From NCBI GenBank assembly GCA_028687335.1, contig JAQUAI010000007.1, positions 1-64,000 on the forward strand: 64,000 bases of DNA, written 5' to 3'. Below are positions 1 through 64,000 of this stretch, piece by piece. Numbering within the stretch: the stretch's first letter is position 1; the number at the start of each line of letters is the position of its first letter. Source of the DNA: Gallionella sp. GTDB lineage: Bacteria; Pseudomonadota; Gammaproteobacteria; Burkholderiales; Gallionellaceae. A model generated the notes under the pieces. It was given only the letters and a program-made list of their open reading frames with translations, did no database searches and had not been told where the DNA came from. Position numbers and translations under genes: made by a program.

Positions 1-1
1 T

Positions 2-118
2 GAAAAAGCACTTGCAGAAGCGGTAAGAAAGCTGAATCATCGTCCCCGCAAATGCCTCAACTATCGGACTCCTCATGATGTCTTCCTAGAAGCTTGCCGT
101 GGTGCGGTTGCAATGTGA
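2..118 (+). CDS. IS30-family transposase, C-terminal end (cut by the window edge)
   Basis: The open frame entering at the left edge ends in LNHRPRKCLNYRTPHDVF, the hallmark end of IS30-family DDE transposases (LNxRPRKxLxYxTPxEVF). Only 38 codons are visible, so the rest lies upstream and completeness cannot be judged. The stop is followed at about 119-135 by sequence that could hold the terminal inverted repeat. The IS abuts the methyltransferase gene, whose N-terminal region is missing, so it probably inserted into that gene. Confidence 0.85.
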   Translation, partial: EKALAEAVRKLNHRPRKCLNYRTPHDVFLEACRGAVAM

Positions 119-1808
119 ATTCACCAATACTGACCCTGAGTTCAAGACGAGGCTTTACGAAACGTTTCTCCAGGAGAGCGATACTACGAACACATTCGGT
201 CAGTTTTTTACTCCACGCAAAGTGGTCGGTGCCGTCCATGATATGGCTGAAATTAGCTCGATGTCCGCAGGTAAGTCAATTTGCGATCCCGCAGCAGGTG
301 TAGGTGGTTTCGTGCTTGAGCCGATGGCACGCAATCTGGAAGCGCAATGGACGATGAAGACAAACGCCATGACACCGAAACATACATGGCACTCCTTTGA
401 GTTGATCCCTAAAACCGCCATTCTTGCCAAGGCCAACGCTTTAGTTCATTGCGGCGATTTGCTTGCTGAGCAACCAGGTCGAATAAAGGCATTTGCGAAC
501 TGGCTAAACAACGTATTCGTCTGCGTCGAAAAAACGGCACTCGGCACCCTCGACCAAATGGACAAAGAAAAATTCGATGTCATTATCACCAATCCACCGT
601 TTGTCGTATCTGGTTCCGCCGACTTCCGAAAACTCATTACCAAAAACGCTGCACGCAAGGCTTACTTTTCTAGGAAGTACAGCGGTGTCGAGGGACTTTT
701 TATGCAGTACATCGTGCAGGCGCTGAAAAAGAGTGGCGATGCTTGGGTTCTGCTCCCGGAGTCTTTCCTTCTCAGAACCCCGGACGAACTTTTGCGCAAA
801 TGGATACTCCAAAATTGCATCGTTGATTTGGTTGCGTTGTTGCCGGAAAGAACCTTCTTCAACACACCGAAGCGTGTCGTGATTCTGCATATGAAGAAAC
901 GTGACAAACCTCTTGCGCCAACCAAGTTGGATGAATCCTTGACGAAGGAAAAGATTCTAGCTTTTGTGGTTAATGAAATTGGTGAAACGCGGGATGCCAA
1001 GCGATTCCACATTGATGAAAACGACCTGCCAGATTTAGTGAAGGCGTATGCAATCCATAAGGCAGGGCTTCCAGTTCCATACAAACGAGCATCGCTGATA
1101 GGTGCATCAGCGTTTGGTGCATCGTCGTTTAACATTCGTCATGCTTGGAAAAAGGCAGATGCAAGAGAACTCGGCTTGCTAAGCTCAGAAGACGATCCTG
1201 TAGCCGAGAAAGCAGCCTTTGACACGCAGATGGTCAGACTCAAGGAAATGGCATCTGAGTTCATGGACGGGCATAGACTCACCGCCCCTCCTCCTGATGC
1301 ATGCGATAGAAGAGCTATTACATTGGGCGATCAGACGCTATTCAGCCTGCGGATTGGGAGGCGCGTTCTGAAGAAAGAAGTTTTCCAGAAAAGGACTGGC
1401 ATTCCTCTATTCAGCGCCAATGTCAGAAAGCCATTCGGTTATGTAGCACAAGCCAATGCCGGAGAATTGAAATTTGGCGGGGCACTCTGGAGTCTTGATA
1501 GCGATTTCGACTGTCGCGGCGTTCCTCCCGGAGAACTGTATTCAATCACCGACCATTGTGGGGAGGTGTGTCTTCTTGTTGATGACATCGATCCTCATTA
1601 TCTGGCTCGACAAATACGACAGGCCGGGATTGGAATGGGATATAACCGGGATTTTCGACCATCGCTTGGCGTGATTAAAGATTTGGAAATCAATCTGCCA
1701 ATTGATAAGAATGGAAAATTCGATTTGGCGTTGATGCAAGCATGGACTGAATTTCACGAGGAACTGCTTAGAAGAAAGCAAGCGATTGGAAAACTCCTGA
1801 TTGCTTGA
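99..1808 (+). CDS. N-6 adenine DNA methyltransferase with specificity-like C-terminus, 5'-truncated
   Basis: The protein begins inside a type I/IIG-style methyltransferase. The family landmark GQFFTPRKVV lies at about residues 36-45, although 150 or more residues usually precede it. SAM-binding motif I (DPAAGVGGF, about 63-71) and catalytic motif IV (NPPF) are intact. The last 200 residues, with GIPLFSANVRKPFGYV and a terminal long helix (WTEFHEELLRRKQAIGKLL), look like a target-recognition half as in HsdS, giving an M-S fusion. The apparent GTG start overlaps the IS30 transposase end, so the true start was most likely removed by that insertion. Without its N-terminal domain the enzyme is probably inactive. 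No restriction subunit is visible. It would have been defence or modification cargo of the Tn7-like element. Confidence 0.8.
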   Translation: MVRLQCEFTNTDPEFKTRLYETFLQESDTTNTFGQFFTPRKVVGAVHDMAEISSMSAGKSICDPAAGVGGFVLEPMARNLEAQWTMKTNAMTPKHTWHSFELIPKTAILAKANALVHCGDLLAEQPGRIKAFANWLNNVFVCVEKTALGTLDQMDKEKFDVIITNPPFVVSGSADFRKLITKNAARKAYFSRKYSGVEGLFMQYIVQALKKSGDAWVLLPESFLLRTPDELLRKWILQNCIVDLVALLPERTFFNTPKRVVILHMKKRDKPLAPTKLDESLTKEKILAFVVNEIGETRDAKRFHIDENDLPDLVKAYAIHKAGLPVPYKRASLIGASAFGASSFNIRHAWKKADARELGLLSSEDDPVAEKAAFDTQMVRLKEMASEFMDGHRLTAPPPDACDRRAITLGDQTLFSLRIGRRVLKKEVFQKRTGIPLFSANVRKPFGYVAQANAGELKFGGALWSLDSDFDCRGVPPGELYSITDHCGEVCLLVDDIDPHYLARQIRQAGIGMGYNRDFRPSLGVIKDLEINLPIDKNGKFDLALMQAWTEFHEELLRRKQAIGKLLIA

Positions 1809-1981
1809 GCTTTGCAAACGAGCATTCCCAAAAAAGGGAGACAATTTAGCGTTGTCGCTTACTTTTGATCGGGGCTCTTCCAACCGGGAGTAGATGCCTT
1901 CTTTGCAATCTCTGACCTCAGCTTATGAAATATCCGAGCTAAACAACGATACAAGACAATTATTAAAGAAAGGAGCAAGTC

Positions 1982-2315
1982 GTGAGTTCCAAGTCCATTA
2001 TCACGCACATCACTCCAGTTGGTGGGAACATCTTCGCTGACTTGGGGTTTGAGCCAGAAGAGGCCACAAGGCTGCTTGCTGAAACTGACCAAATCATCTC
2101 AGAAAAGCTGGCCATCAAGGAATCTCTGATGGCCGAGCTGGCAGTTTGGATCGACGCGAATAAGCTGAAGCAAGCAGAAGCTGCGGAAATTATTGGAGTC
2201 ACACGTCCGCGACGTTTCCGACGTAATCAACAAGAAGGCCATTAAATTCACCATCGACGCATTGGTGGACATGCTGGCGAGAATAGGCAAGCACATTCAG
2301 TTGTCTGTTCAGTAA
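1982..2315 (+). pseudogene. XRE/HigA-like antitoxin, frameshifted
   Basis: The first 77 codons (GTG start, good AGGAG site upstream) match the XRE antitoxin family with the signature FADLGFEPEEATRLLAE, then KQAEAAEIIGVTRPR of the helix-turn-helix. One extra base near 2213 moves the reading into a short tail ending at 2245. In the next frame the expected C-terminus continues perfectly (VSDVINKKAIKFTIDALVDM and on to the stop at 2315). In this family a RelE/HigB-type toxin usually lies directly upstream; none is recognisable in 1809-1981. So this is a decayed or mis-sequenced antitoxin without its partner. The frameshift lies in the recognition-helix region, which would abolish DNA binding. Confidence 0.8.
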
Positions 2316-2333
2316 TCTCCCCTCCGCGCATCG

Positions 2334-2645
2334 TCAGATGCTGGGGTTTTTACTTTCTGAAATTAGCTCGATGCCCGTCAATATCCTGAATCTACCGGTG
2401 TTGATTGCCTTGCCCTTCGGCAGCATTGGTTCCGCAGCCTTTTGAAGGCGCTTGATATCCCCAGCTGTAAGTTGGCCGTCATCAGCCTCGTAGCTAGGAA
2501 GCACCTCTTTTGCAAAACGGGAGATGGCGAGATGCACCACCATCGTTTCACTTACATCCATTTCAGCGGCCAATGCCTTTAGGGTCTCTCTTGTTACCCC
2601 ATAAGGAGAGTCTTTTGACTTGAATTTCAGAAGCAGCTTACTCAT
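2334..2645 (-). CDS. Hypothetical protein, possible small DNA-binding cargo protein
   Basis: The reading frame could start earlier, but the codon at 2645 has a purine-rich AAGGGG site at the right distance and gives 103 residues starting MSKLLLKFKSKDSPYGVTRE. A short basic strand is followed by two predicted helices (RETLKALAAEMDVSETMVVHLAISRFA), a pattern reminiscent of ribbon-helix-helix antitoxins. That assignment is a guess from the pattern alone, and I do not recognise the family. It is convergent with the broken antitoxin gene and ends only 18 bases after it. It lies in the cargo part of the Tn7-like element. Confidence 0.5.
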   Translation of the reverse strand: MSKLLLKFKSKDSPYGVTRETLKALAAEMDVSETMVVHLAISRFAKEVLPSYEADDGQLTAGDIKRLQKAAEPMLPKGKAINTGRFRILTGIELISESKNPSI

Positions 2646-2705
2646 GGTTGCCCCTTTGTTTTGGTATGCATTCATTTTGACGGGTAGCAACGTACCCAAA
2701 AGCTA

Positions 2706-2723
2706 AAGCCCCTTTCGGGGCTT
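2706..2723 (-). terminator. Small hairpin in transposon cargo, possible terminator
   Basis: A perfect 7-bp stem (AAGCCCC / GGGGCTT) with a 4-base loop lies between two minus-strand cargo genes. It lacks a strong T-run on the minus strand, so termination is uncertain. Confidence 0.3.
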
Positions 2724-2904
2724 GGGGTAGGCTGAAGCGCCAAATACAGTAGTGGTCGCTCCAGCAATGCGACGCACTCTATATGATTTGTTAGCAAATT
2801 TCTACTGCCATCCGGATTTTCCGGGGCAGCCCTTGCCGGCCCTGAATACGACAACACAAGAGATGCAGATTTGTCTCAAGAGGGGGGGAGAATGCGTGAC
2901 ACAG

Positions 2905-3099
2905 TCACCGTAATTCTGTCTTGAAACACTTGGAGCAAGTCCATCGAACAGCAGTCATCGTCTGTCCATCCATTTGCCAGTCATGCTCACAGTTGGCCCG
3001 CTTGGCCAGCGAAGTAGTCTTCCCGGATGGCGTTAAAAATTCGGTATCGGTTTGATTCGCAGTCTTGGCGTTTTCAACTCCTTCCTCTTCAGCGCTCAT
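2905..3099 (-). CDS. Small cysteine-containing hypothetical protein
   Basis: This 64-residue protein has an acidic, low-complexity N-terminus and a compact C-terminal block CEHDW...WTCSKCFKTEL in which C, H, C and C could bind one zinc ion, like a tiny zinc ribbon. An AGGAGCT ribosome-binding site lies five bases before the ATG, which supports it as a real gene. It is the nearest minus-strand cargo gene downstream of tniQ. Function unknown; a role in transposon regulation would be speculation. Confidence 0.5.
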   Translation of the reverse strand: MSAEEEGVENAKTANQTDTEFLTPSGKTTSLAKRANCEHDWQMDGQTMTAVRWTCSKCFKTELR

Positions 3100-3153
3100 G
3101 ACCAGCTCCTAAATTAGGTAGTAATTGAGTCATTACAGTATATGACAAGGCGG

Positions 3154-3321
3154 ATGCAGCAGAACACTTATCCCGTCTATCGTTACGACTGCCACGACTA
3201 CAATGGAATGCGAACCCAAAAAAATCACGGATTATCCGAAGCGACCGCCGCCCAACTCGCATTCAGCGATGAGGCCAATCCTAAGCAAGTCCCAATAGAT
3301 TATTTTGACCAGCAACTGTAA
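3154..3321 (+). CDS. Short orphan reading frame antisense to the tniQ 3' end
   Basis: A 55-codon frame starts with ATG and ends in PIDYFDQQL, overlapping the last 22 bases of tniQ on the opposite strand. A weak AAGG lies three bases before the ATG. The composition (tyrosine- and aspartate-rich) is protein-like, but no family is recognised. It could be a tiny gene, a gene remnant or chance. Confidence 0.2.
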   Translation: MQQNTYPVYRYDCHDYNGMRTQKNHGLSEATAAQLAFSDEANPKQVPIDYFDQQL

Positions 3322-4898
3322 CTTGGGATTGATCGCTGCAATATGGCGGCCTCAACCATTTGCCGAAAGTGCTCCCCTACAGCGCTATGCTTAAATCCGC
3401 GCCTTGTTCTTGACGATGTAAACACGCGGGCGACTTCCGGCCTTGGCCGCAACTGGGAGCGCATCTTCTCCCAGTACCACTCCACCCATGCCCTCGCTTG
3501 GCCAGGCGACTTGGCGGCATCCACAAAGTTCAACGCCTCCATATCAGGGACAATCTCTCGCACCCGCTCAAGTGTCAGATCAGCTAAAGCACCTTCACTC
3601 AATCCGAGCTGCCTCCCTGCGGCGAACATCACCTTGTCCCGAATCAAACAAGCACGCTCCACCTTGTCCAGTGTGTCGGCAATCTGGTGATCCATGCTCG
3701 TCAGCAGATTTTCGTACACCTCTTCCAAAACGGGCGGTGCCTTCCGATCGGCAAGATGTGCATAAATATCGCGACCAGATAACTTTCTCGCTGAAGTATT
3801 GCTGAATCTCCCATATTTGGCCTCGACAACATCAGCAATTGCGTTAGCCTCATCTCGACTGATCGGAGCATATCCGCCACGAGCCTCGCGCCGAATCACA
3901 TCCTCATACCAGAATGGGCGGCACGTGCCGTCACCCTTCAAATCAGCATAGCGCAGCTTGTTCTCGCGTATCAGGCTGCCGAAATTAGTGGGCCAGTCAT
4001 CCAGCAGCACGGCAAGCCAGCGGAACAACTCACGCCTCATCTGCAACGAGGCCATTTCCAACCCCATTTTCGGCCAGCCGCCCAAATCAATGCCATGCAT
4101 CCTGTTTGACCCAGTCAGACGTTCCCTCGTCTTGGGCGACATCAATCCCGCAATCAGCGTGCGAAGCCCGTCAAAGAAAACCAGCGAATGCATAGACGGG
4201 TTGCCCGCCCAGGCCGCATAGCCTTGCCGCAACATCGCATCCAGCTGCGCTTGAAACATTACCAGGGCTTCATCCGGCCGGCCTGTCTGCGGGCTTTTCC
4301 GCAAATCGAAGCCGCATTTCCAGCAATGCACATTCAAGTTAGCTTGAGGGTAATGCTGCCGACCCAGCATATCGGCGCGATGGGGAGCTAACGGCGACTG
4401 GCACTCGGGGCAGGCATCCCGCAAATAGCACTCATGCTTTGCACAGACCGTCGATAGCGCCAAGCGCCAGCCTCTCCTGAAGTAGGGCTCCGCATCTTCA
4501 GCCAGACAATGCGGACAGAACATCAAGCCAGGACGCTTGCGGGTGCGGTGGAATATCCCCAAGGGGATAAGCCAGCGGGTCAGTCCATTGGGATTGTGCC
4601 GCTCGAACAACCACCCCTCGTATGTACGCAGAGTTGTGCCCTCAAACTGCTCAGCAGTAGCCCCGGTAACCTGGACAAGGATCTCGCCGATCTCAGGCGG
4701 AGCCGAGCGGTCAATATCCCGATTCCAGATCGCGCTGTTCTGCCCGAACAGGATGGCGCACATGGTCTGCACCTTATACCCATGCGCGTGCGACAGGCGC
4801 ACGATCCAAGAACTCAGCAATTCGTCCGTCTGCGGCTTCAGGTGAACCGGCCACAGCGTCCCGCTCAACCCGAAAACCACCTCAGAGCGGATCTGCAT
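3300..4898 (-). CDS. tniQ: TniQ/TnsD-type transposition target-selection protein
   Basis: This protein of 532 residues has the TniQ N-terminal domain (WPVHLKPQTDELLSSWIVRL at about 16-35) followed by paired zinc fingers (FCPHC, then CPEC and CWKCG at about 125-200), the arrangement in TnsD/TniQ proteins. The remaining 300 residues form a long C-terminal region, as in TnsD-like proteins that read a specific DNA target. The element sits in comM, so recognition of comM is the natural inference. The start overlaps the tnsC end by 17 bases, implying translational coupling. Only one TniQ is present and no Cascade genes, which argues against RNA-guided targeting from this locus. Confidence 0.88.
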   Translation of the reverse strand: MQIRSEVVFGLSGTLWPVHLKPQTDELLSSWIVRLSHAHGYKVQTMCAILFGQNSAIWNRDIDRSAPPEIGEILVQVTGATAEQFEGTTLRTYEGWLFERHNPNGLTRWLIPLGIFHRTRKRPGLMFCPHCLAEDAEPYFRRGWRLALSTVCAKHECYLRDACPECQSPLAPHRADMLGRQHYPQANLNVHCWKCGFDLRKSPQTGRPDEALVMFQAQLDAMLRQGYAAWAGNPSMHSLVFFDGLRTLIAGLMSPKTRERLTGSNRMHGIDLGGWPKMGLEMASLQMRRELFRWLAVLLDDWPTNFGSLIRENKLRYADLKGDGTCRPFWYEDVIRREARGGYAPISRDEANAIADVVEAKYGRFSNTSARKLSGRDIYAHLADRKAPPVLEEVYENLLTSMDHQIADTLDKVERACLIRDKVMFAAGRQLGLSEGALADLTLERVREIVPDMEALNFVDAAKSPGQARAWVEWYWEKMRSQLRPRPEVARVFTSSRTRRGFKHSAVGEHFRQMVEAAILQRSIPSYSCWSK

Positions 4899-5778
4899 TC
4901 GGCGTTTCCTTACGAGCCACGTATGGGCACTCGGTGATCACCTCCATGGTGATGCGCTCTTCCCCTGTCTTGATGGCATGCTTGGCTGCACTGCGCAGTA
5001 TCTTGGCCACCTCGCCAATGACACCTTCGCTCAGACCATACAACTTGCCGGGCAATTCGCCTTTGTAAATCATTGACGGCTGCCTGAGCGGCATCACGAA
5101 TTCAAAATTGCGCAGCAGCTTCTTGAAGTCATCCCCTTCTTTCCATCGCGGGAGCGGCCTCAGCGGAAATCTGCTCTTGAACTGGGGTTCGCTATCAATC
5201 GCGTACTCGGCCTCCGGAGTGCCTGCCGCAACGATGCTGATCTTCAACTCGTTGCTCAGGTATTTAAGCATGTTGAGGAAGAAGCGCTGCTTGGTCACAC
5301 TGCCGGCGAGCAGTGCGTTCAGCTCATCAATCATCAGAATCTTGGTCTGAATCTGCGGCAGGATGTCCATCAGCTGCATCAGCTTCCGGTCGGGCGCATC
5401 GTTCCGTTTGACGCTCACCCCGAGCAGCATCAGCATTTTGTCCAGAAAAATGTTCTCGGTCGGGCCCGGAGGTGCCTGCACATAGATCACCGGCGCATAG
5501 ACAGTATCGAACCCCCTCCGATCCTCGGCAGGATGACGCGCCAAGAATTCTTTCAGTATCTCGGTTTTCCCATTGTCGGATCGCCCAACGATCAGCATGT
5601 TCGGCATCCGGTTGGTCTTGGGGTGGCTGAGCAGATCTTCCATCTCGGCCAATATCTCCGAGGCTCGCCCGTAGGGGATGAACACTGGCTTGTCGATGTG
5701 CTCCAGCCTTTCCGCGTTCGAAGCATCAAGGAGCGCGGTTGCGCGGTCAGATAGTTTTCTGGCTGTGCTGTTCATCAA
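4882..5778 (-). CDS. tnsC: TnsC/TniB-type AAA+ transposition regulator
   Basis: This 298-residue ATPase links the target-selection protein to the transposase. Walker A is GRSDNGKT (about residues 65-72) and Walker B is KILMIDE (about 145-151), followed by a sensor region IVAAGTPEA. Length and the early RASEILAEMEDLL segment fit the TniB branch rather than the longer classical Tn7 TnsC. ATG and the preceding stop overlap by four bases with tnsB, so all transposition genes are coupled. All catalytic motifs are intact, so the element may still be active. Confidence 0.9.
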   Translation of the reverse strand: MMNSTARKLSDRATALLDASNAERLEHIDKPVFIPYGRASEILAEMEDLLSHPKTNRMPNMLIVGRSDNGKTEILKEFLARHPAEDRRGFDTVYAPVIYVQAPPGPTENIFLDKMLMLLGVSVKRNDAPDRKLMQLMDILPQIQTKILMIDELNALLAGSVTKQRFFLNMLKYLSNELKISIVAAGTPEAEYAIDSEPQFKSRFPLRPLPRWKEGDDFKKLLRNFEFVMPLRQPSMIYKGELPGKLYGLSEGVIGEVAKILRSAAKHAIKTGEERITMEVITECPYVARKETPNADPL

Positions 5779-7664
5779 GACTCCCGAATCCCTTCAAAGG
5801 GCGTAAATTCGTCCAGCTCATCATCTGGCTCTGGCTGGGGCGCAGGTTTCTTTGGCTTTCCCACCCCCGTGTTCTGGAGCGAGACCTTTGAGGACGCGTC
5901 CCACTGTTTGCGCCGTTGCTGTTTGACCCTGGCTGATTTCGTCTTGGCCGACTCGCTCGCCACAATATCCCGCATCTGGTCGATGGTCTTAAAGATCAGT
6001 TCCTCGTTGGTCGCCGACATGGACTCCTCGCGCAACTGCTTCTTGGCATCCTTAAGCTCCCAATAGCTGATCGGCGGACGAGACAAGTCGCGGTAGGGCA
6101 CCTCGATGTATTTGTCCGACTCTGGCTCGAACATCCAGATTTTGCTGAGATCACGCGGGTCATACCGGCAGATGAATTCCTTCTTGCGTTTCCTCGCGTT
6201 CGGATCTGGCGCATGCACGAACCGGCGCAGCGCATCCGTCCAGTAGGAAATGCCCATGAGTTGTATCCCGTATTCCTGAACAGTGCGCATGATGAAGGGC
6301 ATGAAGTCTATTTTCAGGCGCTCTTCGTCTTGGACGCGCATTGGTATGCCCGTTCCTCTGATCGTTTCTGTGCCGAATATGCCGCGTTCCCATTGAACAA
6401 TCGGAGGTATCCCATCATTTCCGGCATGAGGCTTCTGGTGGTAGATACCGAGGATGAAAAGGTTGAACCACTTCTCCAGCGCGCCAAGCGTCATCACCGC
6501 GCGTCCCTCGGAGTCGTACTCCTGCTTCTCCTGCACATTGGAGAACGTTGTTCCCGGCAACTCGTTATGCACTTCATGCATGTATGTGCGAAACGCGCGC
6601 TCCACATCGCCGCCATATTGCGGACGCCCCTTGGGGCGATGCTCGATAATGATTCCGTACTGCTTGGCAGCCTGACCCAGAAGCGTCCCGCGAAACTCTT
6701 TCGCATTGTCCGTATGCACCTTATGCATCACTCCCCAACAGGGCCATGAAAGATGATCCAGCCCGAGACGGGCAAGATAGATGTCCTTGCCCAGAATGGC
6801 CCTCGACATGCACAGACCTGTTGCCAAGCCGCCCGGATTGTCGAGCGAAAGATAGAACCCGACGCACATCTTGCTGTAAACGTCTGTGGCGATGGTCAGA
6901 TAAGGGCGATTGATGGCCTTGCGGTGTTCATCGTCAACGACGATGACATCCATGGGAGTGTGATCGATCTGCACAACCGCAAGAGGAAAATCCGCCCCCG
7001 GAAAAGAACCACGGATAGGCTGAAAGCGCTCATCGGCAGCTTTGGAACCCCTGCGCCTGCGCAAGCGGTATTCCTCACTGATCGCAAATATGCGGTTGCG
7101 TACCGTTGTTGGGTCAGGAGGTGGCAGACCGCTCTGGATGCACAGCTTTCTGACCTCATACGCCGTTTTGGCAGGTGTCCGAACTTGCTTGGTCAGGAAG
7201 AAATTTTCAATGGTTGTACCGATCACTTTTTCGACATCCTCGTCCAAGCGTTTTATCCCGCTGTCCTTCCTGGGTTTTCGCATTAGAGACGAAACAAGTC
7301 CGGTTGACTCGTAATCTTCAAGCCAGCGATAAACGGTGGCAATATGTTTTTCCACTGAATCGGCAACCTTCTGGACATCGGCGCGCGTTCTTTTGGTTCC
7401 CATATGTACCAGAGGCTCGATTGCTTTATAGATCTTGACGGCACGTTTCCATTTTGAGGGCTCGACAGCCCCCATGTCCGGCACCGAGACCATTGGCGAT
7501 TCCATGTCTGGTACCAGGTCGGCGGCTTCAACTTTTTTGCTCACACCAATCTCATTCTTGATCAGCACCTGAGTAACGCTAGTCATATCCACCACACAGT
7601 AACGGAGACCGTCATATCGGACAGTCATGCCGGGAATGATGCGTAAAGTCGAGAGTTTGCTCAT
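5775..7664 (-). CDS. tnsB: TnsB/TniA-type DDE transposase
   Basis: The 629-residue protein carries an rve-type catalytic core with D in VVQIDHT, D in VHTDNAKEF and E in GGDVERAFRT, the full DDE triad. Upstream lie helix-turn-helix segments (KVADSVEKHIATVYRWLEDY) for binding the transposon ends, and the C-terminal part has the Mu-type beta domain and a charged tail that probably contacts TnsC. It would join the 3' ends to the target. The start overlaps the tnsA stop by four bases. No truncation or missing catalytic residue is seen. Confidence 0.92.
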   Translation of the reverse strand: MSKLSTLRIIPGMTVRYDGLRYCVVDMTSVTQVLIKNEIGVSKKVEAADLVPDMESPMVSVPDMGAVEPSKWKRAVKIYKAIEPLVHMGTKRTRADVQKVADSVEKHIATVYRWLEDYESTGLVSSLMRKPRKDSGIKRLDEDVEKVIGTTIENFFLTKQVRTPAKTAYEVRKLCIQSGLPPPDPTTVRNRIFAISEEYRLRRRRGSKAADERFQPIRGSFPGADFPLAVVQIDHTPMDVIVVDDEHRKAINRPYLTIATDVYSKMCVGFYLSLDNPGGLATGLCMSRAILGKDIYLARLGLDHLSWPCWGVMHKVHTDNAKEFRGTLLGQAAKQYGIIIEHRPKGRPQYGGDVERAFRTYMHEVHNELPGTTFSNVQEKQEYDSEGRAVMTLGALEKWFNLFILGIYHQKPHAGNDGIPPIVQWERGIFGTETIRGTGIPMRVQDEERLKIDFMPFIMRTVQEYGIQLMGISYWTDALRRFVHAPDPNARKRKKEFICRYDPRDLSKIWMFEPESDKYIEVPYRDLSRPPISYWELKDAKKQLREESMSATNEELIFKTIDQMRDIVASESAKTKSARVKQQRRKQWDASSKVSLQNTGVGKPKKPAPQPEPDDELDEFTPFEGIRES

Positions 7665-8353
7665 AGGTCAGTCCATATCCGAGTCTTCATGGTCAATGGC
7701 TGGTGCAAATCGCACTTTACCCAACGGCGAGCGATCATGCACCAGAGCGTCCACATGGCTTCTCCACGCAGCGTCTTGGATGAATAGCAGGCTTCGAGTA
7801 ACGTATGGGGATCAGTTTCCTCCATCTCTTTCAGAAAAAGAATCAGCTTCTGGTAGTGATGGACCTGGAACGGAGCGAAACGGTATGACCAGAGGAACTG
7901 GACGTTCTTGAGGTATTCCGTGCGGATCTCCCGCTCCGTCAGGATGCGGAACTCATAACCGTTGGCCTTGGCGTAGGCGCGGGCAGCGCGGAACTTAGGC
8001 TTTAGCTGGTCTAGCTGCTGGATCAAGTCTTCGCGATACTTCACTTCACATAGCAACGGTTTGCGAGTCTGCGGAGGATGTCCGCGACGCTTGACCGTAC
8101 TGTAGGACACCAGCAGGTCGGGGGTATAGGTGCGCGCTTTGCCTTGGGAGTCGGTGTACTCGATCTTGACTGGCTGGCTTTGATACCATTCGACATCATG
8201 ATCCCAATGCACCAGCAACAGAAGATCGCGCTCGAGAGAGGACTCTAACTCTTGCCCATTTACGGATCCGGTAAGGCTCCTGACGTTGATCGGGATGCGC
8301 CGGACTCCGGTTGGGGTGCGCTCAATTTTTAGCCATGCGGTCACGAGTCGCAT
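7661..8353 (-). CDS. tnsA: TnsA-type heteromeric transposase endonuclease subunit
   Basis: This 230-residue protein matches TnsA: the nuclease fold shows E in SSLERDLL, D in TPDLLVSY and the EVK of LCEVKYRED, the catalytic E-D-(E)xK set of this restriction-enzyme-like family. TnsA cuts the 5' ends, giving cut-and-paste rather than replicative transposition. Family members average about 230-270 residues. It is the first gene of the operon and begins only 50 bases inside the transposon end, so its promoter must overlap the end and the likely TnsB-binding sites. Confidence 0.9.
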   Translation of the reverse strand: MRLVTAWLKIERTPTGVRRIPINVRSLTGSVNGQELESSLERDLLLLVHWDHDVEWYQSQPVKIEYTDSQGKARTYTPDLLVSYSTVKRRGHPPQTRKPLLCEVKYREDLIQQLDQLKPKFRAARAYAKANGYEFRILTEREIRTEYLKNVQFLWSYRFAPFQVHHYQKLILFLKEMEETDPHTLLEACYSSKTLRGEAMWTLWCMIARRWVKCDLHQPLTMKTRIWTDL

Positions 8354-8403
8354 TTTATACTCCCTGAAAAAGGGTATAGTCGCAAAAATCGTTCCCTTTT
8401 ACA
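8354..8403. mobile_element. Transposon right end (TGT/ACA terminus) with candidate TnsB sites
   Basis: Read inward on the minus strand, the end starts TGTAAAAGGGAACG and contains TGCGACT at about base 20; the same heptamer recurs 32 bases further in, overlapping the tnsA start. The repeats are candidates for TnsB binding sites. The outside base is the G of a GGCGG run that belongs to comM and would be one copy of a 5-bp target duplication (8404-8408). The partner end lies outside the window. Confidence 0.7.
8356..8378. promoter_or_regulatory. Inverted repeat upstream of tnsA, possible operator
   Basis: TATACTCCCT and AGGGTATA face each other across GAAAA, forming an imperfect inverted repeat three bases upstream of the tnsA start codon and within the transposon end. 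Its position suggests control of transposase expression, for example autoregulation by an end-binding protein. This is inferred from symmetry only. Confidence 0.35.
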
Positions 8404-9060
8404 GGCGGCAGCAACCCCCGCCCCGGTGAAATTTCTATCGCCATGCATGGTGTTTTATTTTTGGACGAACTACCGGAATTTGATCGCAGCGTACTGGAAG
8501 TGCTGCGCGAGCCGCTGGAAAGCGGGCGCATTACCATTTCACGCGCCGCGCGACGCGCCGATTTCAAAGCGCAGTTTCAGCTGGTCGCAGCAATGAACCC
8601 CTGTCCTTGCGGCTATCTCGGCCACTACAACGGCAAATGCCGCTGCACGCCCGACCAAGTCACACGCTATCGCGGCAAGATTTCCGGCCCTTTGTTAGAT
8701 CGCATCGACATCCAGATCGAAGTACCCGCCGTGTCGCAGGAAGATTTACTCAGACAATCCGACGGCGAAAGCAGTGCCACGATACAAGCCCGTGTCGAGG
8801 CGGCGCGGCAACGCCAACTCGCTCGGCAGGACAAACCCAACGCGCAACTTTCCGTCACCGAGATTGATACTTTTTGCGCGCCGGATGCGCAAGGCGAGGC
8901 ACTATTGCGGCAAGCCATCACCCGCCTCGATTTATCCGCCCGCGCCTATCACCGCATCCTCAAAGTGGCGCGCACCATTGCCGACTTAGCCGGACACGAA
9001 AACATCCAGACATCACACATCGCCGAAGCAGTACAGTATCGGCGTATGGATAAGAGTTAA
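8404..9060 (+). pseudogene. comM: comM (YifB, Mg-chelatase-like AAA+ helicase), 3' fragment
   Basis: The frame enters at GGSNPRPGEIS, directly after the transposon end, and runs through the Walker B region (VLFLDELPEF), the CPCGYLGH zinc-like segment and the C-terminal Mg-chelatase domain (RAYHRILKVARTIADL). Intact ComM is about 500 residues; the N-terminal Lon-like domain and Walker A are absent here and must lie beyond the other transposon end. ComM is a hexameric branch-migration helicase that promotes integration of transforming DNA. Splitting it should impair natural transformation unless the element excises precisely. A start at 8443 is open but would not yield a functional ATPase. Confidence 0.9.
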
Positions 9061-9166
9061 GGAAAGACTGCTGTTGTATGCATGCTTGGTTGCCCCCTCT
9101 CTAGCCCGCCCCCTGCATAGCCGAGTATTTACCTCGCTGAATTAATTCAATCATCGAAAGGCCAAC

Positions 9167-9635
9167 ATGTTCGAACAAAAACTAATCACCAGCATGAGAA
9201 ATTTTAATCAACTCATCCATGTGCTTTTAGCACTGGCATTGGGTATCGCCTGTGTGATGGTGATTTGGGATTTTGGGCTTAAAGCGGCTGAAGCATGGCA
9301 GGCAGGCAGGCAATGCAGCGAATGGCTTTTTCCATGCACTTGGCTCCCTCTTCATTTTATGGACGCTTTCCACACTGATCTCTGCCGAAATGACCTATCT
9401 GCAAACTGGCCAGATCTATGTGCGCGTATTTGTTGAAGTGGCGATGATCTCGGTGATTCGTGAAATGATCGTTCAACCCGTACAAGTCATCAGCGCGGGA
9501 CAAACCGAGGGCGATTTCAATCCTGTTCACTACGGGCTGTTATTGGCGGCGTTACTAGTGATCGGTGTCGTCTACAAGTTGGTGAGCGACCCGAAACACA
9601 ATGAAATGGCGGTAACGCCGGAAGAAAAAAACTAA
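9167..9635 (+). pseudogene. PsiE-family membrane protein, frameshifted at a GGCA repeat
   Basis: The first part (MFEQKLITSMRNFNQLIHVLLALALG) and a later part in another frame (GFFHALGSLFILWTLSTLIS, then TYLQTGQIYVRVFVEVAMIS) together make a complete PsiE-family protein with about four membrane segments. The frames separate inside four consecutive GGCA units. Deleting one unit restores a continuous 154-residue protein reading EAWQAGNAANGFFHALG across the junction. As sequenced, translation stops early at 9436. PsiE proteins are linked to phosphate starvation in E. coli; the function here is unknown. An AAGG site precedes the ATG. Confidence 0.85.
9297..9312 (+). repeat. Tetranucleotide repeat (GGCA)4 inside psiE
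   Basis: Four perfect GGCA units lie within the coding region. Loss of one unit (or gain of two) restores the psiE frame. Short tetramer tracts are typical substrates for slipped-strand mispairing. Confidence 0.9.
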
Positions 9636-9762
9636 GCCTAGAAAGCGAGAAAACCTCGCTTGATCTGGTAAGACGCGCGGACTTTGTCTTGGTAACACAC
9701 GACGAAATTCCAACATAAAATCCGCGCAGTGAAACACCCGCGCAACCCAGTGTCATCCTGAA

Positions 9763-10692
9763 TTAGCGCGTCTCGTTTTTGCTGCTCAAACTAACCAATA
9801 AAACACCGGCCAGCACCAGTAGTGATCCGCTAATTTGCAGTAACGAAATGCTTTCGCCCAAAAAAACATATCCCATGTAAATGGTGCTTACCGGGCCGAC
9901 TGTGCCAATCAGCGAAGCACTACCCGAACCGATACGGCGAATAGCAAAAGACAGCAAAAAGACCGGTAACACGGTGGAAAAAATCGCCATTGCAATCGAC
10001 AGTTCATACACGCGCGGCGGCAAATCGAGCGCGCTCAGTGGGCGTGCCACCGCGAACTGCAACACGCAGGCAGCACTTGCCACCAGCGAGGCATAAGCCG
10101 TGAAACGCAATGCGCCGATACGCGCAATCGCATGCCCCGCACCAACCAGATAGATGGAATACGACAGCGTGCTGGCAAATACAAGCGCGACACCCATCAT
10201 CACGGCATCACTTTTATTTATTCCCACGTCATGTAAAAACACAAGACCGATACCGGCATAACTCAATGCCATCGCTGCAATAATTTTTGTAGTGATGCGC
10301 CGCTTGAACACAACTGCTGCCAAGATCACTGTCATGGTTGGATAGAGGAACAGTATTAATCGCTCCAGCCCCGCAGAGATGTACTGCAAACCGAGAAAGT
10401 CCAGATAGCTGGCAAGGTAGTAGCCCACCAAACCCAAGCCCAATACCAGTAAACGGTCATGCGCATTCAACGGCTCGGCGTGGCGATGGCGTACCCAGAG
10501 TGCCACTCCGATAAAAAACGGGGCCGAGAATGCCATGCGCAAAGCCAGCAGCGTCACCGCATCCACACGATCAAAATAGGCCAGTTTTACCAGGATCGCT
10601 TTAGCCGAAAAGCCGACCGCCGCGAGCAGCGCAAAAATAACGCCGAGAAATACATCCGGTTGGGCGAAGGTAGTACGAGTTTGATTTGCCAT
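9763..10692 (-). CDS. EamA/DMT-family transporter
   Basis: The 309-residue protein is almost entirely hydrophobic, with about ten membrane helices arranged as two EamA repeats (the first from FLGVIFALLAAVGFSAKAILVKL, the second from DAVMMGVALVFASTLSYSIYLV). This fits the drug/metabolite exporter superfamily; the substrate cannot be predicted. It starts MANQTRTTFAQPD and stands alone, convergent with psiE. Confidence 0.85.
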   Translation of the reverse strand: MANQTRTTFAQPDVFLGVIFALLAAVGFSAKAILVKLAYFDRVDAVTLLALRMAFSAPFFIGVALWVRHRHAEPLNAHDRLLVLGLGLVGYYLASYLDFLGLQYISAGLERLILFLYPTMTVILAAVVFKRRITTKIIAAMALSYAGIGLVFLHDVGINKSDAVMMGVALVFASTLSYSIYLVGAGHAIARIGALRFTAYASLVASAACVLQFAVARPLSALDLPPRVYELSIAMAIFSTVLPVFLLSFAIRRIGSGSASLIGTVGPVSTIYMGYVFLGESISLLQISGSLLVLAGVLLVSLSSKNETR

Positions 10693-11021
10693 GATGCTAA
10701 GACCCCGAGTGATGGACTAGCGGGTCTTAAACCAAAGCAACGCGGAAGACCCGCAGTTGCCCGATAAAAATACGACGTTAAAACAGGCGCGCGCTGCGGC
10801 AGTGGACTAGCGGTACTAGCCACAGTCGCTTGGCGATGTGAGATTGAACAGTGATGAATTGGATTTGCATGGGTAGGGAATATACGGGAGCCGCCTAGGC
10901 TACGTCAAACAGCCGCTGCGCCGCACTTCATGCAACCGCCTTTCATGGTGACAAGGCGGCAAGCAGGAAAGCATTTACCGGATATTTTGGAGCTCGGCAC
11001 GAGCGCCGAGAAAACGCGGGG
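10693..11021. other. Intergenic stretch between the EamA and hemerythrin genes
   Basis: About 330 bases without a convincing gene. It contains a 9-bp perfect stem (GCGGGTCTT / AAGACCCGC, about 10720-10755, 17-base loop) and the 11-mer TGGACTAGCGG twice (10713 and 10803). These may be decayed repeat material; no RNA gene or promoter could be assigned. Confidence 0.5.
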
Positions 11022-11480
11022 TTAGCCGCCGAACAACCGTCCGAAGAAGCCTCTTTTCTTGGCCACGAAAGCGTCGTGCTGGCTCAGATTAGCTTTGACC
11101 GCACCAACATAATCGGCATCGTCGCGCTTGATGTGGTTAAACAGCCAAGTGACCAGCAGGTGGTTGAGTTCTTCGGCTACATCTTCACCCATCGCAAAGC
11201 GGGTACGAAAATCGCCAACACGTTTGGTAAATAGCTCGTGTACTTTTTTGTGAGCCTTGAAGAAAGGATAGTTAGAATCTTCCTGCATGCTTTCTTCAAA
11301 AGCAAAATGCGACAAGGTGTAGTCGATCAATTCGTCGATCACCTTGCTTACGTCTTCACGGGAGTGTCCGCTGGTGCGCGCATCATGCAACAAGTTGATG
11401 TAATCCACGATACGGCGATGTTGTTTGTCAATCACGTCGATACCGGTATCCAACTCGGTCGACCAAGTCATTCTTGCCAT
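11022..11480 (-). CDS. Bacteriohemerythrin (copy 1)
   Basis: The protein has about 152 residues, starting MARMTWSTELDTGIDVID after a strong AGGAGG site; a longer upstream frame exists but lacks this support. The diiron ligands of the hemerythrin fold are visible: H in DKQHRRIVDYIN, H and E in SHFAFEES, two H in HKKVHELF, and H and D in FNHIKRDDADYV. It should bind O2 reversibly, for oxygen delivery or sensing in microaerobic cells. The C-terminal tail KKRGFFGRLFGG is glycine-rich and basic. It is paralogous to the next upstream gene. Confidence 0.9.
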   Translation of the reverse strand: MARMTWSTELDTGIDVIDKQHRRIVDYINLLHDARTSGHSREDVSKVIDELIDYTLSHFAFEESMQEDSNYPFFKAHKKVHELFTKRVGDFRTRFAMGEDVAEELNHLLVTWLFNHIKRDDADYVGAVKANLSQHDAFVAKKRGFFGRLFGG

Positions 11481-11747
11481 TACTGCCTCCTGAGTAAACG
11501 GTGGGTATTGAATGCCCACTCTAATTTGGATTGCCATGCTATCCGGCAATATCTGCTTTTCGTTTGACCTAGGTCAAATTGCAAATATCTGTGTCAGTAT
11601 AACGAGGATTTGCCATACCGAGCTAACAGGCTGAATATCAAACTGTTTTGACAATTCGAGGGGAGCAGGGGGGGCGGAAGCCAGAGCGCAACGATGGTTG
11701 GAAAAAATGGGCGCGAATAACGTGCCCACTGCGCCAAAGTTGCGACT

Positions 11748-12203
11748 TTATCCGAACAGTCTTGAGAACAAGCTCTTCTTTATCTCCACTGTATCTGTCC
11801 GTCGCTGCAGGTGTTCTTTCACCGTCTCAACGTAATCGGCATCGTCGCGTTTGATGTGGTTAAACAGCCAGGTAACCAGCAAGCTGTTCAAACCCTTGGT
11901 TACGTCTTCCCCGTTGTTGTAGCGGGTCTGGAAATCGGCCACACGCTTGGCGAATAGCTCATGTACTTTTTGATGTGATTTGAGGAAGGGATAGCCAGCT
12001 TCTTCCTGCAAGCTCTCCTCAAAACCGAAATGAGAGATGGTGTAATCCACCAACTCATCGATCAAGCTACCGATTTCCTCGCGCGAATAATTGTTGGCGC
12101 GGGCATCGTCCAATTGATTGATGTATTCCACGATGCGTCGATGCTGCTGATCAATCACGTCAATGCCAACATTGAGCTGATCCGTCCAAATGAACTTAGC
12201 CAT
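11748..12203 (-). CDS. Bacteriohemerythrin (copy 2)
   Basis: The 151-residue protein closely resembles its neighbour (IDVIDQQHRRIVEYINQLDDAR, SHFGFEES, HQKVHELF, FNHIKRDDADYV), with all diiron ligands kept and a similar tail ending LFSRLFG. The two genes are in tandem but 267 bases apart, so each probably has its own promoter. Divergence in the middle helices suggests an old duplication with possible specialisation, for example in O2 affinity. Confidence 0.9.
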   Translation of the reverse strand: MAKFIWTDQLNVGIDVIDQQHRRIVEYINQLDDARANNYSREEIGSLIDELVDYTISHFGFEESLQEEAGYPFLKSHQKVHELFAKRVADFQTRYNNGEDVTKGLNSLLVTWLFNHIKRDDADYVETVKEHLQRRTDTVEIKKSLFSRLFG

Positions 12204-12352
12204 TGATTCCCCATAAATTTCCGCGATTTGCGTATCTTCGTCCGGTACGGCAACGATCTAAAGCCATGCTGATAGTATTGGCAAATCTTGGACGTATCAA
12301 GCGGCAATTGACTGCATGCTAAAATCCACGCTCCTTTATAGAGTCAAGCACC

Positions 12353-16144
<3,792 letters not shown>

Positions 16145-16184
16145 GGTAGTAGAATAGTGCTCATTCGATTTGCAAGGAGTCGTC

Positions 16185-16298
16185 ATGTTACAGATGATAG
16201 AAGTTGAAATTGATGCGCAGGGTGGCATACACCCCATGCAAATCTTGCCATCAAGCAATTTGCGTGACTTCAGGGGAGCATTGAAAGATGCGCGATGA
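16185..16298 (+). CDS. Very small hypothetical protein upstream of the DUF4160 gene
   Basis: A 37-residue frame (MLQMIEVEIDAQGGIHPMQI and a short tail) follows a good AAGGAG site seven bases before the ATG. It lies just after metH and before the DUF4160/DUF2442 pair, on the same strand. The start resembles small VapB-like or DUF2281-like antitoxins cut short, but this is not certain. It may be a remnant. Confidence 0.35.
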   Translation: MLQMIEVEIDAQGGIHPMQILPSSNLRDFRGALKDAR

Positions 16299-16320
16299 GT
16301 GGGACGATAAGGAGTAAAAC

Positions 16321-16566
16321 TTGCCGACCATACGCGAAATTCCAGGGCCATATCGGCTGTTCTTCTTCAGCTTCGATTGCGGCGAACCCAAGCATGTCCA
16401 TGTTCAGCGCGAACGTAAGGTATGCAAGTTCTGGATGGAGCCAGTCACCTTAGCCAGCAATCATGGATTTTCACCAGTGGAACTCAACGCGGTTCGGCAA
16501 CTTCTCGAAACCAATCGCAGCAAAATAATGGAGGCTTGGAATGAACACTGTGGCGTTAATCGTTGA
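16321..16566 (+). CDS. DUF4160 protein, probable toxin-antitoxin partner
   Basis: This 81-residue protein starts at TTG behind an AAGGAG site. PYRLFFFSFDCGEPKHVHV is the diagnostic DUF4160 opening, with a following helix [31 protein letters not shown]4160 genes commonly sit directly before DUF2442 genes and the pair is regarded as a putative toxin-antitoxin module; which is toxin is not settled. Its 3' end overlaps the next gene by 26 bases. The pair is bracketed by two copies of the metH 3' end, implying acquisition. Confidence 0.75.
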   Translation: MPTIREIPGPYRLFFFSFDCGEPKHVHVQRERKVCKFWMEPVTLASNHGFSPVELNAVRQLLETNRSKIMEAWNEHCGVNR

Positions 16567-16810
16567 ACCCAAAATTTCCGACTTGCGAGTCACTGAATCC
16601 GAAATTACCGCCTATCTGATGGACGGTCGAACAGTGAGCGTTCCATTGGCATGGTCGTGGCGCTTGTCCGATGCCACACCCGCCCAGCGCAACCACTGGG
16701 AGATCATCGGCGACGGTATCGGCATCCATTGGTCTGAAGTTGATGAAGATATCAGCATCGAAGGAATGTTATACGGCGCTCCTGCGCCAAGACCGCTGAC
16801 ACTGGTGTAA
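16541..16810 (+). CDS. DUF2442 protein
   Basis: The 89-residue protein contains the DUF2442 pattern ([21 protein letters not shown], later [19 protein letters not shown]). It overlaps the DUF4160 gene and is probably translated with it. DUF2442 folds into a small domain fused or paired with DNA-binding or DUF4160 proteins, so it is a candidate antitoxin. No DNA-binding motif is visible in this short form. Confidence 0.78.
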
Positions 16811-16812
16811 CA

Positions 16813-17031
16813 GTGTCGATGCAATTGTCAGTCAAGGCTAACATCACCCTCACCGACAGCTTCGCCATGTTGCCCACCGCAGCGGTCAGCGGCTTCTACT
16901 TCTCGCACCCGCAAGCGCAATACTTTGCTACCGGTAAGGTGGATAAGGAACAGGTAGCGGATTATGCGAAGCGCAAGGGATGGACGGTGGAAGAGGCGGA
17001 GCGGTGGTTGGCGCCGGTGTTGAGTTATTAG
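16813..17031 (+). pseudogene. Duplicated C-terminal fragment of metH
   Basis: After about ten unrelated residues the frame repeats the MetH C-terminus ([18 protein letters not shown] to WLAPVLSY and stop). Only two amino-acid changes (L to V, Q to E) separate it from the real end. The fragment lacks all catalytic domains. It marks the downstream edge of the inserted DUF4160/DUF2442 segment. Confidence 0.85.
16843..17028 (+). repeat. metH 3' end, direct repeat copy 2
   Basis: Second copy of the 186-bp metH end. Homology starts abruptly after CAGTCAAGGCTAAC, so the upstream junction of the duplication is sharp at 16842/16843, and it ends at the stop codon. Confidence 0.9.
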
Positions 17032-17064
17032 TCGTTCATTGCGGAACAATCATTGGAGGAGCTC

Positions 17065-17691
17065 ATGAGAATTATCGCCATCATTTTCTTTGCTTTCTGT
17101 TTTTGCACAAGTGCACAAGCTGAGGTCGGCTTTGGGAAGAAATTCCAAGTTAAAAATGATGCGCTTGATTTTGAAACAAGAGAGTTGCTCATAGATGGTA
17201 AGTTTGTTGGATATGTTTACGGCGATGTCTCTCCAATCAAATTTTCAAACAACTACTACGTTTATGCATCATGTCCTACCGATAGAGTCACTGGAAAGCC
17301 TGATGGTTACTGCACCAAGTGGATGATTTATGACATCAGAAAAAAAGCCGCCACTTCCATATCAATGACAGGGTTGGGATTCTTCTCGGAACCATCTTTC
17401 CATTGGCCATATGTTGCATATGTCAAAGTGCCCAAAGAGATTTCCCAAGAAAACTTTCAGAGCGGCTTGGTGAAGGTGTCGTGTGTAGTTGTCGAGTGGC
17501 CTAAAAAAAGCGTGGTGGCCCAAAAGGAAGTTGCGGTAAATGTAGGACACTTTGAAACAGATGCTCCAGGCTCCTTTTTCCCTCCCAAATTTGCGCAAGT
17601 CAAAGAGAATTTAAATGTAAGTTTTGAAGAATACACAGGCAAAGAAGAAGGAAATGTCATTGCGACGGTGACGGTTCCTAGAACAAATTAA
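17065..17691 (+). CDS. Secreted hypothetical protein
   Basis: The start at 17065 follows GGAGGA and opens with a clear signal peptide (MRIIAIIFFAFCFCTSAQA, cleavage after AQA), giving about 190 mature residues, probably periplasmic. Four cysteines occur in the mature chain, including YASCPTDRVTGKPDGYC, which could form a disulfide. The codons are visibly more A/T-rich than in metH or the FKBP genes. I do not recognise the family. It lies just after the metH duplication and may have arrived with it. Confidence 0.6.
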   Translation: MRIIAIIFFAFCFCTSAQAEVGFGKKFQVKNDALDFETRELLIDGKFVGYVYGDVSPIKFSNNYYVYASCPTDRVTGKPDGYCTKWMIYDIRKKAATSISMTGLGFFSEPSFHWPYVAYVKVPKEISQENFQSGLVKVSCVVVEWPKKSVVAQKEVAVNVGHFETDAPGSFFPPKFAQVKENLNVSFEEYTGKEEGNVIATVTVPRTN

Positions 17692-17719
17692 GACGATTTC
17701 ATAAATGGAGAAAAGCAAC

Positions 17720-18406
17720 ATGACCACCCTCATCAAAACCGACACCAAACTGGGCGAAGGCGCGGAAGCGCAAGCGGGACAAACCGTAACTGTGCATTAC
17801 ACCGGCTGGCTCTTCGACGAGAGCGCACCGGACAATAAGGGCGCGAAGTTCGACAGTTCACTCGACCGTAACGACCCATTCGATTTCCCACTCGGCGCGG
17901 GGCATGTGATCGAAGGTTGGGATGTGGGTGTGCAGGGCATGAAGGTGGGCGGGCAACGTACGCTCATCATCCCCGCAGAGATGGGTTATGGCGCGCAAGG
18001 TGCGGGCGATGATATTCCACCGAATGCGACGCTGCTCTTTGAGGTGAAGCTGTTGAATGTGATTCGCACCGAGATCACCGACACCAAGCTGGGCGAGGGT
18101 GCTGAAGCCCAGGCTGGACAATGTGTGACGGTGCATTACACCGGCTGGCTATTCGACAAAAACGCAGCAGACAACAAGGGTACGAAGTTCGACAGCTCGC
18201 GCGACCGCGATGAGCCGTTTGAATTTCCGCTCGGTATGGGGCGAGTCATCCAAGGTTGGGATGTAGGCGTACAGGGTATGAAAATCGGCGGACAGCGCAC
18301 GCTGGTGATTCCACCGGAGATGGGCTATGGCCGTCGCGGGGCGGGCGGTGTGATTCCTCCAAATGCAACTTTGGTGTTTGATGTTGAGCTGCTTGGCATC
18401 GAATAA
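17720..18406 (+). CDS. Tandem FKBP-type peptidyl-prolyl isomerase
   Basis: Two complete FKBP domains in one chain (about residues 1-112 and 113-228) repeat the signature [26 protein letters not shown] and [14 protein letters not shown]. These enzymes catalyse cis-trans isomerisation of proline bonds and assist folding. No signal peptide precedes the first domain, so the protein is probably cytosolic. The start at 17720 is chosen because GGAG lies upstream of it and the preceding in-frame ATG lacks a site. The second domain is closest to the neighbouring gene product, consistent with local duplication. Confidence 0.88.
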
Positions 18407-18428
18407 CGCACACGGAAAGGTTGCTCGT

Positions 18429-18890
18429 ATGTTTTTTCTAAAACGCTTTTCCGCATTACCGCTGGTAGCACTGTTATGCATCGGTATTTTTTCCACCACC
18501 GCGTGTTCGAAACAAGACATGCCGCCAATGCCGAGCAGCAGTGTGACTGCGCTGCTCAAAACCGACATCAAGGTGGGCGAGGGTGCCCAAGCGATGGCAG
18601 GGCAAAGTGTCTCGGTGCATTACACCGGCTGGCTGTATGACGAAACAGCCAAAGACCATCACGGTGCAAAGTTCGACAGTTCGCGTGACCGTGGCAGGCC
18701 GTTCGACTTTCCGCTTGGCGGCGGGCGCGTCATTCGCGGTTGGGATGAAGGCGTGGCAGGCATGAAAGTGGGCGGACAACGCACACTGGTGATCCCGCCG
18801 GAAATGGGTTACGGCGCACAAGGGGCGGGCGGCGTGATTCCTCCGAATGCAACATTGGTGTTCGATGTGGAATTGCTCGATGTAAATTAA
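18429..18890 (+). CDS. FKBP-type peptidyl-prolyl isomerase, lipoprotein
   Basis: The start at 18429 gives a lipoprotein signal (hydrophobic stretch, then STTACSKQ with lipobox cysteine), so the single FKBP domain ([11 protein letters not shown] ... [20 protein letters not shown]) should be anchored to a membrane facing the periplasm. A longer upstream frame overlaps the previous gene and is less likely. With its tandem neighbour this makes three FKBP domains in a row, one exported and two internal. Confidence 0.87.
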
Positions 18891-18967
18891 GCCGCTTCCC
18901 AAAGCGGGTTTACTGCCCGAACTGGCGTAAAATTTCATCACGAGAAAATTACGACAGGGAGCGGCAA

Positions 18968-19549
18968 ATGTTCCAGATTCGAGTTCACGGGCGCGGCGGT
19001 CAGGGTGTGGTTACCGCGACTGAGATGTTGTCGGTCGCAGCATTTGAAGAAGGCCGCCACGCGCAGGCTTTTCCCAGTTTTGGTTCGGAGCGCACGGGTG
19101 CGCCGGTAGTGGCGTTCTGCCGCATCGACGATAAAGAGATACGTCTGCGCGAACCGATCATGGAGCCAGATGCGCTCATCATTCAAGACCCCACGTTACT
19201 GCATCAGGTCAATGTCTTCGCCGGACTGAAACAAGACGGCTACGTGTTGCTCAATACCAGCCACAGCTTTGAAACGCTGGGTTTGGGCGACATGCTCTCG
19301 ACTCACAAATCAGAACGCTTTTGCACTTTGCCCGCCACCGAGTTGGGGCTAAAGCATATCGGTCGCCCGATTCCCAACGTGCCGCTGATCGCCGGTTTTG
19401 CAGCGCTCTCGGATATGTTCAAACTCAGTTCGGTCATCATGGCGATCAATGAAAAGTTTTCCGGCAAAGTGGCCGAAGGAAATATCGCGGCGGCAACCGA
19501 AGCATATGAGCTAGTGAAAGAACAGATGGAGGGACGCACCCATGCTTAA
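18968..19549 (+). CDS. porG: 2-oxoacid:ferredoxin oxidoreductase, gamma subunit
   Basis: The 193-residue protein opens FQIRVHGRGGQGVVTATEML, the diagnostic Rossmann-like start of the OFOR gamma subunit, and keeps FPSFGSERTGAPV. It belongs with the alpha and beta subunits that follow; its stop overlaps the next start by eight bases. The complex decarboxylates a 2-oxoacid (likely pyruvate) with CoA and passes electrons to ferredoxin, or runs in reverse to fix CO2. A GGGAG site precedes the ATG. Confidence 0.9.
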   Translation: MFQIRVHGRGGQGVVTATEMLSVAAFEEGRHAQAFPSFGSERTGAPVVAFCRIDDKEIRLREPIMEPDALIIQDPTLLHQVNVFAGLKQDGYVLLNTSHSFETLGLGDMLSTHKSERFCTLPATELGLKHIGRPIPNVPLIAGFAALSDMFKLSSVIMAINEKFSGKVAEGNIAAATEAYELVKEQMEGRTHA

Positions 19550-20801
19550 GCAGATAGAAGGTAGCAAGGCCGTCGCGGAAGCCATTGCGTTGTGCCGCCC
19601 GGAGGTGATTTGCGCTTATCCAATTTCGCCACAGACGCACATCGTCGAAGGGCTGGGCGAGATGGTGAAATCGGGCACATTAACCCCGTGTGAATTCATC
19701 AATGTGGAGAGCGAGTTCGCCGCGATGTCGGTGGCCATTGGTGCATCCGCAGCGGGAGCGCGCGCTTACACCGCCACTGCCTCGCAGGGGCTGCTGTTCA
19801 TGGTGGAGGCGGTCTACAACGCCGCTGGATTAGGTTTGCCTATCGTGATGACCGTGGCGAACCGAGCCATCGGCGCACCGATCAACATCTGGAACGACCA
19901 TTCTGATTCCCTTTCGCAACGCGATTCCGGCTGGATGCAATTGTTCGCCGAGACCAATCAGGAAGCGGTCGATCTGCACATCCAAGCGTTTCGCCTAGCT
20001 GAAGAATTGTCTATGCCCATCATGGTGTGTATGGACGGATTCATCCTCACGCACGCCTTCGAGCGGGTGGATATCCCATCGCAAGAACAGGTGGATGCCT
20101 ATCTGCCCCCATTCGAACCACGTCAGGTGCTCGACCCAGCAGAGCCCATGTCTATCGGTGCCATGGTCGGTCCTGAAGCGTTCATGGAAGTGAAGTACCT
20201 AGCGCACGCCAAGCAGATGCAGGCGATCGAATTGATCCCGAAATTGGCCGATGAGTTCAAGCAGATATTCGGTCGCGACAGCGGCGGACTGATTCGCACT
20301 TACCAGATCGAAGACGCGGAGACGGTGGTCATCGCGATGGGGTCGATACTTGGCACCATCAAGGACGTGGTGGATGAGATGCGCGCTGAAGGACATAAGA
20401 TCGGCGTACTCGGCATCATCAGTTTCCGCCCGTTCCCGCTGGAGCAGGTGCGAGCTGCACTGATCAAGAGCAAGCGATTCATCGTGCTGGAAAAGAGTCT
20501 CGCGGTCGGCATGGGGGGCATCGTCGCCACCAATGTACGTATGGCGGTGACGGGCTCCGGACTACGTGGTTTTACCGCCATCGCGGGTCTGGGTGGACGT
20601 GCCATCCCCAAGTCGTCGCTACACAAATTGTTCCGTCAGGCTGAGCAAGAAGAATTGGAACCAGTGACGTTCGTCGATCTGGATTGGGCTGCCGTCAACA
20701 AACAACTGGAGCGTGAGAAACAGACTAGACGCTCCGGTCCTATCGCCGAGAACATGCTGCACGATAAAGGTATCGTCGGCGTGTCTGCGAAATTCGGTTG
20801 A
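19542..20801 (+). CDS. porA: 2-oxoacid:ferredoxin oxidoreductase, alpha subunit
   Basis: Length (419 residues) and motifs match PorA: ICAYPISPQTHIVEGLGEMV at the start, NVESEFAAMSVAIGAS (thiamine-pyrophosphate-associated Glu), ASQGLLFMVEAVY, then the domain II/III region ending LGGRAIPKSSLHKL. It contains the pyrimidine-binding half of the active site. Substrate choice between pyruvate and other 2-oxoacids cannot be fixed from sequence alone. Confidence 0.9.
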   Translation: MLKQIEGSKAVAEAIALCRPEVICAYPISPQTHIVEGLGEMVKSGTLTPCEFINVESEFAAMSVAIGASAAGARAYTATASQGLLFMVEAVYNAAGLGLPIVMTVANRAIGAPINIWNDHSDSLSQRDSGWMQLFAETNQEAVDLHIQAFRLAEELSMPIMVCMDGFILTHAFERVDIPSQEQVDAYLPPFEPRQVLDPAEPMSIGAMVGPEAFMEVKYLAHAKQMQAIELIPKLADEFKQIFGRDSGGLIRTYQIEDAETVVIAMGSILGTIKDVVDEMRAEGHKIGVLGIISFRPFPLEQVRAALIKSKRFIVLEKSLAVGMGGIVATNVRMAVTGSGLRGFTAIAGLGGRAIPKSSLHKLFRQAEQEELEPVTFVDLDWAAVNKQLEREKQTRRSGPIAENMLHDKGIVGVSAKFG

Positions 20802-20812
20802 GGAGAAACGAT

Positions 20813-21814
20813 ATGTCATTCCAACCCGTCAAGTTCTACCAAACCGGCACGCTCACTGTCGGCAACCGTCTGCTCGCGCAAGATGAGCGCAGCGTTCAGG
20901 CCAATCAGATGCGTAGCAACTCCATCAATTCTGGTCACCGCGCCTGCCAAGGTTGCGGCGAAGCACTCGGTGCACGTTATGCCATCGATGCTGCGATGGC
21001 AGAGAGCAACGGTCAGCTGATCGCAGCGAATGCCACCGGCTGTCTCGAAGTCTTTTCAACACCGTATCCTGAATCCTCATGGCAATTGCCGTGGATACAT
21101 TCGCTGTTCGGCAATGCACCCGCAGTCGCCACCGGTATCGCGGCGGCGATGAAGGTGAAAGGACGCAATGATGTGCGCGTCGTGGCGCAGGGCGGCGATG
21201 GCGGTACGACCGATATCGGTTTCGGCTGTCTATCCGGCATGTTCGAGCGCAATGATGATGTGCTCTACATCTGCTACGACAATCAAGGGTACATGAACAC
21301 TGGGGTGCAACGCTCGTCAGCCACACCTCCTGCCGCACGTACCGCGACCACCATGCCGGTGGGGCCCGAGCCGGGAAATGTGTTCGGTCAGGGTAAGAAC
21401 GTGCCCGAGATCGCCATGGCGCACAACATCCCCTACGTGGCGACGGCGACCGTGGCCGATCTACGCGACCTCGAATACAAAGTGCGTAAAGCGATGCAGA
21501 TGCGCGGCGCGCGTTACATCCAGATCTTCGTGCCGTGTCCGCTAGGTTGGGGCGCTGCTTCTCACGACACCATCCGCTTGGCGCGATTGGCCAAAGAGAC
21601 GGGGATGTTCCCCGTGTTCGAGGCCGAGCATGGCGAAGTGACGAGTGTGCTCAAGATACGCAACAAGGTGGCGGTCGAGGAATATCTGAAACCGCAAAAA
21701 CGCTTTGCCCATCTGTTCGGCAAACATGCCCATCCCGAGACCGTGGCGCGCTTGCAGGCGATCGCTGATCGCAACATCCGCAAGTACAACCTGCTACCAG
21801 AGGGGGAAAACTAA
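20813..21814 (+). CDS. porB: 2-oxoacid:ferredoxin oxidoreductase, beta subunit
   Basis: The ATG at 20813 has an AGGAGA site and gives 333 residues. ACQGCGEALGAR binds part of an Fe-S cluster, GDGGTTDIGFG is the TPP-Mg motif, and YDNQGYMNTGVQRSS is typical of pyruvate-type beta subunits. Further cysteines (ATGCLEVFST, FVPCPLGWG) complete the cluster ligands. No additional 2[4Fe-4S] domain is fused, so electrons must leave through a separate carrier, probably the next gene product. Confidence 0.9.
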   Translation: MSFQPVKFYQTGTLTVGNRLLAQDERSVQANQMRSNSINSGHRACQGCGEALGARYAIDAAMAESNGQLIAANATGCLEVFSTPYPESSWQLPWIHSLFGNAPAVATGIAAAMKVKGRNDVRVVAQGGDGGTTDIGFGCLSGMFERNDDVLYICYDNQGYMNTGVQRSSATPPAARTATTMPVGPEPGNVFGQGKNVPEIAMAHNIPYVATATVADLRDLEYKVRKAMQMRGARYIQIFVPCPLGWGAASHDTIRLARLAKETGMFPVFEAEHGEVTSVLKIRNKVAVEEYLKPQKRFAHLFGKHAHPETVARLQAIADRNIRKYNLLPEGEN

Positions 21815-21815
21815 A

Positions 21816-23441
21816 ATGCAAAAACCATTTGCCATCACCCTCAAACCCGGCACATCGCTGACCAATCATACGGGTACTTGGCGCACCGCCAGACCGGTCT
21901 ATCTGGATCGACTACCACCCTGCAACAACGCATGCCCGGCGGGCGAGAACATCCAAGGCTGGTTGTTCCATGCCGAGTCCGGTGAGTATGAAAAGGCGTG
22001 GCGCGTATTGGTAGAGAACAATCCGCTGCCTGCCGTGATGGGGCGTGTGTGTTACCACCCTTGCGAAGGCGCTTGCAATCGCGGTCAACTCGATTCATCC
22101 GTCGGTATCAATTCGGTCGAACGTTTCTTGGGTGACGAAGCCATCAAGCGTGGGTGGAAGTTCGCTGCACCCGCTGCGTCTACTGGCAAAAAAGTGCTGG
22201 TGGTCGGCGCGGGTCCATCTGGTCTATCTGCTGCCTATCACTTGGCGCGCTTGGGGCATAAGGTGGAGATACAGGAAGCGGGCCCGCTTGCGGGCGGCAT
22301 GATGCGCTTCGGCATCCCCAAGTATCGTTTGCCACGCGAGGTGCTCGATGCGGAAGTGCAACGCATCCTCGATCTGGGTGTGACACTCAAGTTCGGCACC
22401 AAAGTCGCCAACATCGAACAGAGCATGAAGGACGGCGGATTCGATGCAGCTTTCCTCGCGGTCGGCGCGCACATCGGCAAACGTACTTTCATCCCAGCGG
22501 GCGATGCCACCAAGATCGTAGATGCGGTGTCGGTGTTGCGCTCGATGGAAGGTGAAGACAAGCCGATGTTGGGGCGTCGTGTGGTGGTGTACGGTGGCGG
22601 TAACACGGCCATCGACGTGGCGCGTACGGCAAAACGTCTGGGGGCGACCGAGGCCATCATCGTCTACCGTCGTACGCGCGACAAGATGCCTGCGCACGAC
22701 TTCGAAGTGGAGGAAGCGCTGCAAGAAGGGGTGATGGTCAAATGGCTCTCCACCATCAAGCAAGCGGGCGAGGGCAACATCACCATCGAAAAGATGGCGC
22801 TGGATGAGAAGGGCTATCCCCAACCCACAGGAGAGTTCGAGACCTTGGAAGCGGACTCGGTCGTACTGGCCTTGGGCCAAGACGTGGACCTTTCCTTGCT
22901 GGAAGGCGTGTCTGGCTTGGAGATCAAAGATGGCACGGTGCAGGTGTCGCCCAATATGATGACCGGACATCCCGGCATCTTCGCGGGTGGCGACATGGTG
23001 CCCTCCGAGCGCACTGTCACCGTGGCGGTCGGTCATGGTAAGAAAGCGGCACGCAACATCGACGCATGGTTGCGCGGCGCAACGCAAGAAGTGCCGCCAA
23101 AACATGAACTGGCTGAGTTCGACAAACTGAATACTTGGTACTACTCGGATGCGGACAAGACCGTGCGGCCGATGTTGGACATCATCCGCCGCCAGACCAG
23201 CTTCGACGAAGTGCAAGGTGGGCTGAACGAGAGCACTGCATTGTTCGAGGCGAGACGCTGTCTTTCCTGCGGCAATTGCTTCGAATGTGACAACTGCTAT
23301 GGCGTGTGCCCAGATAACGCGGTGATCAAGCTGGGGCCAGGCAAGCGCTTCGAGTTCAAATACGACTACTGCAAAGGCTGCGGAATATGCGTTGCAGAAT
23401 GTCCGTGTGGAGCGATCAAGATGGTGGACGAGGATATTTGA
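21816..23441 (+). CDS. GltD-like FAD/NAD(P) oxidoreductase with C-terminal ferredoxin domain
   Basis: The start at 21816, one base after the porB stop, gives 541 residues. The N-terminus has the GltD-type cysteine set CNNACPAGENIQGW and CYHPCEGAC; then an FAD Rossmann motif (VVGAGPSGLSAAYHLA), an NAD(P) Rossmann motif (VVYGGGNTAIDVARTA) and FAGGDMVPSERTVTVAVGHG. The C-terminus adds two 4Fe-4S clusters (CLSCGNCFECDNCYGVCP and YCKGCGICVAECPCGA). This would shuttle electrons between the oxidoreductase and NAD(P)H. It is therefore probably the complex's redox partner, not glutamate synthase. Confidence 0.85.
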   Translation: MQKPFAITLKPGTSLTNHTGTWRTARPVYLDRLPPCNNACPAGENIQGWLFHAESGEYEKAWRVLVENNPLPAVMGRVCYHPCEGACNRGQLDSSVGINSVERFLGDEAIKRGWKFAAPAASTGKKVLVVGAGPSGLSAAYHLARLGHKVEIQEAGPLAGGMMRFGIPKYRLPREVLDAEVQRILDLGVTLKFGTKVANIEQSMKDGGFDAAFLAVGAHIGKRTFIPAGDATKIVDAVSVLRSMEGEDKPMLGRRVVVYGGGNTAIDVARTAKRLGATEAIIVYRRTRDKMPAHDFEVEEALQEGVMVKWLSTIKQAGEGNITIEKMALDEKGYPQPTGEFETLEADSVVLALGQDVDLSLLEGVSGLEIKDGTVQVSPNMMTGHPGIFAGGDMVPSERTVTVAVGHGKKAARNIDAWLRGATQEVPPKHELAEFDKLNTWYYSDADKTVRPMLDIIRRQTSFDEVQGGLNESTALFEARRCLSCGNCFECDNCYGVCPDNAVIKLGPGKRFEFKYDYCKGCGICVAECPCGAIKMVDEDI

Positions 23442-23794
23442 TGGGGCTGATTTCCAACCCGCTGTTGCTCACGGTGCTGATGCTCGCCGTATCCAATTTG
23501 TTTATGACTTTTGCGTGGTACGGCCACCTGAAAAATCTGGCTAGTTCGCCTTGGTATGTTGCCGCGTTAATCAGCTGGGGTATCGCGTTATTTGAGTACC
23601 TGATTCAGGTCCCAGCCAACCGTATCGGCTACACCGAACTGAATCTCGGCCAGCTGAAAATTCTGCAAGAAGTCATCACGCTGACCATCTTCGTGCCGTT
23701 CGCGGTGTTGTATATGAACCAGCCGCTCAAGCTCGATTACTTGTGGGCGGGGCTGTGTCTGATGGGCGCGGTGTATTTCATCTTCCGCGCCTAG
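23441..23794 (+). CDS. DUF486 (DMT-superfamily) small membrane protein
   Basis: This 117-residue protein has four membrane helices and the DUF486 features TFAWYGHLK, ALFEYLIQVPANRIGY and LWAGLCLMGAVYFIF. ATG shares a base with the stop of the oxidoreductase gene (TGATG), so it is translated as the last gene of that operon. DUF486 proteins are half-size relatives of drug/metabolite transporters; function unknown. Confidence 0.85.
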   Translation: MGLISNPLLLTVLMLAVSNLFMTFAWYGHLKNLASSPWYVAALISWGIALFEYLIQVPANRIGYTELNLGQLKILQEVITLTIFVPFAVLYMNQPLKLDYLWAGLCLMGAVYFIFRA

Positions 23795-23801
23795 CCGCAA
23801 G

Positions 23802-24116
23802 CTACTGCGCCGCACTCCGGTATTGCACCAGCACATAAGGACTGACCACGACCGCCCATACATCGGCATCGGCTTCGTACCATGCCAGCGCCTGCTGGTC
23901 GGTGACTCGTGCCACGAATCCCGCCGCCATCCATTCGGCTACTTGCGCTTTGTTGTCTTCGGAAATCTGAAACGCCACCTCGACTAAGTCGAGTGTGTCG
24001 CTCACATAGATCGCCGCACCACTGGCAAAAAACCGTTGCAGCTCTTTCCATGCGATGAGTGAAGTTTCCAGATTTACTTTGGCGCGATAAATCTCGCGCT
24101 GATTCTCCGTCGTCAT
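23802..24116 (-). CDS. DUF2288 protein
   Basis: This 104-residue cytosolic protein contains the DUF2288 core (AKVNLETSLIAWKELQRFFASG, then DLVEVAFQISEDNKAQV and a terminal WAVVVSPYVLVQ). It is convergent with the oxidoreductase operon and the last of three minus-strand genes. Function is not known. Confidence 0.8.
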   Translation of the reverse strand: MTTENQREIYRAKVNLETSLIAWKELQRFFASGAAIYVSDTLDLVEVAFQISEDNKAQVAEWMAAGFVARVTDQQALAWYEADADVWAVVVSPYVLVQYRSAAQ

Positions 24117-24125
24117 CTTTCTTCC

Positions 24126-24482
24126 TTATTGATTCGCAGCCTCACGGCTGTCTAATTCATTCCATATCGCTTTGGCTACAGCCGCCCAAGCCGGTTGCAT
24201 CTTGGCTAACTCGGAAAACTGATTGAGGTAGTTCGGCCCCAGTTCTTCGGCATTCGCCTTGTGCAACAGTACGACTAAACCATATAACTCGACCTTGGTG
24301 CGCGAGTTCATATCCCCTTTTGCGGCAGCCTCTCGCAACGTGTCAATGTTCTGCAACAAATCGTGTGCAAAACGACGTATCTGAGACTGATCCGCACAAT
24401 CCAACCCCAACACCAGACAATGTCGCTCCACCTCCAACGCCAGCTCTTCAATGTCGTGACGCAAAAAACCTTTGGTGAACAT
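24126..24482 (-). CDS. Hypothetical helical protein
   Basis: The 118-residue protein is predicted to be mostly helical (IEELALEVERHCLVLGLD, later IRRFAHDLLQNIDTLREAA). It lies between the carbonic anhydrase-like gene and the DUF2288 gene; its ATG overlaps the carbonic anhydrase stop by a base, so it is probably in the same operon. No family recognised. Confidence 0.65.
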   Translation of the reverse strand: MFTKGFLRHDIEELALEVERHCLVLGLDCADQSQIRRFAHDLLQNIDTLREAAAKGDMNSRTKVELYGLVVLLHKANAEELGPNYLNQFSELAKMQPAWAAVAKAIWNELDSREAANQ

Positions 24483-25021
24483 TAGGTGACCGAACCTTTC
24501 AGATAGTTGTTTTTCACGCGTATATAGTGCTCGGCGGAGTATCGCAGATATTGAACTTCCTCTTCTGTCAGCGCGCGCACGGCTTTGGCCGGACGGCCCA
24601 TGTAGAGCATCCCACTCTCTAGTGTTTTCCCCGGCGAGACCAAACTGCCCGCACCGATCATCACGCGATCAGGAATTACTACATCGTCCATGATGATCGA
24701 GCCCATGCCGATGAGACAGTCGTTGCCGATGGTGCAACCGTGCAAGATCACCGCATGCCCCACCGTCACATAGTCGCCAATGATGAGCGGTGAGCCATCT
24801 GGCTTGTCCGCCGTCTTATGCGATACATGGCCCATGGTCAGGTCTTGCACGTTACTGCCGCGCCCGATCACGATGCGGTTCACGTCGCCACGCAACACCG
24901 TGTTGCACCAGACAGAAGCATCGGCGGCGATTGTCACGTCGCCGATCACCTGACAGGAGGGATGCAAAAAGACACGCTCACCCACTACGGGGGCGGTATC
25001 GAGATAGACACTCAATGGCAT
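24482..25021 (-). CDS. Gamma-class carbonic anhydrase-like protein
   Basis: Counting from MPLSVYLDTAP the protein has 179 residues; upstream in-frame codons look non-coding and family alignments start here. Left-handed beta-helix hexapeptide repeats fill the middle. The three metal histidines fit GHVSHKT and VTVGHAVILHGC, and R/D/Q of VLRGDVNRIVIGRGSNVQD match the gamma-class pattern. A C-terminal helix follows. Activity as a CO2 hydratase is plausible but many such proteins are untested. Confidence 0.85.
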   Translation of the reverse strand: MPLSVYLDTAPVVGERVFLHPSCQVIGDVTIAADASVWCNTVLRGDVNRIVIGRGSNVQDLTMGHVSHKTADKPDGSPLIIGDYVTVGHAVILHGCTIGNDCLIGMGSIIMDDVVIPDRVMIGAGSLVSPGKTLESGMLYMGRPAKAVRALTEEEVQYLRYSAEHYIRVKNNYLKGSVT

Positions 25022-25120
25022 AGATTTTCGGAATGAAGTTGCAAAACGAGAGCGAGGATAGCAGATTGCGCACCGTTTTTTCATCCGCGCTTGCCGTGCA
25101 TAGCACAGCCAAACCGTGCT

Positions 25121-26518
25121 CTACGGCTCCTGATTTTCCAGCCCCAGTTCCTGAATTTTTCGTGTCAGCGTATTGCGCCCGATACCCAGCAGGGTAGCTG
25201 CTTCAATACGACGACCGCCGGTGTGGCTCAGCGCTTGCAGAATCAGAGTGCGCTCAAACTGGGCGGTGAGTGTTTCCATAATGCGTTCGTCACCGCGCTG
25301 CAATGCAGTGGCGGCTTGCTGCGCCAACAATGCACTCCAGTCGCCGCTGCTCGCCGCCACTGCCGCTTCGCCGCGCCATTCTGGTGGCAAGTCGGCGATC
25401 TCGACCATTTGCGACGGAGTCATTACGGTAATCCAATGGCACAAATTTTCCAGCTGACGCACGTTGCCGGGAAATTCCTGCGTAGCTAAAAAACGCAGTG
25501 CGTCTTCGCTTAATTGCTTTTGCTCTACCGCCAACTCGCGCGCGCTTTTTTGCAAAAAGTATTTTGCCAGCAGTGGAATGTCTTCACGGCGTTCACGCAA
25601 CGGCGGCAAGCGCAAACGAATGACATTGAGGCGGTGGAACAAGTCTTCGCGGAACAAGCCTTGCTTCACGCGCTCATCCAGGTTTTGGTGCGTCGCGGTA
25701 ATGATGCGGACATTCGCTTTGATCGGCTGATGACCACCAACACGGTAAAAGTTGCCGTCCGATAAAACGCGCAATAAACGGGTTTGCAAATCAGCTGGCA
25801 TATCGCCGATTTCGTCCAGAAACAGCGTGCCACCTTCGGCCTGTTCGAAACGTCCGCGCCGCGTTGCTGCCGCGCCAGTGAACGCGCCGCGCTCGTGGCC
25901 AAATAATTCCGACTCGAGTAAGTCCTTCGGTATGGCGGCGGTGTTGATGGCGATAAAAGGTTTGTCGGCGCGCGGGCTATGGCGATGCAGGGCATTGGCT
26001 ACCAACTCCTTACCAGTACCCGATTCACCGTTGATAAGCACCGTTGCATGCGATTGCGACAGACGACCAATGGCGCGGAAAACTTCCTGCATTGATGGAG
26101 CTTGTCCGAGAATGTCGGCAACCACTTCAACCGATTCGGCCTCGCCTGATTTTCGTTTGCTTTGTTCAATCGCGCGCCGGATCAATTCGACCGCGTGATT
26201 AATATCGAACGGCTTGGGCAGGTATTCAAAGGCCCCGCCCTGAAATGCCGAGACCGCACTTTCCAGATCGGAATACGCCGTCATGATGATGACGGGAATA
26301 TGCGGATGGCGCTGGTGCAGCACTTGCAAAAAGTCCAAGCCGGAACTGCCCGGCATGCGGATATCGCTGACAACCACCTGCGGCAATTCGTGAGTCAATG
26401 CATGCAACGCATCATCTGCCGTGGCGAAGCTTTTGAAGTCGATTTCTTCACGCGTGAGGGACTTTTCCAGCACCCAGCGAATAGAACGGTCATCGTCAAT
26501 GATCCACACTGCTTTCAT
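25121..26518 (-). CDS. ntrC: Nitrogen regulation response regulator NtrC
   Basis: The 465-residue protein has a receiver domain with phospho-acceptor D52 (VVVSDIRMPG), a sigma-54 AAA+ domain with Walker A (GESGTGKE) and the GAFTGA loop (HERGAFTGA) that contacts sigma-54, and a Fis-type helix-turn-helix at the end (AATLLGIGRNTLTRKIQEL). It activates nitrogen-starvation promoters; the glnA promoter in this window has matching sites. It starts nine bases after ntrB, so the two are co-transcribed. Confidence 0.95.
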   Translation of the reverse strand: MKAVWIIDDDRSIRWVLEKSLTREEIDFKSFATADDALHALTHELPQVVVSDIRMPGSSGLDFLQVLHQRHPHIPVIIMTAYSDLESAVSAFQGGAFEYLPKPFDINHAVELIRRAIEQSKRKSGEAESVEVVADILGQAPSMQEVFRAIGRLSQSHATVLINGESGTGKELVANALHRHSPRADKPFIAINTAAIPKDLLESELFGHERGAFTGAAATRRGRFEQAEGGTLFLDEIGDMPADLQTRLLRVLSDGNFYRVGGHQPIKANVRIITATHQNLDERVKQGLFREDLFHRLNVIRLRLPPLRERREDIPLLAKYFLQKSARELAVEQKQLSEDALRFLATQEFPGNVRQLENLCHWITVMTPSQMVEIADLPPEWRGEAAVAASSGDWSALLAQQAATALQRGDERIMETLTAQFERTLILQALSHTGGRRIEAATLLGIGRNTLTRKIQELGLENQEP

Positions 26519-26527
26519 TTGTTCACC

Positions 26528-27568
26528 TTAAGGTAGGGGCAGCAACACAGTAAAACACGTGCGCCCGGGTTCGCTGTCGAATTCGATACTGCCATGATGC
26601 TGGCTGACAAAGTCTTGCGCCAAAGTGAGTCCCAAACCGTGTCCATCGGCACGCCCCGACACCAGCGGATAGAAAATTTTGTCCTGCAATTCCTGCGGGA
26701 TGCCGGGCCCATTGTCGATGATTTGCACCATCACCGCGAGCTTGTGGCGACGTTTGATAATGGTGACTTGGCGGGCAATGCGGGTACGCAAAATGATGAT
26801 CCCGTTGCCGTGCATCGCCTGCGCCGCATTGCGCACGATATTGAGCATCACCTGAATCAGTTGTTCTTTGTCGCCGACCAGTGCGGGCAAACTAATATCG
26901 TAATCGCGCTGTATTTTCAGCCCGTCGGAAAGTTCGGCCAACACTACGCTACGCACGCGTTCAAGCACTTCGTGGATATTCAATGCACTGTAATGGGACG
27001 CGTTCTGCGGTGTGAGTAAGCGCTCCATCAGCGAGCGCAGACGATCAGCTTCCTGCACGATAACTTGGGTGTATTCACGCAATGCCGGTTTATCCAACTC
27101 TTGTTCCAGCAACTGCGCCGCACCGCGTATGCCACCAAGCGGATTTTTAATTTCGTGTGCGAGATTGCGTAACAGCAAACGATTTGCCTGCGTCTGGTCG
27201 AGCATCTGTTCTTCGCGTGCCAGCTTCAGCGGCCTATCCATGGGATGAAACTCCAGCAGCAAGTGGCGGCGCGCATATTGCACCGGTGTCACCGCACAAC
27301 GCAGGTGCAAACGGCCATGCATGGAAGTCCCCAGCGTCAAGTCGTGTTCAATGTAGCTGGCGTTGTTGCGCACCGCTTGCTGCATGGCGTTGGCGAGTTG
27401 TTCGGTATCGGTGAAGATATGCTGGATCGGGTGTCCGAGCAGGTTTTTTTCACTGACATCGAACAGCGTTTCCGCTGCCGTATTCAGATAGCACACGCGC
27501 AACTCGTCATCCAACAGGATGACGGCAGTGGCGAGATGTTCGAGAGAATGGAGTGGGGAGTCTGGCAT
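26528..27568 (-). CDS. ntrB: Nitrogen regulation sensor kinase NtrB
   Basis: This 346-residue protein has a PAS domain (LLDDELRVCYLNTAAETLF), the H-box LAHEIKNPLGGIRGAAQLL with phospho-histidine, and ATP-binding motifs NIVRNAAQAM, DNGPGIP and GLGLTLAQDFV. It has no membrane segments, as expected of NtrB, which responds to PII. It phosphorylates and dephosphorylates NtrC, encoded just downstream. Confidence 0.94.
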   Translation of the reverse strand: MPDSPLHSLEHLATAVILLDDELRVCYLNTAAETLFDVSEKNLLGHPIQHIFTDTEQLANAMQQAVRNNASYIEHDLTLGTSMHGRLHLRCAVTPVQYARRHLLLEFHPMDRPLKLAREEQMLDQTQANRLLLRNLAHEIKNPLGGIRGAAQLLEQELDKPALREYTQVIVQEADRLRSLMERLLTPQNASHYSALNIHEVLERVRSVVLAELSDGLKIQRDYDISLPALVGDKEQLIQVMLNIVRNAAQAMHGNGIIILRTRIARQVTIIKRRHKLAVMVQIIDNGPGIPQELQDKIFYPLVSGRADGHGLGLTLAQDFVSQHHGSIEFDSEPGRTCFTVLLPLP

Positions 27569-27604
27569 AGCTTCTACTTAAGCAGAAAACATGCCATAAG
27601 AAAT

Positions 27605-28084
27605 TTATTTCAACTTTGACAGTTCGGACTTCAGCGCATCGATATTGGCCTGATGCAAACTTACCTCTTCGTTGGCTGCTTTCATCTTTTCGTCGAACTT
27701 AGCCGTGTTGCGATGCGTCTTGCCATCCTTACCACGGAATACTTCGGGATTGGATTCCGCTTCTTTTTGATTCTGCTGCGCTTCTTCCAGCAATTTTTGT
27801 TCGGCGCTCAACTCATCCTGCAAAATTCTGCGGCGCGTATCGTCACGTCCGCGCTGAGTTTCCCCGTCCACTTTGGGAAAGCCTTCCGGTGTGGGTGTCG
27901 CTCGCGCACGTGCGGGAGGAACCATCGTGGGCAGCGGTTCCAGCACAATTTTTTTACCGCCTTTGATCGGCGTGCTGGAATAAGTAACGTGGCCATCAGC
28001 ATCAACCGCTTTATAAATCTCGGCTTGTGCCAGCGTCGGCGCGGCAAACAACAGGGCAGTCAGAATGCGAATCTTCATGGTCAT
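27605..28084 (-). CDS. DUF4124 periplasmic protein
   Basis: A signal peptide (MKIRILTALLFAAPTLAQA) precedes a DUF4124 domain (IYKAVDADGHVTYSSTPIKGG), a proline-rich linker and a charged helical C-terminus likely to form a coiled coil (LSAEQKLLEEAQQNQKEAES). There are two ATGs six bases apart; the second fits the GAGGAA site better. The gene lies between ntrB and glnA on the same strand. Function unknown; a second DUF4124 protein is encoded after pyrE. Confidence 0.8.
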   Translation of the reverse strand: MTMKIRILTALLFAAPTLAQAEIYKAVDADGHVTYSSTPIKGGKKIVLEPLPTMVPPARARATPTPEGFPKVDGETQRGRDDTRRRILQDELSAEQKLLEEAQQNQKEAESNPEVFRGKDGKTHRNTAKFDEKMKAANEEVSLHQANIDALKSELSKLK

Positions 28085-28160
28085 CTTCCTCGGTTAAGCG
28101 TCGCCAGTATAGGCCATGCATCGGACACAGACAAACCCCATGGGTTCACTGCTTCCAACA

Positions 28161-28185
28161 AAAACGGGGCACATGGCCCCGTTTT
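28161..28185 (-). terminator. Rho-independent terminator downstream of glnA
   Basis: A 10-bp perfect stem (AAAACGGGGC / GCCCCGTTTT) with loop ACATG is flanked by T-runs on both strands. It lies 42 bases after the glnA stop and should end glnA transcripts before the DUF4124 gene. Confidence 0.85.
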
Positions 28186-28226
28186 GCTTGCTACATCGAT
28201 ATTGCTATTCCGGCATCTATTTTGAA

Positions 28227-29642
28227 TTAGATGCTGTAGTACATATCGAATTCGACCGGGTGAGTGGTCATACGGATCTTGTTCACTTCTTCCATCTTCA
28301 ATGCGATGAATGCATCAATGAAGTCGCTAGAGAACACACCGCCGCGTGTCAGGAACTCGCGGTCTTTGTCCAAAGCAGCCAAGGCTTCGTCCAAGGATGC
28401 GCACACGGTTGGGATCTTTGCATCTTCTTCCGGTGGCAGATCGTACAGGTTCTTGTCAGCTGGATCGCCAGGGTGAATCTTGTTTTGGATACCATCCAAA
28501 CCAGCCATCATCAATGCCGAGAAGCACAAGTACGGGTTCGCTGTCGGATCTGGGAAACGGGTCTCGATACGACGAGCCTTGTCGCTGGCAACGTGCGGAA
28601 TACGGATGGAGGCGGAACGGTTCTTAGCAGAGTAAGCCAGCTTGACCGGTGCTTCGTAGTGAGGAACCAAACGCTTGTAAGAGTTGGTACCAGGGTTACA
28701 AATCGCGTTCAGCGCCTTGGCGTGTTTGATGATACCGCCAATGTAGAACAACGCAGTTTCGGACAAACCGGCATAGCCGTTACCCGCGAAGGTGTTTTTG
28801 CCATCTTTCCAGATAGATTGGTGCACGTGCATACCGGAACCGTTGTCGCCAACGATAGGCTTAGGCATGAAAGTCGCAGTCTTACCGTACTGGTGAGCAA
28901 CGTTGTGTACGACATACTTCAGTGCTTGGGTTTGGTCGGCACGACGTACCAAGGTATTGAACTTGGTACCGATTTCGCATTGGCCAGCAGTCGCCACTTC
29001 GTGGTGATGCACTTCAACTTCGATACCGATGTCTTCCAAGGCCAAACACATTGCGGCGCGGATGTCGTTCAAGCTATCTACCGGAGGAACTGGGAAGTAG
29101 CCACCCTTAACGGTAGGACGGTGACCAGTATTACCGCCGTCGAATTTCTCGCCGGAAGCCCATGCGGCCTCTTCGGAATTGATCTTCAGTGTGCAACCGG
29201 ACATATCGACGCTCCAGTTAACGGAGTCGAAAATGAAGAATTCTGGCTCTGGACCGAAGAAAGCTGTGTCGCCGATACCGGAAGATTTCAGATACGCTTC
29301 AGCGCGCTTAGCGATGGAACGTGGATCACGGTCGTAACCCTTGCCGTCGGTAGGCTCTACCACGTCGCAAGTAATCACCAGTGTGTTCTCGTCCATGAAC
29401 GGATCGAGGTAGGCGGTAGCAGGATCCGGCATCAGCAACATGTCGGAAGCTTGAATGCCTTTCCAACCCGCGATGGAGGAACCATCAAAAGCGTGGCCTT
29501 CTTCAAACTTATCCATACCCACGTACTTGGCTGGCACACCAACGTGCTGCTCTTTACCGCGTGTATCGGTGAAACGGAAATCCACGAACTTAACGTCGTG
29601 GTCTTTGATCATTTTCAGTACATCATTAGCCGACATCGACAT
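28227..29642 (-). CDS. glnA: Glutamine synthetase, type I
   Basis: The start at 29642 follows GGAGAG and gives 471 residues, the standard GlnA length; a longer frame upstream is non-coding. Signatures: DGSSIAGW, the ATP/metal motif [45 protein letters not shown] and the adenylylation Tyr region [10 protein letters not shown]. The enzyme makes glutamine from glutamate and ammonia and is probably regulated by GlnE adenylylation. Upstream are a sigma-54 promoter and NtrC-like sites. Confidence 0.97.
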
Positions 29643-29718
29643 AGCTCTACTCTCCCAAAAGACAATTGAACAAAACCAACAGCGAAACAGAAACCTTCGA
29701 AACGCGTGGCACCCTATC

Positions 29719-29734
29719 AGCAGAAAGCGTGCCA
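29719..29734 (-). promoter_or_regulatory. Sigma-54 promoter of glnA
   Basis: Read on the minus strand, TGGCACGCTTTCTGCT matches the -24/-12 consensus (TGGCAC-N5-TTGCW) at all but one position. GG and GC are separated by exactly ten bases, as required. It would place the start site near 29709, leaving a leader of about 65 bases. Confidence 0.8.
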
Positions 29735-29796
29735 ACCATATTCATACAGCGAACGCGCATTGTGCCACAAGGCAAGCACAGCGCACAGCCAATCAA

Positions 29797-29813
29797 TGCA
29801 CTATTGCGGTGCA
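29797..29813. promoter_or_regulatory. NtrC-binding site, glnA-proximal
   Basis: TGCACTATTGCGGTGCA is an interrupted palindrome that fits the NtrC consensus TGCACCA-N3-TGGTGCA. It is centred about 96 bases upstream of the predicted sigma-54 start. Confidence 0.7.
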
Positions 29814-29828
29814 TCAAACGAGCGCCGC

Positions 29829-29845
29829 CGCACCATTACCGTGCG
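29829..29845. promoter_or_regulatory. NtrC-binding site, glnA-distal
   Basis: CGCACCATTACCGTGCG is a second NtrC-like palindrome, centred 32 bases (three helical turns) from the first. It overlaps the last codons of the neighbouring CDF transporter gene. Confidence 0.65.
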
Positions 29846-30981
29846 TAGGTGCGATGCACCTGTATCGCATGGAAAACCATATCACTCTGACATAGCTCGT
29901 TACATTGCATTTGCAACGCCTCGGCCTCAGCCTCGCCTACATTGTGCGCAGATAAAAACAGCTCGGCATCCACCTTACCTTCCAGATAATGAAAAATGAT
30001 CCGCGCTTCGCTCGGCAGCGAATTATCGAGCTTGGTTTGCAGTCGCCCCAACAAAGCATCGCGCGTCGGCAAGTAAGATGGTTTGATCGTACAGTCATCT
30101 TCCGGGTCAACGTGCACCATCACATCCAACACATGATGGTTATTGAGCACCGCCTGACGTGCTGTTTCGGCAATGTAATGCCCCTCTGACACGCTGATGC
30201 GGGGATCAACCAGCACATGCGCATCTACCAAAGCATTGTCAGCCATCTTGCGGGTACGCAACTCATGCAGACCTGCCACACCAGGAACACCGCGCAAAGT
30301 TTGACGTATTGCCGCGACTTCTTTTTCGTCCAAGCCGGTATCAATCAGCTCGGCCAAGGCTTCCAATGCCAACTTGCCGCCCATGTGCGCAATCATCACG
30401 CCAACCACCGCTGCCGCCACCAAATCGAGGAAGGTATACCCCAGCAAGTTACCAATAACGCCGACAATCACCACCAGCGATGAGGCTGCGTCAGAACGGG
30501 CGTGCCACGCGTTGGCCACCAGCATCTGCGAGCGTACTTTTTTCGCGATGGCCAGCATGTAACGAAACATTCCTTCTTTGGCCATTAAAGCGACTACCGC
30601 CACCGCCAAAGCCAGCGGGTTCACCGCCTGCACGGCTTCGGGGTGTTGCAGGCGCAGTGCCGCCGCAACCAACAAGCCGACACCCAACACAGCCAGAAAA
30701 GCGCCCAAAATCAGGGTCGCCGCCGTTTCCACGCGCGCATGTCCATAAGGATGATTCGCATCGGCATGACGGTTTCCATGTCGGTTGGCGTACAACACCA
30801 GCACATCCGACATCAAATCGGAAAAGGAATGCAGCCCGTCCGCCATCAAAGCTTGCGAGTGTGAAATAAATCCGCCGATCACCTGAAAGAACGTGAGCAG
30901 CAAATTGATAACGATGCTAACCCAAGTACTTTTCTGGGCGGCGGCGAAGCGCTCGGGATGAGCGGGCTCAAAGGCATCCAT
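29836..30981 (-). CDS. Cation diffusion facilitator (CDF) transporter
   Basis: The 381-residue protein has six membrane helices with metal-site motifs ADGLHSFSDLMSD in helix 2 and NAWHARSDAASS in helix 5, the HxxxD pattern of Zn/Fe/Mn exporters. A cytoplasmic domain follows (VDAHVLVDPRISVSEGHYIAE), extended by about 90 residues beyond FieF. It would export divalent metal in exchange for protons. Substrate specificity is not decided by sequence; Fe or Zn would fit an iron-adapted organism. Its 3' end carries a glnA regulatory site. Confidence 0.88.
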   Translation of the reverse strand: MDAFEPAHPERFAAAQKSTWVSIVINLLLTFFQVIGGFISHSQALMADGLHSFSDLMSDVLVLYANRHGNRHADANHPYGHARVETAATLILGAFLAVLGVGLLVAAALRLQHPEAVQAVNPLALAVAVVALMAKEGMFRYMLAIAKKVRSQMLVANAWHARSDAASSLVVIVGVIGNLLGYTFLDLVAAAVVGVMIAHMGGKLALEALAELIDTGLDEKEVAAIRQTLRGVPGVAGLHELRTRKMADNALVDAHVLVDPRISVSEGHYIAETARQAVLNNHHVLDVMVHVDPEDDCTIKPSYLPTRDALLGRLQTKLDNSLPSEARIIFHYLEGKVDAELFLSAHNVGEAEAEALQMQCNELCQSDMVFHAIQVHRTYAR

Positions 30982-31126
30982 AGAGAAATTCAGAGTTGGA
31001 GTAATATAATTTTTACAGCGATTGCGCTAGTATGCACCACCTAGCCGAAACAATTCCACTATGGTTTTCGTGCTTTTAACCGACGAGCCATTCGTTTAAT
31101 TCAAACATTACAACAGGATCACAATC

Positions 31127-31579
31127 ATGGGAAAAATTACCGCCATTCTTGAGTCTGCGCAACAACGCGCGAACGAGATCGGGGCTCCGTACACCGGCTT
31201 GCTTACCCCCAACGAAGCCTATGAATTATTACAGTCTGCGCCGGGCGCAAAATTGGTTGATGTTCGCACCCGCGCAGAAATGGACTGGGTCGGCAAAGTT
31301 CCCGGTGCGGTCGAGATCGAGTGGGTTACTTATCCCGGCATGCAACGCAATCCACACTTCATGGCACAACTCGAACAATCGGTAGATAAAGAGTCGCTGG
31401 TACTGTTTTTGTGCCGCACGGCACAACGCTCTCACGCTGCCGCAGCACTTGCTATCGGCGCTGGCTACATCAGTTGTTACAACATCCTAGAAGGGTTTGA
31501 AGGCGACAAAAATGCCAACGGCCAACGCCGCACCACTAACGGCTGGTGTGCTGCCAATTTGCCGTGGCAGCAGGGTTAA
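31127..31579 (+). CDS. Rhodanese-domain protein
   Basis: This 150-residue single-domain rhodanese has the N-terminal NEAYELLQSAPGAKLVDVRT segment and active-site loop LCRTAQRSHAAA with the catalytic cysteine. There is no signal peptide. It may transfer sulfane sulfur; the physiological donor is unknown. It is convergent with xth. Confidence 0.87.
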   Translation: MGKITAILESAQQRANEIGAPYTGLLTPNEAYELLQSAPGAKLVDVRTRAEMDWVGKVPGAVEIEWVTYPGMQRNPHFMAQLEQSVDKESLVLFLCRTAQRSHAAAALAIGAGYISCYNILEGFEGDKNANGQRRTTNGWCAANLPWQQG

Positions 31580-31597
31580 GCTGGGCATTTCACTGAA

Positions 31598-32365
31598 TTA
31601 GTCGCGGTAGTCCACCATCATCGGTGCGTGGTCGCTGAAACGTTGTTCTTTGTATATGCCGGTATGGATGGCTTTAGCGGCGATGGCGGGGGTGGCGACT
31701 TGGTAGTCCAAACGCCAACCTACGTCCTTCGCCCAGGCTTGGCCGCGGTTAGACCACCATGTGTAGGCTTCGAGTTCGGGGTGCAGTTTACGGAACACGT
31801 CGATGAAGCCGACATCGTTGAACAACTGGGTGAGCCATGCTCGCTCTTCGGGCAGGAAGCCGGAGTTCTTCTTGTTGCCTTTCCAATTTTTCAGATCCTT
31901 CTCGGTGTGGGCGATGTTCCAATCTCCGCACACGATGATGTCTCTGCCGCTGGCAAACAGATTTCTCATGTGCGGCATGAAAGCTTCGAGGAATTTGAAC
32001 TTCACGGCTTGGCGTTCTTCGCCGCTGGAACCGGAAGGCAGATACAACGACACGACGCTGAGATTGCCGAACTGCGCTTCGATGTAACGCCCTTCAAAGT
32101 CGAACTCGGGGATACCTAATCCGACGATGACGTTGTCCGGTTTGCGCTTGGAATAGATACCCACGCCGCTATAACCCTTCTTCTCGGCATAGTGAAAGTA
32201 GCCGTGGTAGCCCAGCGGGGCGAGCATGTCGGGTGTCATGTCCGGCGCTTGGGCTTTGAGTTCCTGCACGCACAGGATGTCGGCATCTTGCTTGCCGAAC
32301 CATTCGAGGAAACCTTTGTTGTAGGCGGAGCGGATGCCGTTGAAATTGAGGGTGATGATGCGCAT
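31598..32365 (-). CDS. xth: Exodeoxyribonuclease III
   Basis: The 255-residue protein has the exonuclease-endonuclease-phosphatase fold: LNFNGIRSA, LCVQELKAQ (metal Glu), VCGDWNIAHTEKDLKN (catalytic Asp-Asn) and RFSDHAPMMVDY (Asp-His). It repairs abasic sites. It is divergent from pyrE with a gap of only 69 bases, so both promoters overlap in that gap. Confidence 0.94.
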   Translation of the reverse strand: MRIITLNFNGIRSAYNKGFLEWFGKQDADILCVQELKAQAPDMTPDMLAPLGYHGYFHYAEKKGYSGVGIYSKRKPDNVIVGLGIPEFDFEGRYIEAQFGNLSVVSLYLPSGSSGEERQAVKFKFLEAFMPHMRNLFASGRDIIVCGDWNIAHTEKDLKNWKGNKKNSGFLPEERAWLTQLFNDVGFIDVFRKLHPELEAYTWWSNRGQAWAKDVGWRLDYQVATPAIAAKAIHTGIYKEQRFSDHAPMMVDYRD

Positions 32366-32394
32366 GAATTTTCTCGCTGATTAGGTGTGCGCAT

Positions 32395-32400
32395 TATAAT
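32395..32400 (+). promoter_or_regulatory. Possible -10 element of the pyrE promoter
   Basis: A perfect TATAAT lies 34 bases before the pyrE start in the short divergent gap. No convincing -35 hexamer is seen, so this rests on the -10 box alone. Confidence 0.4.
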
Positions 32401-32434
32401 GGCGGCACTGTTCTAACTCTCTGCAAAGCTATCC

Positions 32435-33082
32435 ATGCACGCTTACCGTCAAGATTTCATCCGCTTCGCTGTCGCACAGAATGTGTTGCGCTTCGGCGAA
32501 TTCCAAACCAAGGCAGGGCGTCTGTCGCCTTACTTCTTCAACTCTGGCCTGTTCCAAGACGGTGCTGCATTGCGTGAGTTGTGCCAGTTCTACGCGCAGG
32601 CTATCCAAGCCTCGGGCATCAAGTTCGATATGTTGTTCGGCCCCGCCTACAAGGGCATCCCCTTGGTAGCGGGTACTTCCATCTCGCTGGCGGAGCAGGG
32701 GTGTAACGTGCCGTATTGCTTCAACCGCAAAGAGGCGAAAGACCACGGCGAAGGCGGTACGACGGTGGGTGCGAAACTGCAAGGTGATGTGCTCATCATC
32801 GACGATGTGATCTCGGCGGGCACCTCGGTGCGCGAGTCCATCGAGCTGATCCGCGCAGCGGGTGCGACACCGTGCGGTGTGGTGATCGCGCTGGATCGTA
32901 TGGAACGCGGCCAGGGTGAATTATCGGCAGTGCAGGAGGTTCGGCGCGATTATGATATTCCGGTCATTTCCATTGCTTCACTCAATGATCTGCTCGGCTA
33001 TTTGCAGGGAACTCCAGACATGGTGCAGAATCTGACAGCAACGCAAACCTATCGTGACCGCTACGGAGTAAAAAATGACTAA
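32435..33082 (+). CDS. pyrE: Orotate phosphoribosyltransferase
   Basis: The 215-residue enzyme makes OMP from orotate and PRPP. Family features: [39 protein letters not shown] (catalytic loop) and the PRPP motif [13 protein letters not shown]. Its last bases overlap the start of the following DUF4124 gene by eight, so that gene is probably co-transcribed. Confidence 0.95.
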
Positions 33083-33683
33083 ATCCACTTTGCTGCTCGC
33101 ACTCATTGCCAGTCTCGGCTTGACGTTACCCGCCAGTGCCAAAATGTACAAATGGGTGGATGAAAAAGGCACCACACATTACGGCGAAACCATTCCGCCG
33201 GAATACGCCAATCGTGACCGTACCGAATTGAACAAAGCTGGGCGCGTGGTTAAAAAAGAAGAGGTGTTATCTTCCGAGGAACGCCGAGCAAAAGAACAAG
33301 CCGACTCCCAGAAAAAAACCGACGAGGCTAACGCACTTGAGCAGAAGCGCCGTGACAAAGCACTGGTAAATACGTTCAGCAATACCGATGAAATCGAACT
33401 TGCCCGCAGCCGCAGTTTGCAGCAAGTTGATGCCCGACTCAGCAGCATCAATGCTCAACTGAAGTTGGCCGCAGATAATCTGGCCGGATTAAAACAAGAA
33501 GCCGCCGCACGCACCGCCGCAGGCAAAAAAGTACCCACATCCTTGCAGGACGACTTGACTGAATCGGAAGCTCGTCAGAAAAAATTGCAGCAAGATTTAA
33601 CTAAAGTCACCGCCGAAAAAGCTGAGGTAAATGGCCGCTATGACGCGGACAAGGCGCGTTATAAAGCGCTGACTGGAAAGTAA
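33075..33683 (+). CDS. DUF4124 coiled-coil secreted protein
   Basis: A signal peptide ([17 protein letters not shown]) precedes a DUF4124 domain ([22 protein letters not shown]) and a long charged helical region with heptad-like spacing ([20 protein letters not shown]), 202 residues in all. It is likely periplasmic. Role unknown. Stops converge with the carbonic anhydrase gene with only one base between them. Confidence 0.85.
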
Positions 33684-33684
33684 A

Positions 33685-34317
33685 TTACAGCACTCGGAAA
33701 TTGTCGGTTGCCGCGTCATACCCCAGCAACTCACCGTGCTCCAAATCAAAGTACCAACCGTGTAGCGCAAGGGTTCCTTGCGCTACACGCTCTTTGATCC
33801 AATCAAACGACATCAGGTTTTCCAGTGACGACAAGATGGCTTGTTGTTCACAAGCGCGCTGACGCTGTTCTTCGGTAATCAACGGCTGTTTTTGATCGAC
33901 TTTGGATAACGCCTCTTCCGCCAGCCGCATCCAGCTATTAATAAAAGAGTCCCCTTCAGTACGCTTACCTTGCATCAGTGCGCCGATACCGCCGCAATGC
34001 GCATGTCCCAACACGATGATGTGCTCGACCCCCAGCGTGCGCACGCCATAATCCAGCGCCGCGCTGGTACCGTGCCGCCCGCTACTCAAGCTTTCATCGG
34101 GCGGCACCAAATTGGCAACGTTACGGATAACAAACAAATCTCCCGGTTCACAATTCAGCACTAATGCGGGATCAACGCGGGAGTCACAACAAGCTACCAC
34201 GAGAATTTTTGGGGTTTGCCCTTCCTGCACCAGTTGTCGGTACAGTGCATCGTCATCGGCAAAATGCTGCTCGCGAAAACGATGAAAACCGTTAATCAGG
34301 TCTTCTGGGCTGGTCAT
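33685..34317 (-). CDS. can: Beta-class carbonic anhydrase
   Basis: This 210-residue enzyme has the zinc ligands and catalytic dyad in ACCDSRVDP (Cys, Asp-Arg) and LGHAHCGGI (His, Cys), with [12 protein letters not shown] between. It interconverts CO2 and bicarbonate. ATG overlaps the purC stop by four bases, so it is coupled to purine genes; bicarbonate is a substrate in purine synthesis and the cell fixes CO2, so either demand could explain the linkage. No signal peptide, so it is cytosolic. Confidence 0.93.
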
Positions 34318-35198
34318 GCGCCGATCAGTCTCTGCTGCGCTTCACGATATTTGTCGGCGGTTCTTTGCAACACATCCGCCGGAATACGCGGTGCTGGAGC
34401 CTGCTTGTTCCAGCCGGAAGTTTCCAGCCAATCACGCACAAATTGTTTGTCGAAGCTGGGCGGATTGCAGCCCACTTTATATTCGTCGGCAGGCCAAAAA
34501 CGCGAAGAGTCTGGTGTAAGCGCCTCGTCGATCAAATACAGCTTACCCGTTGCATCCGTGCCAAATTCAAACTTGGTGTCGGCAATGATAATGCCTTTGG
34601 TGGCAGCATATTCTGCGGCTTGTGTATATAAAGCCAGCGTGGCATTTTTCACCTGCTCAGCCATCTCCGCACCCAACAGTTTTTTGGCTTCTTCAAACGA
34701 AATATTCTCGTCGTGATCGCCGACAGCGGCTTTAGTCGAAGGCGTAAATAGCGGTTGCGGCAGCTTCTGCGCTTCCTGCAATCCAGCAGGCAATTCAATA
34801 CCGCATACCGCACCCGTCTTTTTGTAATCCTTCCACCCCGAGCCCACCAGATAGCCACGCACGATGGCCTCGATTGGCAATGGTTTGAGTTTCTTGGTGA
34901 CGAAGGCGCGACCACGTACTTGTGCTTTTTCCGCATCGGTCTTCACGACGGATTCTGGGTCGATACCGGACAGGTGGTTGGGAATGACTCCGCCCAGTTT
35001 CTTGAACCAGAAATTGGATACCGCAGTCAGTACTTCACCTTTGCCGGGAATAGGATCATCCAAGATCACATCAAAAGCAGAGAGGCGATCGGTCTGCACG
35101 ATGAGGAGATGCTCGGCATCCACTTCGTACAGATCGCGCACTTTGCCGCGATGCAGGAACTTCAGGCTGGTCAGGTTGGATTCGTGTAGGGCGGACAT
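34314..35198 (-). CDS. purC: SAICAR synthase
   Basis: This 294-residue enzyme ligates aspartate to CAIR in purine synthesis. Motifs: [14 protein letters not shown]-type start ([13 protein letters not shown]), [18 protein letters not shown] and [13 protein letters not shown]. It starts behind GAGGT and is followed by the carbonic anhydrase gene in the same operon; purE precedes it by 12 bases. Confidence 0.95.
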
Positions 35199-35210
35199 GG
35201 GTGACCTCGA

Positions 35211-35702
35211 TTACAAAGCTGGCAAAGTGGTTGCGGCGATCTGTTCCGCTTGTTTCTGACGATAGGCGACGAGCTTGTCTGCCAGCGTCTTGTCGTTCAA
35301 CGCCAGCATGGAGACGGCGAACAATCCTGCGTTCGCAGCGCCCGCTTCACCGATGGCGAAGGTAGCGACAGGAATGCCTTTTGGCATCTGCACGATGGAG
35401 AGCAAGGAATCCATGCCCTTCAGATATTTAGAGGGGATAGGTACACCCAAAACCGGCAATGTGGTCTTGCCTGCGATGACACCCGCCAAGTGCGCAGCAC
35501 CACCGGCACCCGCGATGAAACATTGCACGCCTTGGCTGTGCATGTCTTTGATGTAGTCGAACAACAGGTCGGGAGAGCGGTGGGCAGAGATGACGCGCGC
35601 ATCAAATGCCACGCCGAAGTCTTTCAACTGTTGACCGGCTTGCTGCATGATCTCCCAGTCGTTGCTGCTGCCCATGACGATGGAAACTAGTGGTTTACTC
35701 AT
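35211..35702 (-). CDS. purE: N5-CAIR mutase
   Basis: This 163-residue class I PurE has the typical VSIVMGSSNDWEIM opening, SAHRSPD active-site loop and AGAGGAAHLAGV. Class I PurE needs PurK to make N5-CAIR; no purK lies in this window, in contrast to common purE-purK pairing, so purK must be elsewhere. It is the first gene of the purE-purC-can operon. Confidence 0.94.
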   Translation of the reverse strand: MSKPLVSIVMGSSNDWEIMQQAGQQLKDFGVAFDARVISAHRSPDLLFDYIKDMHSQGVQCFIAGAGGAAHLAGVIAGKTTLPVLGVPIPSKYLKGMDSLLSIVQMPKGIPVATFAIGEAGAANAGLFAVSMLALNDKTLADKLVAYRQKQAEQIAATTLPAL

Positions 35703-35730
35703 AACACTTCCCTAATATCGTAGATGTAAC

Positions 35731-35756
35731 AACGCCCCCCGTTGCCGGGGGGCGTT
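35731..35756 (-). terminator. Strong hairpin terminator between fbp and purE
   Basis: A 10-bp perfect GC-rich stem (AACGCCCCCC / GGGGGGCGTT) with loop GTTGCC lies ten bases after the fbp stop. It should separate the fbp transcript from purE. Confidence 0.8.
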
Positions 35757-35766
35757 GAGTCAAACA

Positions 35767-36768
35767 TTACGCGCCTTTGTGATAGCCAACAACGCGATCC
35801 ACTTCATTCTTGGAGCCCAAGATGACTGGCACACGTTGATGCAGACCTTGTGGTTGCAATTCCATGATGCGCTCACGACCTGTAGAGCTCACGCCACCTG
35901 CTTGTTCAACGATGAACGACATTGGATTGGCTTCGTACAACAAACGCAGCTTGCCTGCTTTACCCGCTTCTTTGGTATCAAACGGATACATGAAGATACC
36001 GCCACGAGTCAGGATGCGGTGTACTTCAGCAACCATAGAAGCAACCCAACGCATGTTGAAGTTCTTCTCACGACCGCCGTCTTTACCCTTCATGCACTCG
36101 TCGATGTACTTCTGAACTGGTGCTTCCCAGTAGCGTTGGTTCGACATGTTGATGGCGAACTCTTGTGTGTCCACAGGGATCTGCATGTTCGGGTGAGTCA
36201 GGAAGAAGTCGCCTACGTCACGATCCAAGGTGAAGCCGTTCACGCCGTGGCCAGTTGTCAAAACCATCATAGTGTTGGGGCCGTACAGTGCGTAACCCGA
36301 GCAAACTTGTTTTGTGCCTGGCTGCAAGAAATCGGCAGCTTTAGGATCTGTCACGCCTTCAGGGCAACGCAAGATCGAGAAAATGGTACCAACAGAGATG
36401 TTCACGTCGATGTTAGAAGAACCATCCAATGGGTCGAAAGTGATCAGGTATTTGCCGCGTGGGTATTGCTTAGGGATCTCGTACACATCATCCATCTCTT
36501 CTGAAGCCATACCGGCCAAGTGACCGCTCCACTCGTTGGCTTTGATGAACACTTCGTTAGTGATGATGTCGAGTTTCTTTTGTGTCTCGCCTTGTACGTT
36601 CTCGCTGCCAGCAGAACCCAGCACGCCGATCAACGCACCTTTGTTCACGTCATGCGCGATCTGCTTGCAAGCAGAAACGACATCACTGATGAGTCCGGTA
36701 AAGTCGCCAGTTGCACCTGGAATCTGGCGTTGTTCTTCGATGATGAATTGAATCAGACTTTTGCTCAT
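35767..36768 (-). CDS. fbp: Fructose-1,6-bisphosphatase class I
   Basis: This 333-residue enzyme has the metal motif [15 protein letters not shown] and the substrate regions [11 protein letters not shown] and [11 protein letters not shown]. It hydrolyses fructose 1,6-bisphosphate in gluconeogenesis and the Calvin cycle. It lies 106 bases after cbbO on the same strand, so it may be read with the RuBisCO operon or from its own promoter in that gap. A strong GAGGAGA site precedes the ATG. Confidence 0.95.
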
Positions 36769-36874
36769 GCTGCTTTCTCCTCGTTGGTTTTTTAAATTTT
36801 GAACCCTGATTTTACTGCTTTTCCCGCCTACGCTCTATGGCTATTTGGTCGGCAAAACCTAAGCTACATTCCTT

Positions 36875-39148
36875 TTACTTCGTCAAAGTTATGAAAAGCT
36901 CGGGTAGCTTTTCAGGTAATTGCGCCACATTGTCCACGATGGTGTATTGGTTGCCGAAAATGTTCGACACATATTCGTCGGCTTTGGAATCTAGATTGAT
37001 ACAGTAGGTATAGATGCCTTCCCGATCCAATTCTTTCACTGCCTGCCTAGCATCCTGTATCAACAACTGCGGGTCGTGTACGTCGATATCCGCCGGCTCG
37101 CCGTCGGTCAAGATCAGCAGCAGCTTCTTGTCCGCTTGTTGCGTTTTCAGATAGTGGCCTGCATGACGCATCGCTGCGCCCATACGAGTGGAGTAACCCG
37201 CCTTCATCTCGGCCAGACGCGACTTCACTTCGTCGCCCCATTGTTCCTTGAATCCCTTGAGGTGGTAGTAACGCACGTCATGCCGAGTATTCGAATGGAA
37301 ACCTCCGATAGCGAACGAATCCCCGACTTGCTGCACCGACCAAGCCAGTAACGCTACCGCCTCCTGACTGAGTTCGAGAATGGTCTGGTTGCTGCCAGCC
37401 GCTTTTTCGCTAAGCGATTGAGATAGGTCAAGTAGCAAGGTGACGGCGAAACTACGGCCATCAGTGCGATGCGACATGTTGATACGCGGATCGGGTGAAG
37501 CGCCGCCTTTGTAGTCGATCAAAGAGCGGATGGCCACGTCCAAGTCGAGCTCTGAGCCTTCCTCCTGATAACGGATGCGCACCTTGTCCTGCGGCTTGAG
37601 CATCTCCAACATCGCTTTCAGGCGTTTGGTCAACTTGGCATGTTTGGCTAATAGGTTGTCGATCACAGCCGGATTGCCACGCGGATGCAGCACCTCATAG
37701 ACACTTACCCAGTCTGGGCGATAGTTTTGTGCGTTGTAATCCCACTCGTCGTAGTGACGGGGCGGCAGTCCGCTCAACTCTTGTTCCGGGTTGCGGCGCT
37801 TGTCGAGATGTTCGAACATCTCGTCTTCGTCGCTCTCTTCGATATATATCCACAGATGCCGGTTATCGTCGCGGAAGTCCACTTCGGTATTGTCAAAATA
37901 CATCTTGGCCGTCAGGTCACGTTGACCACGTGTCCGCGCGATGAACGTCAGCGCGACGGATGACATCGCCGCACTGGTCGACTCACCAGTCGCCATCAGT
38001 TCATGGAATCGTTTTACGGCTTCCCTGACATGCTCGTTCTGGTAGGTGTAGTTTGGATCGAGGATGGCACGCGACACCATAGCCAATCTGAGCCTGAATA
38101 CCGAGATACCTTGTTCTTCAAGCTGAAGGTCTTCTTCTTTGGGGATCGGATGTAGCGCCAGGAACAGTTTGCGCAAGCCCGGATATTTCTGACAGGCCAG
38201 ATAATCCACGCGGGAGTCCTCGAATATTTCAACGCTGGCGCGTTGAAAAGGGCTCCAGTTATCCACGATCATCTGTTGTGACCAACGACGATGTGCCGAC
38301 ATATGCGCAAGTGCTGCGCGATAACGATCAATGCCTGACACGCCGTCGATGTCGTCATAGACATCGGGCAGACGGATGCCATCATCGGTGTAGTAGGGCA
38401 TCGGCTTGCGCAGATCGTCAAAAGCGACCGAATACGGAATGAGATAGTCGCTATCGTTCCATAACGCGCGGATATAGGTATCCAGCTTGCGCTCGTTATC
38501 TACGAGCAATGTGCCATGCCGCTCGCGTTGCATCACCGCGATGGCATCTGCGGATTCCAAGCGGAAATATTCTTCCTGCCGCTCTGGGTGATGGTTGTAA
38601 TACTTGATTCCGTATTCGACCCAGTTTTGAAATCCCTGTAGCGATAGAACGCTCAGCAACTTGGGCGCCTGCTTGAGCAGTTCGGGAAAGCCGGGGCTGG
38701 CAAAGGTCGTATGGTGTCCATGGATCGAACCCGAGGTACGATCCATCATGTCGCGGATCACCTCGATATACCGCTTGAACATCTTGTCGTTGTTCAGACG
38801 ACGTGCGACAGCACCGCTGGTTTGCAAAAACGGCACGATCGCTTTGAAGTTGGTATGCGTGGACATGTACTCGGAGAACTCTCGCAGCTTGATCAGCGCA
38901 TGCTCCCCGACGATGCTGGCCACGCCTGGCGCTTCTTCCAGATAGATCAGCAACGGTTCCGCGCCTCGTCCCATCTTGCCGATGATGCGCGCATTGTCGA
39001 TGTAGGTCTCCAAGCCCGCTTTTGACAGTAGCGTCTTGGCTTCCTTCATACACTCGTCAAAGACAGCATTCACTTGAGAGAATCGGCAGCCGAGTTTCTC
39101 CCAGTACATTGCTGTCTCTTCGGTTCTTTCCGTCACGACATCAGTCAT
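36875..39148 (-). CDS. cbbO: RuBisCO activase subunit CbbO
   Basis: This 757-residue protein ends in a von Willebrand A domain with the MIDAS set (LLLDLSQSLSE, later ILTDGEPADIDVHD), as in CbbO/NorD proteins. The long N-terminal helical region is specific to CbbO. With CbbQ it forms an ATP-driven machine that strips inhibitory sugar phosphates from RuBisCO, contacting it through the VWA domain. It follows cbbQ by 31 bases in the cbbM operon. Confidence 0.93.
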   Translation of the reverse strand: MTDVVTERTEETAMYWEKLGCRFSQVNAVFDECMKEAKTLLSKAGLETYIDNARIIGKMGRGAEPLLIYLEEAPGVASIVGEHALIKLREFSEYMSTHTNFKAIVPFLQTSGAVARRLNNDKMFKRYIEVIRDMMDRTSGSIHGHHTTFASPGFPELLKQAPKLLSVLSLQGFQNWVEYGIKYYNHHPERQEEYFRLESADAIAVMQRERHGTLLVDNERKLDTYIRALWNDSDYLIPYSVAFDDLRKPMPYYTDDGIRLPDVYDDIDGVSGIDRYRAALAHMSAHRRWSQQMIVDNWSPFQRASVEIFEDSRVDYLACQKYPGLRKLFLALHPIPKEEDLQLEEQGISVFRLRLAMVSRAILDPNYTYQNEHVREAVKRFHELMATGESTSAAMSSVALTFIARTRGQRDLTAKMYFDNTEVDFRDDNRHLWIYIEESDEDEMFEHLDKRRNPEQELSGLPPRHYDEWDYNAQNYRPDWVSVYEVLHPRGNPAVIDNLLAKHAKLTKRLKAMLEMLKPQDKVRIRYQEEGSELDLDVAIRSLIDYKGGASPDPRINMSHRTDGRSFAVTLLLDLSQSLSEKAAGSNQTILELSQEAVALLAWSVQQVGDSFAIGGFHSNTRHDVRYYHLKGFKEQWGDEVKSRLAEMKAGYSTRMGAAMRHAGHYLKTQQADKKLLLILTDGEPADIDVHDPQLLIQDARQAVKELDREGIYTYCINLDSKADEYVSNIFGNQYTIVDNVAQLPEKLPELFITLTK

Positions 39149-39179
39149 CGCTCAAGCCTTTGCTTTTGCACTCGATCGC

Positions 39180-39983
39180 TCAGGCGAATGATGCATCGAT
39201 CGCGTGATCGAGCGTATCGCGGATATCTGCGTCGTCGGTGATCGGGCGCACCATCGCCATACGACATGCGGCTTTAGCATCGACACCGTTCTTGATCAGC
39301 GTTGCTGCGTAGACCAGCAATCGTGTGGAGATACCTTCATCTAATCCGTGACCTTTCAGGTTACGGGCTGCCTGGCCGATCTGCACCAACTTGCCGCAGA
39401 TTGCCACGTCCAGACCGGTTTCCTTGGACAGGATATCTGCTTCTAATTCCGCACTCGGATAGTCGAACTCGAAGCCGGTGAAACGTTGCTTGGTCGATTG
39501 CTTCAAATCTTTCATCAGGCTCTGGTAGCCGGGGTTATACGAGATGACCAATTGGAAATCGGGATGCGCTTCGATCAGCTCGCCCTTCTTATCCAATGGC
39601 AAAGTGCGACGGTGGTCGGTCAGCGGGTGGATGACTACGGTGGTGTCCTGACGCGCTTCGACGATCTCGTCGAGATAACAAATCGCACCGATGCGTGCTG
39701 CTGTGGTGAGTGGCCCATCCAACCAACGCGTACCGTTAGCATCCAGCAGATAGCGCCCTACGAGGTCGCTTGCAGTCATGTCTTCGTTACACGCCACGGT
39801 GATGAGCGGCTTGTTCAGCTTCCACGCCATGTATTCGACGAAGCGCGATTTGCCACAGCCTGTCGGGCCTTTCACCATCACGGGCAGACGCGCTGCGTAA
39901 GCCGCTTCATACAGCATCACTTCATCGCCTTGCGCTTGATAGAACGGTTCTTTAGCGACGGTGTATTGGTTCTTGTTTGTCAT
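39180..39983 (-). CDS. cbbQ: RuBisCO activase AAA+ subunit CbbQ
   Basis: The 267-residue MoxR-type ATPase has Walker A (GPTGCGKSR), Walker B ([11 protein letters not shown]) and a sensor-1 region ([13 protein letters not shown]). CbbQ hexamers work with CbbO to reactivate form II RuBisCO. An AGGAG site precedes the ATG. The gene is separated from cbbM by a terminator hairpin, probably reducing its transcription relative to cbbM. Confidence 0.94.
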
Positions 39984-40040
39984 TTTTTGACTCCTGTCCC
40001 GAGTGTGACCTCACACGCAAAACGGTATTAAATCTTGGAA

Positions 40041-40074
40041 AAAAACGCCCCCATCGTGTGGGGGCGCATTTTTT
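40041..40074 (-). terminator. Terminator/attenuator between cbbM and cbbQ
   Basis: An 8-bp stem CGCCCCCA / TGGGGGCG with loop TCGTG sits between A- and T-runs, giving a T-rich tail on the minus strand. It lies 35 bases after the cbbM stop inside the operon, so read-through would set a low cbbQO level. Confidence 0.8.
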
Positions 40075-40100
40075 GTTGCTTCGATACAGCCGAACAACGC

Positions 40101-41513
40101 TTACTTGTGTACGCCCAACTTTTCGCGCCAGCCCGCGAACAGCTTGTCGCTGTCTTTCGGGAAGGACTCGAATGCACGTGCGAACTCTTTGTGTGTCTTC
40201 GCGTATTCGATCGGATCAGCACCAGTCTTCCAGCACTCGTAAGACTGACCGAGGGAGATACCACCAGCTGCTGGGCTGTCGATATGACCGAAAGCGCCGC
40301 CGCCGCAGGTGTTGATCACGTTGCCGTGGCCCAGATTCTGGAAGAAGCCTGGCAGACGCAGTGCGTTCATACCGCCGGAGATGATCGGAGTTGTTGCCTT
40401 CATGCCGTACCACTTCTGGTAGAAGTAAGGTCCTTGGCACTCATCGCGCTCCAGCATGTATGCCAGTACGGTTTCTTTACCGTGACCTTCCATCTTGCCG
40501 TAGCCCATGGTGCCGGTATGCATACCGGACGCGCCCATCAAACGCACCATCTTCATGTAGCACAATGGATCCATACCCATTGGAGACTTGTAGGAAGTCA
40601 CTGCACCGTGGCCTGCGCGGTGGAAGTGCAAGAAGGTGTCTGGGAACTCACGGCGAGCAGTGGTCACACCTGCTGGACCAGTCACGAATCCGTCAACGAG
40701 GAAGGCTACGTGGCTAGCAGAGTTGTATTTAGCGAACGTATTGAGAACGAAGTCGCCGCGATGAATCATTTCTTTGTAGTAATCGGCAGTGATGTTGGCC
40801 GAGAACAACTTAGCTTGACCAGTTGCTTGTTGAGCACGATCCATGGCTTCTGCCACTTTCGGCATAACCACTTCCATCGGGCAGAACGGTTGGTTAGCTT
40901 GTGGCTCGTCATTCTTGATGAAATCGCCACCCAACCAGAAGTCGTAGCACGCCTTGGCAAATGGCTCAGGACGCAGACCCAACTTAGGCTTGATGATGGT
41001 GCCAGCGATGTAACCGCCGTCAGTTTCAGAGCGACCCAACACCTTCCACAGGTTGGTGATATTTGCGGACGGGCCGTCGAAGTGCTTCATCATGCACTCA
41101 GGAACCAAGAAGTCCAGCATGCGCAAACCTTGATGGTCGCCCATGCCTTGGTTGTTACCCAGAATCAGAGACCACATGTGAGAAATGTTGAAAGTGCCAT
41201 CGGTCAGGTTTGGATCGAACAGGTCGACTGGATAAGCGACCTTGAACAAGCCGCCGCCCTTGACTGCATCATCACCAAAAGCTGTTTCGTCAACTTCATA
41301 CACCAGCGCGTCCACACCACGAGTGAAATCATCGGTGGTGGATACTTCAACGTTCGTACCGGTAGAAGATTCAGCTGCAACGTGAGCAGCTACTTCCAAG
41401 AAACCGTGGCCTTTGGCCGGAATAAGCTTGTACGCAACCAGCAAGTGCTTGCCGCCAGCGATCAAATCCGCTTCTTTCAGATTCAGATTTGCATAACGAT
41501 TTGATTGATCCAT
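40101..41513 (-). CDS. cbbM: RuBisCO form II large subunit
   Basis: This 470-residue enzyme has form II features: active-site K175 in [11 protein letters not shown], carbamylated K200 with D202/E203 in [19 protein letters not shown], and loop-6 K340 in GYGKMEG. It is the CO2-fixing enzyme of the Calvin cycle, homodimeric or higher without a small subunit. Form II enzymes suit low O2 and high CO2, as in microaerobic iron- or sulfur-oxidising bacteria. It is the first gene of cbbM-cbbQ-cbbO, opposite cbbR. Confidence 0.97.
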
Positions 41514-41596
41514 TGTTTTCTCCTCTTGTCGTTTAAATGTTCTTGCTACGGTTTGAACTGTACGGACTTGCTACTATAAATAACAGTCAAATGTTT

Positions 41597-41622
41597 TTAT
41601 CAGAACCATAAGCACGGCTTAT
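41597..41622. promoter_or_regulatory. Probable CbbR operator between cbbR and cbbM
   Basis: Two overlapping inverted repeats are present: TTAT-N7-ATAA (41597-41611) and ATAAGC-ACG-GCTTAT (41608-41622). The T-N11-A spacing fits LysR-type sites. They lie 17-42 bases before the cbbR start and 84-109 before cbbM, the usual place for CbbR binding. Confidence 0.65.
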
Positions 41623-41638
41623 AGTTTAGAATTTCACC

Positions 41639-42535
41639 ATGCTGCATCTTACGCTACGACAACTGCAAGTCTTTGAGAAGGTGGCAACCCACCTAAGTCA
41701 CTCGCGCGCCGCCAAAGAACTATACCTCTCGCAACCGGCAGTGTCCATGCAGATCAAGCAATTGGAAGAAAACCTTGGTCTCCCCCTATTCGAGCAAATG
41801 GGGAAAAAAATATTCCTGACTGAGGCAGGGCGCGAAGTCTTGCACTACAGCCGCACCATTCTGCAACAACTGCTGGAAATGGAAACTGTGTTCGACGAAA
41901 TGAAAGGGCTGGGGCAGGGCAAGTTAACCCTATCTGTCGTCAACACCGCCAACAGTTTCACACCGCCACTGCTGGCTCGCTTCTGTCGCGAGCACCCCAA
42001 CATCAACGTCATCCTGCAAGTGGCCAACCGCGATGCCGTACTCAAACAACTAGCCGACAACAACACCGACCTCGCCATCATGGGCCAACCACCGGAAGGC
42101 CACGACCTGATTGCCGAATCGTTCATGTCCAACCCGCTGGTCGTCATTGCCCCACCCGACCACCCATTGGCTAAACTCGATCAAATCAAACTGACGCAAC
42201 TCGCCCAAGAAACCTTCCTCTCGCGTGAACAAGGCTCCGGTACCCGCGTCGCAATGGAACGCATCTTCACCCGCCACCACATCCATCCCAAATTAGGCAT
42301 GGAAGTGGAAACCAACGAAGCCATCAAACAAGCCGTTCAGGCCGGACTGGGATTGGGAATTTTGTCGCAACACAGTATCGAACTCGAACTGGAAACTGGG
42401 CGACTAGTCGTACTGAATGTAGATCACTTCCCACTGATGAGGCACTGGTACGTGGCGCATAGAAGCAATAAACGGCTGTCTGGAGCAGCGCTGGCATTTA
42501 AACACTTCTTATTGCAAGAAACCACAACCAAATAA
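41639..42535 (+). CDS. cbbR: LysR-type regulator CbbR
   Basis: This 298-residue regulator has the LysR helix-turn-helix (LRQLQVFEKVATHLSHSRAA, QPAVSMQIKQLEE) and an inducer-binding domain resembling CbbR. Divergent from cbbM with a palindromic 125-bp intergenic region, it very likely activates the RuBisCO operon in response to a metabolite or redox signal, and may repress itself. Confidence 0.92.
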   Translation: MLHLTLRQLQVFEKVATHLSHSRAAKELYLSQPAVSMQIKQLEENLGLPLFEQMGKKIFLTEAGREVLHYSRTILQQLLEMETVFDEMKGLGQGKLTLSVVNTANSFTPPLLARFCREHPNINVILQVANRDAVLKQLADNNTDLAIMGQPPEGHDLIAESFMSNPLVVIAPPDHPLAKLDQIKLTQLAQETFLSREQGSGTRVAMERIFTRHHIHPKLGMEVETNEAIKQAVQAGLGLGILSQHSIELELETGRLVVLNVDHFPLMRHWYVAHRSNKRLSGAALAFKHFLLQETTTK

Positions 42536-42662
42536 CCCCGAAACTCGACCATTGGTTTTCTCAGGTTGCCGCTGATACTTGGCAACCCCCGATTGTCGGA
42601 CATCAATTTACTTTATCCGCACGCCTCAACTAGAGTCACGCTAACTAAAAGCAGGAGTTGCA

Positions 42663-43181
42663 ATGCCCACCCAACAAAAACAAGCTGGCCTGACTCTAAT
42701 AGAGCTTCTAATCGTTATTGCGATTGGTGCTATTTTGGCCTCGTTAGCAGCACCAGCCTTTAGCGACTTCATTAACAGCACAAGACAGTCAACTATCTCC
42801 ATGGAAATTTTTGGTGACTTAAACCGTGCCCGTAGCGAAGCTATTAAGCGCAATACGCGCGTGCTAATGTGTGCCAATAATGCGGCCAACACAGACTGTA
42901 TAACGACAAGTTCTACAAACTGGCAGAACGGCTGGCGCATTTGCTACGACTTAAATCGTGATGGTAGCTGTGATGCTGGAACAGCAGATGACCCTAATCC
43001 AATTGTCACGCATCAGCCATTAAAAAACTCTCTCACTCTCTTGGGCTCTGCCGCTTTTGTTCGCTTTAATCCCAACGGAACTGTTAGCGCAGCATCAACA
43101 TTAACATTGAACGGCACATGGGCTGGTGCGCAAGCCAAGGTAACCAATATCGCCACAACTGGTTATATTTCCAAGCCTTAA
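42663..43181 (+). CDS. Type IV pilus minor pilin, FimT/FimU-like (GspH family)
   Basis: The prepilin leader QKQAGLTLIELLIVIAIGA has Gly before the cleavage site and Glu5 after it, then a GspH-like globular part with two cysteine pairs (LMCANNAANTDC, ICYDLNRDGSC). At 172 residues it suits a minor pilin that initiates pilus assembly. It is the first of six clustered genes (fimT-pilV-pilW-pilX-pilY1-pilE) and follows GGAG. Confidence 0.86.
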   Translation: MPTQQKQAGLTLIELLIVIAIGAILASLAAPAFSDFINSTRQSTISMEIFGDLNRARSEAIKRNTRVLMCANNAANTDCITTSSTNWQNGWRICYDLNRDGSCDAGTADDPNPIVTHQPLKNSLTLLGSAAFVRFNPNGTVSAASTLTLNGTWAGAQAKVTNIATTGYISKP

Positions 43182-43190
43182 GGAATCAAT

Positions 43191-43769
43191 ATGCGAAATA
43201 AATTTATCTGCTCCTCTTTCGCAATCCGCCTCCAGCTAGGGTTTTCCATGTTAGAGGTACTAATCACCCTAGTGATTATCGCCACAGCTTTGCTTGGAAC
43301 GGCCGGATTACAAGCGTATGCGCTGAAATCTGGGCAAAGTAGTCAACTGCGAAATCAAGCCATATTTCTAGCTTCAGATATTGCTGAACGAATGGAGGCA
43401 AACAAAGCTGGAGCAGTAGCGGGTAACTACACCCTTGCCGCGACCAGCTCCGTTTCTGTAGCCCCAGCAGTAGATTGTTCTAACACATCCTGTGATCCAT
43501 CCGAGCTAGCTGCTTGGGATGTATTTCAGTGGGAAAGTAATTTTGCAACCCTCCTACCGCAAGTTAGTTCGTGGGAAATATCCTCCCCCGCCTGTACTGG
43601 AGTCGCCCCCTTGCCGTCATTATGCAATTACACAATTTTTGTAGCTTGGTCGGATCGACGTATCGACACTACATATGCCGCCTTTAATGCTGCATCTTCG
43701 GTCGGAATTAATGCCACAGGCACAAGTGAGCTCTTTTCTTACACAACGACCAGATCAATAGCCAATTGA
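43191..43769 (+). CDS. pilV: Type IV pilus minor pilin PilV
   Basis: The prepilin motif LQLGFSMLEVLITLVIIATA precedes a PilV-type body with AGLQAYALKSGQSSQLRNQA and AGNYTL. At 192 residues it matches PilV length. It belongs to the priming complex of minor pilins; it lies nine bases after the first pilin gene. Confidence 0.88.
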   Translation: MRNKFICSSFAIRLQLGFSMLEVLITLVIIATALLGTAGLQAYALKSGQSSQLRNQAIFLASDIAERMEANKAGAVAGNYTLAATSSVSVAPAVDCSNTSCDPSELAAWDVFQWESNFATLLPQVSSWEISSPACTGVAPLPSLCNYTIFVAWSDRRIDTTYAAFNAASSVGINATGTSELFSYTTTRSIAN

Positions 43770-43777
43770 GATTACAA

Positions 43778-44776
43778 ATGAATACCTTCTCATCTAACAA
43801 GATACTTTCGTCACCCCAGTTGAGCTCAGGCTTTAGCTTGGTGGAAATGATGCTCTCTATCACCATCGGCCTGATGATTATTGCAGCTCTTTCCGGCGTG
43901 CTGATCAGCAATGCAAATAGCAGCAAAACCAATGATCGCACAGCAGAACTACAAAGCAACGGACGATTCGCCCTTAGCCACCTTCAAGCGGAATTGCGCC
44001 TTGCTGGTTACCGTGGCTACACTCCGCGAGCACCAGAATCTACCGCTTGGACTACACCCACAATTAACAATGAATGTGGGACTGCAGGCGCTTTTGTTAA
44101 AAACATACGGCAATCAGTGTGGGGAGCCGACAACAACCCCTTTGCAACCAGCTGCATTTCTACTGGCTACAATGACACGAGTAATAGTGACGTATTGGTT
44201 ATACGACATGTTGCCGAGCAGCCAACATTAGCAGCAAGTGCTGTCAGCACGGCTCCGAATATGGTTTTCTTACGCACCTCATACAATAATGCCGCCGTCA
44301 TGAAAGGCGACTCTTTGCCCACAGAAGTAATTGGTACCGACAATTTTGAGCTAAAAAACTTCGTTTATTACATCGGCAGCGATGATGCCAACGCTAATAA
44401 TCCGGCTCTACGCAGAGTTGCACTAACCTCCATCTGCACTGGAGGAGTTACCCCTCCATGCATGATCGACGAAATGGTTGTCAGCGGCATTGAACAACTA
44501 CAAGTGCAGTATGGTGTAGCCAATGGTGCCAACATCCAATACTTTGATGCAGGTGCTATTACAGGAGGACACAGCGCAACAGCCGCTACCGACTGGGACA
44601 AGGTAACTGCCGTGCGTATTTGGTTGTTAGCGCGCAATTCACGGGTAGAGAACGGGTACACCAACAACAATACCTACACAATGGGCGACATCGTATACAC
44701 CCCACCCGCTGGCACAGAAAGTATCCGTCGCCAACTTTTCACCACCGTTATACAACTTCGTAATTTCCGCAACTAG
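43778..44776 (+). CDS. pilW: Type IV pilus assembly protein PilW
   Basis: An ATG is present at 43778; a TTG four codons earlier is in frame. SSGFSLVEMMLSITIGLMII is the prepilin motif. The 332-residue body has FALSHLQAELRLAGYRGYTP and a late WLLARNSRVENGYTNNNTYT, typical PilW. It forms part of the minor pilin tip complex. Confidence 0.88.
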   Translation: MNTFSSNKILSSPQLSSGFSLVEMMLSITIGLMIIAALSGVLISNANSSKTNDRTAELQSNGRFALSHLQAELRLAGYRGYTPRAPESTAWTTPTINNECGTAGAFVKNIRQSVWGADNNPFATSCISTGYNDTSNSDVLVIRHVAEQPTLAASAVSTAPNMVFLRTSYNNAAVMKGDSLPTEVIGTDNFELKNFVYYIGSDDANANNPALRRVALTSICTGGVTPPCMIDEMVVSGIEQLQVQYGVANGANIQYFDAGAITGGHSATAATDWDKVTAVRIWLLARNSRVENGYTNNNTYTMGDIVYTPPAGTESIRRQLFTTVIQLRNFRN

Positions 44777-44778
44777 GG

Positions 44779-45348
44779 ATGAACGACATGACACCTAATC
44801 AAATACCCGAGATAACAAAAAGCGATGCCTTTAATTTGGTCTATCGGCAAAGAGGGTCGACTCTAATTGTAAGTTTAATAATTCTAATTGTTTTGATGCT
44901 ATTAGGTGTCTCAGCAATGGTTACTTCCGATACCCAATACAAGCTCGCTGGTAACTTACAGTTTGAAAAAATTGCTATGGATAACGCTGAAATTTCAGTC
45001 AATGCCGCAGAGCAGTGGCTTGAACAAAATAAAACTTCTGGCCCATCGGCTTCATCTGGAGTGGCTGTAATTACTACAGGCTTTGATCCATTTGCGCTAA
45101 CTTGGAATAATAGTGACTCTATTGCGTTACCTGACGTAAATGGTAATACCGATGAAACCAAGCGCTATACCATCCGTTATGTTTCCAACTATGCATCGCC
45201 TTTAGCTGGCGCAAGCATGGATTGTTCCGACCCCACTAATGAAAGAAATTTTGACTGTGTAAACACATATGTAGTAACTGCGCGCGGGTTAAGTCTGCGT
45301 GGTGCTACTAAGTTTATTCAAACTTACTACGCAGTGCCGTTTCAATAG
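44779..45348 (+). CDS. pilX: Type IV pilus assembly protein PilX
   Basis: QRGSTLIVSLIILIVLMLLG is a PilX-type leader with Val instead of Glu at pilin position 5, as is usual in PilX/GspK-like minor pilins. LAGNLQFEKIAMDNAEISVNAAEQWL is the family's typical helix. The 189-residue protein is encoded two bases after pilW, so translation is coupled. Confidence 0.86.
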   Translation: MNDMTPNQIPEITKSDAFNLVYRQRGSTLIVSLIILIVLMLLGVSAMVTSDTQYKLAGNLQFEKIAMDNAEISVNAAEQWLEQNKTSGPSASSGVAVITTGFDPFALTWNNSDSIALPDVNGNTDETKRYTIRYVSNYASPLAGASMDCSDPTNERNFDCVNTYVVTARGLSLRGATKFIQTYYAVPFQ

Positions 45349-45354
45349 GAGACT

Positions 45355-48300
45355 ATGACCATGAACACATTCAGCCTGAAGAAATTACCCACTGCGCAAA
45401 TAGCCTCCGCGCTTACCATACTTGCTATCGGTGGAGCCGTTATTAAACTAGCATTAGCCGTTACTGCATTCACACCGCAGAATCAACCTACAGGCTATAT
45501 TGCACGCGAAGTTCTCACGAACAACACCCTGACTAGCGGTAACGAAACCGTGTTCCGCGCCCAATACAACAAAGAGTTTTGGACTGGCAACTTATACGCC
45601 TACCCAGTAAATGCCAATGGTGATGTCAGTGAAACAGCTGAACGCTGGGGCGGAGGAGCTGCAGCACAAATTAATGGTCAAAATTTCAGCACTGGGCGGT
45701 TTATTGGCACAATGAAGGATGATGGAACAAAAGTCCCGTTCCTTGCAGCAAGCCTTTCTACAGCTCAAACAGGCACACTATCCACCTCGGTGAATGGAAC
45801 GGCTTACACAGCAACACAAATTGTTGACTATTTACGAGGTAGCCACAGTTTAGAAGGTGCCACTACTTTACGCGCCCGAAAAATCAAAGATGGCGGTGCC
45901 ACAGTATCAACTGTTCTGGGCGACATCATTCATAGCAAGCCGGTATATCTTTCAGACGCAGTCAACCCAACTATTTTTGTTGGTGCCAACGACGGGATGT
46001 TGCATGCCATCAACGCTGGGAACGGCACAGAGCGCTGGGCTTATGTCCCCTCAATGCTAATTCCTAAAATGAAAGCATTGGCCGCCAACCCCTACACTCA
46101 TGATTACTACGTGGATGGCCAAATAGCACTTGGCACAATCACTGTTTCTAGCACGAATACCCGCATTTTAGTTGGTGGCCTAGGCGCTGGAGGTAAGGGA
46201 CTTTATGCTTTAAACATTGAGGGCAGCGGGGGACTCACTGCAGACAGTAACCAAGCTGTAGCAAATAAAGTTTTGTGGGAAATCAAACCCGGCGCGGTAA
46301 ATTATGCAACGCCACAGGTATATCCAGCCACCGCAGATGCTACCGCTTACGATAATCTTGGCTACACTTATGGCACGCCAAAAATTCGGACAATCAACTA
46401 CAACGGCACCCCTCTGAAAGTTGTTATCGTCGGTAATGGCTATAACAATGGCGGTAATTACCAAGCATATCTTTATATCATCGAGGCAGAAACAGGCAAA
46501 CTAGTAAAAGCAATTTTGGCAGACACCGCCGCCACAACTGATGGCACAGCAAGCAGCCCTAATGGCTTATTTGAAGCACTCCCACTCGACACAAACATAG
46601 ATACCTACACAGACCGTGTATTTGCAGGTGACCTGCAAGGAACCATGTGGAAATTCGATTTATCTAGCCCGAATCCTGCGGCTTGGAGCGCAAGCGTACT
46701 GCACACAACAAGCCCGGCACAACCCATTACCGCCTCGCCTGATGCCATTGCACATCCGTCTGGCAACGGCTACATCGTTAACTTTGCTACAGGTTCAGCA
46801 TTTACTGGAACTCATCCAGCTGATGCGGGTACTGGCGCTACAGGTGATTTGGCAGACACCTCCATTTTTTCAGTGTACGGAATTTGGGATAGCGCACCCG
46901 CATCTAATCTAACCCTGACACATCCAATACTAACAGAACGTGAATACACCTCACCTAATGGGATTATTACTCGCGTTCGTAGAGTAACTTCAGCACCACC
47001 AAACTGGGCTCCTAATGGGGACAAAGGTTGGCAGGTTGCATTGCCAATTGGTGGTGAGAGAGTTATTGGAGAAGGTAGTTTTATCTCTAGTGGACGCTAT
47101 TACTTTAGCTCTTACAATCCCACCATTAGTTACTTAGTACCAAGCACTACAACCTATGTATGGGGTGAAAACTGGTCAATGGCCTTGGATGCGACAACCG
47201 GGGGCAGTACCGACGTATTCATGGAACTGAGCGGTGATGGTGTCATCGACAATATTGATCGTATTGGATACATTGCCAGCGACACCGAAGTAACGACAGG
47301 GACGAGCAATGTAGGAGATCCTATCCTGACACCTAGTGTGGATGGTATTCCTGTTGGGCAGTGGCAATCACGCGGCGTACAAGGGCAGCCAACCTTAGTG
47401 AAACTCACGTCACTATTTACCACGTTATTCAATACCAATCCTGATGTTACCGTCCCATCAGCCGCGCCGACAGGAAGCGGGGTTGCTGGCGGTCACTTTG
47501 ACGTAGATATTTACTATGGCGGAACATCTACTGGCTCGGCAGCAACTGCCACGATCACCGTTGGCAGTACGGGTAACTCTTTACCATCGACTCTTGGGGG
47601 AATTGAAATTGACGGGGTTGTAATTGTCCCAGCTTTAACGGTAACTGATATTCCCAATGGTTCAGCAACCAGCACCAATGCCACCACCATCAAAAACAAA
47701 GTAAGCAGCCTCAACGGCTACACCGCCTCCAAAAGTGGCAGCACAATTACAATCACCGCCCCCATCGGGGCCAGCTATAACGGAAAAACACTTACTGTTA
47801 TTCCCGGCACATCGTCTGGCACACCTGGAAGTGCGGGTATTAGACCAACTGGGTTGATTACTTTCTCAGGTACAAAAACCGACAAAAACACAAAGGCCGA
47901 GATCACCAAAACGCTTTCTAGTAATAGTGCCAGCATAGTTGTTGGCAGCTATAAATTTACCAGCGTGATCACAATTGGTAAGAAAAAAACCCCTGCTGAA
48001 GCGGCCGCCAGCGTTGTATCCGCTATTGGCACAAGTGGAAATGTTCAAGCGTTCATTGGAGGGGATTCTGTAACGCCTATTTGCGCGGCACAAACAGTTG
48101 AAGTGGTTTGTTTAGTCGATACCAACACATACAACAATGGCACGGCGGTATCTGCTGGCACTTTTACCAATGCGAGTGGTGTTAGTCTTTCAACCACAGC
48201 AACCGCAGGAGGCACTTCCCCTACCCCTCCAACTGGCTGGACTGATCTAGCACCAGCTCTTTCCACCACCAGTTTCAGTGGTGGTGCAGATGGCGGCACC

Positions 48301-49602
48301 ACAGGTGATGCCTGTACAGACAAGTGCAAATACGATCAACATGAACACCAGTATGACGACCTATATGATGTCACGGGGGTAAATATGCTGGATGCCAGCC
48401 AAGTTTTATTTAACCTATCAAAAGCGATACCTTCAACTTCCCAGAAGTTCAAGGTCATCATGCACAATCAATATTTAAACCCAGCCGTGAAAATTCACAT
48501 CGGCAATCCTAGCTACGCCCATAACATTGACTTTGGTTACGTTAGCATCAAAAACTTCACCACCTCGGCCACACTCGATGTTGCGACTCTGCCAACCTAC
48601 AACAGAGACTCAGCATCCACAGGGAATGGCTTAACAACTGGGCCTAAATATATCGGCAGTCTTGCTTTCAACATGCCGGTTGATGCTTTGACCGCGAAAA
48701 ACTGGTGGGGCAATGGTGATGTACGCGCGGGGCTAATTCCAACCAAACCTCAGTGTATTTGGGATGCTGCAAGTGTCAACGATGGCAATATGTACCGCCC
48801 TGTCGAGGCTCCAGCCAACGACGCGGGGCTTGGTTATCCTGCAGACGGACCTGGCGTTGCAGGTTGGTCAGGTAGCACAACCCCTTCAACAGCTCAAGGT
48901 GTTCGCCATGGCGGAGCTCTCACCATTCAAATTATTCGTGATACCACCCCCAATAGTGCACTTGAGCTTAACGATCACTTGTTACGCCCTGAGTATGGTT
49001 GGCGCGTTAAGTCAGCGTATTTCCAACAATATGTGCTAGCCGAATACAACACTTACTGGCACCATCCAAATGCTAAATGTTTCGACACGTCTGGCTGGTC
49101 TAAAACTCCTGGTGCCGATAATGGAGGCAGTAAGATGGCCTGCGGCCCAACCAGTAAAGATAAAACACCTTGTGTGGGTACTGACCCCAAGCTTGGTGAT
49201 TTAAGCGGAACCGGTGGAACGGTGACGAGCGTAGACTCGACAAACCCAAATAAGGTCATTACTACTTATGCCGACGGATCTAAAGTTGTCGTTGAAACAA
49301 TCCACAATCCCGACGGCTCGGTTACCACAGTAACCACGCGCATACCAGCTGGAGTCAATGGCATCGTGTCCTCCATACGTAACGCAGATGGTTCGGTTAC
49401 AACCACAATTACGTTAACGGACGGTAGCTCGGCCTCTGGCACTGCTAGTTCGGGAAGCTCTACCACCCTAGGATCGGGTATCACATCAGACAATAAAACT
49501 GATGCGAATCTAGACGGTAGCGGAAGCAAAGGCTCCTTGATAGATCAATCTAGTATTGGATACAAGCGTATTTCTTGGAAAGAATTGCATAGGGATGATT
49601 GA
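45355..49602 (+). CDS. pilY1: PilY1-type pilus tip adhesin, large
   Basis: This 1415-residue secreted protein starts with a hydrophobic signal (ASALTILAIGGAVIKLALAV) and has the PilY1 beta-propeller: FVGANDGMLHAIN, VGGLGAGGKGLYALNI, and the calcium loop D412-x-N414-x-D416-x-Y418-x-D420 followed by VFAGDLQGTMWKFDL. The N-terminal von Willebrand domain of longer PilY1 proteins is absent. After about residue 700 come Ser/Thr-rich beta modules, a His-rich DQHEHQYDDLYDVTGVNM and a tail with repeated DGSVTT units. It caps the pilus for adhesion or calcium-dependent retraction control. Confidence 0.88.
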   Translation: MTMNTFSLKKLPTAQIASALTILAIGGAVIKLALAVTAFTPQNQPTGYIAREVLTNNTLTSGNETVFRAQYNKEFWTGNLYAYPVNANGDVSETAERWGGGAAAQINGQNFSTGRFIGTMKDDGTKVPFLAASLSTAQTGTLSTSVNGTAYTATQIVDYLRGSHSLEGATTLRARKIKDGGATVSTVLGDIIHSKPVYLSDAVNPTIFVGANDGMLHAINAGNGTERWAYVPSMLIPKMKALAANPYTHDYYVDGQIALGTITVSSTNTRILVGGLGAGGKGLYALNIEGSGGLTADSNQAVANKVLWEIKPGAVNYATPQVYPATADATAYDNLGYTYGTPKIRTINYNGTPLKVVIVGNGYNNGGNYQAYLYIIEAETGKLVKAILADTAATTDGTASSPNGLFEALPLDTNIDTYTDRVFAGDLQGTMWKFDLSSPNPAAWSASVLHTTSPAQPITASPDAIAHPSGNGYIVNFATGSAFTGTHPADAGTGATGDLADTSIFSVYGIWDSAPASNLTLTHPILTEREYTSPNGIITRVRRVTSAPPNWAPNGDKGWQVALPIGGERVIGEGSFISSGRYYFSSYNPTISYLVPSTTTYVWGENWSMALDATTGGSTDVFMELSGDGVIDNIDRIGYIASDTEVTTGTSNVGDPILTPSVDGIPVGQWQSRGVQGQPTLVKLTSLFTTLFNTNPDVTVPSAAPTGSGVAGGHFDVDIYYGGTSTGSAATATITVGSTGNSLPSTLGGIEIDGVVIVPALTVTDIPNGSATSTNATTIKNKVSSLNGYTASKSGSTITITAPIGASYNGKTLTVIPGTSSGTPGSAGIRPTGLITFSGTKTDKNTKAEITKTLSSNSASIVVGSYKFTSVITIGKKKTPAEAAASVVSAIGTSGNVQAFIGGDSVTPICAAQTVEVVCLVDTNTYNNGTAVSAGTFTNASGVSLSTTATAGGTSPTPPTGWTDLAPALSTTSFSGGADGGTTGDACTDKCKYDQHEHQYDDLYDVTGVNMLDASQVLFNLSKAIPSTSQKFKVIMHNQYLNPAVKIHIGNPSYAHNIDFGYVSIKNFTTSATLDVATLPTYNRDSASTGNGLTTGPKYIGSLAFNMPVDALTAKNWWGNGDVRAGLIPTKPQCIWDAASVNDGNMYRPVEAPANDAGLGYPADGPGVAGWSGSTTPSTAQGVRHGGALTIQIIRDTTPNSALELNDHLLRPEYGWRVKSAYFQQYVLAEYNTYWHHPNAKCFDTSGWSKTPGADNGGSKMACGPTSKDKTPCVGTDPKLGDLSGTGGTVTSVDSTNPNKVITTYADGSKVVVETIHNPDGSVTTVTTRIPAGVNGIVSSIRNADGSVTTTITLTDGSSASGTASSGSSTTLGSGITSDNKTDANLDGSGSKGSLIDQSSIGYKRISWKELHRDD

Positions 49603-49640
49603 TGCAAAATTTCAAAGAACTTTGATTTGATGGAGGCAAA

Positions 49641-50081
49641 ATGAAACGCAATTTGCAAACTGGATTTAGTTTGATAGAACTGATGGTTGCCGTCGCTATT
49701 GTTGGCATACTTGCCGCCATTGCTATGCCCAGTTATCAGTCTTATGTTATTAGAGGTTCTCGTGCAGCAGCCCAAACTGAGCTTTTAAAATTGGCAAGCA
49801 TGCAGGAAAAGATTTATCTCAATTCCAGCGCCTATTCTTGTACGGTAACGGCTGATTACAACGGTCGCAGTGACGGTGGTTTAGGTATTGCAGACCGAAA
49901 CAGTGACGACACTAAATATCAGTTTTTTTTAGATACTTGTGCTACCAACTCTTATACCTTATCAGCCAAGCCCGTCGATACTAAAGGCCAAGCTGGCGAT
50001 GGTTGTCTTACACTGCAAGAAAATGGGCAACGACGTTGGTTTAGTGCCGATGACTGTACGGGCACAACAACTAATTGGTAA
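49641..50081 (+). CDS. pilE: Type IV pilin PilE
   Basis: This 146-residue pilin has the leader MKRNLQTGFSLIELMVAVAI with Gly(-1), Phe1 and Glu5, and a PilE body with disulfide cysteines (YSCTVTAD, LDTCATN, DGCLTL, ADDCTG). It is the last gene of the minor pilin cluster. A GGAGG site precedes the ATG. It could be a minor pilin. Confidence 0.88.
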   Translation: MKRNLQTGFSLIELMVAVAIVGILAAIAMPSYQSYVIRGSRAAAQTELLKLASMQEKIYLNSSAYSCTVTADYNGRSDGGLGIADRNSDDTKYQFFLDTCATNSYTLSAKPVDTKGQAGDGCLTLQENGQRRWFSADDCTGTTTNW

Positions 50082-50197
50082 TATCAAGACATTCGGTAGT
50101 TTGCTCGATATTCGCCATCTGATTTTCTAAACCCAGTTGTAGGCTCCCCAGTACAATACACGCGTACCTCTCGCTCTTTTTTGATATGTACGCATAC

Positions 50198-50235
50198 ACA
50201 AAGACAAAGCGGCCCGAAGGCCGCTTTGTCTTTGT
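50198..50235. terminator. Bidirectional terminator between pilE and fba
   Basis: A perfect 17-bp palindrome arm pair (ACAAAGACAAAGCGGCC / GGCCGCTTTGTCTTTGT) encloses loop CGAA, which is TTCG on the minus strand, a very stable tetraloop. It separates the convergent pilE and fba transcripts. Confidence 0.9.
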
Positions 50236-50252
50236 AACAAATTACTCAGTGC

Positions 50253-51317
50253 TTACTTCACAATCGCGTTCAGTTCGCCTTTGATGTAGCGCATTGCCAT
50301 TGCATCCAGCGCGATCGGTTTGATCTTGCCAGCTTGGCCTGCGGAACCGAAGGCTTCGTAACGTGCCTTGCAGATTGCCTTCATTGCCTTGGTGGTTTCG
50401 GCTAGGAACTTACGTGGATCGAAGTCCTTGGGGTTGTTCGCCAGATAACGACGGGTTGCGCCGGTGGAAGCCATACGCAGGTCGGTGTCGATATTCACTT
50501 TGCGTACGCCGTGCTTGATGCCTTCAACGATTTCTTCTACTGGCACGCCGTAGGTTTGTGGCATTGCACCACCAAATTGGTTGATGATTTCCAGCCATTC
50601 TTGCGGCACGGAAGATGAGCCGTGCATGACCAAGTGGGTGTTGGGGATGCGCGCATGAATTTCTTTGATGCGGCTAATCGCCAAGGTATCGCCTGTGGGT
50701 GGCTTGGTGAATTTGTACGCGCCGTGGCTGGTGCCGATAGCGATGGCCAAAGCATCAACTTGGGTTGCTTTAACGAATTCAGCTGCTTCGTTAGGATCGG
50801 TCAGCAGTTGGTCGTGGCTCAGCACACCTTCAGCACCGTGGCCGTCTTCTTTTTCACCGTGGCCGGATTCCAAAGAACCCAAGCAGCCCAGTTCGCCTTC
50901 AACCGATACGCCGACTGCATGGGACATTTCGACTACGCTACGGGTGACATTGACGTTGTATTCAAAGCTGGAAGGGGTCTTGCCGTCGGTCATCAGCGAG
51001 CCGTCCATCATTACGCTGGAGAAACCGGATTTGATGGCGTTGATACATACAGCAGGCGATGCGCCGTGGTCTTGGTGCATGACGACGGGGATGTGTGGAT
51101 ACATTTCAACTGCGGCTTCGATCAGGTGACGCAAGAACGGTTCGCCAGCGTATTTACGCGCGCCTGCGGAACCCTGCATGATGACCGGGCTGTTGGTTTC
51201 GTCAGCCGCTTCCATGATGGCTTTGACTTGTTCCAGATTATTCACGTTGAATGCAGGCAAGCCATAGCTGTTTTCTGCGGCGTGATCGAGTAGTTGACGT
51301 AAGGATACGAGTGCCAT
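50253..51317 (-). CDS. fba: Fructose-bisphosphate aldolase class II
   Basis: This 354-residue enzyme has the class II zinc motif [10 protein letters not shown] and the signature [15 protein letters not shown] and [14 protein letters not shown]. It condenses triose phosphates in the Calvin cycle and gluconeogenesis, and may also make sedoheptulose bisphosphate. It starts behind AGGAGG. It is the last gene of the tkt-gap-pgk-pyk-fba run, separated from pyk by a palindromic element. Confidence 0.95.
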
Positions 51318-51360
51318 TATTTCCTCCTGAGTTGTTTAATTACGATTCGGTGTTGCAGTT

Positions 51361-51521
51361 TGTTGATCCGTCCAAGTGAAGTTTGAAGTTAAACCCCAAC
51401 CCCTCCCAACCTCCCCTTGTCAGGGGAGGAGCCGACGCTGCCCTCCCCCTGATAAGGGGGAGTTGGAGGGGGTTGATTTGTCTGTGCTTCTGAGTTCAAA
51501 CATAACCTGGGCGGATCAATA
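51361..51521. repeat. 161-bp palindromic MITE-like element, copy B
   Basis: The ends TGTTGATCCGTCCA and (reverse) TATTGATCCGCCCA form terminal inverted repeats. The middle holds two C/G-rich hairpins like the metH insertion. Its right arm corresponds to the left arm of the 57547 copy, so the two are in opposite orientation. It lies between fba and pyk inside a likely operon. Confidence 0.8.
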
Positions 51522-51547
51522 GTTTCAATTACGCGGGGTTCAGCCAC

Positions 51548-52987
51548 TTACTGTTTGCGGTGATCGCCCACGCGCACGATCTTCATGGTGTTGGTGTGTC
51601 CGGCCTTGCCGACTGCTTCGCCTACGGTCATCACCAGTAAATCACCGTCTTGCACCAATCCTTTTTCCTTCAAAGCCTGTTCTGCAAAGATCAGTTCTGT
51701 CGATTGGTCTTTGGCAGTGGAGTGGAACACGATAGGATGCACGCCGCTGAACAATGTGACCTTGGTCAAAGTTTCTTGCACAGGGGTCAACGCAAAAATC
51801 GGCACGCCTGCGCTCATACGAGACATCCACAACGGTGTCGAGCCTGATTGCGTCAAGGCAACGATAGCTTTTACCTTGAAGTGAGATGCCGCGAATAAAG
51901 CTGACATCGCAATAGACTGATCCACGCGAGTAAATTTCTGCGTAACCGTGCGACGATCCACCATGTGGTGCTCATCTTCACGCTCAGCATTCAGACAGAT
52001 ACGTGCCATCGCCTCGATGGTTTCGACTGGGTAGTCACCCACGGCAGTTTCCGCCGAGAGCATGACTGCATCGGTACCATCCAGAACGGCGTTGGCCACG
52101 TCGGACACTTCCGCTCTGGTTGGGATAGGCGCAGTGATCATCGACTCCATCATTTGAGTCGCGGTGATGACGAGCTTGTTATGCGCGCGCGCCATCTTGA
52201 TCATTTTTTTCTGCAAGCCAGGTACGGCTGCATCGCCGACTTCAACACTCAAGTCGCCGCGCGCTACCATGATGGCATCGGAGGCATCAATGATTTCAGC
52301 CAGTACTGGAATCGCTTCTGCGCGTTCAATCTTGGCCAACACCAAGCTTCTACCACCAGCAGCGTGCATCAACTCGCGTGCCATTTTCATGTCATCGGCA
52401 CAACGCGGGAAGGAGACCGCCAGATAGTCAGCTTTAATCAGCGCGGCTGTCTTGATGTCTTCCTTGTCTTTGTCGGTCAGTGCGGGTGCTGTCAGTCCGC
52501 CGCCTTTGCGGTTAATACCCTTGTTGTTGGATAACACACCGCCGCGCACTACTACGCAATGAACCTCACTCCCTTTTACGCCGGTGACGTGGAATTCCAG
52601 CATGCCGTCGTTGAGTAACAAAACGGTGCCCACATCAACGTCGTTTGGCAGTTCCTTGTAGTCCAATCCGACACGCTCTTGGTTACCCAGTCCGTCTAAC
52701 GCGGCATCGAGGATAAAGGCATCGCCCTTGTTCAAAACGATTTTGTCGTTTTCGAACTTGCGCACGCGGATCTTCGGTCCTTGCAGGTCGGCCAGAATAC
52801 CCACGGTGCGCCCAACAGCTGCTGCTGCTGCTCGCACTGTGTCGGCACGTTTCATGTGGTCTTGGGCACTGCCATGAGAGAAGTTCATCCGCACCAGATC
52901 AACTCCGGCGCGGATCATATTCTCCAGCACTTTTTGGTCGCTGGAAGCAGGGCCCAGCGTTGCAACTATTTTCGTTCTACGCAGCAT
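51548..52987 (-). CDS. pyk: Pyruvate kinase
   Basis: This 479-residue enzyme has the pyruvate kinase signature VLAKIERAEAIPVL, MVARGDLSVEVG and VITATQMMESM. It converts PEP to pyruvate. Being placed within a Calvin-cycle block suggests a link between fixation and biosynthetic pyruvate. It lies 15 bases after pgk. Confidence 0.95.
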   Translation of the reverse strand: MLRRTKIVATLGPASSDQKVLENMIRAGVDLVRMNFSHGSAQDHMKRADTVRAAAAAVGRTVGILADLQGPKIRVRKFENDKIVLNKGDAFILDAALDGLGNQERVGLDYKELPNDVDVGTVLLLNDGMLEFHVTGVKGSEVHCVVVRGGVLSNNKGINRKGGGLTAPALTDKDKEDIKTAALIKADYLAVSFPRCADDMKMARELMHAAGGRSLVLAKIERAEAIPVLAEIIDASDAIMVARGDLSVEVGDAAVPGLQKKMIKMARAHNKLVITATQMMESMITAPIPTRAEVSDVANAVLDGTDAVMLSAETAVGDYPVETIEAMARICLNAEREDEHHMVDRRTVTQKFTRVDQSIAMSALFAASHFKVKAIVALTQSGSTPLWMSRMSAGVPIFALTPVQETLTKVTLFSGVHPIVFHSTAKDQSTELIFAEQALKEKGLVQDGDLLVMTVGEAVGKAGHTNTMKIVRVGDHRKQ

Positions 52988-53002
52988 GTGATTCCTAGTT
53001 GA

Positions 53003-54184
53003 TTACGATTTTGCGCGTTCTTCCAGAATTGCCACCGCTGGCAATGTTTTGCCTTCGAGGAACTCTAGGAACGCGCCGCCTGCGGTGGAGATGTAAGACA
53101 CCTTGTCAAAGATGTCGTACTTTTGGATCGCCGCAATAGTGTCACCGCCACCAGCCAAGGTGAATGCCTTGGTTTCTGCGATGGCTTTGGCGATGGTTTT
53201 AGTGCCTTCGCCGAATTGGTCAAACTCGAACACGCCGACTGGGCCGTTCCAAACCACGGTGCCTGCCTTCATGATGATGTCAGCCAGCTCTTGTGCGGAC
53301 TTTGGACCGATGTCGAAGATCATGTCGTCGTCGGCCACTTCATCTGCATTCTTCAACACAGCCGGTTCGTTGGCATCAAATTTCTTGCCACACACCACAT
53401 CCACCGCGATGGGGATAATAGCACCGCGTTGTTTCATTTTTTCGATGAGCGCCTGCGCGGTCGGAACCAAGTCGTCTTCGCACAACGATTTGCCGACGTT
53501 GTTGCCAACTGCCTTGAGGAAAGTGTTAGCAATACCGCCACCAACTACCAGTTGCTCGCACTTCTCGGACAACGATTCCAGCACGGTCAGCTTGGTCGAT
53601 ACTTTAGAACCACCAACAATAGCCACCATTGGACGTGCCGGGCTCAACAACGCTTTGGTCAGCGCTTCCAATTCTTCAGTCAACAAGATACCTGCGGCGG
53701 CAACGGGTGCGAACTTCGCTACGCCGTGTGTCGATGCTTCAGCACGGTGAGCCGTACCGAATGCGTCCATCACGAACACGTCGCACAGTGCGGCGTATTT
53801 CTTGGCCAGTTCGTCGGTGCTCTTCTTCTCGCCTTTGTTGAAGCGGCAGTTTTCCAGCAATACCAGCTCGCCATCAGCCACGTTAAAGCCACCATCGATC
53901 CAATCCTTGATCAGACGGACTGGCTTGCCCAGCTTGTTGGCAATGGTATCGGCAACTGGCTTGAGGGAGTTTTCTTCGGAATAAACGCCTTCTTCCGGAC
54001 GCCCCAAGTGGGAGGTCACCATCACTTTTGCGCCAGCATTCAATGCTGCGTTGATGGTTGCCATGGAAGCGGTGATGCGCGCATCGGAAGTGACTTTGCC
54101 GTCTTTGACGGGCACATTCAGATCAGAACGGATGAGGACGCGCTTGCCCTTCAAATCCAGATCGGTCATTTTGATAACAGACAT
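53003..54184 (-). CDS. pgk: Phosphoglycerate kinase
   Basis: The ATG at 54184 follows AAGGAAA and gives [20 protein letters not shown], 393 residues. Motifs: [27 protein letters not shown] and GGGDTIAAI. It forms 1,3-bisphosphoglycerate from the RuBisCO product. A hairpin lies between it and gap. Confidence 0.95.
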
Positions 54185-54215
54185 GATATTTCCTTTGAAC
54201 AAACTTGAAGAAAAA

Positions 54216-54234
54216 GGGCTGGCAGTGCCAGCCC
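54216..54234 (-). terminator. Intra-operon hairpin terminator between gap and pgk
   Basis: A 9-bp perfect stem GGGCTGGCA / TGCCAGCCC around a single base is followed on the minus strand by TTTTT. It lies 14 bases after the gap stop and may reduce pgk transcription or mark separate units. Confidence 0.7.
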
Positions 54235-54247
54235 TGATTGAGGCGAA

Positions 54248-55264
<1,017 letters not shown>

Positions 55265-55379
55265 CTAGTTTATAAATCTGATGTCTTAACGTCGGTTTAT
55301 CCCAACACTTTATTTACAGCGGCACCACATTGAGCGTTGTCCGAGGACATGCGCCACAATGTGACTGAGTCAATCAGTG

Positions 55380-57398
55380 TTAGCCGATTACCTTCTTTAC
55401 TGTTGCAACCACGTTGTCAACGGTGAAGCCGAAGTGCTTGAACAACTCCGGTGCCGGAGCGGATTCGCCGAAGCAATCCATACCTACCACCGCGCCGTCC
55501 AGACCAACATATTTGTACCAACCGCCAGTTACGCCAGCTTCGACTGCAACGCGCTTCACACCCTTAGTCAAGACGCTGTCTTTGTAAGCTTGGTCTTGCG
55601 CATCGAACACGTTAGTGCAAGGCATGGAAACCACGCGTACATTCACGCCTTCGGCAGCCAATGTTGCCTGCGCTTTCATCGCCAAGTCCACTTCGGAACC
55701 GGTAGCGATGATGATGGCTTGAGCCTTGCCACCAGCCGCTTCGGACAAGACATAACCACCCTTACGGATATTGGCGATTTGTGCTTCATCGCGTTTTTGG
55801 AATTGCAGATTTTGACGGCTGAAGATCAGGCTGGACGGGCCATCCTTACGCTCGACCGCAGCAACCCACGACACAGCGGATTCAACGGTGTCGCAAGGAC
55901 GCCATGTTTCCATGTTCGGGATATAACGCAGCGTTGCGGTTTGCTCAACAGGTTGGTGAGTCGGGCCATCTTCGCCCAAGCCGATAGAGTCATGGGTGAA
56001 TACGTAGATCACACGCTGTTTCATCAGAGCAGACATGCGCAAAGCGTTGCGTGCGTACTCGGAGAACATCAGGAAGGTGCCGCCGAATGGTAACAAGCCA
56101 CCGTGCAACGCCATACCATTCATGATGTGGGACATACCAAATTCACGTACGCCGTAGCTGATGTAGTTACCGGTGGACTTACCGGAAACGTGCTTGGCAC
56201 CCGACCAGTTGGTCAGATTAGAACCGGTCAAGTCAGCAGAACCACCCAAGAACTCTGGCAACGCAGGCTGCAAGGCATTGATCGCATTTTGCGATGCTTT
56301 ACGAGTCGCGATAGTTTCGCCCTTGGTGTTGGTGTCAGCGATCACTTTGGCTGCATGAGCTGCCCAATTACCAGCCAGCTCACCCTTCATGCGACGCTCG
56401 AATTCAGCAGCTTCTGCTGGGAATGCGGCACGGTAAGCCGCAAATTTGTCGTTCCAAGCTTTTTCAGCAGCAGCACCCTTGGCTTTTGCATCCCAAGCTT
56501 CGTAGACGTGCGCAGGAATTTCAAACGGTGGGTAGTTCCAGCCAATGTGCGCGCGGGTTGCGGCAACTTCTGCATCGCCCAAGGCTGCGCCGTGAACGTC
56601 GTGGCTATCTTGTTTGTTAGGAGAGCCTGCACCGATGATGGTCTTGCAGCAAATCAATGTAGGCTTGTCGCTCACTGCCTTGGCAGCTTGCACGGCAGCT
56701 TCGATAGCGGCGGTGTCGTGGCCTTGTACGTCGGCAATCACGTGCCAGCCGTAAGCTTCGAAACGCTTCGCAGTGTCGTCGGTGAACCAGCCTGGTGTGT
56801 GACCGTCGATAGAGATCTGATTGTCATCCCAGAATGCGATCAACTTGCCCAAACCCCATGTACCTGCCAATGCGCAAGCTTCGTGGGAGATGCCTTCCAT
56901 CATGCAACCGTCACCCATGAACACATAGGTGTGGTGGTTAACAATCTCGTGACCTGGCTTGTTGAATTCAGCGGCCAACAATTTTTCTGCCATCGCGAAA
57001 CCCACTGCGTTGGTGATACCTTGACCCAATGGGCCAGTCGTTGTCTCAACACCAACGGTGTAACCATACTCAGGGTGGCCCGGTGTTTTGGAGTGCATTT
57101 GACGGAAGCGCTTCAGCTCGTCCATCGGCAGGTCATAACCTGTCAGGTGCAGCAATGCATAAATCAGCATGGAGCCATGGCCGTTCGACTGGACGAAACG
57201 GTCGCGGTCAGCCCACTTTGGATTCGCTGGATTGTGGCGCATATGACCGCGCCATACCACGTCAGCAATCTCAGCCATACCCATCGGCGCGCCCGGGTGA
57301 CCGGAGTTCGCTTTTTGCACGGCATCCACTGCCAGCATGCGGATCGCGCCGGTAATGTCATTGAACTTGGGGGGGTTAACGTTACGTGTCGCAGCCAT
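55380..57398 (-). CDS. tkt: Transketolase
   Basis: This 672-residue enzyme shows the transketolase pattern: [20 protein letters not shown], the TPP motif [31 protein letters not shown] and [11 protein letters not shown]. It moves two-carbon units in RuBP regeneration. It begins behind AGGAGG and is the first gene of the carbon block. Confidence 0.96.
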
Positions 57399-57725
57399 TT
57401 GCTATTGCCTCCTGAGACCCTTGCGGGATGGGTTATGTGAATTCGTTTTGGCCGTCAATTATGCCGCACACCCCGATTAAGGGCAACCAGCCTATATCCG
57501 ACCATATTCTGGGTACATTGAGAATGCGCATCCTACGGCTGAGTTTTATTGATCCGGCCAGATGATATTTGAACCAGAAACGCTTACACAGAAACCCCTC
57601 CCAGCCTCCCCTTATCAGGGAAGGAGCGGACTCAGCTCTTCCCCTGATAAGGGGGAGTTGGACGGGATTAATTCTCGTACTTCAAACTTCACTTAGTCGA
57701 ATCAATAGACACAACCGCGCCTTAA
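57399..57725. other. Intergenic region upstream of tkt with repeat element
   Basis: About 330 bases between tkt and the NtrX-like gene. Its half nearest the NtrX-like gene holds the 161-bp palindromic element; the remaining part next to tkt should carry the tkt promoter, but no clear boxes are seen. Confidence 0.6.
57547..57707. repeat. 161-bp palindromic MITE-like element, copy C
   Basis: Terminal inverted repeats TATTGATCCGGCCA and (reverse) TATTGATTCGACTA enclose paired hairpins with CCTTATCAGGG and CCCCTGATAAGGGGG. It is the same length as copy B, diverged, and inverted relative to it: AAGTGAAGTTTGAAGT is found in the left arm of B and the right arm (reverse) of C. Confidence 0.8.
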
Positions 57726-58376
57726 TTACTGCCCATCTTCATCGGCAGACTTCTTGTTAAATTTGATACCCAGCTGTTTAAGCTTTCGATAGAGGTGTGT
57801 GCGTTCCAGTCCGACTTTTTCGGCAACACGACTGACGTTGCCAGCTTCCTTGCGCAAATGATAGTCAAAGTACAGTGCATCGAAGTGCTCACGCGCCTCA
57901 CGCAAAGGCAGCTCTAGCGGCAAAGAAAAGTTCTGCTCCACCCCATGAATTTCCAGTGTGATCTCTTGCGCCACCACGGTGGGTGCTGCCACCGGCGGCT
58001 TGGGCGCACCTTCTTTAATGGCCTTAGCGACGGTTGTCAGTAGCTTTTGCAAAGCGATAGGCTTTTCCAAAAAGTCGACAGCACCAATGCGCGTCGCCTC
58101 AACTGCCGTTTCGATGGTGCCGTGACCCGACATCATCACCACCGGCATGGTAAGCAAATCCTGCTCGACCCACTCTTTGAGTAAAGCCACACCGTCGGTG
58201 TCGGGCATCCAAATGTCCAACAACACCAAGTCGGGCTCCTGCTCCAATCGATATTGACGTGCTTGCTCAGCATTTTCGGCAGCATGTACCTGATAGCCTT
58301 CGTCATACAAAATTTCAGCCAACAGTTCGCGTATGCCGATTTCGTCATCGACGATCAATATTTGATTTTTGCTCAT
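57726..58376 (-). CDS. NtrX-like response regulator without AAA+ domain
   Basis: A receiver domain (phospho-acceptor D54, VLLDIWMPD) is joined by a short linker directly to a Fis-type helix-turn-helix (NVSRVAEKVGLERTHLYRKL). The central sigma-54-interacting ATPase of classic NtrX (about 450 residues) is missing; the whole protein is only 216 residues. It is translated with the NtrY-like kinase (four-base overlap). It should therefore regulate as a simple DNA-binding switch rather than a sigma-54 activator. Confidence 0.88.
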   Translation of the reverse strand: MSKNQILIVDDEIGIRELLAEILYDEGYQVHAAENAEQARQYRLEQEPDLVLLDIWMPDTDGVALLKEWVEQDLLTMPVVMMSGHGTIETAVEATRIGAVDFLEKPIALQKLLTTVAKAIKEGAPKPPVAAPTVVAQEITLEIHGVEQNFSLPLELPLREAREHFDALYFDYHLRKEAGNVSRVAEKVGLERTHLYRKLKQLGIKFNKKSADEDGQ

Positions 58377-60508
58377 TTCACTGTTTCTCCGTTCAGTGGC
58401 AACAGAATGTCGATGCGCGCACCGCCACTCTCCACGTTGCCGATGGCGATACGTCCGCCGTGTTCTTCAACGATCTTTTTCACGATCGCTAATCCCAATC
58501 CCGTCCCTTTGGTCTTGGTAGTCATATAAGGCTCAAAGGCGCGCGCCAACACTGTCTCGGTAAAGCCACTGCCGTTATCTTCCACACGCAGCAGAATCTC
58601 GCGGGCTTGATTTTCGGTGCGCAGCAAAATCGTGGGGTGCTCGCCTCCTTGCAAAGCATCCTGCGCGTTTTGCAACAAGTTATGGATAACTTGGCGCAAG
58701 CGAGTTGCGTCGCCGCTAATATCGCTCAGCGTGGCTTCCAGTTGCAGATTGATCGGAATCGAGTTGGCCTCGTATAAGCCCATCACTTCGCGGATCAAGC
58801 GATGCAAATCGAGATGGCTCAATTTAGCGGCGGGGCCGCGTGCATAGTTGGCAAAATCACCCACCATGTTTTTCATCGCGCCAACTTGGCTAACGATAGT
58901 TTGCGTGGCGCGTTGCAACAACTGAGCGTCTTCGGCACTCAGTTTGTCCGCAAGCTTGTGCTGTAAGCGCTCGGCTGAAAGCTGAATTGGGGTCAGCGGA
59001 TTTTTAATTTCGTGTGCGAGTCGCCTAGCCACCTCTCCCCATGCCGCCTGACGCTCGGCCTGTAATAGATGACTGATGTCGTCGAACACCACGACGAAAC
59101 CCGCCTCACCACCCAGCGGTAACCGCGTGCCGCGCATCAACAATATCTGCGTACCATTGCGACTGAGACGCTCGATCTGCCGCTGCCATTCGCCGCCCAC
59201 ACCTTCGGCAAAAGCCTCGATTACGGTATGACAAAAGGAGTGCAACAAACCATGTCGCTCGGCAATTTGCTCCAGCGACGTACGCTGCAACTCGTGCAAC
59301 GGCGCACCCAGAATTTGCTCCGCACTGGTATTAGCCGAGCGCAGGCGAAACTGGTCATCTAATGCCAGCACGCCGGAAGAAAGATGTGTCAAAACGCTTT
59401 CCAGATAACCTTTGGCACTTTCAACTTCGCGCTGTTGTTGCTCGCTAGAGAGCTTGGCCTCATGCAATTGCTTGGTCATCTGGTTAAATAGACCAGTCAG
59501 CGCGCCCAGCTCATCATTGCTTTGAATCGGACGCTGTCCGGTAAAGTCACCTTGCGCCACGGCTCGCGTTCCTTCGGCCAACGCCTCCAGCGACCCACCG
59601 AGTTTTTCACTGATGAAAAATGCAGCGGAAACGGCGGTAAGCAACACCACCAGCAACGATAATGTCAGCGTGATGGCATAGAGTCGCTTCAAGCCCAGAC
59701 GCGATAAAGTCAGCTCTTGGTAGTCGCGATAAACCGATTGCACCGTCTCCGCATCCGCCTCAATTTGCTTTGGTACCGGCTGGGTAAATTGCAATATGTA
59801 TTGTCCGGCCACATGGGTGTTGGATGTGACCGCCAGCAATACGCGCAAAGTCAGCCCCTTTTGAGGCAAGGTATCGATCACCGCATACTCACCTTTTTCG
59901 CGCACCAGACGCAGCAATTCTGCATCCGGCATGTCCGGCATCAGCGCGTTACTCCCCGATGAAAATGCGATCACATTACCTTTGCCGGTAAACAGCGCAG
60001 CTTCCTGTGCCACTTTTTCATCTACCAACTGATCGAGCGTGCGCTGAAATTGTTGCGGCTGCTTCTCTGCCAATAACAATCCCATGAATTCGGTTTTTTT
60101 GGTCAGCTCTTTCAGGCTGTTATCCAGTCCGCTGCGACCCAAATTCAAACCGCCTTCCAATGCTTTTTCGACGCGCACATCGAACCACGACTCGATGCTC
60201 TTACCCAAAAACTGCACCGATACGGCGTACACCAATATCCCCGGCAACACCGCAATCAGCGTAAAAAATGTCACTAGCCGCAAAGTAAGCTTGGCACCGA
60301 ATACTTTATTGCGCAGCTTGATCCGCAACCGCCAAAGCTGATAACCGACCAGCGCGCACAAACCCAGCGCCAATACGCCCGTCAACCCCAACAGCGAGTA
60401 GTAGTTCAATGAAAAAACTTTGGTGTTAACACTGGCGCTGGATAACAAATAGAGCAGACCGCCGCCCAGCATGACGCTGAACAGAATCAGATTGCGCATC
60501 TTGCTCAT
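58373..60508 (-). CDS. NtrY-like membrane sensor histidine kinase
   Basis: The 711-residue protein has three N-terminal membrane helices, a periplasmic domain and a fourth helix, then HAMP, PAS (LALDDQFRLRSANTSAEQIL), the H-box LAHEIKNPLTPIQLSAERL and ATPase motifs (NLLQNAQDALQGG, TGLGLAIVKKIVEEHGG). It is the NtrY type found beside rsmB in betaproteobacteria. The signal is unknown; redox or nitrogen cues are reported for relatives. It overlaps both neighbours by four bases. Confidence 0.92.
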   Translation of the reverse strand: MSKMRNLILFSVMLGGGLLYLLSSASVNTKVFSLNYYSLLGLTGVLALGLCALVGYQLWRLRIKLRNKVFGAKLTLRLVTFFTLIAVLPGILVYAVSVQFLGKSIESWFDVRVEKALEGGLNLGRSGLDNSLKELTKKTEFMGLLLAEKQPQQFQRTLDQLVDEKVAQEAALFTGKGNVIAFSSGSNALMPDMPDAELLRLVREKGEYAVIDTLPQKGLTLRVLLAVTSNTHVAGQYILQFTQPVPKQIEADAETVQSVYRDYQELTLSRLGLKRLYAITLTLSLLVVLLTAVSAAFFISEKLGGSLEALAEGTRAVAQGDFTGQRPIQSNDELGALTGLFNQMTKQLHEAKLSSEQQQREVESAKGYLESVLTHLSSGVLALDDQFRLRSANTSAEQILGAPLHELQRTSLEQIAERHGLLHSFCHTVIEAFAEGVGGEWQRQIERLSRNGTQILLMRGTRLPLGGEAGFVVVFDDISHLLQAERQAAWGEVARRLAHEIKNPLTPIQLSAERLQHKLADKLSAEDAQLLQRATQTIVSQVGAMKNMVGDFANYARGPAAKLSHLDLHRLIREVMGLYEANSIPINLQLEATLSDISGDATRLRQVIHNLLQNAQDALQGGEHPTILLRTENQAREILLRVEDNGSGFTETVLARAFEPYMTTKTKGTGLGLAIVKKIVEEHGGRIAIGNVESGGARIDILLPLNGETVK

Positions 60509-61101
60509 TCGGTCGCGCCCTCATTGGCGGCAAGATCGCCGGGCGCAAGTACCAGCCGGTACCAGCCAGAATCCAAGTCCCAATCTTTGCCGGTTAGCGC
60601 GTTGACTTGAAATAGTGTGGGCAACTGTTTGGTATCCAACCGCAGGCGCACCGCAGCCACATAACTGCCTTGCTTGCTCAGCAAGTCGGAAGGGATCAGC
60701 GTCGAACTTTGCCGCCCGAGTACTTGTAGCGCGTCATTCAGACTGGCGAAATTTTGAAACAGCGCACCGCGTGAAAGCCGGTATTGCCGCGTCAATACAT
60801 TGTAGGAAAGCTTGTTGCTTTGCTCGCTACGGAATATTTCTTCATCGAGCCAATACCAGCGCGAACGCGTAACGGCAAATTCGCTTACAAAATACAGCGG
60901 GATGCCATGCGTTAATGCCTGCTGAACATCAACATTCAATGTAATACGGCTGCGCAAAGCAAGCTGGTAGCCGTCGTCACGCAAACGCATTTCGGTTTTT
61001 TCAACCGAGATGCCTTCGGCATGAGCCAACCCCATGCCCAGCCATGCCAGCAGAATTAGGCTAAGAAGCTTTATGTAATAGGGCATAGAAAAATCCATCA
61101 T
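60505..61101 (-). CDS. DUF4390 secreted protein
   Basis: The protein has a signal-type N-terminus (YYIKLLSLILLAWLGMGLAHA) and the DUF4390 body with LALRSRITLNVDVQQALTHG and WYRLVL near the end, 198 residues. Its start lies inside the end of rsmB and its end overlaps the kinase gene, so the operon is compact. DUF4390 proteins are typically linked to NtrY-like kinases; they may be sensory partners in the periplasm. Confidence 0.85.
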   Translation of the reverse strand: MMDFSMPYYIKLLSLILLAWLGMGLAHAEGISVEKTEMRLRDDGYQLALRSRITLNVDVQQALTHGIPLYFVSEFAVTRSRWYWLDEEIFRSEQSNKLSYNVLTRQYRLSRGALFQNFASLNDALQVLGRQSSTLIPSDLLSKQGSYVAAVRLRLDTKQLPTLFQVNALTGKDWDLDSGWYRLVLAPGDLAANEGATE

Positions 61102-62329
61102 GCTGCTCGTTCGGTAGCAGCTGGCCTATGCCACCTTCACTCAGCGGCAAACGTTGCGCATCCGGTTGTTGCTGTAAAAAGTCCGCGATCACTTGCTCGT
61201 TCTCCTGCTGAAACACCGAGCAAGTGGCATACAACAGTTTTCCGCCGCATGCCAAAAGCGGCCATAGCGCACGCAAAATTTCCCGCTGCTGCACTCCGAA
61301 AGACGCAATATCAGTCGGGCGACGTAACCACTTGATGTCGGGATGTCTTCGCACCACCCCCGAGGCAGAGCAAGGCACATCGGCCAAAATCCGGTCAAAA
61401 CTTTTACCATCCCACCACATGACCGGCATGGAGGCATCACCGACACGAAGTTGCGCTTCCAACTTCAAGCGCTGCAAGTTTTGCTCAACACGCTGTAAAC
61501 GCTTGTCGTCTTTGTCCAAAGCCAGCATGGCAATCTGTGCGACTTCCAAAATATGCGCCGTTTTTCCGCCCGGCGCGGCGCAGGCATCGAGTACGCGCAT
61601 GCCATCCCGCACATCCAACAATCGTGCCGCCAGCTGCGCACCAGCATCCTGCACCGATACCAATCCGTCAAAGAACCCAGGCAATTTGTCCACCGTTACC
61701 GGCTTGTCGAGCAGCAACGCGGTGGGGCCAATTTGCTGTGCGCCCAATCCAGCATCTACCAGCCGAGCCAGATACTCACCAGTTGAAATACAACGTTGGT
61801 TGACACGTAAGGTCATCGGCGGATGGCCGTTTCCCGCAAGCAGCACCGCTTCGGCTTGATCACCATGCTGTGCACGCAAACTTTCCACCCACCAGCGCGG
61901 GTGGCTATATTTTCCCTCGACATCTTGTGTTGCCTGCGCCAACAGCTCGTCACGCCCGCGCAAAAAGTTGCGCAAAATCGCGTTCACCAGCCCGCCAACA
62001 CGGGGATTTAATATTTGTGCGGCAAGTACAGCGTGATTCACGATAGCGTGTTCCGCCGCCTTGCTATATTGCAGCTGATACAGTGCGACCAACAGTAAGT
62101 ATCGCACTCGCTCATCTGCCAATGGTTTGTGCAACAGTGCGCGCAAGACGGTTTGTAACGGACCGAGAAAACGTAATGTGCCGTAACTTAAATCTTGCAA
62201 CATGGCACGCTGTTGCGGTGTCCAGTCGGACTTTCCGCGCAGGGACTCATCCAACACTTGGTTGAGATTACGCCCGTCCGCCAACACGCGCTGGATAATT
62301 TGGGCTGCGGCAACTTGTGTGTACTGCAT
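61061..62329 (-). CDS. rsmB: 16S rRNA m5C967 methyltransferase
   Basis: The start at 62329 (MQYTQVAAAQIIQRVL) is chosen because it overlaps the fmt stop as TGATG and matches the family; upstream in-frame sequence is the fmt 3' end in another frame. The 422-residue enzyme has an NusB-like N-domain, SAM motif VLDACAAPGGKTAH and the two catalytic cysteines in DVPCSASGVVRRHPD and YATCSVFQQEN. Confidence 0.94.
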   Translation of the reverse strand: MQYTQVAAAQIIQRVLADGRNLNQVLDESLRGKSDWTPQQRAMLQDLSYGTLRFLGPLQTVLRALLHKPLADERVRYLLLVALYQLQYSKAAEHAIVNHAVLAAQILNPRVGGLVNAILRNFLRGRDELLAQATQDVEGKYSHPRWWVESLRAQHGDQAEAVLLAGNGHPPMTLRVNQRCISTGEYLARLVDAGLGAQQIGPTALLLDKPVTVDKLPGFFDGLVSVQDAGAQLAARLLDVRDGMRVLDACAAPGGKTAHILEVAQIAMLALDKDDKRLQRVEQNLQRLKLEAQLRVGDASMPVMWWDGKSFDRILADVPCSASGVVRRHPDIKWLRRPTDIASFGVQQREILRALWPLLACGGKLLYATCSVFQQENEQVIADFLQQQPDAQRLPLSEGGIGQLLPNEQHDGFFYALLHKAS

Positions 62330-63249
62330 CAGCAGAGCCGATCGCCGATGTTGATCGGAACAGCTTGAAGAAACTGGGCCGCAGGCTGTGCCTTGCCGCC
62401 TGGGCGCTGCAACATGGTAAGCAGCAGCGCATTTTGCCCGCATGCTACGGTGATGCCGCGCTTGTCTAACGCAAGTACTGTACCCGGTTCGCCTGTGCCG
62501 TCAGCCAACTCGGCTTGCCAGAGTTTGATAGTCAACTCACCCAATCGGGTATGGCAAACGGGAAAAGGGTTGAAGGCGCGGATTGTGCGTTGCAATTGTT
62601 GGGCACTTAGCCCCCAGTCCATTTGCGCCTCGGGTTTGAGTAGCTTAGCTGCATAACAGGCCAGTTCGCCGTCTTGCCGTTGTGTAGCAAGCTTGCCCTG
62701 CGGGAGTAACTCCAACGCCTCGACTATGCTCGCTGCACCGATGACCGCCAGCTTGTCGTGCAGGCTTTGTGCAGTTTCATTAGCCGCGATAGGACACACT
62801 CGGCGCAACAGCATGTCACCCGTGTCCAGCCCCTCGTCCATTTGCATAATAGTAATGCCAGTTTCCGTATCACCAGCTTGAATAGCACGTTGAATAGGGG
62901 CGGCACCACGCCAGCGGGGAAGCAACGAGGCGTGAATATTAAGGCAGCCATAGCGAGGTATTTGCAACACGGCCTGAGGTAAAATTAAACCATAAGCAGC
63001 CACCACCATAACATCCGCGCTCAATGCGGCAAGCTCCTGCTGAACCGATTCGGCTTTTAGCGAGCTGGGCTGCAACACCGGTATGTCATGTTGCAGCGCG
63101 AGCTGCTTAACAGGACTGGCAATCAGTTGCATACCACGTCCTGCGGGACGATCTGGCTGCGTGAGTACAGCAACAATCTGATGTTTCCCAAGCAGTGCCG
63201 CCAGCGCGCTGGCGGCGAATTCTGGGGTTCCTGCGAAAATAATACGCAT
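62329..63249 (-). CDS. fmt: Methionyl-tRNA formyltransferase
   Basis: This 306-residue enzyme has IIFAGTPEFAASALAALL, NIHASLLPRWRGAAPIQRAI with the catalytic Asn-His and TGDMLLRRVCPI. It formylates initiator tRNA. It lies six bases after def in the usual def-fmt-rsmB order. Confidence 0.96.
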   Translation of the reverse strand: MRIIFAGTPEFAASALAALLGKHQIVAVLTQPDRPAGRGMQLIASPVKQLALQHDIPVLQPSSLKAESVQQELAALSADVMVVAAYGLILPQAVLQIPRYGCLNIHASLLPRWRGAAPIQRAIQAGDTETGITIMQMDEGLDTGDMLLRRVCPIAANETAQSLHDKLAVIGAASIVEALELLPQGKLATQRQDGELACYAAKLLKPEAQMDWGLSAQQLQRTIRAFNPFPVCHTRLGELTIKLWQAELADGTGEPGTVLALDKRGITVACGQNALLLTMLQRPGGKAQPAAQFLQAVPINIGDRLC

Positions 63250-63255
63250 TCGTGC

Positions 63256-63759
63256 CTACATCCTTTCACGTTGCTGCTTTTTTAATTTGTTACGGATGCG
63301 GGTCTGTTTGAGTTGTGACAAATATTCAACAAATACTTTTCCGTGTAAATGATCGACTTCGTGCTGAATACATACCGCCAGAAAACCCTCAGCCTCTAGG
63401 GTAAAAGTTTCACCCTGTTCATTCAGGGCGCGCACGGAGATTTTTTCCGCCCGCTTTACGGTTTCGTAAATCCCTGGCACCGACAAGCAACCTTCTTCGC
63501 TTTCTTCTTCACCATCTCTGGTTAGAATTTCCGGATTGATGAGTACAAGCAATTGATCGTGCGCATCAGAAACATCTGCCACAATAATTTGCTCATGCAC
63601 GTCCACTTGCGTCGCTGCCAGCCCAACACCGGGTGCGGCGTACATGGTTTCAGCCATGTCGCGTATCAGTTTGCGCGTCTGTTCCGTGACTGTCTCGACT
63701 TTTTTTGCAACCTTGTGCAACCGCACGTCTGGATACTGCAGAATTTTCAGGATGGCCAT
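63256..63759 (-). CDS. def: Peptide deformylase
   Basis: This 167-residue enzyme has the three signatures [17 protein letters not shown] and QHEVDHLHG with metal Cys and two His. It removes the formyl group from new proteins. It heads the def-fmt-rsmB operon, opposite a LysM gene. Confidence 0.96.
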
Positions 63760-63860
63760 GCACGCCCCATAAATGCTTGCTAATTTAGATGACTAGATGC
63801 AGAATTTGCCGCGCCGCATTAGCTTTGCGTGCCTTTTTATTGACTCTGCCGGAGTTTTCC

Positions 63861-64000
63861 ATGCGCAAGATTATATCGCTGATTTGCTTCCTATTGCCCG
63901 CGCTGGCCTTTGCCGCCGCTCCCGACTTGCGCTCAGACGCGCCGGATCGCCACATCGTAGTGAAGGGGGATACGCTATGGGACATCTCCGGCAAGTTTTT
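63861..64000 (+). CDS. LysM-domain secreted protein (start only)
   Basis: The ATG follows GGAG. A signal peptide (MRKIISLICFLLPALAFAAA) precedes the start of a LysM peptidoglycan-binding domain (HIVVKGDTLWDISGKF), which runs off the window. Such genes commonly lie divergent from def. Function of the rest is unknown. Confidence 0.85.
   Translation, partial: MRKIISLICFLLPALAFAAAPDLRSDAPDRHIVVKGDTLWDISGKF

Follow-up and report, generated by a model that had tools for sequence, protein, structure and literature searches.

How Tn7-like transposons change their target is an open question, and one that bears on programmable DNA insertion. Insertion into comM as such is already known from Tn6022/AbaR; Tn6022 reads this gene with a short TniQ and a separate protein, TnsF, and needs five genes in all, TnsABC, TniQ and TnsF (PMC10293859, cited here and below from parts of that paper). 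Positions 1-8403 of the window (the whole stretch of 64,000 nucleotides, from a contig of an iron-oxidising Gallionella-type bacterium) are one end of a TnsA-TnsB-TnsC-TniQ element that split comM, and raise the question of what aimed it there. What is new seems to be the arrangement of the comM reader, a single fused TniQ in place of TniQ and TnsF.

A Tn7-like element inserted in comM

The window element is a Tn7-like transposon inserted in comM, with TnsA and TnsB as separate proteins. Its terminal TTTTACA (8397-8403) directly adjoins the comM codons GGC GGC AGC AAC CCC (V-G-G-G-S-N-P), where the 3' half of the gene begins, Walker B onward (8404-9060, forward strand; TIGR00368 positions 280-499, E 6e-85). 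The 5' half lies on another contig of the same genome (G000:C24:91940-92773, family-model positions 1-285), on which the left end TGTAAAC comes right after a flank ending in GTCGGCGGCGG and the first element base is C24:92767. With GGCGGC next to the right end, a target duplication of GGCGG is present at both flanks, at 8404-8408 and again before the left end. When the flanks are joined, they give one unbroken ComM frame of 497 aa, with 84% identity to a relative's intact ComM; Walker A is in one half and Walker B in the other. An intact comM was not found in G000, which is 88.5% complete, nor is there a second comM, the two further family matches in this genome being at E 1e-5 and 2e-4. Chance and a paralogue were rejected as explanations of the comM junction, since the 5' half is single-copy, the duplication is present and the flanks join in one intact frame.

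An earlier note on this DNA had described a betaproteobacterial comM split at its conserved GGGSNP codons by a Tn7-related element. The host assignment is supported, and the insertion is borne out by the terminus/comM junction and the duplication; the comM 5' half, TGT end and GGCGG that the note expected beyond position 1 were all found on C24, the joined flanks agree with comM free of the element, and the two contrary outcomes that it named, an intact comM elsewhere and a missing 5' half, were looked for and neither was found. Its link from the element to reduced transformation would follow only from the split of comM and from published ComM work cited in the parts of PMC10293859 used here.

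The four transposition genes are all on the reverse strand. The endonuclease gene tnsA (7661-8353, 230 aa; PF08722 E 5e-20, PF08721 E 8e-7) starts 50 bases from the terminus at 8403, in agreement with the note, and is followed by tnsB for a DDE transposase (5775-7664, 629 aa; PF09299 E 2e-11, a weak rve match and an NCBIfam IS481-like match below cut-off), tnsC for a TniB-type AAA+ ATPase (4882-5778, 298 aa; PF05621 E 1e-61) and tniQ (3300-4898, 532 aa; PF06527 E 5e-32 over residues 17-159), whose product is the proposed comM reader. The intact catalytic motifs claimed earlier were found in TnsA (YTPD and EVK) and TnsB (VVQIDHT, VHTDNAKEF and VERAF at residues 230, 316 and 354), together with Walker A- and B-like motifs in TnsC. 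The right end (8346-8403) has two AGTCGCA sites, at 8346 and 8379, and TnsB-site-like motifs number two in about 150 bp at each end as compared with 0.20 per 150 bp in the rest of the element. The Tn7-like traits present are tnsA, tnsB, tnsC and tniQ genes with catalytic motifs, TGT...ACA ends, repeated TnsB-type sites and a 5-bp target duplication, while insertion at the Walker-B-proximal GGG codons of comM is a trait of the Tn6022 (comM) family.

The two comM halves are on different contigs, C24 and the window contig, C19. C19 begins in a 127-bp repeat that also occurs at the ends of contigs C15 and C3, which leaves the middle of the element unassembled. The contig breaks inside the element, in the 3' end of a repeated transposase-like gene (1-118, forward strand) whose 38 aa have no NCBIfam match and look IS30-like by eye only. 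Cargo occupies 99-3300 and comprises an N-6 adenine DNA methyltransferase of type I-like kind (99-1808, forward; PF02384 E 4e-27, PADLOC MTase_I E 2e-29), the true start of which is uncertain because the transposase-like sequence overlaps its reading frame, a small helix-turn-helix protein (1982-2245, forward; PF13744 E 9e-8) and a 121-aa protein of unassigned kind (2334-2699, reverse) with no Pfam match at 0.001.

The C-terminal domain of TniQ

Most matches of short TniQs to the 532-aa TniQ stop near residue 335, which leaves about 195 residues beyond, a long C-terminal extension of the TniQ core as in TnsD-type proteins. Within it, at about residues 392-520 (3339-3725, reverse strand), the protein resembles a truncated, inactive tyrosine recombinase, as judged from profile alignment and structure models. 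Aligned by hhalign with 20 Xer-type proteins, the domain reached a probability of 92 (P 6.7e-7, score 53.3), while 40 column shuffles scored at most 24.1 and decoy families at most 25.2. Foldseek gave XerD hits for the domain with probability 1.00 and 0.99 and ranked XerD first and second for both the domain model and the full model, with no match passing E 0.001; XerD had E 0.04 for the domain model (TM 0.45-0.48) and 0.10-0.15 for the full model, the AlphaFold model of full-length TniQ being poor (pLDDT 54). A PDB sequence search put a designed helical protein on top (E 0.18), then XerD (0.44-0.45), and Pfam found no Phage_integrase in any of 8 long-TniQ members scanned (E limit 10).

The domain lacks the last part of a catalytic domain. 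In the alignment, read by eye and holding 8 of the 9 long TniQs (that of G454 is cut at its end by the contig), 7 of the 8 members have Ser or Thr at the box I Arg position and Vogesella has Arg, and TniQ ends before the HxxR/Tyr region; box I Arg, HxxR and Tyr are the catalytic residues of tyrosine recombinases. An origin of the domain from TnsF was also considered and found no profile support, in a comparison with a profile of only 3 TnsF sequences (probability 0.1). TnsF itself matches the Xer profile weakly (probability 6, score 29.8), so such thin profiles may miss a true relation, and the TniQ domain and TnsF may share a distant origin.

Distribution of the long TniQ

All nine elements found with a long TniQ sit in comM: those of the window, G017, G011, G535, G454 and G418 (Gallionella and its relatives), two Methylomonas and Vogesella. 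A tenth match, G674, is the same Vogesella record and was not counted separately. Both ends were in hand for six of them (Methylomonas and Vogesella excepted), and all six have an exact 5-bp duplication. The insertion position varies over 6 bp among the nine, in a comparison that used 13 of 20 rows and left out Thioalkalivibrio, G161, Pseudomonas, Paucibacter, Sideroxydans, G411 and G028. No architecture was given to G411, G472 and G516.

The domain model matched 3 of 399 genomes of the order (its own, G418 and G674, that is Vogesella) and, at the level of the phylum, only its own among 329; the full TniQ model at E 1e-40 matched its own genome and G161 among 369 of the class. Plasmids yielded 266 matches to the fused TniQ in 72,556 records, none over 80% of its length, and the 25 of these 266 that were listed cover TniQ residues 15-374 only. 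Viral contigs, searched by a pattern scan, yielded no relative.

Exchange between TnsABC backbones

The long-TniQ module is exchanged between TnsABC backbones. Between the window and G418, G535, G454 and G011, TniQ is 56-58% identical and TnsC 38-41%; between G442 and G011, TnsB and TnsC are 73-74% identical and TniQ 36%. G442 and G011 group as sisters (99/99) in the TnsABC tree, which was built without G019 (by choice, its tniQ being cut by the contig end) and G411 (on a contig without tnsB and tnsC), and the nine long TniQs form one group (90/96) in the tree of the middle part of TniQ. A TniQ tree had been called for by the earlier note with known comM-targeting elements in it; the trees hold 20 TniQs, G019 (47 aa) being left out, in a set that is without an Acinetobacter TniQ. 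The G442 element lies outside comM, and the comM of G442 itself is fragmentary (best E 1e-27), so its location is no clean test of target choice. With fused TniQs on different backbones found in comM, and a closely related backbone with another TniQ elsewhere, a target swap seems to have been repeated in nature.

Proposed readers of comM

The best explanation, which we consider probable, is that the single TniQ serves as both adaptor and comM reader by way of its C-terminal recombinase-like domain. The TniQ core would contact TnsC, while the C-terminal domain, a tyrosine-recombinase catalytic fold without the catalytic parts, would hold on to conserved DNA of comM close to the Walker B codons and would place the insertion at the GGG codons. 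We infer that the domain itself binds comM, where it does so, that TniQ works without other factors and that the element actively transposes; the comM location of the nine long-TniQ elements is a correlation. A single TniQ had been named earlier as the likely comM reader, and this is supported, with no TnsF match in G000 at E 1e-5 outside the unassembled middle of the element. Among 158 genomes of the family TnsF was found in one (G015), not one of the six members with a long TniQ, which include G418, 99% complete and in one contig.

An unlikely alternative is that the core, residues 1 to about 335, reads comM, with the C-terminal domain in an auxiliary role only, such as a contact with TnsC or a stabilising effect on the complex. 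Three comM elements with short TniQs (342-390 aa), those of G524, Pseudomonas sp. Bc-h and Paucibacter sp., favour it, as the recombinase-like domain is missing there and no TnsF match was found in the 15-21 kb covered; the domain is therefore not the sole route to comM. The G524 element is complete, with both comM halves, and its TniQ is close to the long ones in the first half and different in the second, yet it is in comM. However, short TniQs without a TnsF match also occur in elements that lie outside comM (G442, G008 and the second copy of G017), the middle region and C-terminus move as one module over different backbones, and a small TniQ is described as a hallmark of elements with an additional selector (Faure et al., PMC10293859, in part).

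More doubtful still is an unrecognised separate selector, encoded by the element, supplied by the host or in the form of a strongly diverged TnsF, that brings the element to comM while the fused domain is incidental. The gap in the window element could hold such a gene, selectors evolve fast, and G524 in comM needs some explanation of this kind; but none of the six fused-TniQ genomes of the family gave a TnsF match at E 1e-5, although the same query did find a TnsF of 44% identity elsewhere in the class, and the cargo looked at differs between G011, G017 and the window while the fused TniQ is common to them. That the window holds an ordinary Tn6022-family element is very improbable: the target codons and gene order are the same and a TnsE-like gene is present at the left end, but TniQ is 532 rather than about 370 aa, TnsF was not found, and the window TnsB and TnsC have 36% identity to their counterparts in an Acinetobacter TnsF-bearing element, as against 51-53% for the TnsF-bearing Gallionella element. 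The AbaR-like insertion of the earlier note thus holds for the comM target codons and fails as a simple assignment to the AbaR/Tn6022 kind.

With the fused TniQ taken as reader, elements in comM within one bacterial family have three or more arrangements of the reader: a fused TniQ, TniQ with TnsF, and a short TniQ alone. The second is seen in another Gallionella, where a Tn6022-type element (TniQ 376 aa, TnsF 508 aa) is in comM one base away. On balance we favour a history in which TniQ of a Tn7-like lineage became joined directly to an inactivated tyrosine recombinase, which gave a one-protein comM reader apart from TnsF. A recombinase would then have been recruited twice to these codons of comM, with the module moving between backbones and taking their target along. 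If TnsABC and one reader suffice for a defined chromosomal site, one gene fewer is needed than the five of Tn6022, and the question of what aims a Tn7-like transposon becomes directly testable.

Relation to known systems

Tn6022/AbaR, as described in the parts of PMC10293859 used, shares with the window element the TnsABC-TniQ order, the comM target near Walker B, the target duplication, a TnsE-like gene at the other end and a selector related to tyrosine recombinases; it differs in its TnsF, not found here, whereas in the window element the recombinase-like part belongs to TniQ itself and is similar to the catalytic domain of Xer proteins. The Acinetobacter Tn6022 locus consulted showed no comM, and no duplication sequence was met in passages of PMC8767349. 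The TniQ-TnsF fusion SCZ64694 (PMC10293859, in part) likewise joins adaptor and selector in one protein, but with the N-terminal region of TnsF and no catalytic domain, unlike the catalytic-domain-like part in the window. TniQ-TnsF fusions were found beside comM in Thioalkalivibrio sp. ALJ24 (681 aa) and G161 (674 aa), one of which may be the published case.

In TnsD of Tn7 and TnsD-like proteins, too, one protein of the TniQ family with a long C-terminal extension is the direct reader; in the window the target is comM, not glmS, the insertion interrupts the gene, and the extension looks recombinase-like rather than made of multiple helix-turn-helix units. In the Tsy transposon (ZooTsy) a tyrosine-recombinase-related protein also selects comM, but that element is moved by active tyrosine recombinases without Tns transposase proteins (PMC10293859, same parts). 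A Type I-B1 CAST with a comM crRNA (PMC11406308, in part) is Tn7-like with the same target and is RNA-guided, whereas no cas effector family was recognised among the element proteins scanned.

A 632-aa gene stands at the left end, and other comM elements have homologues of it (24-25%) in the equivalent position. This gene has no TnsE match in Pfam or PDB, the PDB hits being antibody chains, and is called TnsE-like by position and homology within comM elements only. Among the cargo proteins, an RdrB-like protein of G011 has a weak match to a CARF-ADA model.

A Tn7-like element splits comM

The window covers the initial 64 kb of contig C19 in a Gallionella genome of 2.40 Mb (31 contigs, 88.5% complete). 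In it, tnsA, tnsB, tnsC and tniQ run leftwards from 8353 on the minus strand, and the element terminus TTTTACA ends at 8403, where it abuts the 3' half of comM (8404-9060). TIGR00368 finds two real comM pieces in this genome, covering model positions 1-285 (contig C24) and 280-499 (window), and two weak matches (E 1e-5 and 2e-4). On C24 the 5' half ends in ...GTC GGC GGC GG and is followed by TGTAAACAGG from C24:92767; the right end of the element is followed by GGCGGC AGC AAC. As GGCGG is found at both flanks, it is the target duplication. Joining the flanks yields one 497-aa ComM frame, 84% identical to ComM of a relative with an intact gene. Sites of the TGCGACT type number 2 in ~150 bp at each element end, whereas the remainder of the element has 0.20 per 150 bp.

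The element is seen over 5.7 kb on C24, to the contig end, and 8.4 kb in the window, its middle being missing from the assembly because C19 begins in a repeat common to C15 and C3. Given that C24 breaks off (L040, G000:C24:98463) at the start of what by eye is an IS256-type transposase-like gene, at least two insertion sequences are probably present in the element. Elsewhere in the window, the final 70 codons of metH occur twice: once in the full gene (12353-16144) and again ~0.7 kb beyond it (16819-17028, 88.6% identical).

Distribution of broken comM and of the long TniQ

Some comM match is present in 144 of 158 Gallionellaceae genomes (E 1e-7), and in at least 12 of the 158 comM is broken at the same place as in the window, as judged by a fragment whose match to the model stops at position 282-286 or begins at 274-283 (G000, the window's own genome, G011, G015, G017, G019, G411, G418, G454, G472, G516, G524 and G535). 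Excluding G411, G472 and G516 from the counts of reader architecture, the long TniQ is encoded by six of these (G000, G011, G017, G418, G454 and G535), G015 encodes a TniQ of 376 aa with a TnsF of 508 aa, and G524 has a short TniQ. The TnsABC proteins of G019 are 87-97% identical to those of G015, and its contig ends inside tniQ. The G015 (L046, 797-6914) and G019 (L047) elements are of the Tn6022 type, in the same genus as the window, inserted in comM one base off the window's site, with TnsF seen in G015 only. In a one-contig genome of a different family (G028:C1, L045), a comM relic retains ~35 codons at its 5' end and a 3' half preceded by an element right end (TTTACA followed by GGCGG), with an IS3-like transposase (by eye) in between, and no match to Tns genes was found at the relic.

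When species genomes were scanned for the pattern of the long-TniQ alignment, there were 33 candidate stretches and 10 loci encoding a relative, and in all 10, two of which are G017 and G011, the comM 3' half lies beside tnsA. The long TniQ is found in five (two Gallionella, two Methylomonas and Vogesella), a short TniQ in three (Sideroxydans, G524; Pseudomonas sp. Bc-h; Paucibacter sp.) with no TnsF match within the stretch read, a TniQ fused to the TnsF N-terminus in one (Thioalkalivibrio sp. ALJ24), and a separate TnsF in one (Hahella). Adding the window, G535, G454 and G418 brings the long TniQ to nine occurrences, each in comM; a match in G674, identical to the Vogesella record, was excluded. 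Fusions of TniQ to the zinc-finger TnsF N-terminus are encoded at L057 (9998-12043, 681 aa) and L082 (~9771-11795, 674 aa), both adjoining comM. One TniQ-TnsF fusion is mentioned in PMC10293859, and it may be the L057 or L082 case.

The C-terminus resembles a tyrosine recombinase

The long TniQ extends ~195 residues past the shared core. Aligned from eight of the nine elements, this part matches a profile of 20 Xer-type recombinases from related genomes with a probability of 92% (P 6.7e-7, score 53.3), compared to at most 24.1 for 40 column shuffles and 16.2 for the reversed alignment. In the reverse-direction comparison the domain scores 50.8, decoys run the same way (TnsA, TnsB, TnsC, TnsE-like and Tn6022-type TniQ) at most 25.2, and TnsF, a published recombinase relative, 29.8. 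The AlphaFold model of the domain alone (pLDDT 75, pTM 0.64) has XerD 5dcf and 1a0p as its top two Foldseek matches (prob 1.00 and 0.99, E 0.04, TM 0.45-0.48); the poor full-length model (pLDDT 54) returns XerD first and second (E 0.10-0.15), then TniQ structures. Searched against PDB sequences, the domain alignment gave three matches: two are XerD entries (E 0.44-0.45) and one, with the best E-value (0.18), is a designed helical protein. Against the resemblance, neither model has a Foldseek match below E 0.001, and a Pfam scan of eight members found no Phage_integrase at an E limit of 10, with program filters that drop most weak matches.

The aligned region is the first part of the tyrosine-recombinase catalytic domain. 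By eye, the box I Arg position is Ser or Thr in seven of eight members, and the proteins end ahead of the HxxR and tyrosine region. On these sequence features, the most likely reading of the TniQ C-terminus is a recombinase domain that has degenerated and is inactive.

In Faure et al. 2023 (PMC10293859), entry of Tn6022 into comM was shown to require TnsF, a zinc-finger protein that also contains a tyrosine-recombinase part without activity, and TnsF binding was shown to depend on a segment in the Walker B codons. TnsF and the TniQ C-terminal domain give no profile match to each other (prob 0.1). With the Gallionella TnsF as query (E 1e-5), TnsF is present in 1 of 158 family genomes, G015, and was found neither in G000 nor in the one-contig G418, two genomes with a long-TniQ element in comM. 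These elements therefore enter comM with no recognisable TnsF.

Exchange of TniQ between TnsABC backbones

Relative to the window, TniQ is far more conserved than TnsC in G418, G535, G454 and G011 (TnsA/TnsB/TnsC/TniQ identities of 42/48/41/56, 42/52/40/58, 42/50/38/58 and 42/49/40/57%), whereas the order is the opposite in G017 (70/69/71/63%), Methylomonas methanica (70/66/69/54%) and Vogesella (53/60/64/41%).

Outside comM, the element of G442 (L077, G442:C23, 5390-9978) has TnsABC proteins 64-74% identical to those of the G011 comM element and a TniQ only 36% identical (64/73/74/36%). The TnsABC tree pairs G442 with G011 as sisters (99/99), whereas the TniQ of G442 groups with those of G008 and a second G017 element (support 100/100 for one part of TniQ and 100/99 for the other). 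No comM match was found in the 38 kb read at the G442 element, which is adjoined by a small gene; comM of G442 is present as fragments only, elsewhere in the genome, so an intact comM as available target is not proven. G008 has an intact comM and its element on a different contig. Judged from these sequences, G442 and G011 look like a natural swap of target selector.

G524 (Sideroxydans sp. DeMMO2_34) is an awkward case. Its TnsABC is sister to that of G454 (100/100), and the first half of its TniQ lies near G011, G535 and G454 in a group of weak support (80/87) to which the three non-comM TniQs also belong. The second half falls with the TniQs of Paucibacter and of non-comM elements (88/87), and the element is nonetheless in comM. 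Either comM is read by this second half too, or the swap postdates the insertion. The chimeric-looking TniQ (L056, 4301-5473) belongs to a 13-kb comM element with no TnsF match.

Insertion positions, cargo and published elements

All eight comM elements with both ends in hand have an exact 5-bp duplication (G000 and G017, GGCGG; G011, GTGGC; G535 and G198, GCGGC; G454, GCGGT; G418, TTGGC; G524, GGGGG). That positions and hosts vary points to several independent insertions. Between the terminal ACA and the Ser codon, the distance is 5 in the four TnsF-type elements read (G015, G019, Hahella and G198, with G019 so counted though its assembly is without TnsF), and the nine long-TniQ elements have distances of 5, 5, 6, 6, 6, 7, 7, 8 and 11; with small numbers, some related rows and 7 of 20 rows left out, this comparison gives a hint that the fused reader sets the position less strictly.

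Among the open-licence papers listed by full-text searches, none describes a TniQ fusion of this kind in its title or the opening of its abstract, and the main text of PMC8649781 leaves comM unmentioned. Published data sets may already contain the long-TniQ clade without labelling it.

A left-end gene of 560-632 aa, TnsE-like by position, is common to fused-TniQ, short-TniQ and TnsF-type elements; TnsE is almost universal among comM-targeting elements according to a review (PMC11406308). The cargo of comM elements includes defence genes: CBASS-type genes (cyclase, E1-E2 and phospholipase) and RdrA/RdrB-like genes in G011 (L041/L042, six proteins scanned) and Wadjet JetABCD in G017 (L043/L044, 10 proteins scanned), which also carries a QueC-like gene. 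The window's element carries a DNA methyltransferase.
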